From: Candidatus Altimarinota bacterium
GTDB lineage: Bacteria > Patescibacteriota > Gracilibacteria > UBA1369 > UM-FILTER-53-11
DNA: 49,155 nt
Direction of reading: 5' to 3'
Assembly: GCA_018061065.1 (NCBI GenBank)
Contig: JAGOUV010000009.1
Span: 5,309 to 54,463, forward strand
The notes under the pieces were generated by a model. The model saw nothing but the letters and a program-made list of their open reading frames with translations. It did not search any database and had not been told where the DNA came from. Of this stretch, positions 1 through 49,155 are shown piece after piece. Each line of letters opens with the position of its first letter. The stretch's first letter is position 1. A program made the position numbers and the translations under genes.

Positions 1-1
1 C

Positions 2-274
2 GTGCGTTCTACCGCGGCAATTGCCGCAGGGCAAGCAGTATGTGCAGAACAAAATCCTGTATTTGCAGAAGCTGATACAAAACGTGAACTTCTCAATATT
101 GATCGGGTGAAAATGGTGACTATTACGACACCGGATAAATCAACATGTGAAGCTCCCGTAGATGCACAGAGACAAGTTGCATTTGGAACTACTGGACGCG
201 TAATGTGCGCCACGCTTCCCCTCCCAGACACATCCAAGGCTTCAAATAAGCCAACTATACAACTTCCTGAATAA
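2..274 (+). CDS. 3' end of an unrecognised gene (cut by window start)
   Basis: An open frame runs from the window edge to a TAA at 272-274. The GTG at base 2 may be an internal codon, so treat this as the C-terminal part of a longer protein. The visible 90 residues are hydrophilic, rich in Ala, Thr and Pro, with three Cys, and end in a Thr/Pro-rich tail. I recognise no domain. It lies 6 bp before a lipoprotein gene on the same strand and probably belongs to the same operon, which suggests an envelope or secreted protein, but that is inference from position only. Confidence 0.5.
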   Translation: MRSTAAIAAGQAVCAEQNPVFAEADTKRELLNIDRVKMVTITTPDKSTCEAPVDAQRQVAFGTTGRVMCATLPLPDTSKASNKPTIQLPE

Positions 275-280
275 TATTTT

Positions 281-1225
281 ATGAACATAGACCGCGACCA
301 ACTAGGAGAATCTACTCAAGATACCCGCACTAATGCGCGTACCGGTAGAGCAGTACAAGCAATTGCACTTATGAGTGCACTAGTCGTCGGCGCATGTCAG
401 CGTATCGACTTCCATCCGGAAGAAAAACGCGCGGACTCCCCTGACGCAGATACCGTCTCAACCGACCCATCTAAGGTGCAGGCCGGAAAATCAGCGATGA
501 TTACGGCTCCTCAGATTGCTGTCTCACCGGAAAATTCACTTACACTCCACGGCAATAAAATGCCCGAAGGAGAAAAAACATCTGAAGAAGTTGTAGCAGC
601 TCCCCCTCAAGCTCAAGGAGACCCCTCGATCGATACTCAGGCTGACATCGATACGCCCGAACAATTGAGCGATGCTCCTGATCTATCCATATCTCCAGCG
701 TGGCTAAAGGCGGTTACCCCCGACGAAGGCATTTGCCCTCCAGGAACTGTACCTACATTTAGACCGAGGCCGGGGTCTGCTCCAAAAAAAATAATGCCGA
801 AAGATCCCACGCCGATTAACATTGATGAGGCGTGTAACATCTCGGGTGAATATGTCGCCCGAACTGGTGGTGACGGAGACGTAAAGAATAACTTAGTGTC
901 GAGTGAATTATACGCAGGTGAAACAACAACGAGAATTGCTTGCTGTAGAGCTGACGCACGCTTCCGTGCTGGATGGGAAGAAAGTGTAGATGAGCAAGGG
1001 AGGGCAGAACTACTACTCACTGATCGTGAAGCTCATACAAGACAGTGGATGCATTTTACAAAAACTTTCCGCTATATCGGTGGCGCGGGAACGATTACTA
1101 CTGAAGATGGGGTAACGTGTAGCGTAGGTAATGTTCGTGGCCATGGCTGGGATAAGAAAGGCGGCGTTCGCGTTAAAGACCCCAGTGAAGCTAGCAAACC
1201 AATTATCACTGAGCCTAACCACTAA
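281..1225 (+). CDS. Putative lipoprotein, function unknown
   Basis: A 314-residue protein whose N-terminus carries a hydrophobic stretch ending in a lipobox (V-V-G-A-C, Cys39), so it should be lipidated and anchored on the outer face of the membrane. The segment before the hydrophobic core is unusually long (about 22 residues). After Cys39 comes an acidic, Pro/Ala/Asp-rich linker to about residue 130, then a more ordered C-terminal region with several Cys (including a Cys-Cys pair near residue 215) and Trp. I recognise no family. It shares the core pattern Q-x-I-A-L-x-x-A-L-V-x-x-x-C-Q-R with the next gene, so the two signal regions are related. It sits between a 6-bp upstream gap and a 4-bp downstream gap, which points to one transcript. 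No Shine-Dalgarno sequence is visible before the ATG. Confidence 0.7.
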   Translation: MNIDRDQLGESTQDTRTNARTGRAVQAIALMSALVVGACQRIDFHPEEKRADSPDADTVSTDPSKVQAGKSAMITAPQIAVSPENSLTLHGNKMPEGEKTSEEVVAAPPQAQGDPSIDTQADIDTPEQLSDAPDLSISPAWLKAVTPDEGICPPGTVPTFRPRPGSAPKKIMPKDPTPINIDEACNISGEYVARTGGDGDVKNNLVSSELYAGETTTRIACCRADARFRAGWEESVDEQGRAELLLTDREAHTRQWMHFTKTFRYIGGAGTITTEDGVTCSVGNVRGHGWDKKGGVRVKDPSEASKPIITEPNH

Positions 1226-1229
1226 TTCT

Positions 1230-2195
1230 ATGAGTACTGAAATTCGCACCAATTCAGCAGAGACAAACCCCTCACTATTCGAGAAACTGCGTACTGCTCC
1301 ATCAGTACAGACAATCGCACTGATTACCGCACTTGTCTCAACGGGATGTCAGCGCCACAAAAAACATCGGGAAGAAGAGAACCCTAAACCGGCTGCAGCT
1401 GCAACCGCAGCGCCGTCCGGAAACCCCCAGGCTGCCGCGAAACCCGCAACACCTAAAGACGGAGTAGTAGCTCCACCGGTGTCAGATACTCCATCTAGTG
1501 ACATGGAATTTATCAGCGATGATCCCCTCACCTGCATTGAAGATCAAAAAATGGCGCGATTATCAGACCAACTTTTTACATTGATAAATGCTGCACGTTA
1601 CGAAGCTGGTGTTCCTGCACTCGCCTATGACTGTGAACTTGCACGAGTTGCACAAGGACACTCCAATGACATGGCGGCGAAAGATTATGTTGCTCATGTT
1701 AATCCAAACGACCCCCTTCAGCGAGGGCCGACTGACCGCATGGCGGCCGCTCATATTAAATTCGACCCCACGGTTTCATACGCCGACGGAGAAAATGTTG
1801 CAAGATCATACAGCGTTCCCGAAGCACATGTGGGCCTGATGGGAAGCCCCCTTCATAGCAAGAATATTTTGAAACCCGGTTTTACACATATTGGTATTGG
1901 CATGGCGCAGGCGAATGGAACGGTTCTGCCTACCGAACTTTTTGCTTCTGGATTAGAAGGACGCGCAACTAAACCGACTGTATTATTTGGAGAAATTACC
2001 GATAGCATGTCAGGGTGCGGAGAGGCACAGGCTGATGCTTTTAGAAAACACGCACAACGCCTAACGAGCCTAGGGCGAGTTAGCCCACTCACTCACGGAG
2101 AAGCACAAATTGGGTGTCACGATGGCCGTGAAACGCTCCGCATTCCCTACATTGGTTCACGTCGGCAGATACGTGCTGGTGCAGGAACGGAATGA
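1230..2195 (+). CDS. CAP-domain (SCP/PR-1-like) lipoprotein
   Basis: A 321-residue protein. The ATG at 1230 follows the upstream stop by 4 bp; an earlier in-frame start at 1131 would overlap the upstream gene by about 95 bp and is unlikely. The lipobox S-T-G-C puts Cys40 at the anchor, again after a long (about 28 residue) N-terminal extension. A Lys/Glu then Ala/Pro linker leads to a CAP domain (PF00188 type) at roughly residues 105-245. It begins with the helix motif L-I-N-A-A-R-x-x-A-G, followed by A-x-x-H-S-N-D-M-A, H-V-N-P and the G-E-N-V-A and H-x-x-I-G-I-G blocks, which carry the usual His/Glu cavity residues. CAP proteins in bacteria are extracellular and of varied or unknown activity. 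The stop is TGA. Confidence 0.85.
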   Translation: MSTEIRTNSAETNPSLFEKLRTAPSVQTIALITALVSTGCQRHKKHREEENPKPAAAATAAPSGNPQAAAKPATPKDGVVAPPVSDTPSSDMEFISDDPLTCIEDQKMARLSDQLFTLINAARYEAGVPALAYDCELARVAQGHSNDMAAKDYVAHVNPNDPLQRGPTDRMAAAHIKFDPTVSYADGENVARSYSVPEAHVGLMGSPLHSKNILKPGFTHIGIGMAQANGTVLPTELFASGLEGRATKPTVLFGEITDSMSGCGEAQADAFRKHAQRLTSLGRVSPLTHGEAQIGCHDGRETLRIPYIGSRRQIRAGAGTE

Positions 2196-2213
2196 GTACT
2201 TAGAGAGCCGCGT

Positions 2214-2242
2214 TTGAGTTTTGGGGCTAAAAATGGTATAAT
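2214..2242 (+). promoter_or_regulatory. Promoter of the 1218-residue protein gene
   Basis: TTGAGT at 2214-2219, a 17-bp spacer, and TATAAT at 2237-2242 preceded by TGG (extended -10). Transcription should start near 2249, giving a short A/C-rich leader of about 17 nt before the ATG at 2266 with no Shine-Dalgarno sequence. Confidence 0.75.
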
Positions 2243-2265
2243 TAGCGGATACAAAAACAAACAAA

Positions 2266-5200
2266 ATGGTAAACAAACAAAATCTTTGTCCGCTGTTTTA
2301 TACCTCCGCGCCTCGCGCGAATGTTTTTGGCGTTCAGCGATTGGTATTCCAGAACGCTGGCGCTGAAGCAGCGAGCGGGGCCCCTGAAGGCATGAAGCCC
2401 ATCGCAAAAATGAGCGAGACTGAGCGAAAAGAACTCTTCCAAAAATTAGGAGAGCTTGCGACAAAACATAAGGTAATGGGCGATGATACCGAAAACGTAG
2501 TTGACACTCTAACTAACATCCACGAACCGAATTTCAACAAAGATGCGGGGTTCCGTGATGGTTTATATCAAATGTTGAGAATGTTCCAAGATGCAACTCC
2601 TGCAGCAAAAGCAGAATTAGCCAAATTGGGTGACATACAAAAATTGATCGACACACCAGCCGCAACGGCTGCGCCTCGGGCTACAACTCCGGAAGCGGGT
2701 CATGCAGCGGCAGAAAGTGCCGCAGATGATTCTGCGTATGATGCAGATGCAGCAGTCGCAAGAGCTCTTGGTGCCACTAAGGATGGAGCCAAAGAAAGAG
2801 CCGGAAGCACTGCAGAGAAATTACAAACTGCGATTTCAAATATCACTAAAATTCGTGCAATTATAGAGGCGGCAGCCAAAGGGAATAAAGATGTAAAGGA
2901 TTATACCGGCTTCAGTAGTTATACGAGTGGTGGAAGCAGCGATGAAATTGATCTCAATACTGCAAGGATGAACCTTCATTTGCGGGATATTGCCAATGCG
3001 GATATGAATATCGATACGGTTATAAATAAGGCTCCTGCTAGCAGTGTTCTCGCATTTGCCGATGAGAAAACGGTTCATAGTGTTTTGAAAGAAATGTTTT
3101 CGGGCAGAAATGAAAAGACGCGCACGTGGGCACTGCGTAACTTCGGCTCTCAATTCAATCTTACCGGAGGTGAAGATCCCATTATCCCACTGGAGAAATC
3201 TATCGACGGGAAAGAGGCCTTAGCAAAAGGCCGACTTAAGATGTTACAAAGTTTTGTTAATAATATTTCTAATAGCCAGAGTAAGCCTCAAGGATTTTCT
3301 ATCCTTGCCACTGAAGTTTTGAGACCGTATAGGACTGACTCAAAACCTTTGGCAGATAACCAGGAAGTAATGAAGGCGGTAAAAGAATTGCTCGAAGCCG
3401 TGGATCCAAGCGTGCGCCAGGAGATGGTGGACAGCGTGCCCGGCTTACAGAATGTTTTGCGTATTGCACAAATCAGAGAAGACAAACCTACCGTCGTCAA
3501 ACTGGATGGGAAACTGGCAGCCGCGGGAGACACACACCCAGCCCCCGAGAAGCCGGTGGGTGGTGACCCGGCGGTAGAGGCCGCTAAGGTAGAACAATTT
3601 AAAGCATTGAGAGCCGATGCGATACAGGCGCTTAAGCTCCTGGGGAATGGGTTGAAGGGAACGCCGGGAGAAGCAGAAATGAGTGCGTTGGCGAACAATA
3701 TTGGTAATCCAAAAAATGCAGATGCTCTTGGTAATTTAATGTATATCAGCCTCATCTCAATAAGCGGTAAACTTACTGACCCCGCTCACAAAGCGGTGAA
3801 AGATACGCTTACCGCCGTGCTCAAAGCAGGCAAGGATGCAGGCACAGATCTGGGATTAGCTGCACGAAATATGGTGAACACCATACTCTCAAAACCACTC
3901 GAGGTGAGACGCGATCCTGAGCTTCAAAAATCACTGGATGCGTTAGCAAAAATTATCGCGCCATTTGCAGCAGTTCCCGCCTTTGACGGAGCGAGAGATT
4001 TCTTGAAAGAGCCAACTAAAGAAAAATTAAAAGCTCTCATAACGGCTGCTGACTATGCTATCGCTAGCATGATACCTGCCCCTGACGAAGAACTCTCCGG
4101 CGATGACCAGGAAAAACTACGGATACTTAATGAAATGCGTGATACTCTGGAAGATATTAAAAAACAGATGAACCCACCGCGCGTACGCGGAGGAGGAGGT
4201 GGTGGTGGTGGCGGCGGTTCGGGAGACGGCAGTCGTTACACGGGTGAAAAATTTACCGATGCAGTAGTCGATGAGTATGGTTCAGCCTGGGGCAGCGGTA
4301 ACGATGTTGCCGATGCTCGCTTCCCAGAAAATACAACACTCAGAAAAATACCCGGCGATAGCTGGCCACTCCAGCTGCGCAACGCCGATGGTAAAAAGCT
4401 GCGTTCGGTAAGCGACACCGATACTTTTGCCTACACGGGAAGTATGAGAAATGTTAATGGTGCGGATTTTGCAAAAGTTACTTTCGACACGAACAAAACT
4501 GGCTATGTCTTTGTGGATCACCTCACAAGTGGAAATGGTGCGAGTGGTGCAGGTGCCGGAGAGAAACCCGCTGACGGACGTGCGGAAGATCTTCCTAAAC
4601 CACCGAGCGCAGCTCCCCTCACCCCACCGGCAGGCCTCGATAGAAGTGGCGCAGGCGGAGAAACACCACCCGGACGTACGGACAGGCCACAGGGCGGCGA
4701 CGTAAATGTACCAACGGAAAACAGAGAATACGTTCCCGAATTGAAAAAAGGAAACTTCTACCGACTCAAAGAAGATCAGCCCAACGATCCTACGGGCAAT
4801 TTTAAAGAAGGCACAGTTATATACGTCACTGAACTGGGCGAGGAATATGAACACACAAAAATATTCGCACCAAATCTGAAGTTATTTAAATTCCAGGCGG
4901 AAAATGCTCATGGAGATAAAATTGAATTAAAGCAGGAAGAAGTTGAGCCAGCAGATGAAAAAGATATTTTGCAGTACAAGGAGCGTCGCTACGGCCGTGC
5001 ACCAGAAACGGAAGATTTGTATGTTCGTTTGAATGCAGCAAAAACCGAGAAGCGCATTCGTTATATAAATAATGGATTGGTGGGCATAGTTCCAAAAGGC
5101 CAGCCAACATCAAGTCCTAAATATCTTATCGATGAAAATGGCAAACATGTGCCTCTTGAGAATACAAAAATTACTAATAACGAGGTGGCCACTGAAGAGC

Positions 5201-5922
5201 AATCACAGCGGTTTATCGCCAAGCGAATGGAAAGCCACAACAACGACGCGCGTGAAAAACAAAAGTCACAAGAAGTAAACGACTCATCCATCTACGGCAA
5301 TTTGCTCTGGTTAGAAAATGAAGAAAAAAATCCAAATCACATAGAAAAACGCATCTCAGCGGGGACAAATATTATATGGAGTCGTATGGGTGGGGGCACG
5401 GGCCGCCTGAATGGAAAAATGAATTCCGATACAAAAGTATACCTTTTGGACAATGGCGCAACTGAGCGTCAGATGGATGGAAAAACAGTTAACATGTATC
5501 GCTTTATCACCGATCCACAGGGAAGAGTTGGCTTTGTAGCAGTGGAAGATCTTGGTGATCGCAACGACGATAGGGGCGCAAGAAATCCGCTCGATATTCC
5601 GGATCAATCAGAGAGGAATCATGAGATTCTCAAACAAACATTTGACGCTGTATTCAACAAAGAGATGATCCAATCAGTTATCAACATACCGGGATCACCG
5701 GAGAGCAAACGTGCAGATCTTGTTATCAAGAGTGGCGCAAGTATGGATTTCGTAGGAGAGCCCATTTTGACTGGAGAAACATATATACATACGCTTACTA
5801 GTTATAGAAAAGTAGGAGATGGCTCATACTCCGTTGGCATTACTATTAGTATTGGCGACGATAAAATCGGTAAAACTTATACGTTTAATAGAGACAAGAA
5901 AGTAACTGGCGAGATTAAGTAG
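2266..5922 (+). CDS. Large multidomain protein with SH3-like C-terminal segments, unknown function
   Basis: A 1218-residue protein. No signal peptide or membrane segment is visible at the N-terminus, so its location is unclear. Residues about 45-640 are mostly helical in character, with Ala/Asp-rich linkers (about 125-170 and 420-440). A run of ten Gly (residues 642-651) then separates this half from the C-terminal half. Two segments there look like bacterial SH3-like barrels. The first, about residues 683-755, ends in G-Y-V-F-V-D-H-L. The other, about 1040-1100, ends in G-F-V-A-V-E-D-L. Pro/Gly-rich linkers lie between. SH3b-type domains often bind cell-wall or protein ligands, so an envelope role is possible but inferred. 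The gene has its own promoter and a terminator-like hairpin downstream, so it is probably transcribed alone. The start could be later, but the promoter fits the ATG used. Confidence 0.7.
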   Translation: MVNKQNLCPLFYTSAPRANVFGVQRLVFQNAGAEAASGAPEGMKPIAKMSETERKELFQKLGELATKHKVMGDDTENVVDTLTNIHEPNFNKDAGFRDGLYQMLRMFQDATPAAKAELAKLGDIQKLIDTPAATAAPRATTPEAGHAAAESAADDSAYDADAAVARALGATKDGAKERAGSTAEKLQTAISNITKIRAIIEAAAKGNKDVKDYTGFSSYTSGGSSDEIDLNTARMNLHLRDIANADMNIDTVINKAPASSVLAFADEKTVHSVLKEMFSGRNEKTRTWALRNFGSQFNLTGGEDPIIPLEKSIDGKEALAKGRLKMLQSFVNNISNSQSKPQGFSILATEVLRPYRTDSKPLADNQEVMKAVKELLEAVDPSVRQEMVDSVPGLQNVLRIAQIREDKPTVVKLDGKLAAAGDTHPAPEKPVGGDPAVEAAKVEQFKALRADAIQALKLLGNGLKGTPGEAEMSALANNIGNPKNADALGNLMYISLISISGKLTDPAHKAVKDTLTAVLKAGKDAGTDLGLAARNMVNTILSKPLEVRRDPELQKSLDALAKIIAPFAAVPAFDGARDFLKEPTKEKLKALITAADYAIASMIPAPDEELSGDDQEKLRILNEMRDTLEDIKKQMNPPRVRGGGGGGGGGGSGDGSRYTGEKFTDAVVDEYGSAWGSGNDVADARFPENTTLRKIPGDSWPLQLRNADGKKLRSVSDTDTFAYTGSMRNVNGADFAKVTFDTNKTGYVFVDHLTSGNGASGAGAGEKPADGRAEDLPKPPSAAPLTPPAGLDRSGAGGETPPGRTDRPQGGDVNVPTENREYVPELKKGNFYRLKEDQPNDPTGNFKEGTVIYVTELGEEYEHTKIFAPNLKLFKFQAENAHGDKIELKQEEVEPADEKDILQYKERRYGRAPETEDLYVRLNAAKTEKRIRYINNGLVGIVPKGQPTSSPKYLIDENGKHVPLENTKITNNEVATEEQSQRFIAKRMESHNNDAREKQKSQEVNDSSIYGNLLWLENEEKNPNHIEKRISAGTNIIWSRMGGGTGRLNGKMNSDTKVYLLDNGATERQMDGKTVNMYRFITDPQGRVGFVAVEDLGDRNDDRGARNPLDIPDQSERNHEILKQTFDAVFNKEMIQSVINIPGSPESKRADLVIKSGASMDFVGEPILTGETYIHTLTSYRKVGDGSYSVGITISIGDDKIGKTYTFNRDKKVTGEIK

Positions 5923-5954
5923 AGTAGCTCAGGGAACAACCCGATAATTGCGCA

Positions 5955-5985
5955 ACGGATTTTTCAGCTCGTCCGTGTTTTTTTT
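5955..5985 (+). terminator. Rho-independent terminator
   Basis: A short inverted repeat, ACGGA (5955-5959) and TCCGT (5972-5976), is followed by eight T (5978-5985). The stem is short, but the T-tract and the position 32 bp after the stop at 5922 fit a terminator. Confidence 0.55.
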
Positions 5986-6001
5986 GGTAGTATAAAATCT
6001 T

Positions 6002-6967
6002 ATGTATTTTGATCGAGAATTTAGTGCCGCTAAACAATTATTACAGGACGCAAAACGCATCGTAATTCTGTCTCACAAAAGTCCAGATGGAGATACGGTG
6101 GGTGCCAATTTAGCGCTGCGGTACGCCCTTACCAAGCAGTGGGGCAAGGAAGTTATTTCGGCCTGCGTAGACCCGATTGCGGCCTCGTCATTGATTCTTG
6201 AGGACGCGTCTTTATACGTGAATGATTTTGATATCGCATGGCCCGATGTGATCGTATGTGTGGATGCCGGTGCGCATTATATGACGAATTTCCACAAAGT
6301 TAAGCCGACGCTTTTTTCTGGAAAACCTCCGGTGATAAATATCGATCACCACCCGAGCAATGACAACTACGGCACTATTAATATAGTCGATGCGAATGCT
6401 GCGGCTGCCTGCCAGATTGTCTATCACTTTATAAAATACTGCGGATTTCAAATAACTCCGGCGATCGCAACGGCACTGTTGCATGGAATGTACTTCGACA
6501 CCGGCTCGTTCATGCACTCAAATGTAAATGAAGAAGTGTTGGGCGTGGCCAGCCAGCTGATGTGGAAAGGTGCGGACTTCAAATCGATCGCGCGAGCGCA
6601 GTTCCACACCATGCCGGTTCAGCAGCTGAAATTGTACGGAACTATCTTGGAGCGCGCTCATGTGAATGAAAAAGGCATCGCCGTTTCTGCCCTTACACAA
6701 GAGGATTTCGACACCACTGGTGCCGAGCCAGACGACACAACGGGCGTCATTGATTATCTGAATTCCATACCGGAAGGAAAATTTTGCTGTCTGGTGTATG
6801 AGGATCGTAAAGGCATGTTAAAAGGTTCACTGCGCACGCGGCGCGACGATATAAATTTGTCAGAATTGGCGGGAGTGTTCGGCGGTGGCGGACACAAAAA
6901 AGCCTCGGGATTTTCTTTTCCTGCAAGCATTGTTATCGACGGGAAAAAAGTGACAATTGAGGATTGA
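6002..6967 (+). CDS. nrnA: DHH/DHHA1 phosphoesterase, NrnA-like oligoribonuclease / pAp phosphatase
   Basis: A 321-residue cytoplasmic enzyme of the DHH family. Visible motifs are S-H-K-S-P-D-G-D (residues 25-32), V-D-A-G, the signature D-H-H (115-117) and the C-terminal DHHA1 motif G-G-G-G-H-K-K-A-S-G (from residue 294). These are the metal- and substrate-binding motifs of NrnA-type proteins, which degrade very short RNAs to mononucleotides and dephosphorylate 3'-phosphoadenosine 5'-phosphate. Length matches the family (about 310-330). A TATAAA at 5991-5996 lies 5 nt before the ATG, so the transcript may be leaderless. The related GdpP and RecJ families also have DHH domains, but they carry extra domains absent here. 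Confidence 0.88.
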   Translation: MYFDREFSAAKQLLQDAKRIVILSHKSPDGDTVGANLALRYALTKQWGKEVISACVDPIAASSLILEDASLYVNDFDIAWPDVIVCVDAGAHYMTNFHKVKPTLFSGKPPVINIDHHPSNDNYGTINIVDANAAAACQIVYHFIKYCGFQITPAIATALLHGMYFDTGSFMHSNVNEEVLGVASQLMWKGADFKSIARAQFHTMPVQQLKLYGTILERAHVNEKGIAVSALTQEDFDTTGAEPDDTTGVIDYLNSIPEGKFCCLVYEDRKGMLKGSLRTRRDDINLSELAGVFGGGGHKKASGFSFPASIVIDGKKVTIED

Positions 6968-6986
6968 GGGCTATACTATAGGCTAT

Positions 6987-7694
6987 ATGGAAAACTCACC
7001 TCACGGAGAACCTCACGTACTTGTCGGCGGTTTTTTGAAAGAAGCGGTCTTTGGATTCAATGATGGAATTGTATCCACCTTCGCCGTGATAGCGGGATTA
7101 AGTGGTGGTTCAATTGAGCACAGCACGGTTTTGCTTGCGGCATTGGCCACGCTTTTTGCGGGTGCGTTTTCAATGGGGCTGGGAACATACATCGGCTCCA
7201 AGGCAGAGAAAGAACACTATGAAGGTGAACTTGCCCGTGAAAAATACGAAGTGGAGTACATGCCGGAGGCCGAGCGCCAGGAAATACGAGACATCTACGC
7301 AGCGAAAGGATTCAGCGGAAAATTACTGGAGGATGTCGTGACGCAAATTACGAGTGATAAAAAAATCTGGATCGAGGTGATGATGAAAGAAGAGCTAGGA
7401 TTTGCCGATGCACCCCCACGCCCCGGCATCAATGGCGTAATCATGTCGCTCTCTTTTACCGTGGGCTCGATGCTCGCAACCTTCGCATATTTCTTACCGG
7501 CGCTGGGTAAAACATTTGGAATGACGCATAATTTCCTCATATCACTGGCGGCCTCAATAATTGGATTATTGATCGTTGGCGCCTATAAAACAAAATTCAC
7601 CAAACGAAACCCCTGGTTAAGCGCCCTTGAAACTCTGACAATTGGCGTGATTGCAGCCGGCGGAACGTATATAATCGGTTCGCTCTTCAGTTAA
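6987..7694 (+). CDS. VIT1/CCC1-family iron/manganese transporter
   Basis: A 235-residue membrane protein of the VIT1/CCC1 family (PF01988), which moves Fe2+ or Mn2+ across membranes. The first helix has the family motif G-F-N-D-G-I-V-S-T-F with the next helix rich in small residues (A-G-A-F-S-M-G-L-G-T-Y). A charged cytoplasmic segment of about 80 residues (metal-binding domain, rich in Glu, with E-K-E-H-Y-E-x-E) is followed by three more hydrophobic segments. I chose the ATG at 6987: TACTAT (6974-6979) ends 7 nt before it, and an in-frame start at 6957 would overlap nrnA. Direction of transport cannot be told from sequence. Confidence 0.85.
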   Translation: MENSPHGEPHVLVGGFLKEAVFGFNDGIVSTFAVIAGLSGGSIEHSTVLLAALATLFAGAFSMGLGTYIGSKAEKEHYEGELAREKYEVEYMPEAERQEIRDIYAAKGFSGKLLEDVVTQITSDKKIWIEVMMKEELGFADAPPRPGINGVIMSLSFTVGSMLATFAYFLPALGKTFGMTHNFLISLAASIIGLLIVGAYKTKFTKRNPWLSALETLTIGVIAAGGTYIIGSLFS

Positions 7695-7707
7695 GAAGGC
7701 GCGAACT

Positions 7708-9138
7708 ATGCTCATTACTCGAAATCTTTCCTACGACTCCCCTAACGGCCAGCTATTTGAAGACGTGAATATTTCACTGGATGGAGCGGCAAAAAAACGT
7801 ATCGCCATTGTGGGAAAAAACGGTTGTGGGAAAACATCACTCTTGAAAATTATTCGCGGTGAGTTGGAGCCAACGGGCGGGAGCGTGAGTATTTCTCATG
7901 AGTTGATTGCGCAAATGCCGCAGCAGATTGAATTTCCCGATGAATCAAAATTAGTGGGTGAATATTTAGAGAGCAAACTTGAGGAAGATTGGATGACGTA
8001 TAAAGTTGAGATGGTGCTTCAAGAAGTGGGGCTTCCGCAGGAAATTGCGTTGAAAGAATTAAAATTATTAAGTGGTGGTCAGCGCGTGAGAATTGGATTG
8101 GCGGAGCTGCTCTTACAAGAACCAACTGTATTACTTTTAGATGAGCCGACAAATCATTTGGATAAAGAAAGTATTGAATGGCTGAAAAAATTCGTACAGG
8201 ATTTTACGGGAACGGTGGCGTTTGTTTCTCACGATCGTAATTTTATTAATGCGGTGGTGAATCAAATTTGGGAAATTACGGCAGCAAAAAAAATAGAGGT
8301 CTATACGTGCAATTACGATCAATTTTTATTGGAGCGCTATCAGCGTTATCAAAAAGCACTTGAGGCATTTAACTTTAGCCAGCGAGAAGTTACTGAACTG
8401 GAAGAATGGCTTGCAGAAAACGCGAATCACCCCAAGTATAAATTTACCGCGACCGTAGCGCAGAAGAAAAAAGCACTTGAACGAATGGAGAAAAAAGTTC
8501 CCCCTGAACCGATTGCGGATCCACGCGTGCGCATGAGACATTTGGGAAAACAAGATAAGGGCACGATCGCAACAATAAATATTTCAGAAAAATCATTTGG
8601 CGATAAACAAGTGCTGGGAAAAGTATATTTAAAAATCGCAAACGGCGAACGTATTTTAATTAGTGGCCCCAACGGTTCGGGGAAAACAACGCTCTTAAAT
8701 ATTATGAGTGGGAAAGAAAAAGAATTTTCTGGAGAAATTCGTCTGCGTGACGATACGAAAATCGGCTACCTCCAACAATTCTCTACACTCAATCCAAACT
8801 TCACCGTGCTCGATGAATTCGGGCGCAGCACCTCCATGGCATACACACAGGGTCGCGCAATGTTGGCCTCATATTTATTCCCCGCGGATCTACTCGATTC
8901 AAAAGTAAAAGACCTTAGCTATGGTCAGCAGCGTCGTCTGGAGCTCGCCATTTTGCTTGCGAATGAACCTCATATTTTACTTTTAGATGAACCCACCAAT
9001 CACCTCGATATTTTCCTCCGTGAAGATTTGGAACGCTTTTTACTCGAGCAAGAAATCGCCATGTGCATCATCTCGCACGACCAATACTTCATCGACAAAA
9101 TAGGCATCACCCGGGAGCTAAAATTAGATATAGTGTAA
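7708..9138 (+). CDS. ABC-F family ATPase (translation factor / ribosome-associated type)
   Basis: A 476-residue soluble protein with two ABC ATPase domains and no membrane segments. Domain 1: Walker A G-K-N-G-C-G-K-T-S (about residue 36), signature L-S-G-G-Q-R (about 119), Walker B L-L-L-D-E-P-T-N-H-L-D. Domain 2: Walker A G-P-N-G-S-G-K-T-T (about 320), a slightly altered signature L-S-Y-G-Q-Q-R, and a second D-E-P-T-N-H-L-D. A charged helical linker of about 80 residues separates them, as in ABC-F proteins, which act in the ribosomal E site during translation or antibiotic protection. It is shorter than many members (about 530) and lacks the C-terminal extension. GAAGG at 7695-7699, 8 nt before the ATG, is one of the few clear Shine-Dalgarno sequences here and fits an internal operon gene 13 bp after the transporter. 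Confidence 0.88.
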   Translation: MLITRNLSYDSPNGQLFEDVNISLDGAAKKRIAIVGKNGCGKTSLLKIIRGELEPTGGSVSISHELIAQMPQQIEFPDESKLVGEYLESKLEEDWMTYKVEMVLQEVGLPQEIALKELKLLSGGQRVRIGLAELLLQEPTVLLLDEPTNHLDKESIEWLKKFVQDFTGTVAFVSHDRNFINAVVNQIWEITAAKKIEVYTCNYDQFLLERYQRYQKALEAFNFSQREVTELEEWLAENANHPKYKFTATVAQKKKALERMEKKVPPEPIADPRVRMRHLGKQDKGTIATINISEKSFGDKQVLGKVYLKIANGERILISGPNGSGKTTLLNIMSGKEKEFSGEIRLRDDTKIGYLQQFSTLNPNFTVLDEFGRSTSMAYTQGRAMLASYLFPADLLDSKVKDLSYGQQRRLELAILLANEPHILLLDEPTNHLDIFLREDLERFLLEQEIAMCIISHDQYFIDKIGITRELKLDIV

Positions 9139-9140
9139 CC

Positions 9141-9168
9141 TTGAAAAAATACAATAATGTGTTATAAA
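9141..9168 (+). promoter_or_regulatory. Leaderless promoter of the methyltransferase-like gene
   Basis: TTGAAA (9141-9146), 16-bp spacer, TATAAA (9163-9168), then exactly 6 nt to the ATG at 9175. The predicted +1 is the A of the start codon. Confidence 0.75.
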
Positions 9169-9174
9169 TAAGGC

Positions 9175-10092
9175 ATGAGTGATAATAAAGTGGCTCCGGG
9201 ATGGGAGTACCTTCCCAAGGATTGTATGGGGGCGGATGCAGTAAAACACGCCGAATCAGACAGATATATCCTTGTCGCAAATCGCCCATTTGACCACATA
9301 GATACCCTGATAAACGATCGTATGTTGGCCGTTTTGGCGTATCAGGTTCGACGTGCAGCAGGACGCGTTATCCAATTTCTTGATATTGGCGGTGGCCCTG
9401 AATCTGCCTACGCCCGTGGCGTAGCGGGGCATCCTTTATTCGAAAATAAAGTACGCGCAACAAATCTGGACATTACGGCCAAAGACGAGCCGGATCGTAC
9501 GCCGATAGAACATCTGCAGCGAGGTTTTTCCCCAAGCCAAAAAATATTTGGCCCCCTTCCTGCGGATACGCCTGTATGGGATGGACCAGCTGATATTGTT
9601 CGCGAGGACTTATTTAATATAAAACCCGGGGACCTTCCGCCCGCCGATGTAATTTGGTCTCAACAAGTTGCAGACTATTATGCCGACACAAAAGCGGATC
9701 GAACTGTAGAATTTATTGATCGATGCGCAGCCCAACTAGCGCCCGGCGGTGTTGCGTATATTAATCTCAATGGCGGCGTAATGGCACGCGTGGGGGTCAT
9801 GGACATGTGGACTATACTTCCGGGAATGAGAACCTCCAGCCCGCTTCAGAAAATCTGCGATGCACGCGGCGTTTCTATTGAGCCACACTTAGCCGAAACT
9901 CAACTAGATGGTAGATGTTTTGTTATGGGCGGCTCCGTAGGAAAATATGCGAAACTGCGGAATTTAAATGGAAGCAATCCTATTCGAGATGAAGGAAATC
10001 TTATCGATAGTGTTGTGCCAACGCTTACTCCTTTTCTTAAGCAACGACAAAACACCTGGGGGAAGTGGCACAGAGAAAATATGATTCTCTAA
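9175..10092 (+). CDS. Putative SAM-dependent methyltransferase (class I fold)
   Basis: A 305-residue soluble protein. Residues about 60-75 contain I-Q-F-L-D-I-G-G-G-P-E, matching motif I (E/D-x-G-x-G-x) of Rossmann-fold methyltransferases. It is followed by an acidic strand end (T-N-L-D-I, motif II position) and, near residue 160, A-D-V-I-W-S-Q-Q, which resembles motif IV. A Pro/Gly turn then leads to a strand like motif V (L-A-P-G-G-V-A-Y-I-N-L-N). The substrate cannot be told; the C-terminal 80 residues resemble nothing I know. It has its own promoter and ends just before a gene on the opposite strand, so it is probably monocistronic. Assignment rests on motif order only. Confidence 0.6.
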   Translation: MSDNKVAPGWEYLPKDCMGADAVKHAESDRYILVANRPFDHIDTLINDRMLAVLAYQVRRAAGRVIQFLDIGGGPESAYARGVAGHPLFENKVRATNLDITAKDEPDRTPIEHLQRGFSPSQKIFGPLPADTPVWDGPADIVREDLFNIKPGDLPPADVIWSQQVADYYADTKADRTVEFIDRCAAQLAPGGVAYINLNGGVMARVGVMDMWTILPGMRTSSPLQKICDARGVSIEPHLAETQLDGRCFVMGGSVGKYAKLRNLNGSNPIRDEGNLIDSVVPTLTPFLKQRQNTWGKWHRENMIL

Positions 10093-10097
10093 AGGAA

Positions 10098-10346
10098 TTA
10101 ACGAGACTTGTGGAAGAGTTTATCTGAAGGAATTTTTGCAACTCCAAACAAATACACCAACTCCAAAATACCGGCGGTGTTTATTACCAATAAGGCAACA
10201 AACCACCATGGCTCATTGCGATGTGCAGCATGCCACAAAGCAAGACCTTTCCAGAAAAGACTCCATAGCGCCAAAATAATCATGAAAGGCGCAAATGCAG
10301 CAAACCCACCATATCCAACGCCGAATTGACTCATCATGTAACCCAT
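10098..10346 (-). CDS. Small two-helix membrane protein (DUF5652-like)
   Basis: An 82-residue protein with two hydrophobic segments (about residues 15-38 and 46-67). Between them is the pattern W-K-G-x-A-L-W-H-A-A-x-x-x-x-x-x-W-W-F-V-A-L-L-V-I-N-T-x-G-I-L-E-L, as in the DUF5652 proteins that are common in Candidate Phyla Radiation genomes. Function is unknown. The start at 10346 is supported by TACAAT on the minus strand (10360-10355) 8 nt upstream. It is convergent with the preceding methyltransferase-like gene (5 bp apart) and divergent from the ferric-reductase-like gene. Confidence 0.8.
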   Translation of the reverse strand: MGYMMSQFGVGYGGFAAFAPFMIILALWSLFWKGLALWHAAHRNEPWWFVALLVINTAGILELVYLFGVAKIPSDKLFHKSR

Positions 10347-10392
10347 ATATGCCTATTGTATCACTCTCTCTATTTAGTGCTACTATATGCGC

Positions 10393-11688
10393 GTGAACCG
10401 CGTAATTTCAAGATTGGGCATTGCTACGGTTGCCATACTGTCACTTCTACCTCTCATTTTTTGGGTTGGTATACGTCCCCTTTCCGAACGTTTTTCAAGC
10501 CTACCTATTTCTCTTGGAAATTTAGGTGACGCAACTGCACTCGTGGGCACGGCAATGTTCGCGCTTACGCTTATATTAAGTGGCCGATATAAGGTACTCG
10601 AAAAATATTTTGGCGGACTCGATAAGTTGTATGTGGCACATCACGCATTTGGTGGGATATCATTTATTCTGCTTCTCTTCCATCCTTTATTTTTGTCTTT
10701 CCAATACGCGTTTACCTCTATTAAAACCGCATTTTTAATTCTGCTCCCCTCGGGAAATTTTGTCGGTGATGCGGGGATTTTTTCTCTGATCATTATGATC
10801 GGCGCGCTGAGCCTTACTTTTTACACCAAACTGCCATATGAGTTATGGCGACTGTCACACAAATTTCTCGGACTCGCTTTTTTTCTGGGCGCCATCCATG
10901 GATTGTTTAATGAAAATGAAGTCTCGCGCGATCCAATGCTTTTTTGGTACCTGCTTACTTTGAGTATTGTCGGCATCGTCGTATTCTTCTGCCATTCACT
11001 TTTTTATAGATTTTTCGTGCGGCGCACGGAATTTAGTGTTGATGAGGTTAATCCGCTCAATGGTGACGTTACCGAAATAGTTTTAAAACCGATGAGTAAT
11101 TCTATTTCTTTCCAACCCGGACAATTCGCCTTTGTTGAGCTCAATTGTGGGGGCAGAATATCTGAAGTACATCCTTTTTCAATATCTTCAGCACCCGCCG
11201 ATCCACGTCTGCGATTTGCAATAAAATCACTCGGCGATTACACCAAAAAAGTGCAATACGCCTGCGTAGGCAGCAAGGCAAAAGTCGAAGGGCCTTTTGG
11301 TGGATTCATATATACTCGTGCGCGCTCAAAACGCCAAATCTGGATTGCGGGAGGAGTGGGAGTTACTCCGTTTTTAAGTATGGTGCGTTGCGTACCTGGC
11401 CCGGATTATTCAATAGATTTTTTCTACACAACACAGAAAGCCGATGAGGTTATTTATAAAACTGAGCTGGAGGCAGCCGCATCATCGCAGTTTCGTCTGC
11501 ATCTATGGCCAACTGAAGAAAAGGGGCGGATCACGGCGGCCGCTGTTACAGAACTAGCCGGAGATTTAAAGGGGGCAGATATTTATATCTGCGGACCCGT
11601 GCCCATGATGCGTGCACTGGCAAATCAGTGTACTGCTCTGGGGGTACGCCGTGGCAGAATCCACACTGAAGAATTTCAACTAACTTAA
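10393..11688 (+). CDS. Ferric-reductase-like transmembrane flavoprotein (bis-haem b, FAD, NAD(P)H)
   Basis: A 431-residue integral membrane oxidoreductase. The N-terminal half has about six hydrophobic segments. Its paired His have the ferric-reductase spacing, His84/His97 and His156/His169 (13 apart in both pairs), expected to hold two b-type haems across the membrane. The cytoplasmic half has an FAD-binding motif H-P-F-S-I-S-S-A (from residue 260), a pyridine-nucleotide motif G-G-V-G-V-T-P-F (320-327) and I-C-G-P-V-P-M-M (399-406). The family moves electrons from NAD(P)H through FAD and haem to an acceptor across the membrane (iron, oxygen or a protein). I chose GTG at 10393 because TACTAT (10381-10386) lies exactly 6 nt upstream; the ATG at 10387 is the alternative. 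It is first in a likely three-gene operon with a cytochrome b5 domain protein and a GH114 protein. Confidence 0.85.
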   Translation: MNRVISRLGIATVAILSLLPLIFWVGIRPLSERFSSLPISLGNLGDATALVGTAMFALTLILSGRYKVLEKYFGGLDKLYVAHHAFGGISFILLLFHPLFLSFQYAFTSIKTAFLILLPSGNFVGDAGIFSLIIMIGALSLTFYTKLPYELWRLSHKFLGLAFFLGAIHGLFNENEVSRDPMLFWYLLTLSIVGIVVFFCHSLFYRFFVRRTEFSVDEVNPLNGDVTEIVLKPMSNSISFQPGQFAFVELNCGGRISEVHPFSISSAPADPRLRFAIKSLGDYTKKVQYACVGSKAKVEGPFGGFIYTRARSKRQIWIAGGVGVTPFLSMVRCVPGPDYSIDFFYTTQKADEVIYKTELEAAASSQFRLHLWPTEEKGRITAAAVTELAGDLKGADIYICGPVPMMRALANQCTALGVRRGRIHTEEFQLT

Positions 11689-11694
11689 AAATAT

Positions 11695-12084
11695 ATGACA
11701 AAAAAAATTGTTACTATTGCGCTTGTTATATTTTTTATGGGACTGTCGGCACTTGCCGGCGGATACATCGCCTCGCAGCAAACAACCACCACTGCCACGC
11801 CGGTGGCGTCCCCCACCACGCCCCTAACCACGGAAAAAAACTTTTCCTCGACTGTTGTTGCGACGCACAACACGCCGGGAGATTGCTGGTTCATCGTCTC
11901 CGGCAAGGTATATGATGTCACCCGTTTTTCTGCCATTCACCCGGGCGGTGCCGGTGAGATCACTTCGTTCTGTGGCACAGATGCGACTGCTGCATATGCC
12001 AGCGAGCGCAGCCACAGGGCACAAAATGCCACTTCAACTGCGAATGAATTACTTTCGGGATATTATATAGGCAAACTTTTATGA
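11695..12084 (+). CDS. Membrane-anchored cytochrome b5 domain protein
   Basis: A 129-residue protein. Residues 4-22 form a hydrophobic anchor or uncleaved signal, then comes a Thr-rich linker (about 30-55) and a cytochrome b5-like haem domain (PF00173). The domain begins T-H-N-T-P-G-D-C-W-F-I-V-S-G-K-V-Y-D-V-T, has the signature H-P-G-G (His82) and a second His at residue 107, 25 apart, as expected for the two haem ligands. It should face outside the cell. It lies 6 bp after the ferric-reductase-like gene and overlaps the next by 4 bp (ATGA), so a joint electron-transfer role is likely: the flavoprotein could pass electrons to this haem. The electron acceptor is not visible. Confidence 0.85.
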   Translation: MTKKIVTIALVIFFMGLSALAGGYIASQQTTTTATPVASPTTPLTTEKNFSSTVVATHNTPGDCWFIVSGKVYDVTRFSAIHPGGAGEITSFCGTDATAAYASERSHRAQNATSTANELLSGYYIGKLL

Positions 12085-12848
12085 TTATTTCAACACTGCT
12101 TGTCTCACTTTTATCCGTCGCTCCCGCGATACCGGCACATCACAATTGGTATCATCCCGAGCCGGGCATATCGTGGCAATGGCAGCTATCCGGCCCTATT
12201 GATACATCATATAAGGTAGATCTATACGATGTTGATTTAGTCGAGACGCCACAAAAAACAATCGATGAACTCCATGCACAAGGCAGCAAGGTTATTTGTT
12301 ATTTTTCTGCCGGCAGTGTGGAAAAAGATCGTGCGGACGCAAAAGAGTTTCCTAAAGAAATAATTGGGAAATCATTAGATGGTTGGCCCGATGAAAATTG
12401 GTTAGATGTCGCTCACTATCAAAAGTTTTCAAAAATTATGCGCGCACGATTAGACCTAGCGGTGAAGAAAAACTGTGACGGCGTTGAGCCGGATAATATC
12501 GATGCTTACCTGCAATACACGGGCTTCACCATCACGAATAAACAGCAGCTACAATACAATCGCTGGCTCGCGCGGCAGGCTCATCGACGCGGACTTGCCA
12601 TCGCACTAAAAAACAATGGGACTCAGGCTCATTCACTATCCGGACAATTTGATTTTGCTATCGTTGAACAGTGTTTTGAATTTTACGAATGCAATCAATA
12701 CAATTCCTTTATTGAAAAAAATAAAGCCGTGCTCGGCGTGGAATATGAACTAGATCCAAAAGATTTTTGCCCACAAGCAAAACGCAAAAAATTCAGCTGG
12801 CTCAAAATGACGTACGAGCTGGATGGTGGCCGCGAAGCCTGTGAATAA
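12081..12848 (+). CDS. Secreted glycoside hydrolase family 114-like protein
   Basis: A 255-residue protein with a signal peptide (hydrophobic residues about 2-17, Ala-rich cleavage region near A-I-P-A). The rest matches the GH114 / endo-alpha-1,4-polygalactosaminidase fold (PF03537). Blocks seen are W-Q-W-Q-L-S-G near the start, Y-D-V-D near residue 53, V-I-C-Y-F-S-A-G-S near 72, and C-D-G-V-E-P-D-N-I-D near 140, where the family has its acidic catalytic residues. GH114 members cleave galactosamine-rich polysaccharides such as Pel and are secreted. Its ATG overlaps the stop of the cytochrome b5 gene (ATGA), so the two are translationally coupled, an unexpected pairing of a redox protein with a sugar hydrolase. 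Confidence 0.8.
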   Translation: MIISTLLVSLLSVAPAIPAHHNWYHPEPGISWQWQLSGPIDTSYKVDLYDVDLVETPQKTIDELHAQGSKVICYFSAGSVEKDRADAKEFPKEIIGKSLDGWPDENWLDVAHYQKFSKIMRARLDLAVKKNCDGVEPDNIDAYLQYTGFTITNKQQLQYNRWLARQAHRRGLAIALKNNGTQAHSLSGQFDFAIVEQCFEFYECNQYNSFIEKNKAVLGVEYELDPKDFCPQAKRKKFSWLKMTYELDGGREACE

Positions 12849-12866
12849 CCTTGATACACTATCTCC

Positions 12867-13349
12867 GTGAATTCCCTACCTACAACACCGGGCCCGCATA
12901 TAGTCGATATTGCTACGTACGCACATGAGCTTTTTGAAATAGAAAAAATTGTTATGTCTCATAGTGTTTACTTATATCAATTCAGTTCGATTGAAGAGTT
13001 TATTCAGTGTCTAACGGTTGACCATCACTGCACCATTTATATTTGGAATAATGACGTGGGTGACACCGTTGGCTTCTTTGTGCACTGCGATGTGCCGGGC
13101 GAACGCGAATCGGACGAACTGCTACTCATTGTCGTGCTACCGACTTTTCAAGGACAAGGCTACGGAGGGAAAATGATGGACTATTATCTGGGTCTTCTTA
13201 AAGATAAAAAGAAAAGTATTATTTTTACTCATGAAAAAAATACAAGCGCGATTAGTTTTTACGAATCGCTTGGGTATGTGTTCGTCAAAAAAGTCGCTAA
13301 CAAATATGTTGACGGCCAAACACGAGTATTAATGGAAAAACGGCTATAA
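12867..13349 (+). CDS. GNAT-family N-acetyltransferase
   Basis: A 160-residue cytoplasmic protein with the GNAT fold. The acetyl-CoA-binding motif A is visible as V-V-L-P-T-F-Q-G-Q-G-Y-G-G-K-M-M (about residues 88-103, R/Q-x-x-G-x-G/A type). Motif B appears near the C-terminus as N-T-S-A-I-S-F-Y-E-S-L-G-Y. The substrate cannot be told. The GTG start at 12867 is supported by TACACT (12855-12860) exactly 6 nt upstream, which overlaps the end of the previous operon region. Its 3' end lies 3 bp before the convergent tmRNA gene. Confidence 0.82.
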   Translation: MNSLPTTPGPHIVDIATYAHELFEIEKIVMSHSVYLYQFSSIEEFIQCLTVDHHCTIYIWNNDVGDTVGFFVHCDVPGERESDELLLIVVLPTFQGQGYGGKMMDYYLGLLKDKKKSIIFTHEKNTSAISFYESLGYVFVKKVANKYVDGQTRVLMEKRL

Positions 13350-13352
13350 ATT

Positions 13353-13752
13353 TGGTGGAGATGGGGGGAGTCGAACCCCCGTGCAGAAACAAAAGCATGG
13401 ATCGTCTACGTTCGTAGGCGGTTTTGAATTTTCGTCCGTGTGAATATAAAAGAGCCAAAAAACTCACACAGCTTGAGCCAAAGTTTAAGTGTACTGGCGG
13501 CACAGTACCCCGAGCCTCGAAAGTTACGCCGTAGTGATGTTACGAAGCCTCGCACCATACGACGTCTTCCTCAATTAAGGGAAGAGATTTGGTTAAGCAA
13601 AAGCTGGAACCAACCGAAGTCGGTTAACAAATGCTGTTTCCTCTGCATTATTTGCAGTTATTGTGCACCGACGGATATGACGGGAGACGGTGCAATCCCG
13701 TGAACGCAAAACCATACTTTTAAAGATCTCTGTCGAATGCCGTGGCATCCCC
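13353..13752 (-). ncRNA. ssrA: tmRNA (transfer-messenger RNA)
   Basis: A 400-nt RNA on the minus strand. The 5' end GGGGATG (13752-13746) pairs with CATCTCC near the 3' end to form the acceptor stem, and CCA is encoded (13355-13353). The 5' region has the tmRNA hallmark GGCATTCGACAG, and the 3' end has a T-arm with GGGGGTTCGACTCCCCC. An internal tag-coding frame lies at 13655-13593. With SmpB it frees stalled ribosomes and tags the unfinished protein for degradation. It is a standard one-piece tmRNA. smpB is not in this window. Confidence 0.95.
13593..13655 (-). other. tmRNA tag-peptide reading frame
   Basis: Twenty codons from a GCA resume codon (13655) to TAA (13595-13593) inside the tmRNA. 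The tag reads ANNAEETAFV followed by NRLRLVPAFA. It begins with Ala and ends in a hydrophobic P-A-F-A, as expected for a proteolysis tag, although the C-terminus is not the usual A-L-A-A. The position after a conserved TAACT stretch supports this resume codon. Confidence 0.85.
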
Positions 13753-13760
13753 GTTCTATG

Positions 13761-13766
13761 ATTATA
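13761..13766 (-). promoter_or_regulatory. -10 box of the tmRNA promoter
   Basis: TATAAT on the minus strand (13766-13761), 8 nt before the mature tmRNA 5' end at 13752. No good -35 box is seen. The precursor therefore has almost no 5' leader. Confidence 0.65.
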
Positions 13767-13778
13767 GCCGTTTTATGA

Positions 13779-14120
13779 TCAGTCAGCCAGCCCCAACACG
13801 CTCAGTACGTATGACCTAAGTCCTCGCTGACGCTGAGGTATTGCGGTGGTATCGGGCTTAGGTAAATCCCCAATAGGACGTACTTCATTCCAATTTATGA
13901 GTGGTTCACCCTGCGCATCTAGATCAACTGCTGAACCTGAAGCTCGTGCGGTTAACGCCCGTATTGCATGTGCGTCAAAGATCGGAGCCCTTGGAACCGG
14001 TACAGGAGTAAGGGGCGCAAGCCGAAGCGGAGTGCCTTTTGGTACTCCTTCAGGCGGAGCAATAACTACTCCATCACTGCCTATTTCCAAAGCAAATCTA
14101 TCTGATAATCTAGGTGTCAT
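13779..14120 (-). CDS. Hypothetical protein (ORFan)
   Basis: A 113-residue soluble protein with no domain I recognise. The N-terminal third is strand-like with many Pro (P-L-T-P-V-P-V-P-R-A-P) and the C-terminus ends in a short amphipathic segment (S-Y-V-L-S-V-L-G-L). The start is supported by TATTAG on the minus strand (14132-14127) exactly 6 nt upstream of the ATG. The opposite strand is also open here, but has no promoter. It sits 44 bp after mfd and just before the tmRNA promoter. Confidence 0.6.
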   Translation of the reverse strand: MTPRLSDRFALEIGSDGVVIAPPEGVPKGTPLRLAPLTPVPVPRAPIFDAHAIRALTARASGSAVDLDAQGEPLINWNEVRPIGDLPKPDTTAIPQRQRGLRSYVLSVLGLAD

Positions 14121-14164
14121 GCCTAGCTAATACAGATATTACCCTATTGTGTTACACAATTTTA

Positions 14165-17100
14165 CTACACGGCTACTGATCCCGCCGCCTGGTTATCGCT
14201 CGCCATCTTATCTTTATCTATTTTTTCGCCGAGCATTTTTACGCACGTCTTCAACTCGTCAAACCAACTCAACCCCAGATTCTCAATATTAATGCGCAAT
14301 TTCGTTCCACTCACCTCCCACTTAGCGTTGTGCGATAACATATACACAATATTCTCCGGCTTCACATGTTTGCTCATATACATAACGATATACTTGCCCG
14401 TCTGCATGTGGACATTCTCCGCCTTCACCACGGTAATTGCAGCTCTCTTGGCCAATATTTTCAACTCAATGACACGGAATAGATTAGAAACTTCGCGCGG
14501 CAATTTTCCAAAATCCTCAATCACATCTTCTTTCACCTCATCCAAATAATCCAAACTATCCGCTGCGGCCATGCGCTGGTACACGTTAATTTTTTCTTTG
14601 GAATTCACAATATAATCATCCGGAATATATGATGTAAGCGGCAATTCGATCGCTACCTCTGGCTCCTCACCCACTGCTGCAGCTTGTCTGCCTGCCTGCA
14701 AATCTTCCACCGCTTTATTTAACATGCGGATAAAGTGACTCACTCCCACTACATTAATGACGCCGTGCTGATTAACGCCCAAAATATCTCCCGCACCACG
14801 AATTTCCAAATCCTTCATGGCAATCTGGAATCCTGCGCCCAGCTCCGAAGCTTCCACAATAGCGCGCAAACGCTTCTTCGCATCAAGTCTCAATCGCTGT
14901 GTGTGATAAAGGAAGTACGCGTACGCCTGATTCTTAGAACGACCGACACGTCCACGCAACTGATACAGCTGTGCCAAACCAAACTTATCCGCGTTGTTCA
15001 CAATGAGCGTGTTTGCATTCGCCAAATCAATTCCATTTTCAATAATTGTGGAGCTCACTAACACATCAAACTTGTGCTCTTTAAAATCCATGATGCGCTC
15101 CTCAAGTTCATGGCTATTTAATTTTCCGTGCGCCACGCAGAAACGTGCCTCGGGAATAAGCTGTCTCAATCGTTCCGCTACTGCATCGATGGTCTGTACA
15201 CGATTATGCAAGAAGTAAATCTGGCCACCGCGCTTAAGCTCGCGCAAAATAGCCTCTCGAATCAATTCATTGGAATAGCGGCGCACCTCCGTGATCACCG
15301 GCAAGCGTCCCGGTGGTGGTGTGGTAATCGTAGAAATATCACGCAATTTATTTAAACAAATATTCAATGTACGTGGAATCGGCGTCGCGGTGAGGGTAAG
15401 AATATTTACTTCCGTACGCATTTTTTTGAACTGCTCTTTTTGCTTCACGCCAAAACGCTGCTCTTCATCCACCACCACCAATCCAAGATTTTTGAAGACG
15501 ATATCTTTTTGCAATAAGCGATGCGTTCCCACCACGATATCCACCTCTCCATTTTTCATTTTCTTCAAAACCTCCGTCTGCTCCTTCTGTGTGCGGAAGC
15601 GAGACAGCACATCCACGCGAATATGGAATTCCTCCATGCGTTTTTTGAACGAACGATAATGTTGATCCGCAAGAATCGTAATCGGCGAGATCAGCGCAAC
15701 TTGCTGGCCACTTTGAATTACTTTGAATGCCGCGCGCATGGCTACCTCAGTTTTTCCAAAACCCACATCTCCACACACCAAGCGATCCATCGGCTGCGTG
15801 CGCTCTAAATCCGCATATACATCAGCAATCGCCTTACGCTGACCCGGAGTTTCTTCATATATAAAACTCTTCTCAAACTCGCGCTGCTGTTTTTCCTCTG
15901 GTGATAGCGGCGGGCGGTGTGCTTTTTTGCGCTCTGCGTAGAGAGTAAGCAGCTCGCGTGCAATCGACTCAGTCTCTTTTCGTACTTTCTTAGTAAGCGT
16001 TGCCCATTCTGCAGAACCCAATCGCGTTAGCTTAGGAGCCTCATCTTCTGACCCTACAAACTTATTAACTTTGTCCGCCTGATCAATCGGCACAAATAAT
16101 TTATCGTTCTCGGCATATCCCAACTTCATATACTCACGGGTCACCGTATCCACCGTGCGTCGCTCCAGCCCCTCAAATCGTGCCACTCCATGATTAATAT
16201 GAACTACGAGGTCATTTGGTTTAAGCGTCGTCAGAAACTCCCAGAAAATACGTTCTGAGATCTTTCGCTTTTTCTCCTCACGCAGATTCGCAATTTCACG
16301 GTCAGATGCCACGAACAATTTCATGTCACCAGACTGGAAAGAGTGCGGTAGTGGGTCTTCTTTATTTACATCCACCACGCGAATATCGGCACTATCATCG
16401 CCAAAAATCGTCGTCTCATCTCCCAGCTCTACATTTTTATCTTTCAACAATTCGCGGATGGTATCGCCGTGTTTGGTAAAAAATACCACGCGCCAGCCGG
16501 TCAAACTCTTTTCCTTCAAGTCGTGGGAAAGGTCTAATAGATCTTGAAACTTCAGCACGGACAAATAGCGCAGATTCCGGTGATGCTCGGCATCCTCGGG
16601 GAACGAAGAATAGGTAATGAGTTTAGTTTCTTGATTTCTCTTGGAAAAAATATCTTCCCACTCCTCAAAAAACTCATCCGTAATCTCGAGTTCGTCATCG
16701 ATAATAAGACTGCCTTCACCAAAATACTGGAAAAACACTTTTTCTTTCATCTCGACATTGAGCGGATACACCGTTGCCGACTTGAAGTGGTCAATCACCG
16801 CCCCCTCCTCCTGGGAATACGAAAAAATATCGACAATTTTATCAAACTCAAACTCAATACGCACCGGATGCGCCATATTAACCGGGAAGACACTCAACAC
16901 GTCCCCCTTACCCAAATACGTTCCCGGAACGAGGTATTCATCATCTGAGACCGTATACCCCTTGGCGATCAACTCTTCAAAAACACCAACCGCGGAAACC
17001 TCTTCGCCCACGGAAAAGGTGATCATGTCTTTAGTGATGTCGTGCAGGGTAGGCACCTCGATAAGTGCTTGCTGATAGGGCAAAATCAATATTTTCCTCT

Positions 17101-17431
17101 CTTTTTCGATAGCTGCGGTAAGTGTGGATAGTATTTTAATCGTGCGTTCTTCTTCGCACTCAGATGTAAAATCCAACTTCTCCACGCCTATCGAACCAGT
17201 CACCCACTCGCGGCATGCTTGATACACATTTTCCTGCTCAGCCGTATCATTTACCAGCCACAAAACTGGCCCGTTATCCGTATAGCGCAAAATATCAGCA
17301 AGTATAAATGCTTTGGATGCGAAGCTTCCGGCACCCGAAACGGTAATGCTTGAAAACCGTTCTAGTGCCTGAAATACAGAAACATTTTGAAGCTCATTAA
17401 AAAGGTTGATGAGCTCCTTAATTTGGGCCAT
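14165..17431 (-). CDS. mfd: Transcription-repair coupling factor Mfd
   Basis: A 1088-residue ATP-dependent translocase that pushes stalled RNA polymerase off DNA lesions and recruits UvrA. The N-terminal region is UvrB-like, then a CarD-type RNA-polymerase-interaction domain at about residues 400-450 (P-N-D-L-V-V-H-I-N-H-G-V-A-R-F-E-G). The RecG-like motor has Walker A G-D-V-G-F-G-K-T-E (about 557), D-E-E-Q-R-F-G (about 655) and the later helicase motifs T-A-T-P-I-P-R-T and Q-L-R-G-R-V-G-R. The C-terminal TRCF domain follows. It is a little shorter than typical (about 1150). It starts 24 bp after dnaN on the same strand, so the two are probably co-transcribed; no Shine-Dalgarno sequence is seen. 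Confidence 0.96.
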   Translation of the reverse strand: MAQIKELINLFNELQNVSVFQALERFSSITVSGAGSFASKAFILADILRYTDNGPVLWLVNDTAEQENVYQACREWVTGSIGVEKLDFTSECEEERTIKILSTLTAAIEKERKILILPYQQALIEVPTLHDITKDMITFSVGEEVSAVGVFEELIAKGYTVSDDEYLVPGTYLGKGDVLSVFPVNMAHPVRIEFEFDKIVDIFSYSQEEGAVIDHFKSATVYPLNVEMKEKVFFQYFGEGSLIIDDELEITDEFFEEWEDIFSKRNQETKLITYSSFPEDAEHHRNLRYLSVLKFQDLLDLSHDLKEKSLTGWRVVFFTKHGDTIRELLKDKNVELGDETTIFGDDSADIRVVDVNKEDPLPHSFQSGDMKLFVASDREIANLREEKKRKISERIFWEFLTTLKPNDLVVHINHGVARFEGLERRTVDTVTREYMKLGYAENDKLFVPIDQADKVNKFVGSEDEAPKLTRLGSAEWATLTKKVRKETESIARELLTLYAERKKAHRPPLSPEEKQQREFEKSFIYEETPGQRKAIADVYADLERTQPMDRLVCGDVGFGKTEVAMRAAFKVIQSGQQVALISPITILADQHYRSFKKRMEEFHIRVDVLSRFRTQKEQTEVLKKMKNGEVDIVVGTHRLLQKDIVFKNLGLVVVDEEQRFGVKQKEQFKKMRTEVNILTLTATPIPRTLNICLNKLRDISTITTPPPGRLPVITEVRRYSNELIREAILRELKRGGQIYFLHNRVQTIDAVAERLRQLIPEARFCVAHGKLNSHELEERIMDFKEHKFDVLVSSTIIENGIDLANANTLIVNNADKFGLAQLYQLRGRVGRSKNQAYAYFLYHTQRLRLDAKKRLRAIVEASELGAGFQIAMKDLEIRGAGDILGVNQHGVINVVGVSHFIRMLNKAVEDLQAGRQAAAVGEEPEVAIELPLTSYIPDDYIVNSKEKINVYQRMAAADSLDYLDEVKEDVIEDFGKLPREVSNLFRVIELKILAKRAAITVVKAENVHMQTGKYIVMYMSKHVKPENIVYMLSHNAKWEVSGTKLRINIENLGLSWFDELKTCVKMLGEKIDKDKMASDNQAAGSVAV

Positions 17432-17455
17432 ACATTCGACCGGGTCGTTTAGCTA

Positions 17456-18562
17456 CTAAACTTTTAAAGGCATGATGATATACAGATAGTCGTCTTTCTT
17501 GGCTGACTTCACGACGACTGGCGTGAGTTTCTCGTTCATTTCAATCAAAACATCCTCACCCATATGATTGAGCACATCGAGCAAGTATTGGGAGTTTACC
17601 GCTATCTTATTATTTTCGCCAGTCATTTTGATATCTACCTCTGATTTTTCCTCACCCACACTTGTCTCGTCGGTGGCTACCTGGAGCCGTCCGTCATTAG
17701 TTGCGGTCAATTTAATGCTATTGTTGTTTTCCTTAGCAAAGAGGCTTACACGCTTTGTAGCAAGGGTTAATGCACTTGAAGATACTTCTAATCGTGTGCG
17801 GTGTTCGCGGGGAATAATCTTTTCGTAATCAGGGAATTTACCTTCAATTAAGCGAGAAATCAACTCGACCCCGCCTACTGAAAATAATACCTGGTTCTTT
17901 GAAACAGATATTGTTACTTTTTCCTTTTCACCCTGCGCTTTCAAGATTCTCGAGAGCTCCAATAGTGTGCGCATAGGAACCACACACTCCACTGTTCCAT
18001 CGACTTTTCCCTCTAGTTTCACACGTTTTTCAGCGAGTCTAAAACTATCAGTCGCAACCATTTTCAATAAGTCTTTTTCTCCGTGCATGTATACACCAGC
18101 CAGGATTGGTCTGATATTTGTCGATGACGCAGAGAAGACTGTTTGCTCTATTGCATCAGCAAAAGCAGGTACTGATATCTCAAAACCGGCTTCCTTTTCA
18201 ACTTTTGGGATAAGGGGAAATTCATCGGGTGAAATACCCTTAATTTTAGTCTGTGAACTCGCTGATTTAGCGTGCAACGTCATCCCATCTTCAACCTTCA
18301 ACTCAACCTCATCATCATTCAAAAGACTGATGTAATTCGTAATTAATTTAGCCGGGATAGTGATCGAACCTTCGTTTTTTACCTCAGCAGCAATGGAATA
18401 ACTAATCGCAATCTCCAAATTAGTTGCATAGAAAAATACCCGCTTATTCTCGGCTTTAACAAGAATATTATTCAAAACAGGCAGTGTAGATGAGTTATTA
18501 ACTGCCAAACTTACAATATCCAGTGCACCCTTCAAATTTTTCTGAGAACAAATTACTCGCAT
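17456..18562 (-). CDS. dnaN: DNA polymerase III beta subunit (sliding clamp)
   Basis: A 368-residue protein, the usual length, forming the ring-shaped processivity clamp. It begins M-R-V-I-C-S-Q-K-N-L and shows the three-repeat clamp pattern: L-P-V-L-N-N-I-L-V-K-A near residue 28, a middle segment with R-P-I-L-A-G-V-Y-M and a final K-D-D-Y-L-Y-I-I-M-P-L-K-V, where the M-P-L end helps build the peptide-binding pocket. TATAAT on the minus strand (18580-18575) lies 12 nt before the ATG. dnaA and recF are not adjacent; instead a 546-bp non-coding region precedes it and mfd follows. Confidence 0.97.
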   Translation of the reverse strand: MRVICSQKNLKGALDIVSLAVNNSSTLPVLNNILVKAENKRVFFYATNLEIAISYSIAAEVKNEGSITIPAKLITNYISLLNDDEVELKVEDGMTLHAKSASSQTKIKGISPDEFPLIPKVEKEAGFEISVPAFADAIEQTVFSASSTNIRPILAGVYMHGEKDLLKMVATDSFRLAEKRVKLEGKVDGTVECVVPMRTLLELSRILKAQGEKEKVTISVSKNQVLFSVGGVELISRLIEGKFPDYEKIIPREHRTRLEVSSSALTLATKRVSLFAKENNNSIKLTATNDGRLQVATDETSVGEEKSEVDIKMTGENNKIAVNSQYLLDVLNHMGEDVLIEMNEKLTPVVVKSAKKDDYLYIIMPLKV

Positions 18563-19108
18563 AAACTTGAGGCAATTATACGTAAAAGCTAATTCAAAAC
18601 AATAAGAAATATATTAATAAATATATAACTGTCGCTGTTATAGGGGTTTGCAATAACGGTATGAATATTGTAGAAACATACTTTGTATTTTTTAGCGCCC
18701 CTTTACCTCTCTATATAGAGCAGATCCTCGGGTAGCGAGTTAGTTTTGTATTCGTCTTTTAACCTGTTAATTGACTTTGAACAGGGAGTTTTGCTGTGCA
18801 AAGCCATAGCAATAATATTTTGGTCTAGTCAACTAGAGGAAGAATCCTTTACTTGAAAATCTTGACGCCCGAACAATAAAATTGAACAATAGTATATTAA
18901 ATACGTTCATAACTTGTTCATTCAATGTTCATAACTCTATCAAAACTTTACTATAACTTGTTCAAAACTATATTTAAACCTGTAAAATAATCCCCTTCTT
19001 TAAAAAAGAATACGGGCTATGTTTAAAACGCCTAAGAAAGTTAGGCACTAGTTTTGAACAATCTTTGAAACACAGGCACTACTTTAGAACGCCTTTTGAA
19101 TATAAAAA
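18563..19108 (-). other. 546-bp non-coding region upstream of dnaN, candidate replication origin
   Basis: No convincing gene in either direction. The half nearer 19108 is AT-rich and holds a cluster of TTGTTCA-type repeats (separate entry). Two perfect palindromes are also present: CTCTATATAGAG (18709-18720) and TCTAGT-CA-ACTAGA (18824-18837). The dnaN promoter lies at its left edge. Position beside dnaN, AT content and iterated short motifs are what an origin would show, but no canonical DnaA box (TTATCCACA) was found, so this is a hypothesis. Confidence 0.4.
18777..19063. repeat. Iterated TTGTTCA-type motif array
   Basis: At least eight copies of a GTTCA/TGAAC core in about 290 bp, in both orientations. 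They lie near 18777, 18871, 18882, 18905, 18914, 18926, 18959 and 19051. Longer agreements are AACTTGTTCA (18911-18920 and the copy ending at 18964), GTTCATAACT (18905-18914 and 18927-18936) and a 13-bp inverted pair, TTGTTCAAAACTA (from 18959) and TAGTTTTGAACAA (from 19049). Such spacing resembles initiator or regulator binding arrays. Confidence 0.55.
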
Positions 19109-19942
19109 CTAGATTTGCACCGCTTTTGCTATCCCTTCGGCAGTTAACGCACGCACGACAAGGAGAGAGGGTCTTCGCACTAACTCAACATCAGAAACTC
19201 GCTGAGTAAGGTCATGTATCGCATGGTCAGAGGCTGAAAAATCAGATTCTCGCCCCGGAGCGCCAATCATTAGTTCTCGTTCGTTCCGCCTGAAATGGTG
19301 AAAGCTCGGTTGTTTAAGAACCGATGGCGAGGTAAAGCGTGATCTTGCCGCATATCCCTCATTGTCCATAGTCCAGCACGGTGCACTTCCCGAGACGCGC
19401 TGTACGGTATATCCCTCGGCTGACGGCAATTGGGGAACATAGCCATAAAATCCCTCCTCGGAATGAGAGGGGTCGTGTCCGGCTACATATATAAGAAATG
19501 GATGCTCATTATAGAGTGGTTGGCCATTCTTACTTAATGGAGCAGCATCGCAATCAGCATTTTTATAAGGTCTAATACGGATACCAGCCAATCCAGACGT
19601 CTCCATTCCCCGTATACTACAAACGTCGACTCCAATCCCGCCAGGGCCTTTTGTGATTGATTCCGGCGTGCGTCTGCCCTGAAAATGCGTGTCCATCAAA
19701 TACGGAGCTACATTTTCTAATGCGCCGTTCCATAGGGTGTTTTTGGTCAGAGGTTTGCGCGGAGCTCTAGCCAGCTGTGTCGCCGTGAGTGTTTCCGCTT
19801 CCGCCGTTGCCCAGCTGAGTGCTTGCGAAAGCGCAGCATAGGTTTCTCCGCTACGGCTACTTTTGAGGTCGGTTATTCCTATGGGAAACGCTTTGTGAGC
19901 CTGAGTTTCTCCCCAAAAATGATCCGCGGCTTGTTCTGTCAT
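19109..19942 (-). CDS. Hypothetical protein (ORFan)
   Basis: A soluble protein of 277 residues with no family I recognise. It is rich in Ser, Arg, Pro and Gly, without signal peptide or membrane segment. A Tyr/Gly/Pro-rich central part (about residues 155-195, with G-H-D-P-S-H-S-E-E-G-F-Y-G-Y-V) suggests a beta-rich fold. I chose the ATG at 19942 because TATAGT on the minus strand (19959-19954) overlaps the other possible start, a GTG at 19954. A TTGTTCA repeat cluster begins about 45 bp past its stop. It may be the last gene of the RNase J group, but the 73-bp gap and its own -10 suggest separate transcription. Confidence 0.6.
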   Translation of the reverse strand: MTEQAADHFWGETQAHKAFPIGITDLKSSRSGETYAALSQALSWATAEAETLTATQLARAPRKPLTKNTLWNGALENVAPYLMDTHFQGRRTPESITKGPGGIGVDVCSIRGMETSGLAGIRIRPYKNADCDAAPLSKNGQPLYNEHPFLIYVAGHDPSHSEEGFYGYVPQLPSAEGYTVQRVSGSAPCWTMDNEGYAARSRFTSPSVLKQPSFHHFRRNERELMIGAPGRESDFSASDHAIHDLTQRVSDVELVRRPSLLVVRALTAEGIAKAVQI

Positions 19943-20015
19943 AGTGAAGTGCACTATAACAAAAGCCGCGGTTTCGTCAACGTACGGCTTTTGAGATGAT
20001 TATCTAGGTTAGTTT

Positions 20016-20429
20016 TTACTTAACTGAAATCTTTGCAGCATCTTCAACTAAGTATTTAAGATTGCCCATAAATGGGCCCCAATATACATAACCCTGCTGA
20101 CCTAGCTCCCCAAGGACAAATGGCTGGTCTTCGGTGCTAGTCAGATCCGCCTTGTCGGGAACGAAAACTGCAATATCAAAGCCACAGGGGCCATCGGAGG
20201 TTGGCGTACATGGAGACAAGACGCCTTTTGCAGTAGCTGCAATGTAGCCTTCGCCCAGCGTCATGGGAGTTTCGCCGCGCGCGTTGTAATAATCCATGAT
20301 GCCCTTTGGTGCGGCGGTAGTAGTAGACACTTCCGTAGAAGCAGGAGTAGTTGCTCCCGGCATCTCACACGCACTTAATCCAACAACTAAAATCAGACCA
20401 GCTGCTGAAGCTAAAAATGTAGATTTCAT
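20016..20429 (-). CDS. Putative lipoprotein, function unknown
   Basis: A 137-residue protein with a classical lipoprotein signal: Lys2, a hydrophobic core (residues 5-18) and lipobox L-S-A-C with Cys21. A Thr/Ala/Pro linker (to about residue 42) leads to a small domain of about 90 residues with two Cys (S-P-C-T-P, G-P-C-G-F) that could form a disulfide, and a Tyr/Trp-rich stretch (G-Y-V-Y-W-G-P-F-M-G-N-L-K-Y). This last part resembles a pilin-like or periplasmic small domain, but I cannot name the family. It follows the RNase J gene by 50 bp on the same strand. Confidence 0.75.
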   Translation of the reverse strand: MKSTFLASAAGLILVVGLSACEMPGATTPASTEVSTTTAAPKGIMDYYNARGETPMTLGEGYIAATAKGVLSPCTPTSDGPCGFDIAVFVPDKADLTSTEDQPFVLGELGQQGYVYWGPFMGNLKYLVEDAAKISVK

Positions 20430-20479
20430 AAATCGGCCATTAGTTTAAAAGATAATAGCCGAAGTATACCAAATGTTTT

Positions 20480-22411
20480 TTATGCCTCGAGAATGATCGG
20501 AAGTATGAGCGGATGGCGGTCGATCTTGCGATGAGTAAAGCGGTCGAGTGCGGAGCGGACCATGTTTTTGATCTCGCCACGCTTCCACTCTTTCAAGCGG
20601 CTTACTGCTTCTTCATAAGATTTTCGTGCAACGCTCACGGCTTCTTTTACGATCTCTTCAGACTCACTCATATAGATAAATCCGCGGGTAATAACCTCTG
20701 GATCACGAATGAGTTTTTTAGTCTTTGCATCAACGGTGTAGAGCACGGCGAGCACGCCGTTTTCGGCCATGACCTGACGCTCCATAATAATTTGAGCGCC
20801 CACGTCTCCCACTCCTTTTCCATCAATCATAATATAATTAGCGGGTACGGTCTGCTTAGAAACACGCATCTCGCCATTCATGATTTCAAGTACCGATCCA
20901 TTTTCTACAACGACCGTTTGTTTCTCTGGCATGCCTAGCTCGCGACCAATTTCTGCGTGTCCTTGGCGCATATAGAGCTCACCATGAATGGGAACCAAAT
21001 AGCGCGGCTTTACCAAATTGATCATCAACTTAAGATCCTCGCGTTGTGCGTGACCAGACGTATGTACGTCCATCACTTGATTGAAGATAACGTTTGCACC
21101 CAGTCGGACTAAGTTATTAATAACTGAGTATACCGAGCGTTCATTACCAGGAATCGGCGATGAAGAAAGGACGATCGTGTCCCCTCTTTTAATCGTAATA
21201 TGCGGATGATCTCCCAGCGACATACGTGTGAGCGCTGAGACATCTTCGCCCTGTGCACCGGTTGTTAAAATAAGCGCATGCTCATCTTTTACATTGCCGA
21301 TTTTGTTGATCGGGATAATGAGGTGTGGAGGTGCTTTGATAAACTGCAACTCCTGCGAAATAGCGATTGTATCTGCCATCGAGCGTCCCGAAACATACAC
21401 CTTGCGGCCGTATTTCTGTGCACAATTAATGATGTGCTGAATGCGTCCCACCAATGAAGAAAATGAAGCGATAATCACGCGTCCACGAGCATTTTTAATA
21501 ATGCCGTCGAGCGTCTCGCCGATTTTTTTCTCGGACATCGTGTTCCCCGGTTTGAGTGCATTGGTACTATCTGAAAACAGGGCCGTGATATTTTGCATGC
21601 CAAACGATGCAATTTTTGCAAAGTCAGCAGGCGCCTGGAATACCGGTGTCTGATCAAATTTGAAGTCACCCGTGTGCACGCAGGTACCAGCGGGAGTGCG
21701 CAGCACGATGCCCAACGAATCGGGGATGCTGTGATTCACGCGGAACCAGTCGATGGTGAAATGGCCAAAACGAAGTGTTTTGTCCGGATCAATCGTAACT
21801 AGTTTTGATTGTTTTTCGATGTTGAATTCTTCAACTCTTTTTTTAACCAATCCCATTGCTAGTTTTGAACCATAGACGGGCGGAAAGCCGAGCTTAGGAA
21901 GCAAATAGGGAATGGCACCGATGTGATCCAAATGTCCGTGCGTAATTAAAATCGCGCGAATCTTATGAAGTTTATCCATAAGATAACTCACATCCGGAAT
22001 TACATAGTCCACGCCAAGCATGTCCTCCTCCGGGAATTGAAATCCCATATCGACGATGACGATGTCGTTTTCATATTCGAACACCATCATGTTTTTTCCG
22101 ACTTCATCCAAACCACCAAGCGGAATGCAGCGAAGCAATCCCCGTGTAGGTCTAAGCGGAGCCTTTACTTTTTTTTCTGTCGCAAGGCGTTGGCTGTTGC
22201 GATTTGAGGGTGGCAACTGATGCCCCCCACGTCCTCCGTTGCGGTCATGTTGGCCGCGATGTTGTTGATCTCCCCGTCCCGCTGCTGGTGTAGCAGGAAC
22301 AGGTGTCGGTGCTGCGGGAGCGTTTGAAGCGGCCACAGCTAAGCGTGGCTCTAGAGTCGCCTCTAACCACTTATCAAGCTCCTTGAGCTTTTCATCCATT
22401 TTATCACCCAT
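20480..22411 (-). CDS. rnj: Ribonuclease J
   Basis: A 643-residue metallo-beta-lactamase-fold RNase with combined endo- and 5'-3' exonuclease activity, used in mRNA decay and rRNA maturation. The metal site H-G-H-L-D-H lies near residues 157-165. The beta-CASP part shows S-G-R-S-M-A-D-T and later H-T-S-G-H-A and P-I-H-G-E-L. The C-terminal domain extends to the end. The first about 100 residues are extra: low-complexity Ala/Pro then Gly/Arg/His/Gln-rich, likely disordered and possibly RNA-binding. Two Met (residues 1 and 5) could start the protein. This enzyme and NrnA (6002-6967) could act in sequence on RNA fragments. Confidence 0.93.
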   Translation of the reverse strand: MGDKMDEKLKELDKWLEATLEPRLAVAASNAPAAPTPVPATPAAGRGDQQHRGQHDRNGGRGGHQLPPSNRNSQRLATEKKVKAPLRPTRGLLRCIPLGGLDEVGKNMMVFEYENDIVIVDMGFQFPEEDMLGVDYVIPDVSYLMDKLHKIRAILITHGHLDHIGAIPYLLPKLGFPPVYGSKLAMGLVKKRVEEFNIEKQSKLVTIDPDKTLRFGHFTIDWFRVNHSIPDSLGIVLRTPAGTCVHTGDFKFDQTPVFQAPADFAKIASFGMQNITALFSDSTNALKPGNTMSEKKIGETLDGIIKNARGRVIIASFSSLVGRIQHIINCAQKYGRKVYVSGRSMADTIAISQELQFIKAPPHLIIPINKIGNVKDEHALILTTGAQGEDVSALTRMSLGDHPHITIKRGDTIVLSSSPIPGNERSVYSVINNLVRLGANVIFNQVMDVHTSGHAQREDLKLMINLVKPRYLVPIHGELYMRQGHAEIGRELGMPEKQTVVVENGSVLEIMNGEMRVSKQTVPANYIMIDGKGVGDVGAQIIMERQVMAENGVLAVLYTVDAKTKKLIRDPEVITRGFIYMSESEEIVKEAVSVARKSYEEAVSRLKEWKRGEIKNMVRSALDRFTHRKIDRHPLILPIILEA

Positions 22412-22534
22412 ATTGTCTAATCTCTTAAATAAAGTATATAAACGCGTACCCAGGCAAGTAACGCAAATTCACCCAAGTATAGCACGCGTAGAGCCAATTA
22501 GGCAAGTTCGCCCACGGGTGGTAGCATAGTGAAC

Positions 22535-23512
22535 ATGAAAAAAATACTGTGCGCGAGCGGCCTATTTTTATTGTTGAGTGGGTGTGGTTCTTCGCCTGAG
22601 CCCGTTACTACCCCGCCGGTAAAGCAAAATCCAGCAAAGTCTATCACCGCACCTGTTGCTCAAAATTTCACACTCCCCAAACTGCCCCAGATAACTGCCG
22701 AACAAAATGCCGATACCTATCTCAGAAAAGCACAGGGACTTTTTGTGGATCCCCGCAAGCCATCGGTAAAAGAGATGCGCGATAGCTTACTGAAAGGGAC
22801 AAATGCGGTTGATCAAAAAACGATTAACGATTTTCTTGCCACAAATAAGGCCCTATTTGAGATGATGAAAAAAGCTGCGGCTACGCCGGTCTACGTAGAT
22901 TCATCGGTTGAAGATATCGACGGCATGCGCGTTTCTAATATAGTGAAGGTGGTCAATATGGGCGCACAAATTAATCTCTTCTATGCGCTACAAGTTAAGG
23001 CACTACAGACACTGTCACTTGAAGATGCTCGTGCACTGACTCTTTTGGGGAATCGCCGACAGGCGAACAGTATCTCGATACTGCCCCACTTGATGGGACA
23101 GGCAAATGAGACAGCGGGGCTGGAGACCATACAATTTATTCTCAAGAAAAAAACGCTTACTAAAGGGGAACTTACCGCAACGGTAGAGTTTATTCGCAAG
23201 CTCGAAGACCCTTTCAAATCCTATGGCAGAACGCTCTTATTTGAGAGGAAATTTACCCTAAATGAGCTTAAGGAGCTCAATGTTGATGAGCAGACAAAGC
23301 AAAAACTCGATGTCTATTATTCAGATTTTATTTCTGTTGTGTCAGGGAGAAAGTGTCACAAAGACGATGGCAGCGGAGTTCCAAGAGATGCCAAAACACC
23401 TGGCGACATTGCGTTACGCTCCTTACTGCCCACAAAAAATACGACGAAGCTTTGCGAGCTGATCAGTAAAAGAAATGTCACTATTAAACTCGCTCAGTCA
23501 CTCGTAAAGTAG
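22535..23512 (+). CDS. Putative lipoprotein, function unknown
   Basis: A 325-residue protein with a strong lipoprotein signal: M-K-K, a Leu-rich core and lipobox L-S-G-C (Cys17), followed by a Ser/Pro/Thr linker. The mature part is helical in character (many Leu, Lys, Glu and Ala) with no motif I recognise; two Cys near the C-terminus could pair. I chose the ATG at 22535 over the GTG at 22529, because TAGCAT (22522-22527) ends 7 nt before it and because M-K-K directly precedes the core. It is divergent from the RNase J gene with about 120 bp between. Confidence 0.75.
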   Translation: MKKILCASGLFLLLSGCGSSPEPVTTPPVKQNPAKSITAPVAQNFTLPKLPQITAEQNADTYLRKAQGLFVDPRKPSVKEMRDSLLKGTNAVDQKTINDFLATNKALFEMMKKAAATPVYVDSSVEDIDGMRVSNIVKVVNMGAQINLFYALQVKALQTLSLEDARALTLLGNRRQANSISILPHLMGQANETAGLETIQFILKKKTLTKGELTATVEFIRKLEDPFKSYGRTLLFERKFTLNELKELNVDEQTKQKLDVYYSDFISVVSGRKCHKDDGSGVPRDAKTPGDIALRSLLPTKNTTKLCELISKRNVTIKLAQSLVK

Positions 23513-23523
23513 CGGTTACGCAG

Positions 23524-23958
23524 CTATGAAAAATACATAGCGTAGAAAGCGCGCAATTCTTCACGCGCAGACTTGGGCTGAACATTTATAGAGTGCAGCT
23601 GGCCGCTTTCTTTTTGAAGCCACATGCCGCCAAAAATCCAGAACCCTACTTTGATCGTGAATTTTTTCAATCCGGCGAGACGATACGAATACGTTTCCCC
23701 TACTTTTTCCGCGAGCTCCGTTGAGAGCTCTGATGAAGAGAGATTTGCTATGCGGTTTTGTAATTCAGCTATATACGTTTCATTTTCTGGGAATGTTTCC
23801 GTGGTGGGTGCGCTGCCCAGGTACTGCTGAGATCGTAATGGCACAAAAAACAATTGATCTTTCGTTCCAATGAGAGCAGCTGCAGTGATTTTTCCCGCGC
23901 TAATTCCCTCATTTAGGTCAACTTTTGGCACGAATACATAGTCGCTTTTTGATGGCAT
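23524..23958 (-). CDS. Hypothetical protein (ORFan)
   Basis: A 144-residue protein without signal peptide. The middle part is helical and charged. Residues about 97-117 are moderately hydrophobic with aromatic and Gly residues (K-V-G-F-W-I-F-G-G-M-W-L), possibly a membrane-touching strand or buried core rather than a full membrane helix. No family recognised. The start is firmly placed: TATAAT on the minus strand (23970-23965) ends exactly 6 nt before the ATG. It is divergent from murD across 41 bp and convergent with the preceding lipoprotein gene (11 bp). Confidence 0.7.
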   Translation of the reverse strand: MPSKSDYVFVPKVDLNEGISAGKITAAALIGTKDQLFFVPLRSQQYLGSAPTTETFPENETYIAELQNRIANLSSSELSTELAEKVGETYSYRLAGLKKFTIKVGFWIFGGMWLQKESGQLHSINVQPKSAREELRAFYAMYFS

Positions 23959-23964
23959 GGTTGG

Positions 23965-23991
23965 ATTATATCACGAGGATGTTGATATAAT
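23965..23991. promoter_or_regulatory. Back-to-back -10 boxes of two divergent promoters
   Basis: TATAAT for the minus gene at 23970-23965 (6 nt from its ATG) and TATAAT for murD at 23986-23991 (8 nt from its ATG), 15 bp apart. Each promoter's expected -35 region overlaps the other's -10, so RNA polymerase should not bind both at once. Confidence 0.75.
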
Positions 23992-23999
23992 CGTTACGA

Positions 24000-25346
24000 A
24001 TGAACATTTGTATAATTGGTGCCGGCGTGGAGGGGCGTGCGATGGCGGAGTATTTTGTGAATAAAAATGAGTCGGTGACGATACACGATAAAAATCCTGA
24101 GGTTGCGAAGGGAGGACAAAAAATCGCGGGAGTTTCGTATGTGACGGGCGTGAATTATTTGGAAGGACTTGAAAAATATGATTTGGTTTTTAGAAGTCCC
24201 GGCGTGCCCTTTACGCTTCCTCAACTGCAAAAGCTCGGTAAAAAGCTGACGAGTCAGATTAACTATTTTTTTGAAAAATGTCCGGCTAAGATCGTCGGCA
24301 TTACAGGGACTAAGGGCAAAGGGACTACGGCAACGCTCCTGCATGCGATGATGCCCAGGGCGTATCTCGGCGGCAATATTGGCGTGGCACCGATTGAATT
24401 TTTAGATGAGTTAAAAAAAGATGACGTAGTGATTCTGGAGCTCTCGAGTTTTCAGCTGCAAGATCTGCATCGTGGCCCGCAAGTGGCGGTGGTCTTGGGA
24501 ATTACGAATGATCATATGGATCAACACAAAAACCACGAAGAATACGTGGAAGCAAAAAAGAATATTGTTCGATTTCAAAAGGCGGATGATGTTGCGATTT
24601 TAGATGGAGACAACGAGACGAGTGCCTCATTTGGGGAAATTGCAAAAAGCGCGGTAAAGATATTCTCAACTAAAAAAACGAGTGACGTAGATGCGATGAT
24701 AAAAGTAGGTCGCTTCCTCATCAAAGACGGCAAAAGTGGCGTGATGGTGGGAACGCGCGGCGAGGTGCAGCTGACAGGCGCACACAACGAACATAATATT
24801 TTGGCGGCGGCACTTACGGCACATGTGCTCGGATGCCCCGTAGAGCAGATTGCGAAAGCGATACGAGAGTGTCGCGGCTTGCCGCATCGACTGGAATTTA
24901 TAAAAGAAGTGAAGGGCGTGCGTTACTATGACGACTCAGCGAGCACGACACCCGACGCGTGCATGGCGGCGGGAGCGGCATTCCCCAATCCCACGATTTT
25001 GATTGTTGGTGGATCGGAAAAAAATGTGGACTTTGCCGAGCTGGGGAATAAACTTGCACTGCAAAAAAACGTGAAGGCGGTGGTGCTTATGGGTCAGACG
25101 CGCGAAAAAATCAGTACGGCTATTGAAGCTGCCGTTGCACGCAATGAGTCACTGGGTATGCGCGTGCGCGAGACGCCGCTGGACTTGGTCATGGCGGATA
25201 CATATCAGGAGGCATTCATGGTGGGGCACTTACTTGCGCAGCCCGGAGATACGGTGGTGCTCTCCCCTGCCTGCGCGAGCTTCGATATGTTTAAGAACTA
25301 CAAAGAGCGCGGCGATCTTTTCCAGGCGTTCGTTAAGGAATTATAA
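24000..25346 (+). CDS. murD: UDP-N-acetylmuramoyl-L-alanine--D-glutamate ligase
   Basis: A 448-residue cytoplasmic Mur ligase that adds D-glutamate to UDP-MurNAc-L-Ala in peptidoglycan synthesis. The N-terminal Rossmann-like UDP-binding domain begins M-N-I-C-I-I-G-A-G-V-E-G-R. The ATP loop G-I-T-G-T-K-G-K-G-T-T is near residues 98-108. The central domain has G-G-N-I-G and E-L-S-S-F-Q-L, then N-D-H-M-D-Q-H. The C-terminal domain has G-G-S-E-K-N-V-D-F and S-P-A-C-A-S-F-D-M-F-K-N-Y-x-E-R-G-D-L-F, the pattern that marks MurD rather than MurC/E/F. Length is typical. The gene stands alone, away from a mur/fts cluster, with its own leaderless-type promoter. Confidence 0.95.
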   Translation: MNICIIGAGVEGRAMAEYFVNKNESVTIHDKNPEVAKGGQKIAGVSYVTGVNYLEGLEKYDLVFRSPGVPFTLPQLQKLGKKLTSQINYFFEKCPAKIVGITGTKGKGTTATLLHAMMPRAYLGGNIGVAPIEFLDELKKDDVVILELSSFQLQDLHRGPQVAVVLGITNDHMDQHKNHEEYVEAKKNIVRFQKADDVAILDGDNETSASFGEIAKSAVKIFSTKKTSDVDAMIKVGRFLIKDGKSGVMVGTRGEVQLTGAHNEHNILAAALTAHVLGCPVEQIAKAIRECRGLPHRLEFIKEVKGVRYYDDSASTTPDACMAAGAAFPNPTILIVGGSEKNVDFAELGNKLALQKNVKAVVLMGQTREKISTAIEAAVARNESLGMRVRETPLDLVMADTYQEAFMVGHLLAQPGDTVVLSPACASFDMFKNYKERGDLFQAFVKEL

Positions 25347-25349
25347 ATG

Positions 25350-26897
25350 CTAGAGCGGCGCGTCCATTGTGGACTGCTCGCTTTTAATTTTTGACTCGTT
25401 TCTAAATTTAGAGATGAGTTCTTTGTCGAGTGCCTTGGTGAAAAACATCATTGCGGCGAAGACGATCGCGCCCAGCGGAAGTAATATGATAACGCTCTTG
25501 GATTGTAATAATCCGCTTGCAAAGGGCTCGGCAAAATACAAAACGCCACCCATGACCAATGATGAAACAAGTGTCTTAATAAAAAATAAGCCATCAAATA
25601 TATGCAGGCCTTCTTTTGACATACGATACTGCAAAATACTAAAAATAATAATTTCCGTAACAACGCTGCTTATTGCCGCGCCGATAAATCCATACCTCGG
25701 AGCCAAGATAATATTGCAGAAAATATTGATTACGACGCCCACCGCATTTGCCTTGAGAACTTCTTTTTGTTTGCCCATAGCCACAAATGTGTAGCTGAGC
25801 ACGGCATATAAATAATTAAACATGACCGCACCCAGTAAAATTTGCAGACCAATTTCAGAGCCGGGAATAAAGGTTCCATCCGCCAATCGGTGCGATAAAA
25901 ATTGAGGACTACTCACGAGCGCCGTCAGCGGCCATGCGACAAAATATCCGCCGACCAGTGTGGGCAGCGCGATCGCCGTCATAAAATAAAGTGAATATTT
26001 TCCAATACGTCCCGCGCGTGCGCGGTCTGCCATGAGCGCGACCGTGAGTGTGGGCAACACCGAGTTCATAAAATAGTGCGGTACGATTTGTAGAATTTCC
26101 ACCACGCGCATAGGCACGCCAAAATACGCGACCTGCTCCTTCATCCCGTAAAATGACATTATGATTGTTCCCGTTCGGAAGTAGATCGTTCCCAGCATCA
26201 GCGCAAGCCCATACGGAAGTGCCTTAACTACCAAATGCTTCATAAAAACCCGATCAAATCGGAATCTAATTTTTATATGCTGACGCGCTGCAAAGTACGT
26301 AATCACAATGGTAATAGTGGTGCCAAAAATCCATGCCGCCAATAAATGCACGAAGCCTTCATTTGGATTAGTGGGAAACCACCAGAATACCGTCGCAGCG
26401 ATATAAAGCACCGTTACCAATTTCCCAATAATTAAGGCAAATGACGACCATGCCATGCGCAGATAAAACTGCAGCACCGAAGAAACGGTGCCCGCCAAAA
26501 GTCCAATGACTGTAGCCACAGAAATCACCAAAATTCCCATCGGGATATGGGTCCCATTATACGCAGGTATGAGATACGCGACCGCTGTTCCAATAGCCAG
26601 GGAAATAAGCGCAGTGAGGCCGCGCACGGTCAAGACATTTCCAATAATTTTTTCAATATGCTCCTTCCCATTTTCTTTCGCCATCTCACGCACCGCGATG
26701 GTAAATAACCCTAAATCCGCCACAATCGCAAAAAGCGCAGTGAAATCATAAATCGTTGTATATTCACCATAGGTAGAGCGATCGAGGTAGTTGGTCACTA
26801 ACTTGATACTCACTACTCCCATGAGTGACCAGATGACTTTTCCAATGACCTGCCAGAGTGTGTTCGAGAGAATCTTCCGAGCGATCGACATACCCAC
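25350..26897 (-). CDS. Polysaccharide/lipid-linked oligosaccharide flippase (MOP superfamily, Wzx-like)
   Basis: A 515-residue integral membrane protein with about 12-14 hydrophobic segments. It opens with the typical K-I-L-S-N-T-L-W-Q-V-I-G-K and Y-L-D-R-S-T-Y-G-E-Y pattern of polysaccharide biosynthesis/Wzx-type MOP flippases, which turn lipid-linked sugars across the membrane. MurJ is the alternative, but the N-terminal pattern fits Wzx better. The start is the GTG at 26897 (TACACT on the minus strand, 26912-26907, ends 9 nt upstream) or the ATG two codons later. It ends 3 bp after the convergent murD stop and starts 25 bp from divergent prfB. Confidence 0.85.
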   Translation of the reverse strand: MGMSIARKILSNTLWQVIGKVIWSLMGVVSIKLVTNYLDRSTYGEYTTIYDFTALFAIVADLGLFTIAVREMAKENGKEHIEKIIGNVLTVRGLTALISLAIGTAVAYLIPAYNGTHIPMGILVISVATVIGLLAGTVSSVLQFYLRMAWSSFALIIGKLVTVLYIAATVFWWFPTNPNEGFVHLLAAWIFGTTITIVITYFAARQHIKIRFRFDRVFMKHLVVKALPYGLALMLGTIYFRTGTIIMSFYGMKEQVAYFGVPMRVVEILQIVPHYFMNSVLPTLTVALMADRARAGRIGKYSLYFMTAIALPTLVGGYFVAWPLTALVSSPQFLSHRLADGTFIPGSEIGLQILLGAVMFNYLYAVLSYTFVAMGKQKEVLKANAVGVVINIFCNIILAPRYGFIGAAISSVVTEIIIFSILQYRMSKEGLHIFDGLFFIKTLVSSLVMGGVLYFAEPFASGLLQSKSVIILLPLGAIVFAAMMFFTKALDKELISKFRNESKIKSEQSTMDAPL

Positions 26898-26901
26898 ACA
26901 G

Positions 26902-26916
26902 GGTATAGTGTATAAT
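26902..26916. promoter_or_regulatory. Overlapping divergent -10 boxes between flippase and prfB
   Basis: Only 25 bp separate the two start codons. TATAAT for prfB occupies 26911-26916, 6 nt from its GTG. The minus-strand candidates are TACACT (26912-26907) and TATACC (26907-26902). The two -10 boxes touch or overlap, so both genes probably have leaderless mRNAs and exclude each other's polymerase. Confidence 0.65.
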
Positions 26917-26922
26917 TAGGCC

Positions 26923-28023
26923 GTGCAAGAACTAAAACCAATACTTGAAGAGATCCTCTCCCAGCTTAACCGTGGGATTGAGGTGCTTAATATAGACAAA
27001 CTAAAAGTGCGCATTAAAGAGCTGGAAGATATTACGAGCGCGCCGGATTTTTGGTCCAATCAGAATCAGGCAAAAGCCATCAATCAAGAATTAAAACATT
27101 CACAGACACTTGTAGAAGATTGGGAAAAGGCAAAGAAAGATGCGTCTGAGTTGCTTGAGCTGCTTCCCAATATGCATCCAGAAGAAGATGCTGCATCCGC
27201 AGAAGAATTTCGCGGCATGGTAAAAGAATTGCAAAAGCGTTTTGATAAATTAAATCGCGAGTCATTTTTTGCAGGAAAGTACGATAAAAATAATGCCATT
27301 ATCAATATTCACGCGGGCACGGGCGGCAAAGATGCCCAAGACTGGGCCGAGATTCTCATGCGCATGTATGTTCGCTACGCCGAACGCGTGGGCTACGATG
27401 TTGAGGTGATCGACGAGTCATACGGAGAAGAAGTGGGTCTCAAGAGCGCTACAATCAGCATAAAAGGCATCTACGCGTATGCATATTTGAAAGGCGAAAA
27501 AGGAGTACATCGCCTGGTGCGCATGTCCCCTTTCAATGCGAAAAATTCACGCGAGACCTCGTTCGCGTTGATAGAAATTTTGCCAGAAGTTACCGCATCA
27601 GACGAGTTAGACATTAAGCCGGAAGATATTGAGTTTGAGGCGTTTCGTGCGGGAGGCAAGGGCGGACAAAATGTGAATAAGGTGAGCAGCGCGGTGAGAA
27701 TAAAACATCTTCCCACGGGGCTGGTGGTGACGTGTCAGAGTGAGCGTTCGCAGATTCAGAATCGTGAGCAGGCTATGGGTGTGTTGCGTGCAAAGTTGGC
27801 GCAGCTTATGGAAGATCAGCATGCACAAGAAATGGCGCAAATTAAGGGTGGCCCCGTGCAGATCGCCTGGGGGAATCAGATCCGTTCGTATGTGTTGCAT
27901 CCTTACACGATGGTAAAAGACCACCGCACGGATTATGAAACGTCGCAGGTGGATAAGGTGTTGGATGGCGATTTAGAAGGATTTATCGAGGCTGAGCTGG
28001 AGTGGATGGCACGCAAGAAGTAG
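26923..28023 (+). CDS. prfB: Peptide chain release factor 2
   Basis: A 366-residue class I release factor. The anticodon-like tripeptide S-P-F (about residues 202-204, in L-V-R-M-S-P-F) identifies RF2, which reads UAA and UGA. The catalytic G-G-Q is at residues 247-249, in the usual R-A-G-G-K-G-G-Q-N-V-N-K context. The frame is continuous from the GTG start, and there is no programmed +1 frameshift site after codon 25 as in many RF2 genes, so expression is not autoregulated that way. The GTG is supported by TATAAT exactly 6 nt upstream. Its presence, with TGA stops in this window, indicates the standard genetic code. Confidence 0.95.
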   Translation: MQELKPILEEILSQLNRGIEVLNIDKLKVRIKELEDITSAPDFWSNQNQAKAINQELKHSQTLVEDWEKAKKDASELLELLPNMHPEEDAASAEEFRGMVKELQKRFDKLNRESFFAGKYDKNNAIINIHAGTGGKDAQDWAEILMRMYVRYAERVGYDVEVIDESYGEEVGLKSATISIKGIYAYAYLKGEKGVHRLVRMSPFNAKNSRETSFALIEILPEVTASDELDIKPEDIEFEAFRAGGKGGQNVNKVSSAVRIKHLPTGLVVTCQSERSQIQNREQAMGVLRAKLAQLMEDQHAQEMAQIKGGPVQIAWGNQIRSYVLHPYTMVKDHRTDYETSQVDKVLDGDLEGFIEAELEWMARKK

Positions 28024-28080
28024 TAAATTGACGAAAATGTATAAATAGTTTAATTTATGCTCTTCTTTTAACTGTACGTT

Positions 28081-28590
28081 ATGGGAAACGAATTAGATTA
28101 TAAAAATGAGCTCACACGGGATGAAATTGATCAGCTTCATGTGCACTGGGAGGCCGAAAATGTGTTTCCAGGCCTGAGCCCTGTACAGCAAGGCATTGTC
28201 CCCTTTCAGGTCATCGGTCATGAAGTAAGGTTAAGAAAAGTTTTGGAAGAAGAAATTGAAGGGATGAATCGAGGCGGTTTTTGTTTTTCAAGTGAGCAAA
28301 TCGGTACTGCGTTGGATAACGGACGGGAAAGACTCGCAAGAGGATTCCCTGCCTTCCGGGAGATTAATCAAGGGGTAGCAGCTGCGCATGCACCAGCTCT
28401 GCAAAGACGCCGTGAGCTCTACCGCATTGCAAGTCAGGACTTTGATACCGTGCCCGATAATGTCACGGATAGCGAGTTTGATGCTGTGGTAAACGGTTTC
28501 CGCACTTACCTTTTTGACTTTCTTGGACAAATTGAGGCGAAGTTAGGCATCACCGCACTCATGCCAAAACTGCGAACTATTATTCGCTAG
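28081..28590 (+). CDS. Hypothetical protein (ORFan)
   Basis: A 169-residue soluble protein with no recognisable domain. It is acidic at the N-terminus and helical throughout, with charged heptad-like stretches (for example around residues 40-60 and 75-110) and an Arg-rich end. It lies 57 bp after prfB. A weak TAACTG (28069-28074) sits 6 nt before the ATG; it could also be read from the prfB transcript. The next gene (def) has its own -10. Confidence 0.6.
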   Translation: MGNELDYKNELTRDEIDQLHVHWEAENVFPGLSPVQQGIVPFQVIGHEVRLRKVLEEEIEGMNRGGFCFSSEQIGTALDNGRERLARGFPAFREINQGVAAAHAPALQRRRELYRIASQDFDTVPDNVTDSEFDAVVNGFRTYLFDFLGQIEAKLGITALMPKLRTIIR

Positions 28591-28638
28591 CGCCCAAAGT
28601 TTCTTGCCACTTTTCCTATTCCCCGCTACATTTTCCGT

Positions 28639-29145
28639 ATGTCAGTCTTACCAATTACAAAAGGGGTTGATCATGAGATTCTGCGCACCGTGAGTAAGCC
28701 GGTCAAAAAAATCGATAAGAAAATTAAAAAACTTATCGACGATATGATTGATACGATGGAGGATGCCGAAGGTCTGGGGATTGCAGCGCCACAAGTGGGC
28801 GTGAATCTTCGTATTTATATTGCGCGACTGAATTTTAATACCGATCACGAGATGAATGTTCCTATGATTAATGCAGAGTTTTTGCATATGTCCGAAGATA
28901 TGAACGATGCAGAGGAAGGATGCCTTAGTATCCCAAAACGCTTTGGCACCGTACGACGCCACACAGAAGTCACGATTCGTTATATGGATGTTAAGGGCAA
29001 GTGGATCACGCTTAATTTAAAAGGGCTCAATGCACGCATCATGCAGCACGAGACCGATCATTTAAATGCTACATTAATTGCGGATAAAATGATTGAAGAG
29101 GCCGATGAAGAGCCCCTGAAAGTGGCTCGACGAAAATCAAAATAA
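28639..29145 (+). CDS. def: Peptide deformylase
   Basis: A 168-residue metalloenzyme that removes the formyl group from new proteins. All three motifs are visible: G-I-A-A-P-Q-V-G (about residues 47-54), E-G-C-L-S-I-P (about 93-99, Cys metal ligand) and H-E-T-D-H-L-N (about 136-142, two His ligands and the catalytic Glu). Length is typical. TACATT (28627-28632) ends exactly 6 nt before the ATG, so the mRNA should be leaderless. The Lys/Arg-rich C-terminus (A-R-R-K-S-K) is a common end in this family. Confidence 0.95.
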   Translation: MSVLPITKGVDHEILRTVSKPVKKIDKKIKKLIDDMIDTMEDAEGLGIAAPQVGVNLRIYIARLNFNTDHEMNVPMINAEFLHMSEDMNDAEEGCLSIPKRFGTVRRHTEVTIRYMDVKGKWITLNLKGLNARIMQHETDHLNATLIADKMIEEADEEPLKVARRKSK

Positions 29146-29216
29146 AAAGTAATATTCCGCGGTATTTTAAGAGAAATCTGTAACGATTTTTTTGTTTAAC
29201 TTGTATTAATCAGCAC

Positions 29217-29816
29217 ATGAGACTCGATAGACCAGATGATATGTATCCCAGAGGGCTACGCATAGTAGGAGAAAATTCATCTCCTCCCCAAAGTGTGGAG
29301 ACACCAGATTTTGGTTTGGGCGAAAGTGGCGAAGAGTTCGATATTGCAGGAGAGGTGCGTGCACAACTTGACGCGGTAGATTCGGGGGCACTTTCTCCAA
29401 AAGAAAGGCAGTTATGGGCAGATGTAAAACGCGCTATTTCAAGTCGTCAGGGTCTCACCACGGATGATATGTATGTATTTTTAGGTATTAATGATTTGGC
29501 AGTTGCCCCGAGCAATCCACAGTCAGTGCGGCTTATACACAGCTATCTTCAGAGCGCAGGCACGTCTGATTTATTGATTAATGTAACTCTTAGCCATTTA
29601 CGTGTGTCACCTCCCGCCCTGCCTCGTCACACAGACTATGTACCCGCCGACCTGGATGAATGGCTCGCTCTACAGGATGCCCTTGGTGCTCAGATTGTGG
29701 AAACAGTGCGTCCACAATTACACCTCGAACCTAGGCTCCCCAGGACTCGCGGGACACCAACGGATGATGTACGTCTTGAATTCGATCTAGCGGGAGAGTC
29801 TGGTGAGGGTATGTAA
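29217..29816 (+). CDS. Hypothetical acidic protein with repeated E-F-D-[I/L]-A-G-E motif
   Basis: A 199-residue soluble protein, acidic and rich in Pro, Asp and Glu, without a domain I know. The motif E-F-D-I-A-G-E (residues 40-46) returns near the C-terminus as E-F-D-L-A-G-E, each next to a G-E-S-G-E stretch. The two could be short linear docking motifs flanking a helical core (about residues 46-170). TATTAA (29204-29209) ends 7 nt before the ATG. The last 30 bp overlap the convergent FemAB-like gene. Confidence 0.6.
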   Translation: MRLDRPDDMYPRGLRIVGENSSPPQSVETPDFGLGESGEEFDIAGEVRAQLDAVDSGALSPKERQLWADVKRAISSRQGLTTDDMYVFLGINDLAVAPSNPQSVRLIHSYLQSAGTSDLLINVTLSHLRVSPPALPRHTDYVPADLDEWLALQDALGAQIVETVRPQLHLEPRLPRTRGTPTDDVRLEFDLAGESGEGM

Positions 29817-30716
29817 AAAAGGTCGATAGACTATCTGTATCGCGGCCGGATATTTTTTTTCTGTGCCTCCGAATTTTTTCTTGAAGTCAGTAATCCCCTG
29901 CCATGGATGATTAGGTTCGTCGTTGGGTGCGATGCCTAGAAAATCGTAGGACGTCATGCCGCGCGTTTTTGCGTGTCGCATCGCCTCCCATTGTAGCGCG
30001 TAGTTTGCCATAGTATTTCTCGATTCATTTGAAGAGGCACCATAGTAATAGGTAGCGGTTTTTCCTTCATACACAACGATAATTCCCCCAAGCACATGTT
30101 CATTATGGTAGGCCAAAAAGAGGCTCGATTTTTTCTTTGCGCCAAATATTTTTAGAAGTTGTTCATAATAAAATTTAGGATTAATGCCAAATCCATCGCG
30201 CTCGCCGGTCGTGCGCAAGATAGTATAAAAGGCCTCAAAATCTGCTGCCGGAATTTTTTCAAATTCATCAAAACGTTTTACTTCCACGCCATGCTTTTGT
30301 GCAATCTTTATATTATAGCGTCCCTTTGGTTTCATTTGAGACAGTATCTCGGTTTCGCTCAGGCTTAAATCTACCACTAACGTACAGTCGGGGGTGTAGC
30401 GTTTTGTGGCCCTCTTTAGACCCGGCCAAAACTCCGACATAACATTATTCACCGGCTCGACGCGTGCATAGATCGCCTTTTCTTTTTTCGCAATTTTGTA
30501 TAACTCGTGGGCAAACTCCATATCCATATCTCCCCAGCCCTTGTCATTAGTCCCCTCTGCCAACACCCACAGCCAGCGCAGCCCAAAGCGCCGCTTCATA
30601 CGAACCACGAGCGCACGCACGCCAGCCACCTCTATGCGATAGATTTTACCGCGGTATGCCAGGCTTTCTTGTAGCTGAGAGAACTCCTCCGATAGAAAAA
30701 ATGAATTGGTGTGCAC
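29787..30716 (-). CDS. FemAB-family aminoacyltransferase / GNAT-like peptidoglycan bridge enzyme
   Basis: A protein of about 309 residues with two GNAT-like halves, as in FemABX proteins (PF02388/PF13480). These add amino acids from tRNA to the side chain of peptidoglycan precursors. Recognisable blocks are P-D-C-T-L-V-V-D-L (about residue 113), M-K-P-K-G-R-Y-N-I-K-I-A (about 130) and the C-terminal Y-Y-Y-G-A-S-S ... A-L-Q-W-E-A-M ... Y-D-F-L-G-I-A-P ... F-K-K-K-F-G-G. The number and kind of residues added cannot be told. TATAAT on the minus strand (30730-30725) is only 2 nt before an in-frame ATG at 30722 but 8 nt before the GTG at 30716, so I prefer the GTG. Confidence 0.85.
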   Translation of the reverse strand: MHTNSFFLSEEFSQLQESLAYRGKIYRIEVAGVRALVVRMKRRFGLRWLWVLAEGTNDKGWGDMDMEFAHELYKIAKKEKAIYARVEPVNNVMSEFWPGLKRATKRYTPDCTLVVDLSLSETEILSQMKPKGRYNIKIAQKHGVEVKRFDEFEKIPAADFEAFYTILRTTGERDGFGINPKFYYEQLLKIFGAKKKSSLFLAYHNEHVLGGIIVVYEGKTATYYYGASSNESRNTMANYALQWEAMRHAKTRGMTSYDFLGIAPNDEPNHPWQGITDFKKKFGGTEKKYPAAIQIVYRPFLHTLTRLSR

Positions 30717-30772
30717 GTGCATAGATTATACCTGATTGCCCATTTGCGTATATTATTGTATAATATGCATAT

Positions 30773-31573
30773 ATGAATATAAAAATAAAATTAGCATTGG
30801 GCGGATTAATTGCGGTAGCCGTAGTCGGCATTTTACTCTTTGCCGGCAAGGGAGGACTTAATAAAGGTTCTCTAAATGAGGCGATAACTGCTACGCGAAA
30901 TCCAACAGCCCTCGTTGGTCCCATTAAACAACAAGCACAAATTGGATGGCCAGCTTGCGATACTAGAAATCTTACATTTGGTCCTGGTGCATATGGGCCT
31001 ATTCCAATGGAGTCCGGAGGTAGAGTTCTGTCTAATAATATGATAACGGTTTCGGGGAATCGTCCCGACAATGATAGAGGTGTGCCCTTGCCCGCCAATT
31101 TCAACAATGCTCTTTTGGCAACATATACAGTAACTGTTAAAAACTGCATATTAGAGCTCAATAAATTGACTCTTGGATACTCTGGAGCTTATGCAGATGT
31201 GATAATAGATAATATCTACGCTGCGGCACGAGATACTACTTTTTCGGCACAGCCAAATATAATGTGTAACGTGTTTGGTGTTCGCTATGAAAGTAATATT
31301 CTCTCAGCCAACCATCCACTGGTTATAGGTCCAAATAGTACGGTTAATATAGAGATAAGAGGAGATATTAAAAATATATTTGGAAGACGGGTTCCACATC
31401 CCTACGAAAATATTCAAAGTTCATGGTTTGAGATGAAAATGACACCTTGGTTTAAGGGTCAAGATCCTCTAGGGGCTCATATTGGTACTCGTCCAATACA
31501 ACTTAGCTATGATACGAGGTATACTGCACCTGGCTTCAACCCAAGAGTAGCATGCGAACAGTATTATCGATAA
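30773..31573 (+). CDS. Membrane-anchored exported protein, unknown function
   Basis: A 266-residue protein with an N-terminal membrane anchor (residues 5-23, Lys before and after, Gly-rich end). The rest is extracytoplasmic and looks beta-rich, with many Asn, Thr and Gly and four Cys (near residues 63, 126, 166 and 262) that could form disulfides. No family is recognised; surface or pilin-associated proteins of similar build are common in this group of bacteria. TATAAT (30759-30764) ends 8 nt before the ATG. It is divergent from the FemAB-like gene across about 56 bp and followed by a strong bidirectional terminator. Confidence 0.7.
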   Translation: MNIKIKLALGGLIAVAVVGILLFAGKGGLNKGSLNEAITATRNPTALVGPIKQQAQIGWPACDTRNLTFGPGAYGPIPMESGGRVLSNNMITVSGNRPDNDRGVPLPANFNNALLATYTVTVKNCILELNKLTLGYSGAYADVIIDNIYAAARDTTFSAQPNIMCNVFGVRYESNILSANHPLVIGPNSTVNIEIRGDIKNIFGRRVPHPYENIQSSWFEMKMTPWFKGQDPLGAHIGTRPIQLSYDTRYTAPGFNPRVACEQYYR

Positions 31574-31595
31574 ATAACAATTAGTATATCGAACG

Positions 31596-31627
31596 AAAAA
31601 AGCCCCGAGAATCTCCCGGGGCTTTTA
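31596..31627. terminator. Bidirectional rho-independent terminator
   Basis: A perfect 10-bp stem, AAAAGCCCCG (31598-31607) and CGGGGCTTTT (31617-31626), with a 9-nt loop. Six A on one side and four T on the other make it work in both directions. It serves the preceding plus-strand gene and, on the minus strand, the ftsA-ftsZ operon ending at 31678. Confidence 0.92.
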
Positions 31628-31677
31628 AGTTTCAAATGCGAAATTCAAACTGCTCCGGCCCGAAGGCCTACGCAGTG

Positions 31678-32874
31678 TTAGCTTACCTTCTTTCTAATGA
31701 AAGCAGGGATGTCCAACTCGCTCTCTACTGAGCGTGAAGGAGCTTGCTGCTGAAGGCTTGAGTGCTCACGCTGGAAGAATGAAGGACGCTCGCGCTTCTG
31801 CTCATCAAAGCCAGTTGCGATAACTGTTACCTTCATCTCACCCGTATAAGAGTCGTTGATGACTGCACCAAAGATCACCGTTGCATCTGGATCAGCTGCC
31901 TCAGTGATAATGCGTGCTGCCTCGTCGACCTCAAACATTGAAAGATCATTTCCACCTGTAACATTGAACAAGATACCCTTTGCGCCGCCGATATCCATCT
32001 CCAAGAGAGGTGACTCGACTGCCGCACGAGCTGCATCCTGAGCACGGTTTTCTCCGCTTCCATAACCGATACCCATCAATGCAGATCCTGATGATGACAT
32101 AACTGTACGTACATCAGCGAAATCTACGTTGATCATACCGTGTACCGTGATGATATCAGCGATACCCTGAACACCCTGGCGTAATACATCATCCACCACC
32201 GTGAAAGCATCCATAAGAGGAGTTTTCTTGTCGATGATAGAAAGAATACGATCGTTTGGAATTGTGATAAGTGTGTCGACTTTTCCCTTCAAGTTCTCAA
32301 GACCATCTTCGCTCTGAGACTTGCGCTTCATTCCCTCAAAAGTAAATGGCTTAGTCACTACAGCGACCGTCAAGATTCCCAATTCACGTGCAATTTCAGC
32401 TACGACTGGTGCACCACCGGTTCCTGTACCACCACCCAAACCACAAGTGATGAAAACCATGTCTGCGCCTTCGATAGCTGCCTTGATTTCTTCTGAGCTC
32501 TCCTCTGCTGCCTGACGGCCAACATCTGGATTTGAGCCAGCGCCCAATCCACGAGTTGAAGCCTTACCAATGTTAATCTTGGTAGGTGCCTCACAGTGGT
32601 AAAGAGCCTGTGCGTCTGTATTTAAAGCGATAAATTCGATACCCTTCACTCCCGCCTTCATCATGCGTGAAACGGCGTTACAACCACCACCACCCACACC
32701 AACTACTTTGAGTGATGCGACCGGTGTGATTTCCGGGGTTACCATTTCGACTGAAACTTGGCGTTTCTTGAATGTCGACTGTTTGCCTGCAAACAGATTT
32801 CGAAGCGCGTCTCTCTGGAATCCTGATGATGATGAGGATGATCCCGATGACGATGATGAGGATGAGTGATCCAT
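31678..32874 (-). CDS. ftsZ: Cell division GTPase FtsZ
   Basis: A 398-residue tubulin-like GTPase that forms the division ring. It has [10 protein letters not shown], the tubulin signature G-G-G-T-G-T-G, and N-x-D-x-x-D (nucleotide and T7-loop region). The C-terminal peptide L-D-I-P-A-F-I-R-K matches the FtsA-binding tail. The first about 50 residues are unusual: runs of seven and six Ser (residues 4-17) separated by Gly, then a Lys/Gln-rich stretch. This Ser tract is made of simple TCA/TCC/TCG-type triplets and could vary in length by slippage. It follows ftsA by 29 bp in the same operon. Confidence 0.97.
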
Positions 32875-32903
32875 ATAAAAAAATTAGGAAATACGTTATT
32901 TAT

Positions 32904-34145
32904 TTAGGGAAGTAAATTTTTGGCCCAGTTTTTGAGCCCAGAAAAAGCTTTTTTAATACCGACGCCTTTGAATGATGAGCCGCCGAAAGGACGAGCATCA
33001 AAGCGCGTTGCCCAGACCAAAAGTCCGATCGCCGTTGCATAAGCAGGATCTTCGATTTTATCGACAACTCCCTCGAAATTTTGTGGGAAGCCGATTTGGA
33101 CTGGTAGGTTAAGTGTCTCGCGAGCCAACTCAATGATGCCCGGGATTTTAGAAGCAGCACCAGTCAAGACAACACCTGCGGGCAACATGCCATCGCGATG
33201 AATCTTAGCGAGCTCTTCTTTTACTAACATGAAAATTTCACCATAACGTGCCTCGATAATCTCCACCAACTGACGCTTAGAGACTTTCTGTTGGTCGATC
33301 TTGCTGATCGTACCCAAATCAATCGCATCGCGATCTGAGACGTCATCAGGGACACATGAACCGTATTCAATTTTAATCTTCTCGGCTGCATCGACTGACA
33401 TACGTAATCCGATAGCAATGTCACTCGTGACGCTTTCGCCACCAACGGGGATAACTGCAGTTTGCAAGATAGTTCCCTCTTCAAAAACCGCGATCGAAGT
33501 TCCGCCAGAACCAATATCTACCACCACGACACCCAATTCTTTTTGTCTCTTAGAAAGTACTGCCTCACATGCGGCCAATCCACCCGGAACGATATCGTTG
33601 ATATCGACACCAGCCTGGAGCACACATTTTTCAATATTGCGGACTGAAGGAACAATGCCCGTGACGATATGTGCATCCACCTCAAGGCGAATGCCGGTCA
33701 TACCCACTGGATACTTAATGCCCTTCTGTTCATCAACAGTAAATGACTTAGGAATAATACGTAAAATACGGCGATTGTTTGGAATTGCCACTGCCTGAGC
33801 AGCCTCTAATACACGATCTACATCGTCTTCAGTTATTTCGCTGCCTGGAGCCGAAATAGCGATAACCCCCTTAGAGTTAAATGACTCGATATGATTGCCT
33901 GAAATACCCAAAAATACGTGATGAATAGGCTCACCTGCCATACGTTCTGCGTCTTCCAATGAAGCCGTAATGTTACCAATTGTCTCTTCCACATCAATCA
34001 CCTGTCCTTTTCTCATGCCCGTGGATGGGGCGATACCAACACCAATAACATTGGGGATATTGGTCTTTTCATCCAATGTACCCACTACTACGCGAATTTT
34101 TGAAGAGCCGACGTCTAAACCAACGAGGATGCGAACTTTTGACAT
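32904..34145 (-). CDS. ftsA: Cell division protein FtsA
   Basis: A 413-residue actin-like protein that tethers FtsZ to the membrane. It begins V-G-L-D-V-G-S-S-K-I-R-V (phosphate loop 1). It has the SHS2-type 1C region with N-x-x-G-V-I-A-I, then D-I-G-S-G-G-T-S-I-A (phosphate loop 2) and L-T-G-A-A-S-K-I-P-G (adenosine motif). The C-terminus ends in an amphipathic Lys/Phe/Leu helix (S-G-L-K-N-W-A-K-N-L-L-P), the usual membrane anchor. Length is typical. The other common dcw genes (ftsQ, mur) are absent; upstream is a 506-bp gene-free region that probably holds its promoter and regulation. Confidence 0.96.
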   Translation of the reverse strand: MSKVRILVGLDVGSSKIRVVVGTLDEKTNIPNVIGVGIAPSTGMRKGQVIDVEETIGNITASLEDAERMAGEPIHHVFLGISGNHIESFNSKGVIAISAPGSEITEDDVDRVLEAAQAVAIPNNRRILRIIPKSFTVDEQKGIKYPVGMTGIRLEVDAHIVTGIVPSVRNIEKCVLQAGVDINDIVPGGLAACEAVLSKRQKELGVVVVDIGSGGTSIAVFEEGTILQTAVIPVGGESVTSDIAIGLRMSVDAAEKIKIEYGSCVPDDVSDRDAIDLGTISKIDQQKVSKRQLVEIIEARYGEIFMLVKEELAKIHRDGMLPAGVVLTGAASKIPGIIELARETLNLPVQIGFPQNFEGVVDKIEDPAYATAIGLLVWATRFDARPFGGSSFKGVGIKKAFSGLKNWAKNLLP

Positions 34146-34651
34146 AATGATATGTGACCGAGGCCTGTTAGCGACTAAAGCGATGCAACAATAATGCAGC
34201 TTTTAGGCGAAAGCAAATGCAATGCGTACTTTTTTGGCTTAGAATAGCCATTCGTTCCATTTTTTTATACAGCATTTCCTTTTGTACAAGGCCAAAACTC
34301 GTTATTTGACCGGAGAAATTTTATGTCGTAGAGATAAAAAATTAGTTCAATAAATCGGCGAGAATTCCGCAGCTACCTGTTCAAAAAAAGTATACATCAA
34401 AAAATGGAAGTCGAGTATTTTTGACACTCATCCACTTTAGCTTTTATTAGAGCCAATATTAAGAACACAAAAAGTGAACTATGCCACTTATTTACCCACT
34501 GTTTTATAGCCGATTCTTTTCAAATGCCAAAAAACGTCAAAATAGCCACTTTTACTTTACTATAAAGGCAAAAGTACCTCTTATGGCATAGACAGAGGTA
34601 GACAAGTATACTACAACACTTTAACCGCCATTTAGGCAAGTTAAATCCGGC
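34146..34651. other. 506-bp gene-free region upstream of ftsA
   Basis: No supported gene in either direction. On the minus strand TATAAA (34269-34264) with an upstream TTGTAC could drive ftsA with a leader of about 110 nt. On the plus strand TTGACA (34421-34426) is followed after 18 bp by TATTAG (34445-34450), a promoter-like pair with no gene downstream. CCACT occurs four times near 34432-34550, twice as GCCACTT. This could be regulatory sequence for ftsA, a small RNA locus, or both. Confidence 0.4.
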
Positions 34652-35587
34652 CTAAAAAAGAGAGTCTTGGACGACTTTTGGCTCATTTTTTTCTACAGCG
34701 CGATTCAGGACAAAGTTGGGGAAGATGCCCGGTAATTTTTTTACGATGCTATTAAACCCTAAAATCATGCATGCTTCCGTGACCCCCTCAGGTGTTATCG
34801 TTTTCAAATCACAGTGGTTCATGACGAACTCAACGGGAACGTCTCTTCGTAGAGTAGCGAGCGATTTACTGAGTAACGCCATTTCTCTTGCGGCCTCTAG
34901 TTTTGTAAGAGTTGCGCCGGTGATCTCACTAATATGCTCATAAACTCCCTCTAGGGTTCCGTACTGGCTTAAGAGCTTAAGCGCCCCTTTATCCCCTATT
35001 CCACGCACCCCGGGGATGTTATCTGAACTATCGCCCGCAATACCTTTATAATCGGGAATCTGGTCTGCTCGTATACCGTATTTAGCGATGATTTCTTGCT
35101 CGCCAAAGAGTTCAGCTTCGCGGAATCCCTTAGTAGGATAGACGATCTTCACCCCTGGACGCACCACCTGGAACAGATCAAAATCCCCCGTTGCCACGAG
35201 TATCTCGGTATCGGCGTTGGTTTTTAACGTATCGCATACCGTTGCGATAATATCGTCGGCCTCGAATCCCGCCAGCTCATAGAGAGGCAGCGAGCTTTTT
35301 GCCATAAAATCTTTTGCCAGCGGCATTTGGGCATAGAGTCCATCCGGCGCCTTCACGCGCGTGGCTTTATACTCTTTATATTGTTCATGGCGGAAGGTAG
35401 GGCCTTTTTTATCAAAAGCGACGGCAATATGGGTTGGCTTATGTGCATCAATCATATTGAAAAGTATTGATACAAAGCCAAAAACCGCGTTCGTCTGAAC
35501 CCCCGTGGGACTCTTCATAAAAGGCGGGATCGCGTAGAAGCCTCTATATATAAGGCCAGTTCCATCAACGATGAGGAGTTTTTTCAT
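34652..35587 (-). CDS. Stand-alone 5'-3' exonuclease / flap endonuclease (PolA N-terminal type)
   Basis: A 311-residue protein matching only the 5'-nuclease domain of DNA polymerase I; no polymerase domain follows. Visible are L-I-V-D-G-T-G-L-I-Y-R at the start and A-F-D-K-K-G-P-T-F-R-H. The acidic metal-site blocks are G-F-E-A-D-D-I-I-A-T and A-T-G-D-F-D-L-F-Q, and the helix-3-turn-helix is G-D-S-S-D-N-I-P-G-V-x-G-I-G-x-K-G-A. It should remove RNA primers and flaps. The last five residues, Q-D-S-L-F (307-311), match the bacterial sliding-clamp-binding pentapeptide (Q-L-x-L-F type), so it may bind DnaN directly. CATAAT on the minus strand (35600-35595) ends 7 nt before the ATG. Confidence 0.9.
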   Translation of the reverse strand: MKKLLIVDGTGLIYRGFYAIPPFMKSPTGVQTNAVFGFVSILFNMIDAHKPTHIAVAFDKKGPTFRHEQYKEYKATRVKAPDGLYAQMPLAKDFMAKSSLPLYELAGFEADDIIATVCDTLKTNADTEILVATGDFDLFQVVRPGVKIVYPTKGFREAELFGEQEIIAKYGIRADQIPDYKGIAGDSSDNIPGVRGIGDKGALKLLSQYGTLEGVYEHISEITGATLTKLEAAREMALLSKSLATLRRDVPVEFVMNHCDLKTITPEGVTEACMILGFNSIVKKLPGIFPNFVLNRAVEKNEPKVVQDSLF

Positions 35588-35637
35588 TGGGGCTATTATG
35601 GCAAACTATATTGAAATAAGGTATAGGCACGGCAATC

Positions 35638-35666
35638 TTGACATATTAGCACTTTGTATTTAATAT
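35638..35666 (+). promoter_or_regulatory. Promoter of the small lipoprotein gene at 35699
   Basis: A consensus TTGACA (35638-35643), 17-bp spacer, TAATAT (35661-35666). The predicted start near 35673 leaves about 26 nt of A/T-rich leader without a Shine-Dalgarno sequence. Confidence 0.7.
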
Positions 35667-35698
35667 CAGTCCTCGGTTTAATAATTAATTTTAGAAAT

Positions 35699-36097
35699 AT
35701 GGGATTAAAAGAATGGTCTCAGACAACAGTAGCAGCGACTTTGATAGCAACGGGTGGCTGTAGTGACAAGCCGGCTACTCCTCATGATGTTAGTGGAAAA
35801 ATAGAGGACTGCACACGGGCTATTGATTCAGCTCGTACAGCACTTATTGGTGTTAACCAAGTATTGATTGTAGAAGAACAGAGGGGAATTACAGAAGTCT
35901 CTAATGATATAGGTCGGCGGTTTGTCGACGCTATGATGAGCACGGTACCGGCAATTTCCCTGAATTGTTCACGGCCAGAGGTAGCACAAACGCAGCCAAT
36001 TAGGTCTGCCATGGGAACTTTTAATAAATTAGCTGATGAGGTTGAAGCTAGGCTAAATAGACTTCATCCTGATATAAACCTTGGTCTTGGACAGTAA
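35699..36097 (+). CDS. Small putative lipoprotein, function unknown
   Basis: A 132-residue protein. Residues 8-20 are a short hydrophobic segment ending in A-T-G-G-C with Cys21 as a possible lipid anchor; the lipobox is weaker than in other lipoproteins here. The mature part is helical with two Cys (near residues 37 and 88) that could pair. I chose the ATG at 35699 because a consensus promoter (-10 at 35661-35666) lies upstream of it; an in-frame TTG at 35654 would lie upstream of the predicted transcription start. No family recognised. Confidence 0.6.
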   Translation: MGLKEWSQTTVAATLIATGGCSDKPATPHDVSGKIEDCTRAIDSARTALIGVNQVLIVEEQRGITEVSNDIGRRFVDAMMSTVPAISLNCSRPEVAQTQPIRSAMGTFNKLADEVEARLNRLHPDINLGLGQ

Positions 36098-36138
36098 TTT
36101 GCCTGGAAAAAAGTTCCCAAAAATGGTATTATTATTAG

Positions 36139-36609
36139 ATGTCTTCAGATACAAAAGCACCGACGGAAAAACAAAAACTAAAAGAGCAGATCACTAAAGG
36201 CTCTGATAAAGCTGTAGCTACTGCGAGTGCGCGAACAGCACTCGTGTTTTTTGAGTTAGATAATAAAGAAGCAGGTATCGTTCATGAGCTTATGGATGCG
36301 GTAAAAGAATTGGGAGTTGATGTCGTTGCAGAAAAAACTCCAGGCGATGAGCTCAAGGCAAGTGATGTGGCAGTTGTCTTTAGTAAGAAGATGCTCGAGG
36401 CTGCACGCGAGGCAGCGGCAGTGCCGGTGGCACAGCAAAATGGCGCAAGCACGGTGGACTATAATCCGTTAGCCGAGAAAGGAAACGGATTTTATTTTAA
36501 GAGAGATAATAAGTGGGAAGTTTTTGCCGCAATTGTGCGCGCACTAGAAACCTACAAATTCCCCTACGATTGGGACAATGTAGTGAAGGCAATGAAGAAA
36601 AAGCAATAA
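36139..36609 (+). CDS. Hypothetical protein, C-terminus reminiscent of GT-B glycosyltransferases
   Basis: A 156-residue soluble protein. The N-terminal 30 residues are Lys-rich. Residues about 35-110 look like alternating strands and helices (a Rossmann-like half). The last 45 residues (G-N-G-F-Y-F-K-R-D ... A-I-V-R-A-L-E-T-Y-K-F-P-Y-D-W-D-N-V-V-K-A-M) resemble the end of glycogen-synthase-like or other GT-B glycosyltransferases. No nucleotide-sugar motif (E-x7-E) is present, so it may be a binding remnant rather than an enzyme. TATTAT (36127-36132) with an extended TGG ends exactly 6 nt before the ATG. The next gene follows by 6 bp. Confidence 0.6.
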   Translation: MSSDTKAPTEKQKLKEQITKGSDKAVATASARTALVFFELDNKEAGIVHELMDAVKELGVDVVAEKTPGDELKASDVAVVFSKKMLEAAREAAAVPVAQQNGASTVDYNPLAEKGNGFYFKRDNKWEVFAAIVRALETYKFPYDWDNVVKAMKKKQ

Positions 36610-36615
36610 TACAGC

Positions 36616-37209
36616 ATGTATCATCGTGACGACTATCCCCCACTTCAAGAAAAGATCCCTTCTGGGGATGAGCATCTTCGGCGTGCAATTGCTCAGGGAG
36701 GTGCCCCTTCTATTGAGAATATAGATTTTTTGGCAGATCTATTAAATGTGGGGGTCAATAAGCCAATGGGATATCTTGCTTGTGGCGATATAGAATCGGT
36801 CTGTAGAGTTTCGGCAGATGACGTGATGAACGGCCTGAAGGATAGAGGTTTGCAGGTAGTTTTATATAAAAAATTGCCCCAAAAAATCGTACCTAATATT
36901 GTTTTTGTCTATGACCGGACTGCTTTGCAGAAATTGCTAAATGAGAATGCCGACATCTTATTTAATAGTAATTGGCCTATGGAAGCCGATGGTTTTGTTG
37001 ATGCGGTTGCTCATAAGACGGCGCAGCCTGGCACGGAATTATTTAATCTTATTGCCTTGGCCTTTGGGAATCCTAAAAATATGAGAGAAATCAGCCCTCC
37101 CTCCATACCAATTTATAGGATAGTTATTGATGATATGCGAAGAGCGGCCCATGCTGTGGTACGCGATATGAAGATACTTCTAGAGAGTGCCAGGAGGGAC
37201 AAAAAGTAG
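36616..37209 (+). CDS. Hypothetical protein (ORFan)
   Basis: A 197-residue soluble protein with mixed strand/helix character and no domain I recognise. The middle (about residues 68-115) alternates hydrophobic strands with charged helices, and the C-terminus is helical and Arg/Lys-rich. It follows the preceding gene by 6 bp on the same strand, so the two probably form an operon and may act together. It is convergent with the pilin-like gene (17 bp). Confidence 0.6.
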   Translation: MYHRDDYPPLQEKIPSGDEHLRRAIAQGGAPSIENIDFLADLLNVGVNKPMGYLACGDIESVCRVSADDVMNGLKDRGLQVVLYKKLPQKIVPNIVFVYDRTALQKLLNENADILFNSNWPMEADGFVDAVAHKTAQPGTELFNLIALAFGNPKNMREISPPSIPIYRIVIDDMRRAAHAVVRDMKILLESARRDKK

Positions 37210-37226
37210 AAGGTACAGGTGAGCCT

Positions 37227-37604
37227 TTATCTCAAGCTCTGTGGGCTTCCCCCGCCTCCGGCGGAGCTCTTAATGCTGTCTGAAATATCTTTGATAATCT
37301 GGACGATCTGAGCAAAGTTGAGATACTCGGTAGTGCCGATACCCAAAATTTTGCCCAGTGCGTTGACGATGATAACCGCCAAAACAGTAATAACTAAACC
37401 GATAATTGCGTAACGAATAGTGGAAACCGCTTGTTTGATTTTATCCTCCTGTCCTCCCGATAAAATAAATGAGATTCCACCAACGAAGATAAAAACCACT
37501 GATAGGAAACCAGCGATGATAATTGCGTATGCGATACCTTTATTAACTAAGTCGATTAACTCGACATTTTCTGTGTCCGAAATAAGTGAGCCTGATGTTG
37601 CCAT
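37227..37604 (-). CDS. Small two-helix membrane protein, T4SS-pilin / VirB2-TrbC-like
   Basis: A 125-residue protein with two hydrophobic segments (about residues 25-49 and 65-87) joined by a short polar loop (G-G-Q-E-D-K-I-K-Q-A). The tail is Gly/Ser-rich. This matches the T4SS-pilin-like family (PF18895 type) widespread in Candidate Phyla Radiation genomes, whose relatives VirB2/TrbC form conjugative pili. No other secretion gene is nearby, so a conjugation role is not shown here. TACTAT on the minus strand (37618-37613) ends 8 nt before the ATG. Confidence 0.75.
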   Translation of the reverse strand: MATSGSLISDTENVELIDLVNKGIAYAIIIAGFLSVVFIFVGGISFILSGGQEDKIKQAVSTIRYAIIGLVITVLAVIIVNALGKILGIGTTEYLNFAQIVQIIKDISDSIKSSAGGGGSPQSLR

Positions 37605-37612
37605 ATGTACTT

Positions 37613-37631
37613 ATAGTATAGGTGTTATACT
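37613..37631. promoter_or_regulatory. Closely spaced divergent -10 boxes (pilin-like gene and AEC transporter)
   Basis: Minus-strand TACTAT (37618-37613) and plus-strand TATACT (37626-37631) lie 7 bp apart in a 36-bp gap between two divergent starts. Spacings to the start codons are 8 and 9 nt. Confidence 0.6.
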
Positions 37632-37640
37632 AGCCTTGCA

Positions 37641-38561
37641 ATGGAGATTTTCCTCGTCCTTCTCTACAAGCTCATACCTCTCTATATACTCATGGCTCTG
37701 GGATATGTAGGAGGGAAATTCCTTAAGCTGCAGCGCGAGAGTATCGCGAATCTGCTGATTTATCTGATCGTACCGGTGGTGGTCTTTAATGGTGTCTACA
37801 CGACCCAGCTCACTCCTGCCCTACTTGCTCTACCAGTTATTTTTTATGTTGTCGGTGTGACGGTTTCTATTCTGATGACGCGGCTCACGCGGAACGTATG
37901 GAAAGATGAGGTGCGGGCGTTGTTTTCATATGTGGCGGGCACGGGGAATACCGGATATTTTGCGATTCCTGTTCTCTACGCGCTCTACGGCGAGACGGGC
38001 GTGAATATTTCTATCATTATTAATTTGGCGTTTATTTTTTACGAGAATACCTACGGCTACTATATTATGGCGCGCGGAAATTTTACTCCGCGTCAGAGTT
38101 TGCAAAAGCTCATACGGTTGCCGGCGATATACGCATTTTTCCTGGGTCTTATTTGTAATATAAGTGGGCTGCATCTCGGCGCATTGTATACGGATTTTGC
38201 GGCGCAGTTCCGTGGTGCGTATCTTATTTTGGGAATGATGATTTTAGGGCTTGGGATAGCGGCGCATGACAAAACCTGGAGCATCGATAAAAAACTGATC
38301 GCCTACAGCTACTTCACGAAATTTATCATCTGGCCGGCCATCGGACTCGTTCTTGTTTACTTGGACGAGACTATTTTTCACCTCTATGAACCGATCATTC
38401 ACCATATCGTGTTGGTAATGTGCAGTGTCCCGCTTGCTGCAAACACGGTAATTTTCGCTACGCAGCTGAAGGTTCAGCCAGAAAAAGCGGCGACCGCAGT
38501 GTTTTTGAGTACGGTTTTTGCGGTTTTCTACGTGCCGTTGATCGTCGTATTATTTACCTAA
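37641..38561 (+). CDS. AEC-family (auxin efflux carrier-like) transporter
   Basis: A 306-residue membrane protein with about ten hydrophobic segments in two fives, as in the AEC/PIN-like family (PF03547). The first repeat has the N-terminal helix L-I-P-L-Y-I-L-M-A-L-G-Y and N-L-L-I-Y-L-I-V-P-V-V-V-F, with G-N-T-G-Y-F-A-I-P-V (helix-break motif) near residue 98. The second ends M-C-S-V-P-L-A-A-N-T-V-I-F-A. Bacterial members export or import small organic acids. The substrate is unknown. It is followed by a shared terminator. Confidence 0.82.
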   Translation: MEIFLVLLYKLIPLYILMALGYVGGKFLKLQRESIANLLIYLIVPVVVFNGVYTTQLTPALLALPVIFYVVGVTVSILMTRLTRNVWKDEVRALFSYVAGTGNTGYFAIPVLYALYGETGVNISIIINLAFIFYENTYGYYIMARGNFTPRQSLQKLIRLPAIYAFFLGLICNISGLHLGALYTDFAAQFRGAYLILGMMILGLGIAAHDKTWSIDKKLIAYSYFTKFIIWPAIGLVLVYLDETIFHLYEPIIHHIVLVMCSVPLAANTVIFATQLKVQPEKAATAVFLSTVFAVFYVPLIVVLFT

Positions 38562-38568
38562 GAGAACT

Positions 38569-38599
38569 AAAAAAGGCCGCTTGTTACAGCGACCTTTTT
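38569..38599. terminator. Bidirectional rho-independent terminator
   Basis: AAAAAAGG (38569-38576) pairs with CCTTTTT (38593-38599) around an inner CGCT/AGCG stem with one mismatch. The A-run and T-run make it usable for the AEC transporter on the plus strand and rpsP-khpA on the minus strand. Confidence 0.85.
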
Positions 38600-38617
38600 G
38601 CCTGTGTGACTAATTTC

Positions 38618-38926
38618 TTACAACGCGTCGTTTACCTCGCCGTTGCCGATCATGACCTCGCGGCCATCTGGTTCGACGATCTTCAAGTTCACGCGTGCAT
38701 TGTTCTTAGATCCAATGATGCGAATCAAGACGCGAATTGCCTTTGCCGTCTGACCATTTTTACCAATGATGCGACCCATGTCTTCCTTGTCGACCTTAAG
38801 CGTCAACAAAACACCCATCTCATCTACGGCGCGTGTAACCTCAACAGCGTCAGGGTTTGAGACGATCTGCTTAACGATAAATTCTACAAAATCCTTATCT
38901 GGTCCCATGGAAGGATCGTTCATCAT
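38618..38926 (-). CDS. khpA: KH-domain RNA-binding protein KhpA
   Basis: A 102-residue protein with a single KH domain. The RNA-binding loop G-K-N-G is in the context G-R-I-I-G-K-N-G-Q-T-A-K-A-I-R, and an upstream strand (G-V-L-L-T-L-K-V) and downstream helix fit the fold. KhpA (YlqC-type) binds small RNAs and mRNAs, partners with KhpB in other bacteria, and its gene usually follows rpsP, as here (39 bp). Two Met (residues 1 and 2) could start it. Confidence 0.93.
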   Translation of the reverse strand: MMNDPSMGPDKDFVEFIVKQIVSNPDAVEVTRAVDEMGVLLTLKVDKEDMGRIIGKNGQTAKAIRVLIRIIGSKNNARVNLKIVEPDGREVMIGNGEVNDAL

Positions 38927-38965
38927 ACGGAAAGGGGTTAGGATATAGGTACGGGAATTGTAAGC

Positions 38966-39271
38966 CTAAGCAGCCTTCTCTTCGCCCTTCTTTGTACGCT
39001 TGTGGTTGCGAGGGCCGATGTATTTGTCCATACCCTCCATGCCATTTCTTTTCAGCAAACCAGCTACAGTATCTGTAGGAACAGCACCCTTTGAGATCCA
39101 GTATAAAATACGATCCTGTTGGAGGGTAACTGACTTTGGCTTCATAGCAGGAAGATATGTTCCTACGATTTCAAGGTGTTTACCCTTGATAGGAGATCTG
39201 TTTTCTGCGACGACAATACGGAAACTTGGTTGGCCGACCTTACCGGTACGGGAGAATCTGATTCTTAGCAT
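38966..39271 (-). CDS. rpsP: 30S ribosomal protein bS16
   Basis: A 101-residue ribosomal protein of the usual size for bS16 plus a Lys-rich tail (K-R-T-K-K-G-E-E-K). It begins M-L-R-I-R-F-S-R-T-G and has P-S-F-R-I-V-V-A-E and L-E-I-V-G-T-Y-L-P, the standard pattern. It has a consensus-like promoter and leads the rpsP-khpA operon. The spacing from -10 to ATG is 9 nt, so the leader is almost absent. Confidence 0.97.
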   Translation of the reverse strand: MLRIRFSRTGKVGQPSFRIVVAENRSPIKGKHLEIVGTYLPAMKPKSVTLQQDRILYWISKGAVPTDTVAGLLKRNGMEGMDKYIGPRNHKRTKKGEEKAA

Positions 39272-39280
39272 AGCAGGGGG

Positions 39281-39309
39281 ATTGTACGTCCCAACCTAGA
39301 GGTCGTCAA
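39281..39309 (-). promoter_or_regulatory. rpsP promoter
   Basis: On the minus strand, TTGACG (39309-39304), 17-bp spacer, TACAAT (39286-39281), then 9 nt to the ATG. Confidence 0.8.
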
Positions 39310-39328
39310 ATAAATAAGTAGTCGGCTC

Positions 39329-39356
39329 TTGACAGAAAAGTAATTTATATTAAAAT
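39329..39356 (+). promoter_or_regulatory. Consensus leaderless promoter of the gene at 39363
   Basis: TTGACA (39329-39334), 16-bp spacer, TAAAAT (39351-39356), then exactly 6 nt to the ATG. Both boxes are well formed, making it one of the clearest examples of a start codon at +1. Confidence 0.8.
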
Positions 39357-39362
39357 AGACCC

Positions 39363-40025
39363 ATGAAATTTACTGAACGACTCGGCTATGCAGTTAAGGG
39401 TGCAATTGTCCTTGGGCTTGTTTCTGGGGTGGCACGTCAGTTTGTAGGTACCACAGAAGATCGGGAGGATCCCGAGGCACCGATTACGATGCAAGACATA
39501 ATCGAAGATTTAAAAAGGGAAGAAGTTCAGGATCTTACAAGTTTTATGAGGGCGCGGATAGCCAGAGAATTGGGGAGCGAAGTCCCCATGGAGATGATTA
39601 TTTTTTCTCAAGATGGCCCCACGCTTACTACCGGGGTAAGGAATCTTGGTCCTTTGTTAACGACAACCTGTGATGTTTCCCGTGAAGCAGATCATGCTCC
39701 TGAATTGGAGTTTTCCGTACTTCCTTCTCTTCAGGGTAATGCGGCAAAAGCCGCTTTGCTGAATTCGTGCGCTGAAAAGGGATTTTTCCCTGACGAAAAT
39801 ATCACTACTACTTTTGAAGTTGCTCCGAACATAGATGATTGCGGGGGCGACTACGGCATGGCAATTAATTTACCAAATATAAAAGGCGATATATGTGAGG
39901 CAGTTATATGCCAAAGAAACATAGTCGTTGAAGATATTGCCGACGTTTCATGGGGTAATCCCCATTATGCGGGGCGATGTGCCAGTGTTGGTGTTCCGGA
40001 TGCCTATGTCAGTCAATCGATCTAA
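39363..40025 (+). CDS. Exported or membrane-anchored protein, unknown function
   Basis: A 220-residue protein with a hydrophobic N-terminal segment (residues about 8-24) that may be an anchor or an uncleaved signal. An acidic stretch (about 30-45) follows, then a domain with seven Cys, several close together near the C-terminus (C-G-G, D-I-C-E-A-V-I-C, G-R-C). Disulfides would fit an outside location. No family recognised. Strong leaderless-type promoter; the stop overlaps the convergent DciA-like gene by 4 bp. Confidence 0.65.
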   Translation: MKFTERLGYAVKGAIVLGLVSGVARQFVGTTEDREDPEAPITMQDIIEDLKREEVQDLTSFMRARIARELGSEVPMEMIIFSQDGPTLTTGVRNLGPLLTTTCDVSREADHAPELEFSVLPSLQGNAAKAALLNSCAEKGFFPDENITTTFEVAPNIDDCGGDYGMAINLPNIKGDICEAVICQRNIVVEDIADVSWGNPHYAGRCASVGVPDAYVSQSI

Positions 40026-40339
40026 GATTCCTCTTCTTTTGCGCCCACGGGTTTTGTCTTAATAGTAGTAACGCTATCTGCTCTTAAAAGATCGTTTATT
40101 TTTCTCATGAGCAGATCTTTTTTTTCAATAATTTTATGTGCCCAGGAAGAACTCTCTACGCCGATAGTGAGTGTTTTCCCTTTGTAATGCAGCGGGCGGA
40201 CATAGGTAAGAATTTCCGGATGGATGATTTGTGGTGCCGCTTGGCGGAATTTTTCACACACAACAGCGGCGGTGACCTGACGCATCATCTTTTTTGCGAC
40301 CATTGCGGCGGGGAGAATTTTGGCGAGAGGGGTGAACAC
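40022..40339 (-). CDS. DciA/DUF721-family protein
   Basis: A 105-residue basic protein with the DUF721 core: I-I-H-P-E-I-L-T-Y-V-R-P, then K-G-K-T-L-T-I-G-V-E-S-S-S-W-A-H-K-I-I-E-K-K-D-L-L-M-type strand-helix with the conserved Trp-Ala. DciA-like proteins help load the replicative helicase where DnaC is absent; DUF721 proteins in other lineages are less well known. Start codon is GTG. It lies 12 bp after the glycosyltransferase stop on the same strand. Confidence 0.78.
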   Translation of the reverse strand: MFTPLAKILPAAMVAKKMMRQVTAAVVCEKFRQAAPQIIHPEILTYVRPLHYKGKTLTIGVESSSWAHKIIEKKDLLMRKINDLLRADSVTTIKTKPVGAKEEES

Positions 40340-40351
40340 GGGGGGTAGTAA

Positions 40352-41467
40352 TTAGTGATTAGTATAAATCTTCAGTGTTTCGTGAGCCATTTTATCCCAG
40401 GAGAAGTCATGCGTGCGTTTGAGTCCACGTGCACGGAGCTCTGCTTGTTTTTCTGGAGAGCGGAGAAGATCGGCAATTTTTTCCGCCATATCTTCTGGAT
40501 TATGTGGATCAAAAAATATCGCGTTCCCCTCTCCTGCAACTTCCGGTAAACACGAAGCGTTGGAGCTGCAGACGGGTGCTCCACAGGCGAATGCTTCTAA
40601 CAGAGGTAGGCCAAAGCCTTCATACAGAGACGGCATTACAAAGCTCGCTGCACAGTTGTAAAACATAATAAGATCTTCTTCAGGCACGAGGCCGGGCATG
40701 CGCACGTATGGTGAGAGCTGATTGTCTTGAATCGTATCGATAACTTCTGGATAGTGGGGATCGGGGCGACCGGTCATAACTAAATCAATATCGAGGTCGT
40801 AGCGATTTCTAAGAAGCGCAAAACTTCGTAGCAAGTTAGGAAGATTCTTGTGGCTGCGCCAGACGCCGGTATATAACAAATATGGCCGCGTTAGTTCGTA
40901 CTTTTGTAGAAATTTTTGACGCGCAGTGTGGTCTGTAATAAGCCGAAATTCCTCCCCCGCTGCCTCGTAAATAGTGTGAATTTTTTCTTTAGGAGTTTTG
41001 AGGAATTTCTCAATATCCTTTTTTGTATTTTGAGAAACGGCGATAACCGATTTTGCGCGCTTGGCGATCGAATTGATGATGAGGTGATATGCCACGCGAT
41101 GTATAAACGAGGTCATCTTTGCGCCGGGGAAAAGACTGAGCGTGAGGTCATGAATCGTCACTACGCTGCGCTTTCTATAGAGAAGCGGCGCGTTGAAGTG
41201 CGTGAAATGCATGAGATCCAATTTTTCTTTTTCAAGCTTTCTCCAAAATCCCCACTGCTCGCTTATAGAATAGTGATGCGCGTCAGCGAGAACTTTTTTA
41301 AAACGATGGTTGGGTAATTCGAATTCCGAAAACTGCGGCTCATTCAAAAAAATAACATACTCATTTTTCTTATCGATCTGGGCTAAATTTTTTATTAGTT
41401 CAAAAACGTAGCGGCCGATGCCGGTGAAGTGTGAGGAGTAAAAACGTGCGTCGATGCCGATTCTCAT
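40352..41467 (-). CDS. Glycosyltransferase family 4 (GT-B)
   Basis: A 371-residue enzyme of GT4 type that transfers a sugar from a nucleotide donor, here probably for cell-surface glycans. It begins M-R-I-G-I-D-A-R-F and has G-I-G-R-Y-V-F-E-L. The donor-site region is P-S-L-Y-E-G-F-G-L-P-L-L-E-A-F-A-C-G, which holds the E-x7-E motif, followed by E-V-A-G and a helical end. I chose the ATG at 41467 over an in-frame start at 41491, because TATAAT on the minus strand (41479-41474) lies exactly 6 nt before it. Precise substrate unknown. Confidence 0.9.
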   Translation of the reverse strand: MRIGIDARFYSSHFTGIGRYVFELIKNLAQIDKKNEYVIFLNEPQFSEFELPNHRFKKVLADAHHYSISEQWGFWRKLEKEKLDLMHFTHFNAPLLYRKRSVVTIHDLTLSLFPGAKMTSFIHRVAYHLIINSIAKRAKSVIAVSQNTKKDIEKFLKTPKEKIHTIYEAAGEEFRLITDHTARQKFLQKYELTRPYLLYTGVWRSHKNLPNLLRSFALLRNRYDLDIDLVMTGRPDPHYPEVIDTIQDNQLSPYVRMPGLVPEEDLIMFYNCAASFVMPSLYEGFGLPLLEAFACGAPVCSSNASCLPEVAGEGNAIFFDPHNPEDMAEKIADLLRSPEKQAELRARGLKRTHDFSWDKMAHETLKIYTNH

Positions 41468-41483
41468 ACGGCAATTATATAGC

Positions 41484-41518
41484 AAAATCACCCGGGTCGA
41501 TGTAATCGATCGGGCGAT
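41484..41518 (-). terminator. Likely terminator of the hypothetical gene at 41540
   Basis: A near-perfect hairpin, ATCACCCGGGTCGAT (41487-41501) and ATCGATCGGGCGAT (41505-41518) with one bulge. On the minus strand it is followed by four T (41487-41484). It sits just upstream of the glycosyltransferase -10 box. Confidence 0.65.
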
Positions 41519-41539
41519 CTGTTAAACTATTATTTTATA

Positions 41540-42334
41540 CTATGCTTCTTGTAAGTCGAGTCCCTGGATGTCTTCAGCGGTCATGATGCTAGTGATCATA
41601 GTGTTCAGATCAGATATTGCATCTTTATTTCCAGCTCCCAGTTTCATTTTCTCTACTGCAAATCTAAGGAGACGTTCCTCAAGAGCTAGTTTTTCCATAT
41701 TATTATCGCTACTTGCAGTAACGCGTCCAGTAGCTAAATTTACGTTATCGTAAAGGTTGCCGCAGAAATCCATCTTGGAGTAATCAAGTATTCTCTCGCG
41801 TAAAATAAGTATTTTGCTTTGTAGCTCAACCTCATCTAGATTAGTCGCGCGTCTTTCTAGTATCTGTTTGCGTGAAGGTATACCTGTAGCTGTATTTCTA
41901 TCCCAAGCCAATTTGTTGAGAGGGTAACGCGATTGGCTTGTTGGAACTCGTCCACCTAGCACTGCTAAATTGTTGAGAACAGTCGGGCCATGTTGATTTT
42001 TTTCATACATTGCTAGTACCTTATTGAGCAATGCGACTGTACCAACTCGGCGGTCCGTTATGGCTGCGAGTATAGATGCGTCGTCGTCAGTTTCCGGAGG
42101 TAGTAGGTTTGCGGCAGCATCCTCAGCTGCATCGAGTGTTGATGAACTTAAACGCTGATCCGGAAGGTTTGGCATAGTGGGGTTGCTATCGATTGCTCTA
42201 AATGCGGCTTGAATGCGTTCACTGGTTCCACGAGAAGTAGCATTTTTTAATGCCTGTGCAAAGCTAAAAGGGAGCATGGGTCTTACGTCGCGTGCAACAT
42301 GAGCAGTTTTAATTGGTCTAGTTTCGATTCCCAT
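41540..42334 (-). CDS. Hypothetical protein (ORFan)
   Basis: A 264-residue soluble protein, helical, with no domain I recognise. The N-terminus is basic; residues about 60-85 are acidic and Ala-rich; the C-terminal half (about 150-230) has long charged helices (for example L-A-L-E-E-R-L-L-R-F-A-V-E-K) that may form a coiled coil. No signal peptide. Several A/T-rich TATA-type hexamers lie within 20 nt before the ATG. It has its own terminator. Confidence 0.6.
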   Translation of the reverse strand: MGIETRPIKTAHVARDVRPMLPFSFAQALKNATSRGTSERIQAAFRAIDSNPTMPNLPDQRLSSSTLDAAEDAAANLLPPETDDDASILAAITDRRVGTVALLNKVLAMYEKNQHGPTVLNNLAVLGGRVPTSQSRYPLNKLAWDRNTATGIPSRKQILERRATNLDEVELQSKILILRERILDYSKMDFCGNLYDNVNLATGRVTASSDNNMEKLALEERLLRFAVEKMKLGAGNKDAISDLNTMITSIMTAEDIQGLDLQEA

Positions 42335-42421
42335 AGATATATATAGATATCAATTATTTACTTAAGAGCGCACACTAAACTTGGTTTGCTATATAGTCAA
42401 CTATGAGTTGTCGCTAATCTG

Positions 42422-43891
42422 TTATTGCTCTAAAAAATGCGCCAAAGCACGTATCGGGAAGCCCGTTGCACCGCGATGCTCGTATTTTTTTGGATCGCTT
42501 ACGAATGCAGGACCTGCAATATCGATATGTGCCCATTTCGTATCGCCCACAAAATATCGTATAAAAGCTGCGCCTTTTGAAGCACCGCCAAATTTTTCCG
42601 TGGAAATTTCTGCGTTTTGTAAGTCGGTGTAGCGGCCTTTCATTTTTTCAGCAAAGTCATCATGGATCGGCAGCTCCCACATAAGTTCATCAGTTGCCTC
42701 GCCTGCTGCGCGAATTTTTTCTTTTAATTCCGTGTCGTTTCCAAAGAGCCCCGCATAGCGCTCACCTAAAGCCACCATGCATGCGCCGGTAAGTGTCGCG
42801 ATATCAATCAAATATTTAGGATGGTACATATCTACCGCGTAAGCGATGGCATCACAGAGAACTAAGCGGCCTTCAGCATCGGTATTTGTAATCTCAACGG
42901 TCTTTCCCGAGTATGTCTTGATTACATCTGATGGCATATATGAGTTAGGCCCCACCACATTGTCGGTCATAGGTGCCACGGCCACGATATGTTTTTTAAT
43001 GCCCAGTTTATGCGCGAGTAAGATGGTAGCGATAACTGCGGCAGCGCCCGATTTATCCAAATGCATATCCATAATTGCGCCGCTTGGTTTCATGTTATAT
43101 CCACCCGTATCAAAAATAATTCCCTTACCTACTAATACAATCGGTGCTTCTTTTGCGGTTTTTGCATCGGGTGCGTAGTCTATGCAGATGAGGCGCGCCT
43201 CGTGAGCACTTCCGCGATTTACAGCCAATAGCGCGCCCATTCCCAATCGCTCCATATCTTTCTTTTTGAGAATGGTTAATTTAGAGCCCGTTTGTTTTGC
43301 AATTTGGCGTGCCTTTTCTTCAAAAAATTCTACATGCGCAATATTTGGCGGAGAGTTCACCCAATCACGAACCATATTTTCAGTGTCGGCCACGATAACG
43401 GCTTTCTCAATTGCCGCTTTTACTTTTTTATTACTCTCAATTCCTACAAATTCTACTTCTTCGAGCGATTGCAGCTGAATTTTTTTCAAATTTTCGCCCG
43501 TTTTATAAAGACGTCCCGGTTGATGATTCGCCAACATGATCGCCTCCATAATCGATTGTGCATAGTCATGAAGAAGCGGGTGCAAAATAATCGAAATCTC
43601 TGTGCCGTTTTGTCTTTGTGCGGCTTGAATTGCGCTCCCAAAAATACTCATCACATTTGTGACGTTTAATTTTTTCTCATCGCCACAGCCAACTAATAAA
43701 ATGCGTTTAGATAGTTTTGGAGTAGGAGTAACAAGGTAGAACGATTGGCATGCCTTAGCCTCAAACTCATGACTGCTCGCAAGGTCGCGTAGAATTTTCT
43801 TCAGTTCAGCATCGCGAACATCTTCTTTTTCAAAAAGTGGATAGATGAGTAATGCTTCGTTTTTTGGTGTGCGAGAAAAAGTAACTTTCAT
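42422..43891 (-). CDS. pepA: Leucyl aminopeptidase (M17 family)
   Basis: A 489-residue di-zinc aminopeptidase, usual length. The C-terminal catalytic domain has the metal- and substrate-binding blocks V-G-K-G-I-I-F-D-T-G-G-Y-N-M-K-P (about residue 250), M-H-L-D-K-S-G-A-A-A-V and the family signature N-T-D-A-E-G-R-L-V-L. The N-terminal macro-like domain is present. It would release N-terminal residues from peptides in the cytoplasm. CATAAT on the minus strand (43903-43898) ends exactly 6 nt before the ATG. The symbol is by family; substrate preference is not shown. Confidence 0.94.
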   Translation of the reverse strand: MKVTFSRTPKNEALLIYPLFEKEDVRDAELKKILRDLASSHEFEAKACQSFYLVTPTPKLSKRILLVGCGDEKKLNVTNVMSIFGSAIQAAQRQNGTEISIILHPLLHDYAQSIMEAIMLANHQPGRLYKTGENLKKIQLQSLEEVEFVGIESNKKVKAAIEKAVIVADTENMVRDWVNSPPNIAHVEFFEEKARQIAKQTGSKLTILKKKDMERLGMGALLAVNRGSAHEARLICIDYAPDAKTAKEAPIVLVGKGIIFDTGGYNMKPSGAIMDMHLDKSGAAAVIATILLAHKLGIKKHIVAVAPMTDNVVGPNSYMPSDVIKTYSGKTVEITNTDAEGRLVLCDAIAYAVDMYHPKYLIDIATLTGACMVALGERYAGLFGNDTELKEKIRAAGEATDELMWELPIHDDFAEKMKGRYTDLQNAEISTEKFGGASKGAAFIRYFVGDTKWAHIDIAGPAFVSDPKKYEHRGATGFPIRALAHFLEQ

Positions 43892-43934
43892 TAGGTAATT
43901 ATGTTACCACCAAACTAATATAACGGCTAATTTT

Positions 43935-44270
43935 TTAGTATATTTTTGAGCCGAGGGGGATGTTGGAACTTTCAAAACTTAAAAGTACGATATCCCCTTC
44001 TGCATTTGCGGTGCCGCAGGTAAGTACTTCGGAAATAAACGGGCCAATTTGTTTAGGTGGAAAATTGGTAACGCAAACAATAAGGCGATTGAGCATCTGC
44101 TCTTTTGTATAGAGTTTGGTAATCTGTGCGGAAGATTTTTTAATGCCGATCTCTGGCCCAAAATCAATCTTGAGTTGGTAGGCGGGCTTGCGCGCCTCGG
44201 GAAAATCTTGAACATCGATCACTTTACCCACACGCATTTCTACTTTTTCGAAGTCACTCCAGGAGATCAT
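43935..44270 (-). CDS. csaA: tRNA-binding-domain protein CsaA
   Basis: A 111-residue protein made of one tRNA-binding (OB-fold) domain, related to CsaA and to the C-terminal domain of MetRS. It begins M-I-S-W-S-D-F-E-K-V-E-M-R-V-G-K-V, the usual CsaA opening, and has K-P-A-Y-Q-L-K-I-D-F-G and S-A-Q-I-T. CsaA acts as a chaperone-like or tRNA-binding factor. An in-frame start exists 60 bp upstream, but TACCAT on the minus strand (44282-44277) lies exactly 6 nt before the ATG at 44270. Confidence 0.92.
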   Translation of the reverse strand: MISWSDFEKVEMRVGKVIDVQDFPEARKPAYQLKIDFGPEIGIKKSSAQITKLYTKEQMLNRLIVCVTNFPPKQIGPFISEVLTCGTANAEGDIVLLSFESSNIPLGSKIY

Positions 44271-44353
44271 GGTCGAATGGTACCCCAAATTAGCTATTTT
44301 CAAAAACCCATTCAGGCGGTAGAATGCCATGGCTTTGAGGTTTTATAGGTTGT

Positions 44354-44430
44354 GGTCCGGTAGCTTAGCTGGCTAAAGCGCCTCCCTGTCACGGAGGAGA
44401 CCGCGGGTTCGAGTCCCGTCCGGACCGCCA
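44354..44430 (+). tRNA. tRNA-Asp (anticodon GTC)
   Basis: A 77-nt tRNA with a 7-bp acceptor stem (GGTCCGG with CCGGACC), D-arm, anticodon stem CCTCC/GGAGG holding GTC (44388-44390), and T-arm with GGTTCGAGTCC. The 3' CCA is encoded (44428-44430). Confidence 0.97.
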
Positions 44431-44438
44431 TTAGAACA

Positions 44439-44852
44439 TTATAAAGTGAGTTTTTCCAATATCTCCGCCAGCTGCGCCTGCTCGGTTTCGTTGAGCTTCC
44501 CTAGAATTCGCTCCAGGTGGGTAGTGAATTTTTTAAAACCAGCCTCCAGCGCACGGCTGCCCGTGGGCGTAAGGGAAAGACGGATTATGCGACGATCACC
44601 CGTATCGGTAACACGCTTAATGTGCTTACTTTTTACGAGACTATTAATAAGAGCAGTGGTGGAAGGAGGTGTCACACACATAAAATCAGCGATCTCTTTC
44701 ATGGTTGGCTTCCCTACCTCTGAGATAAACTTAAGACAGCGCATGCGCTGCATGGTGACAGGGTCGACGCGGTGGTTTTTGCTGATCGTCTCGTGTATAA
44801 GCCGTCCCATTCTAAAAAAGAGGTTGATGAGATGGTGGATATCTTTTTGCAT
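44439..44852 (-). CDS. MarR-family transcriptional regulator
   Basis: A 137-residue winged-helix regulator. The DNA-binding region shows T-M-K-E-I-A-D-F-M-C-V-T-P-P-S-T-T-A-L-I-N-S-L-V (recognition helix, about residues 53-77). The wing D-T-G-D-R-R-I-I-R-L-S-L-T matches the MarR D-x-R-D/R-x-R pattern. The N- and C-terminal helices form the dimer. MarR proteins usually repress until a ligand binds. It is divergent from the exporter operon across 112 bp containing a 19-bp palindrome, so it most likely controls that operon and itself. Confidence 0.93.
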   Translation of the reverse strand: MQKDIHHLINLFFRMGRLIHETISKNHRVDPVTMQRMRCLKFISEVGKPTMKEIADFMCVTPPSTTALINSLVKSKHIKRVTDTGDRRIIRLSLTPTGSRALEAGFKKFTTHLERILGKLNETEQAQLAEILEKLTL

Positions 44853-44864
44853 GTTGCGGACGAT

Positions 44865-44883
44865 TAGTTAGAGTCTCAAACTA
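44865..44883. promoter_or_regulatory. Candidate MarR operator 1 (19-bp palindrome)
   Basis: TAGTTAGAGTCTCAAACTA is symmetric about its central T with only one mismatched pair. Its length and place between the divergent marR and exporter genes suit a MarR dimer. It overlaps the likely marR -10 region, suggesting autoregulation. Confidence 0.7.
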
Positions 44884-44910
44884 TTTGACAACCTAAGTAT
44901 AGAGCGGTAG

Positions 44911-44939
44911 CTTGAGAGTGGTCAAGTTTATGCTATAAT
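44911..44939 (+). promoter_or_regulatory. Exporter-operon promoter overlapping candidate operator 2
   Basis: TTGAGA (44912-44917), 16-bp spacer, TATAAT (44934-44939). A second inverted repeat, CTTGA-N6-TCAAG (44911-44926), covers the -35 box, so a bound repressor would block polymerase. The leader to the ATG at 44965 is about 19 nt. Confidence 0.7.
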
Positions 44940-44964
44940 TCCTGCCTTTAACGAGAACATTATT

Positions 44965-46710
44965 ATGAAAATGAAGCGAACATATTGGTATATATTAGGT
45001 GGAGTAGCGGTGGTGGTTATGGCGGCCATCGCGTTTGGAAGTGGGGCTAAAAAAGGTACTGCGGAGGTTGCAACCGTGACACGAGGAACAATTAAACAAG
45101 AAGTGAGTGCTACGGGGAAAGTGCAATCCGCCGGTCGTGTAGAAATGGGATTTGAAAAATCGGGCCGTGTTGCGGCAGTGAATGCAGAAGTGGGAGATAC
45201 AATAGAAGCGGGTGAGGTCATTGTTTCTTTGGATAATAGGGATGTGAACGCTTCGGTAAATGAGCAGCGGGCTTCTGTGGCATTGGCGCAAGCTCAGGTA
45301 GGACAGTATCAGGCCGCACTTGATGCCGAACGCGTACGACTTACGGAAATAAAAAAAGGTGCACGCAATGAAGAAATTACCCTTTCCCAGACGCAGGTGG
45401 ATAACGCCTCACGTTCGTTGGCAAATGCACAGCAAAATGTAAATAAAGTAACGGAAAAAACGCAGACGGATTTGGCGAATGTTTATTCCGATGTCCCCGA
45501 TGTGGTCAGTGATGCGTACTCAAAGGTAAATCAGGCAATCAATACCGATACAACGGTGGTTTTTCGCAGAGGGAATACGCTTTTCTATGAATTATCTTTT
45601 AATCCCTGCAGTCAGGAATTGGAGTCGTTTACCCTTAGTGAACGGTATGAATTTGATAAGATTTTGCCCCAGTGGCAGGCGCAAGTTCAGGCACTTAATG
45701 CCAATTCTTCGACGGACGACTTAGATAAGGCAGTAGCGGATGCACATATATATACCGAGCGCGCACAAAAATTATTTAGCTCGATCGGCACGATGGTAAA
45801 TCAACGCTGTGCGGATCATGCGGAAATTAGTTCAAGCTATGCCACGGAAAATAATGCGGGTATGGCGTTGGCAAACGCAGCGGTCACCGCGGTAAATAGT
45901 GTTCGTCAGACAATTGAGGCGCAGAGAAAATCGAATGAGACGACATTGCAGACTGCGCAAAGTGCTTTTACTGAAGCCCAAAACGCTTTGTCTAATGCGC
46001 AGAGCCAGCTGGAGTTAAAGAAAGCTTCGGCAACACCGGAGCAGATTGCAATTCAAGAGGCAAAAGTGAATCAGGCGAAGGCCTCACTGGAGGCTCAACG
46101 TGCACAAATCGCTGCGGCGCAAGCGCGCGTAGAAAGTGCGCAGGCACAGTTCGAGAAGACGATAATTCGCGCGCCTTTCAGTGGATCAATTACTAAGCTT
46201 GATATTAAAGTGGGCGAAACCGCATCGCCGAATGTTCCCGTGGTAGGAGTGCTTTCTAAGGTGAGTTTTGAAATTGAATCGAACATTGCAGAGGTAGATG
46301 TGCCTAAATTGCAGGTGGGGATGACTGCACGCGTGACTCTTGATGCCTATGGAAATGATGTGAATTTTGATGCAAAAATTACGAAGATAGATCCGGCTGA
46401 AACGGTGATCGACGGCGTTTCTACCTATAAGACAACCTTTCAATTTGATAAAGATGATGAACGAATCCGCTTGGGTATGACGGCAAATGTCGATGTGCAA
46501 ACAGCGCAGGTTGAAAATGCATTGATGATTCCTCAGCGCGCAGTGATTAATACTGCAGGCGTAAAAACAGTAAAAGTAATTGTTAATAAGGGGCAGAAAA
46601 ATGAGCAGATTATCGATAAGCCAGTAGTGACGGGCTTGCGTGGCTCTAACGGCATGATTGAAATTAAAGAAGGGTTGGGTGAGGGGGAAGATATTGTGCT
46701 GAGTTTGTAA
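44965..46710 (+). CDS. MacA/HlyD-type membrane fusion protein
   Basis: A 581-residue protein with one N-terminal membrane segment (about residues 7-25) and a large outside part. A lipoyl-like half begins G-T-I-K-Q-E-V-S-A-T-G-K-V near residue 48, followed by a long Ala/Gln-rich coiled coil. The second lipoyl half and barrel domains (I-R-A-P-F-S-G-S-I-T-K-L near residue 402) and a C-terminal membrane-proximal domain follow. Between the coiled-coil arms is an extra segment bounded by Cys215 and Cys282. It would link the MacB-like transporter to the outside or wall. It is longer than usual for the family (about 370-400). Confidence 0.88.
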   Translation: MKMKRTYWYILGGVAVVVMAAIAFGSGAKKGTAEVATVTRGTIKQEVSATGKVQSAGRVEMGFEKSGRVAAVNAEVGDTIEAGEVIVSLDNRDVNASVNEQRASVALAQAQVGQYQAALDAERVRLTEIKKGARNEEITLSQTQVDNASRSLANAQQNVNKVTEKTQTDLANVYSDVPDVVSDAYSKVNQAINTDTTVVFRRGNTLFYELSFNPCSQELESFTLSERYEFDKILPQWQAQVQALNANSSTDDLDKAVADAHIYTERAQKLFSSIGTMVNQRCADHAEISSSYATENNAGMALANAAVTAVNSVRQTIEAQRKSNETTLQTAQSAFTEAQNALSNAQSQLELKKASATPEQIAIQEAKVNQAKASLEAQRAQIAAAQARVESAQAQFEKTIIRAPFSGSITKLDIKVGETASPNVPVVGVLSKVSFEIESNIAEVDVPKLQVGMTARVTLDAYGNDVNFDAKITKIDPAETVIDGVSTYKTTFQFDKDDERIRLGMTANVDVQTAQVENALMIPQRAVINTAGVKTVKVIVNKGQKNEQIIDKPVVTGLRGSNGMIEIKEGLGEGEDIVLSL

Positions 46711-46722
46711 GCCGCCACAAAA

Positions 46723-47439
46723 ATGATTATTGAAGTAAACAATTTGCAGAAAACATATGAGTCCGCGTTGGGCGTGAAAACTCATGCGCTACGCGGTGTT
46801 ACTTTTTCTATAAAAAAAGGAGAGTTCGTGGCGATTATGGGCCCATCAGGATCAGGAAAATCAACGATGCTTCATCTGCTTGGTTTTCTTGAGCGTCCTA
46901 CGCATGGAACGTATTTGTTTGATGGGAAAGATAGTCGCGCTTATACGGATGACGAGATTGCAAAAGTGCGTAACGAAAAAATGGGATTTGTTTTCCAGGC
47001 ATTTAATTTGCTGCCACGCACGCCGGTGTATGAAAATGTGAAACTTCCGCTTATTTATTCAGAGGTTCCCGATACTGAGTGGGATGAAAGGATACAGAAA
47101 GCGATTGAGGTAGTGGGATTGCAGCATCGTATACATCACGAGCCATCGCAGCTTTCCGGTGGAGAGAAGCAACGTGTGGCAATTGCGCGTGCGCTGGTAT
47201 GTACTCCAGAAGTGATTTTTGCTGATGAGCCTACGGGAAATTTGGACTCAAAGTCGGGCCAGGCGGTCATGGAAAAATTGCAGACACTCAACGAAAAAAA
47301 AGGTCACACGATTATTCTTATTACTCACGAGACCACGACAGCTGAACATGCGAACCGAATCATCCGCGTAAAAGATGGAGAAGTAGAGAGTGATCAGCAG
47401 GTAACGAAGCGCAGAAAAGCGACCTCATTTGAGAAATAA
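46723..47439 (+). CDS. MacB/LolD-type ABC transporter ATPase
   Basis: A 238-residue ATPase with Walker A G-P-S-G-S-G-K-S-T (about residues 40-48), Q-loop, signature L-S-G-G-E-K-Q-R-V-A-I-A-R-A (about 145) and Walker B F-A-D-E-P-T-G-N-L-D-S. This set marks the MacB/LolD/FtsE-like group. It starts 12 bp after the fusion-protein gene and precedes the permease by 3 bp, so the three form one transport complex that exports a drug, peptide or lipid. Confidence 0.95.
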   Translation: MIIEVNNLQKTYESALGVKTHALRGVTFSIKKGEFVAIMGPSGSGKSTMLHLLGFLERPTHGTYLFDGKDSRAYTDDEIAKVRNEKMGFVFQAFNLLPRTPVYENVKLPLIYSEVPDTEWDERIQKAIEVVGLQHRIHHEPSQLSGGEKQRVAIARALVCTPEVIFADEPTGNLDSKSGQAVMEKLQTLNEKKGHTIILITHETTTAEHANRIIRVKDGEVESDQQVTKRRKATSFEK

Positions 47440-47442
47440 TAT

Positions 47443-48681
47443 ATGAAATTAAGTTATACGATTAAGACAGCGGTTCACGCGTTGCGCTCAAACAAGGCGC
47501 GTACGATGTTGACGATCCTGGGAATTGTTATCGGTATTACCTCGATTATTATCGTGATGTCGATTGGGCAAGGAGCACAGACATTGATTTTGAATCAGAT
47601 TGAAGGACTTGGTGCGCAGACGTTATATATGGAGCCGGGCAAGGAGCCCACGGGCCCGTCAGATTTTACGGAAGTGTTTAGCGACTCGTTAAAAACCCGC
47701 GATTATAATACATTGGTTGCACGCAAAGAATCCCTTGGATTAAGCGATATTTCGCCATCAGTGTTCCAAGTTGCACCCATATCGTATGAAACAGAAACAA
47801 TTCGTAAAAGTGTTTTTGGAACAGGTCCTAACTATCTTGATGTGTTTGAAATTTATCCCGAACAAGGAACGTATTTTTCTGAGGATGATGTAACGCAGAA
47901 ATCGCGCGTGGCGATTATTGGTTCTGAAGTTAAGAAAAAATTATTTGGAGAATCGCCGGCATTAGGCGAGCGTATTAAAATTAAAAATCAGGTTTTCCGT
48001 ATTATTGGTGTGCTGCCCCAAAAAGGCCAAGTTGTGTTTTTTAACTTTGATGAATTAGTCTTGATTCCCTACTCTACCGCACAGGAATATTTGTTGGGAA
48101 TAAATTATTTCAACGCATTTTTGATGCGTGCAAAAGATGGTGAAGATGCGAGTTTGGTAAAAAAACGCATACAGGCCACGTTGCGCGAACTGCACAATAT
48201 TGAAGATCCTACTAAGGATGATTTTCATGTAAACACACAGGAGGATGCGGTGGAACGCGTAGGATTAATTACAGGGATCTTGACCGCATTGCTTGTGTCG
48301 GTTGCTGCGATTTCACTTATCGTGGGCGGCATTGGCATTATGAATATCATGTTGGTGTCGGTCTCCGAGCGCACGCCTGAAATCGGTCTGCGAAAAGCTG
48401 TGGGTGCCCGGTACAAAGACATTCTCACGCAGTTTCTCATGGAGGCGGTGGCACTTACGGGACTGGGAGGAATTGTGGGAATTTTACTTGGGGCGCTGTT
48501 TTCGCTTTTGATTGCCGTGGTGCTTTCGCAAGTAGTTGGATTGGATTGGAGTTTCCAATTTCCCATCAGTGCAGCGGTAATAGGTATTGGAGTTTCTGGA
48601 GGAATAGGATTGATCTTTGGCCTATATCCCGCGCGCCAGGCAGCACGAAAGAGCCCCATTGAGGCTCTTAGGTACGAATAG
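47443..48681 (+). CDS. MacB-type ABC transporter permease
   Basis: A 412-residue permease. The N-terminal membrane helix (about residues 20-40, T-M-L-T-I-L-G-I-V-I-G-I) is followed by a large MacB periplasmic core domain (about 50-270). Three more helices form the FtsX domain, with G-G-I-G-I-M-N-I-M-L-V-S-V-S-E-R-T-P-E-I-G-L-R-K-A-V-G-A at the start. The end S-P-I-E-A-L-R-Y-E is standard. Unlike MacB itself, the ATPase is a separate protein here. Substrate unknown. Confidence 0.95.
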   Translation: MKLSYTIKTAVHALRSNKARTMLTILGIVIGITSIIIVMSIGQGAQTLILNQIEGLGAQTLYMEPGKEPTGPSDFTEVFSDSLKTRDYNTLVARKESLGLSDISPSVFQVAPISYETETIRKSVFGTGPNYLDVFEIYPEQGTYFSEDDVTQKSRVAIIGSEVKKKLFGESPALGERIKIKNQVFRIIGVLPQKGQVVFFNFDELVLIPYSTAQEYLLGINYFNAFLMRAKDGEDASLVKKRIQATLRELHNIEDPTKDDFHVNTQEDAVERVGLITGILTALLVSVAAISLIVGGIGIMNIMLVSVSERTPEIGLRKAVGARYKDILTQFLMEAVALTGLGGIVGILLGALFSLLIAVVLSQVVGLDWSFQFPISAAVIGIGVSGGIGLIFGLYPARQAARKSPIEALRYE

Positions 48682-48692
48682 TTACAAAAAAA

Positions 48693-49055
48693 TTACGACA
48701 ATAGATCTGCTAAATTTCTATGCACGCGATGTGCAAAAGCAGCAGTTAACTGTCCTGGTCTGCCCGTTTGACTTAAGTTTGACGGAGTAAGTTCGAGAAA
48801 TACACTATCTCGGCCTTCGCCATAAATACTTACTGAATCGCCCGTTGCAATGCGAGCTTTTGGCGTAGGTACCACTGCTCCACGTGCACTCCATTGGAGT
48901 TGGCCGACATCTGCTTCTACTAACATTTGTAGTACCTCATCAGTTTTAAGACCTAAGGTCTTATACTGTCGCTGAAAAACTCCAGAGCCCGCGGGACGCG
49001 TATAATTAACTCCTTCATGTTGGAATGCGTCTGCTTCGCGTAAGTTTAATGTCAT
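48693..49055 (-). CDS. Hypothetical protein (ORFan)
   Basis: A 120-residue soluble protein with no domain I recognise, strand-rich in character with several Arg/Gly/Thr patches. I chose the ATG at 49055 over an in-frame start at 49106: TATAAC on the minus strand (49070-49065) ends 9 nt before it, and the earlier start would overlap the end of the upstream gene by about 40 bp. It is convergent with the exporter permease (11 bp). Confidence 0.55.
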   Translation of the reverse strand: MTLNLREADAFQHEGVNYTRPAGSGVFQRQYKTLGLKTDEVLQMLVEADVGQLQWSARGAVVPTPKARIATGDSVSIYGEGRDSVFLELTPSNLSQTGRPGQLTAAFAHRVHRNLADLLS

Positions 49056-49065
49056 AACGATTGGG

Positions 49066-49155
49066 TTATAAAGTATGAACAGGCGTTGGTGTGTCTGTCT
49101 CGTCAATCTCGTCTATAACTGGATTTCCAATATCCGGAGTTGCGCGACTAGGAAC
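49066..49155 (-). CDS. 3' end of a gene cut by the window end
   Basis: An open frame enters from 49155 and ends at TAA (49068-49066). The visible 29 residues are acidic and Asp/Thr/Pro-rich (for example D-E-I-D-E-T-D-T-P-T-P), like the tails of the other surface or ORFan proteins here. It ends 10 bp before the next minus-strand ATG, as expected for neighbouring genes. The short length makes the call uncertain. Confidence 0.45.
   Translation of the reverse strand, partial: VPSRATPDIGNPVIDEIDETDTPTPVHTL

Follow-up and report, generated by a model that had tools for sequence, protein, structure and literature searches.

The 546-bp gap that separates dnaN from the next ORF upstream is very probably the chromosomal replication origin (oriC) of this bacterium, and it would operate through DnaA and a variant DnaA box. 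The identification rests on the location of the gap, a switch in base composition, an array of boxes, helix instability and recurrence in relatives, all of which were established computationally. The window (the whole stretch of 49,155 nucleotides that was analysed) corresponds to positions 5309-54463 of contig C27 in a genome of 1.30 Mb, 28 contigs and 98.5% completeness. The source chromosome belongs to the Peregrinibacteria lineage of uncultured bacteria, and its dnaN protein is 70-74% identical to those of three named Candidatus Peregrinibacteria genomes.

The gap contains no ORFs and has a GC content of 0.313, compared with 0.455 for the window, which bears out the original prediction of a gene-free, AT-rich region of 546 bp beside the sliding-clamp gene. 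The mfd gene comes after dnaN in the gene order, and the RNase J gene lies upstream of dnaN, beyond two ORFs that separate it from the gap (Table 1). In several relatives of the same family, the apparent C-terminus of RNase J, in a frame read by eye, directly adjoins the dnaN gap. The TATAAT near the ATG of dnaN, part of a likely promoter, is also kept in same-family relatives. An Rfam search of the window returns only a tmRNA and one tRNA, with no match at the gap; the tmRNA gene (13353-13752, minus strand, RF00023, 117 bits) is located on the same contig, approximately 5 kb beyond the origin.

Table 1. Features in and around the gap upstream of dnaN (positions of the window)
Feature	Position	Strand	Evidence
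dnaN (sliding clamp), origin-linked	17456-18562	-	Pfam PF02767/PF00712/PF02768
Proposed oriC (AT-rich gap before dnaN, no ORFs)	18563-19108		GC3-skew change-point, box cluster, helix instability
Likely dnaN promoter: -35 TTGTTT, 16-bp spacer, -10 TATAAT	18575-18602	-	read from sequence
Second unstable stretch, between boxes and dnaN	18577-18626		nearest-neighbour energies
Weak box CTTTGAACA	18775-18783	+	box scan
150-bp stretch of lowest stability in the window, spanning the box array	18876-19025		nearest-neighbour energies
Weak box AATTGAACA	18880-18888	+	box scan
Six DnaA-box-like 9-mers, 11-bp period: TTTTGAACA, TTATAGTAA, TTTTGATAG, TTATGAACA, GAATGAACA, TTATGAACG	18904-18967	-	44/54 matches to TTWTGAACA
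Variant DnaA box TTATGAACA, 13.6 bits	18926-18934	-	matrix from other families
Variant DnaA box TTTTGAACA, best, 16.4 bits	18959-18967	-	matrix from other families
DnaA-box-like TTTTAAACA, 14.6 bits	19020-19028	-	matrix scan and fixed patterns
Variant DnaA box TTTTGAACA, opposite orientation, partner arm of 13-bp inverted pair	19052-19060	+	inverted-pair and box scans
Weak box TTTTGAATA	19094-19102	+	box scans
ORF, 281 aa	19109-19954	-	without Pfam or NCBIfam match
ORF, 137 aa	20016-20429	-	without Pfam or NCBIfam match

The GC skew at third codon positions was fitted with a gene-strand term and one step, a strand-corrected test adopted after the raw cumulative GC skew of a relative assembled as a single contig (G053) gave no origin-type minimum. 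Skew had been named as a check when an origin was first proposed here, and in the 54 kb around the gap the best breakpoint of all falls exactly between 18562 and 19109, with a step of +0.303. This step removes 150.6 of the 227.9 residual units (66%), a reduction reached in 0 of 400 gene permutations, and the sign changes from minus to plus, left to right, as expected for an origin; no step above 0.11 is found in the comparison contigs C18 (225 kb) and C15 (95 kb). Steps of the origin type near dnaN are also observed in the relatives G044, G019 and G053, in the last of which no step along the entire 998 kb exceeds this positive one. A weaker step is present in G001, of the same family as the window's genome, where a near-best and borderline breakpoint falls exactly at dnaN, and no clear skew switch at dnaN is detected in G003 (same family) or G021.

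The stretch with the lowest helix stability in the window covers the box array, and only 0.05% of the windows sampled from the same genome are as unstable. The other unstable stretch, located on the dnaN side of the boxes, lies where relatives have DnaA-trios and is a possible unwinding element.

Within the gap, TGAACAA occurs four times exactly (0.12 in shuffled sequences) and seven times with one mismatch (2.5 in shuffles). The original prediction of at least eight TTGTTCA/TGAACAA-type repeats is therefore right in that the motif is far above chance, but eight copies are reached only by looser counting. The shorter TGAACA is present six times, where its frequency in 678 kb of the same genome predicts 0.32; among 103 ORF-free gaps no shorter than 150 bp, the runner-up has two copies. 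TTWTGAACA is found three times in these 546 bp versus 33 times in the 678 kb; own-genome counts cover 678 kb of 1304 kb, supplemented by pattern searches of the whole genome. Six minus-strand copies, overlooked in the first reading, follow each other head to tail with an exact 11-bp period and read, on the dnaN strand, TTTTGAACA AG TTATAGTAA AG TTTTGATAG AG TTATGAACA TT GAATGAACA AG TTATGAACG. The array matches TTWTGAACA at 44 of 54 positions, with no more than 31 for any other period within 9-15, and three of the six members are poor matches. Nothing else above 36 is found on either strand of the 678 kb; the motif is not equally common elsewhere, whereas equal abundance had been put forward as a possible argument against the origin. 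The predicted 13-bp inverted pair is exact (18958-18970 and 19049-19061, the first coordinate differing by one base from the earlier figure), whereas the two perfect palindromes are reduced to a single one of at least 10 bp, CTCTATATAGAG at 18709-18720. A LexA-like operator was rejected, because the sites are arranged as direct repeats rather than as GAAC-N4-GTTC palindromes.

The DnaA box consensus of E. coli is TTWTNCACA (PMC5043019), and no exact copy of it is present in 18563-19108. Judged by sequence, the repeat TGAACAA/TTGTTCA is best read as the terminal part of a variant DnaA box in which C6 of TTWTNCACA is replaced by A, giving TTWTGAACA; its location and phase are those of the boxes TTTTGCACA, TTTTACACA and TTATACACA in relatives. 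In a blind k-mer enrichment of the 800 bp upstream of dnaN in 38 relatives, TTTTGAACA (28 vs 1.5), TTTTGCACA (18 vs 1.0) and TTTTACACA (17 vs 1.4) are the most enriched non-AT motifs. As an expectation-maximisation matrix drifted to poly-T, its high-scoring sites alone were used together with fixed patterns. Boxes number 111 upstream of dnaN, compared with 18.1 expected, but only 8 against 2.9, near background, upstream of dnaA; the enrichment beside dnaN thus recurs among related genomes, the comparison suggested at the outset, and the promoter region of dnaA was rejected as the origin on account of its near lack of boxes. By family totals, position 6 of the box is mostly A in f1 and f15 and mostly C in f10 and f13.

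The relatives also carry DnaA-trios, which, like the order of boxes followed by trio, are defined from published work on Firmicutes (PMC7561715). ACTACT is found 37 times upstream of dnaN in the 38 genomes, versus 12. Sense-strand runs of trios are present in 15 of the 38 genomes, mostly 85-155 bp before dnaN, as exemplified by CTTCTACTATTACTACTATTATTT in G007. In the window's gap, a search for three or more 3'-[G/A]A[T/A]-5' triplets next to a box and following a GC-rich stretch yields no clear run.

The earlier note had concluded from the lack of canonical boxes that the motif may serve a lineage-specific initiator or regulator; the lack of exact TTWTNCACA stands, and a lineage-variant DnaA box is the better reading of the motif. 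A reader other than DnaA, such as an unknown lineage-specific initiator or repressor bound to TGAACA direct repeats, would account for the departure of position 6 from the DnaA consensus (PMC5043019), but it is unlikely: direct repeats spaced by 11 bp are unsuited to a dimeric repressor, the genome encodes a full DnaA, and in relatives TTTTGAACA has arrays, phase and place in common with the consensus boxes TTTTGCACA and TTATACACA and with TTGTGCACA-AG-TTTTGAACA. The term iteron array, also used in the original prediction, is not supported in the sense of sites for a plasmid-type initiator. Short direct repeats beside an AT-rich stretch do resemble the iterons of an integrated plasmid-type replicon. 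However, usual plasmid iterons are approximately 17-22 bp, about two helical turns, and the 11-bp unit is much shorter; the one initiator family searched for, Rep3 (PF01051), has no match in the genome, which has an ordinary dnaA, and the dnaN-adjoining locus is conserved across the order. This origin of the repeats is extremely improbable.

The dnaA gene, whose location had been proposed as a check, is not near the gap and lies on contig C24. The genome contains a single Bac_DnaA match, and the protein is full-length, with a TIGR00362 score of 466.8 bits (cut-off 343.9). In the single-contig relative, assuming that its contig is closed, approximately 340 kb of the circle separate dnaA from dnaN. 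In its DNA-reading helix, the DnaA of the window's genome (L001:931-2367, minus strand) carries Asn (within SGRNHTTV) where E. coli has Asp433, a position that is highly conserved (PMC5043019); the relatives that were read have R/K-N or R-S there, with Ser in f12. A relaxed reading of box position 6 would be a reasonable consequence of Asn433. As a simple rule within the order, the notion that A6 tracks Asn433 is unsupported, since the C6-rich families f10, f13 and f6 have Asn too. The pairing of Asn433 with A6 offers a testable residue and base, and the 9-mers TTTTGAACA, TTTTGCACA and TTATCCACA are named for a binding comparison with DnaA domain IV. In a separate observation, the relative G016 carries a second, partial DnaA-like stretch (G016:C27:34-1810; 37% identity) with a stop inside its last piece and, nearby on the same contig, a partial DnaN-like match; the stretch may be left over from another replicon or stem from contamination.

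The boxes have a second address. Of 59 genomes, 31 contain a single copy of the tandem box TTGTGCACAAGTTTTGAACA, compared with 0 for a reversed control pattern, and in 29 of the 31 it lies no more than approximately 150 bp upstream of an rsmH/mraW match. In the window's genome it is located at C17:24661-24680, with rsmH matched from 24680, and in G053 at 978265-978284. Upstream of rsmH, boxes of the consensus type and of the variant type follow a common 11-bp register, as in TTGTGCACA AG TTTTGAACA and, in G053, TTATACACA AG CTGCACACA AG TTTTGAACA. This arrangement suggests that DnaA may also control the division/cell-wall cluster headed by rsmH/mraW, which would tie cell division directly to the initiation of replication in cells that have few regulators.

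Because tandem boxes are also present upstream of rsmH, the presence of boxes is by itself no proof of an origin, and that proof comes from the skew. The sites beside dnaN might, then, be an operator for dnaN and other genes, bound at TTWTGAACA by DnaA or another regulator, with the origin a little away. No origin is expected at rsmH/mraW, where the motif stands in tandem in 29 genomes, and in f15 the best skew breakpoint lies 7-15 kb downstream of dnaN, both of which would suit an operator. The array, however, is approximately 340-405 bp from the dnaN start and far from the likely promoter, the skew breakpoint in the window is this very gap, and neither the trio runs of relatives nor melting-prone DNA is an operator feature, which makes this alternative very unlikely. 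We conclude that the gap is very probably a genuine origin with a lineage-variant DnaA box.

In E. coli and B. subtilis, ATP-DnaA loads cooperatively and head to tail on weak boxes of one orientation, AT-rich DNA melts and the helicase is loaded (PMC5742627). By analogy, DnaA binding, oligomerisation, melting and helicase loading are expected at the gap. ATP-DnaA would first bind the strong variant boxes (TTWTGAACA) and would then extend over the six boxes of the array, oligomerising head to tail; the 11-bp period would place these boxes on one face of the helix. The filament may melt the adjoining, very AT-rich DNA, at either of the two unstable stretches in Table 1. Upon helicase loading, two forks would leave in opposite directions, one of them codirectional with dnaN.

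The sister family f15 has a different skew. In G053 (a 998,424-bp single contig, loci L077-L126), every 50-kb bin has a skew of -0.22 to -0.37, and the third-position skew is -0.61 for plus-strand genes and -0.64 for minus-strand genes, with no more than a small step near dnaN. Taken in the dnaN direction, and with the contig assumed to be circular, the value is approximately 0.67 in the first half-circle and 0.57 in the second. The skew is also of one sign on both sides of dnaN in G044 and G019, whereas the genome of the window has the usual two-way switch. For Microgenomates, a one-sided skew of this kind has been interpreted as possible replication in a single direction (PMC7143001); for Pseudoalteromonas chromids, unidirectional replication is reported to have been verified by experiment (PMC7858055). 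The pattern in f15 suggests near-unidirectional replication from the same dnaN-linked locus. A broader scheme is tentative and rather doubtful: the Asn433 DnaA of the order may read a relaxed TTWTN[A/C]ACA and serve both the dnaN-linked origin and rsmH/mraW, with f15 firing mainly one fork, so that its whole chromosome is copied one way, and the window's genome replicating bidirectionally. If true, this would offer a natural setting in which to compare the firing of one fork with that of two from one DnaA-type origin.

Few descriptions exist of origins in Patescibacteria, and in the library searched we found no paper treating oriC and the DnaA box in this group. A dnaN-linked variant origin would escape standard searches that look beside dnaA for consensus boxes; with the box consensus and the dnaN-linked location, origins become findable across the group, and growth rates can be estimated from read coverage.

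Among known systems, the origin of the Peribacteria genome Ca. P. riflensis (PMC4736985) comes from the same broad lineage and was likewise located by GC skew, in the neighbourhood of short repeats and sequences resembling DnaA boxes; the passages of that report dealing with the origin describe it without a dnaN link, a variant box consensus or an 11-bp array. The one-signed skew of G053 over 998 kb resembles that of Microgenomates, whereas the window's genome has an ordinary switch, and the same study calls the published Peregrinibacteria skew typical (PMC7143001). Many relatives share with the Firmicutes trio and basal unwinding system the order of boxes followed by repeated CTA/TTA approximately 100 bp before dnaN, but the window's own trio copy is degenerate or absent (PMC7561715). 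In Epsilonproteobacteria, the box consensus also varies by clade, and changes in the DNA-reading part of DnaA are proposed as the cause; those boxes keep the core TTCAC, whereas here C6 is replaced by A and DnaA has Asn at Asp433 (PMC5043019). The gap differs from the oriC of E. coli and B. subtilis in having TTWTGAACA in place of TTWTNCACA, dnaA elsewhere and no clear trio, but it shares with them a cluster of 9-bp DnaA boxes, unstable AT-rich DNA, closeness to dnaN and a skew switch, and its serial boxes of one orientation are comparable to the directional low-affinity boxes of E. coli oriC (PMC5742627).
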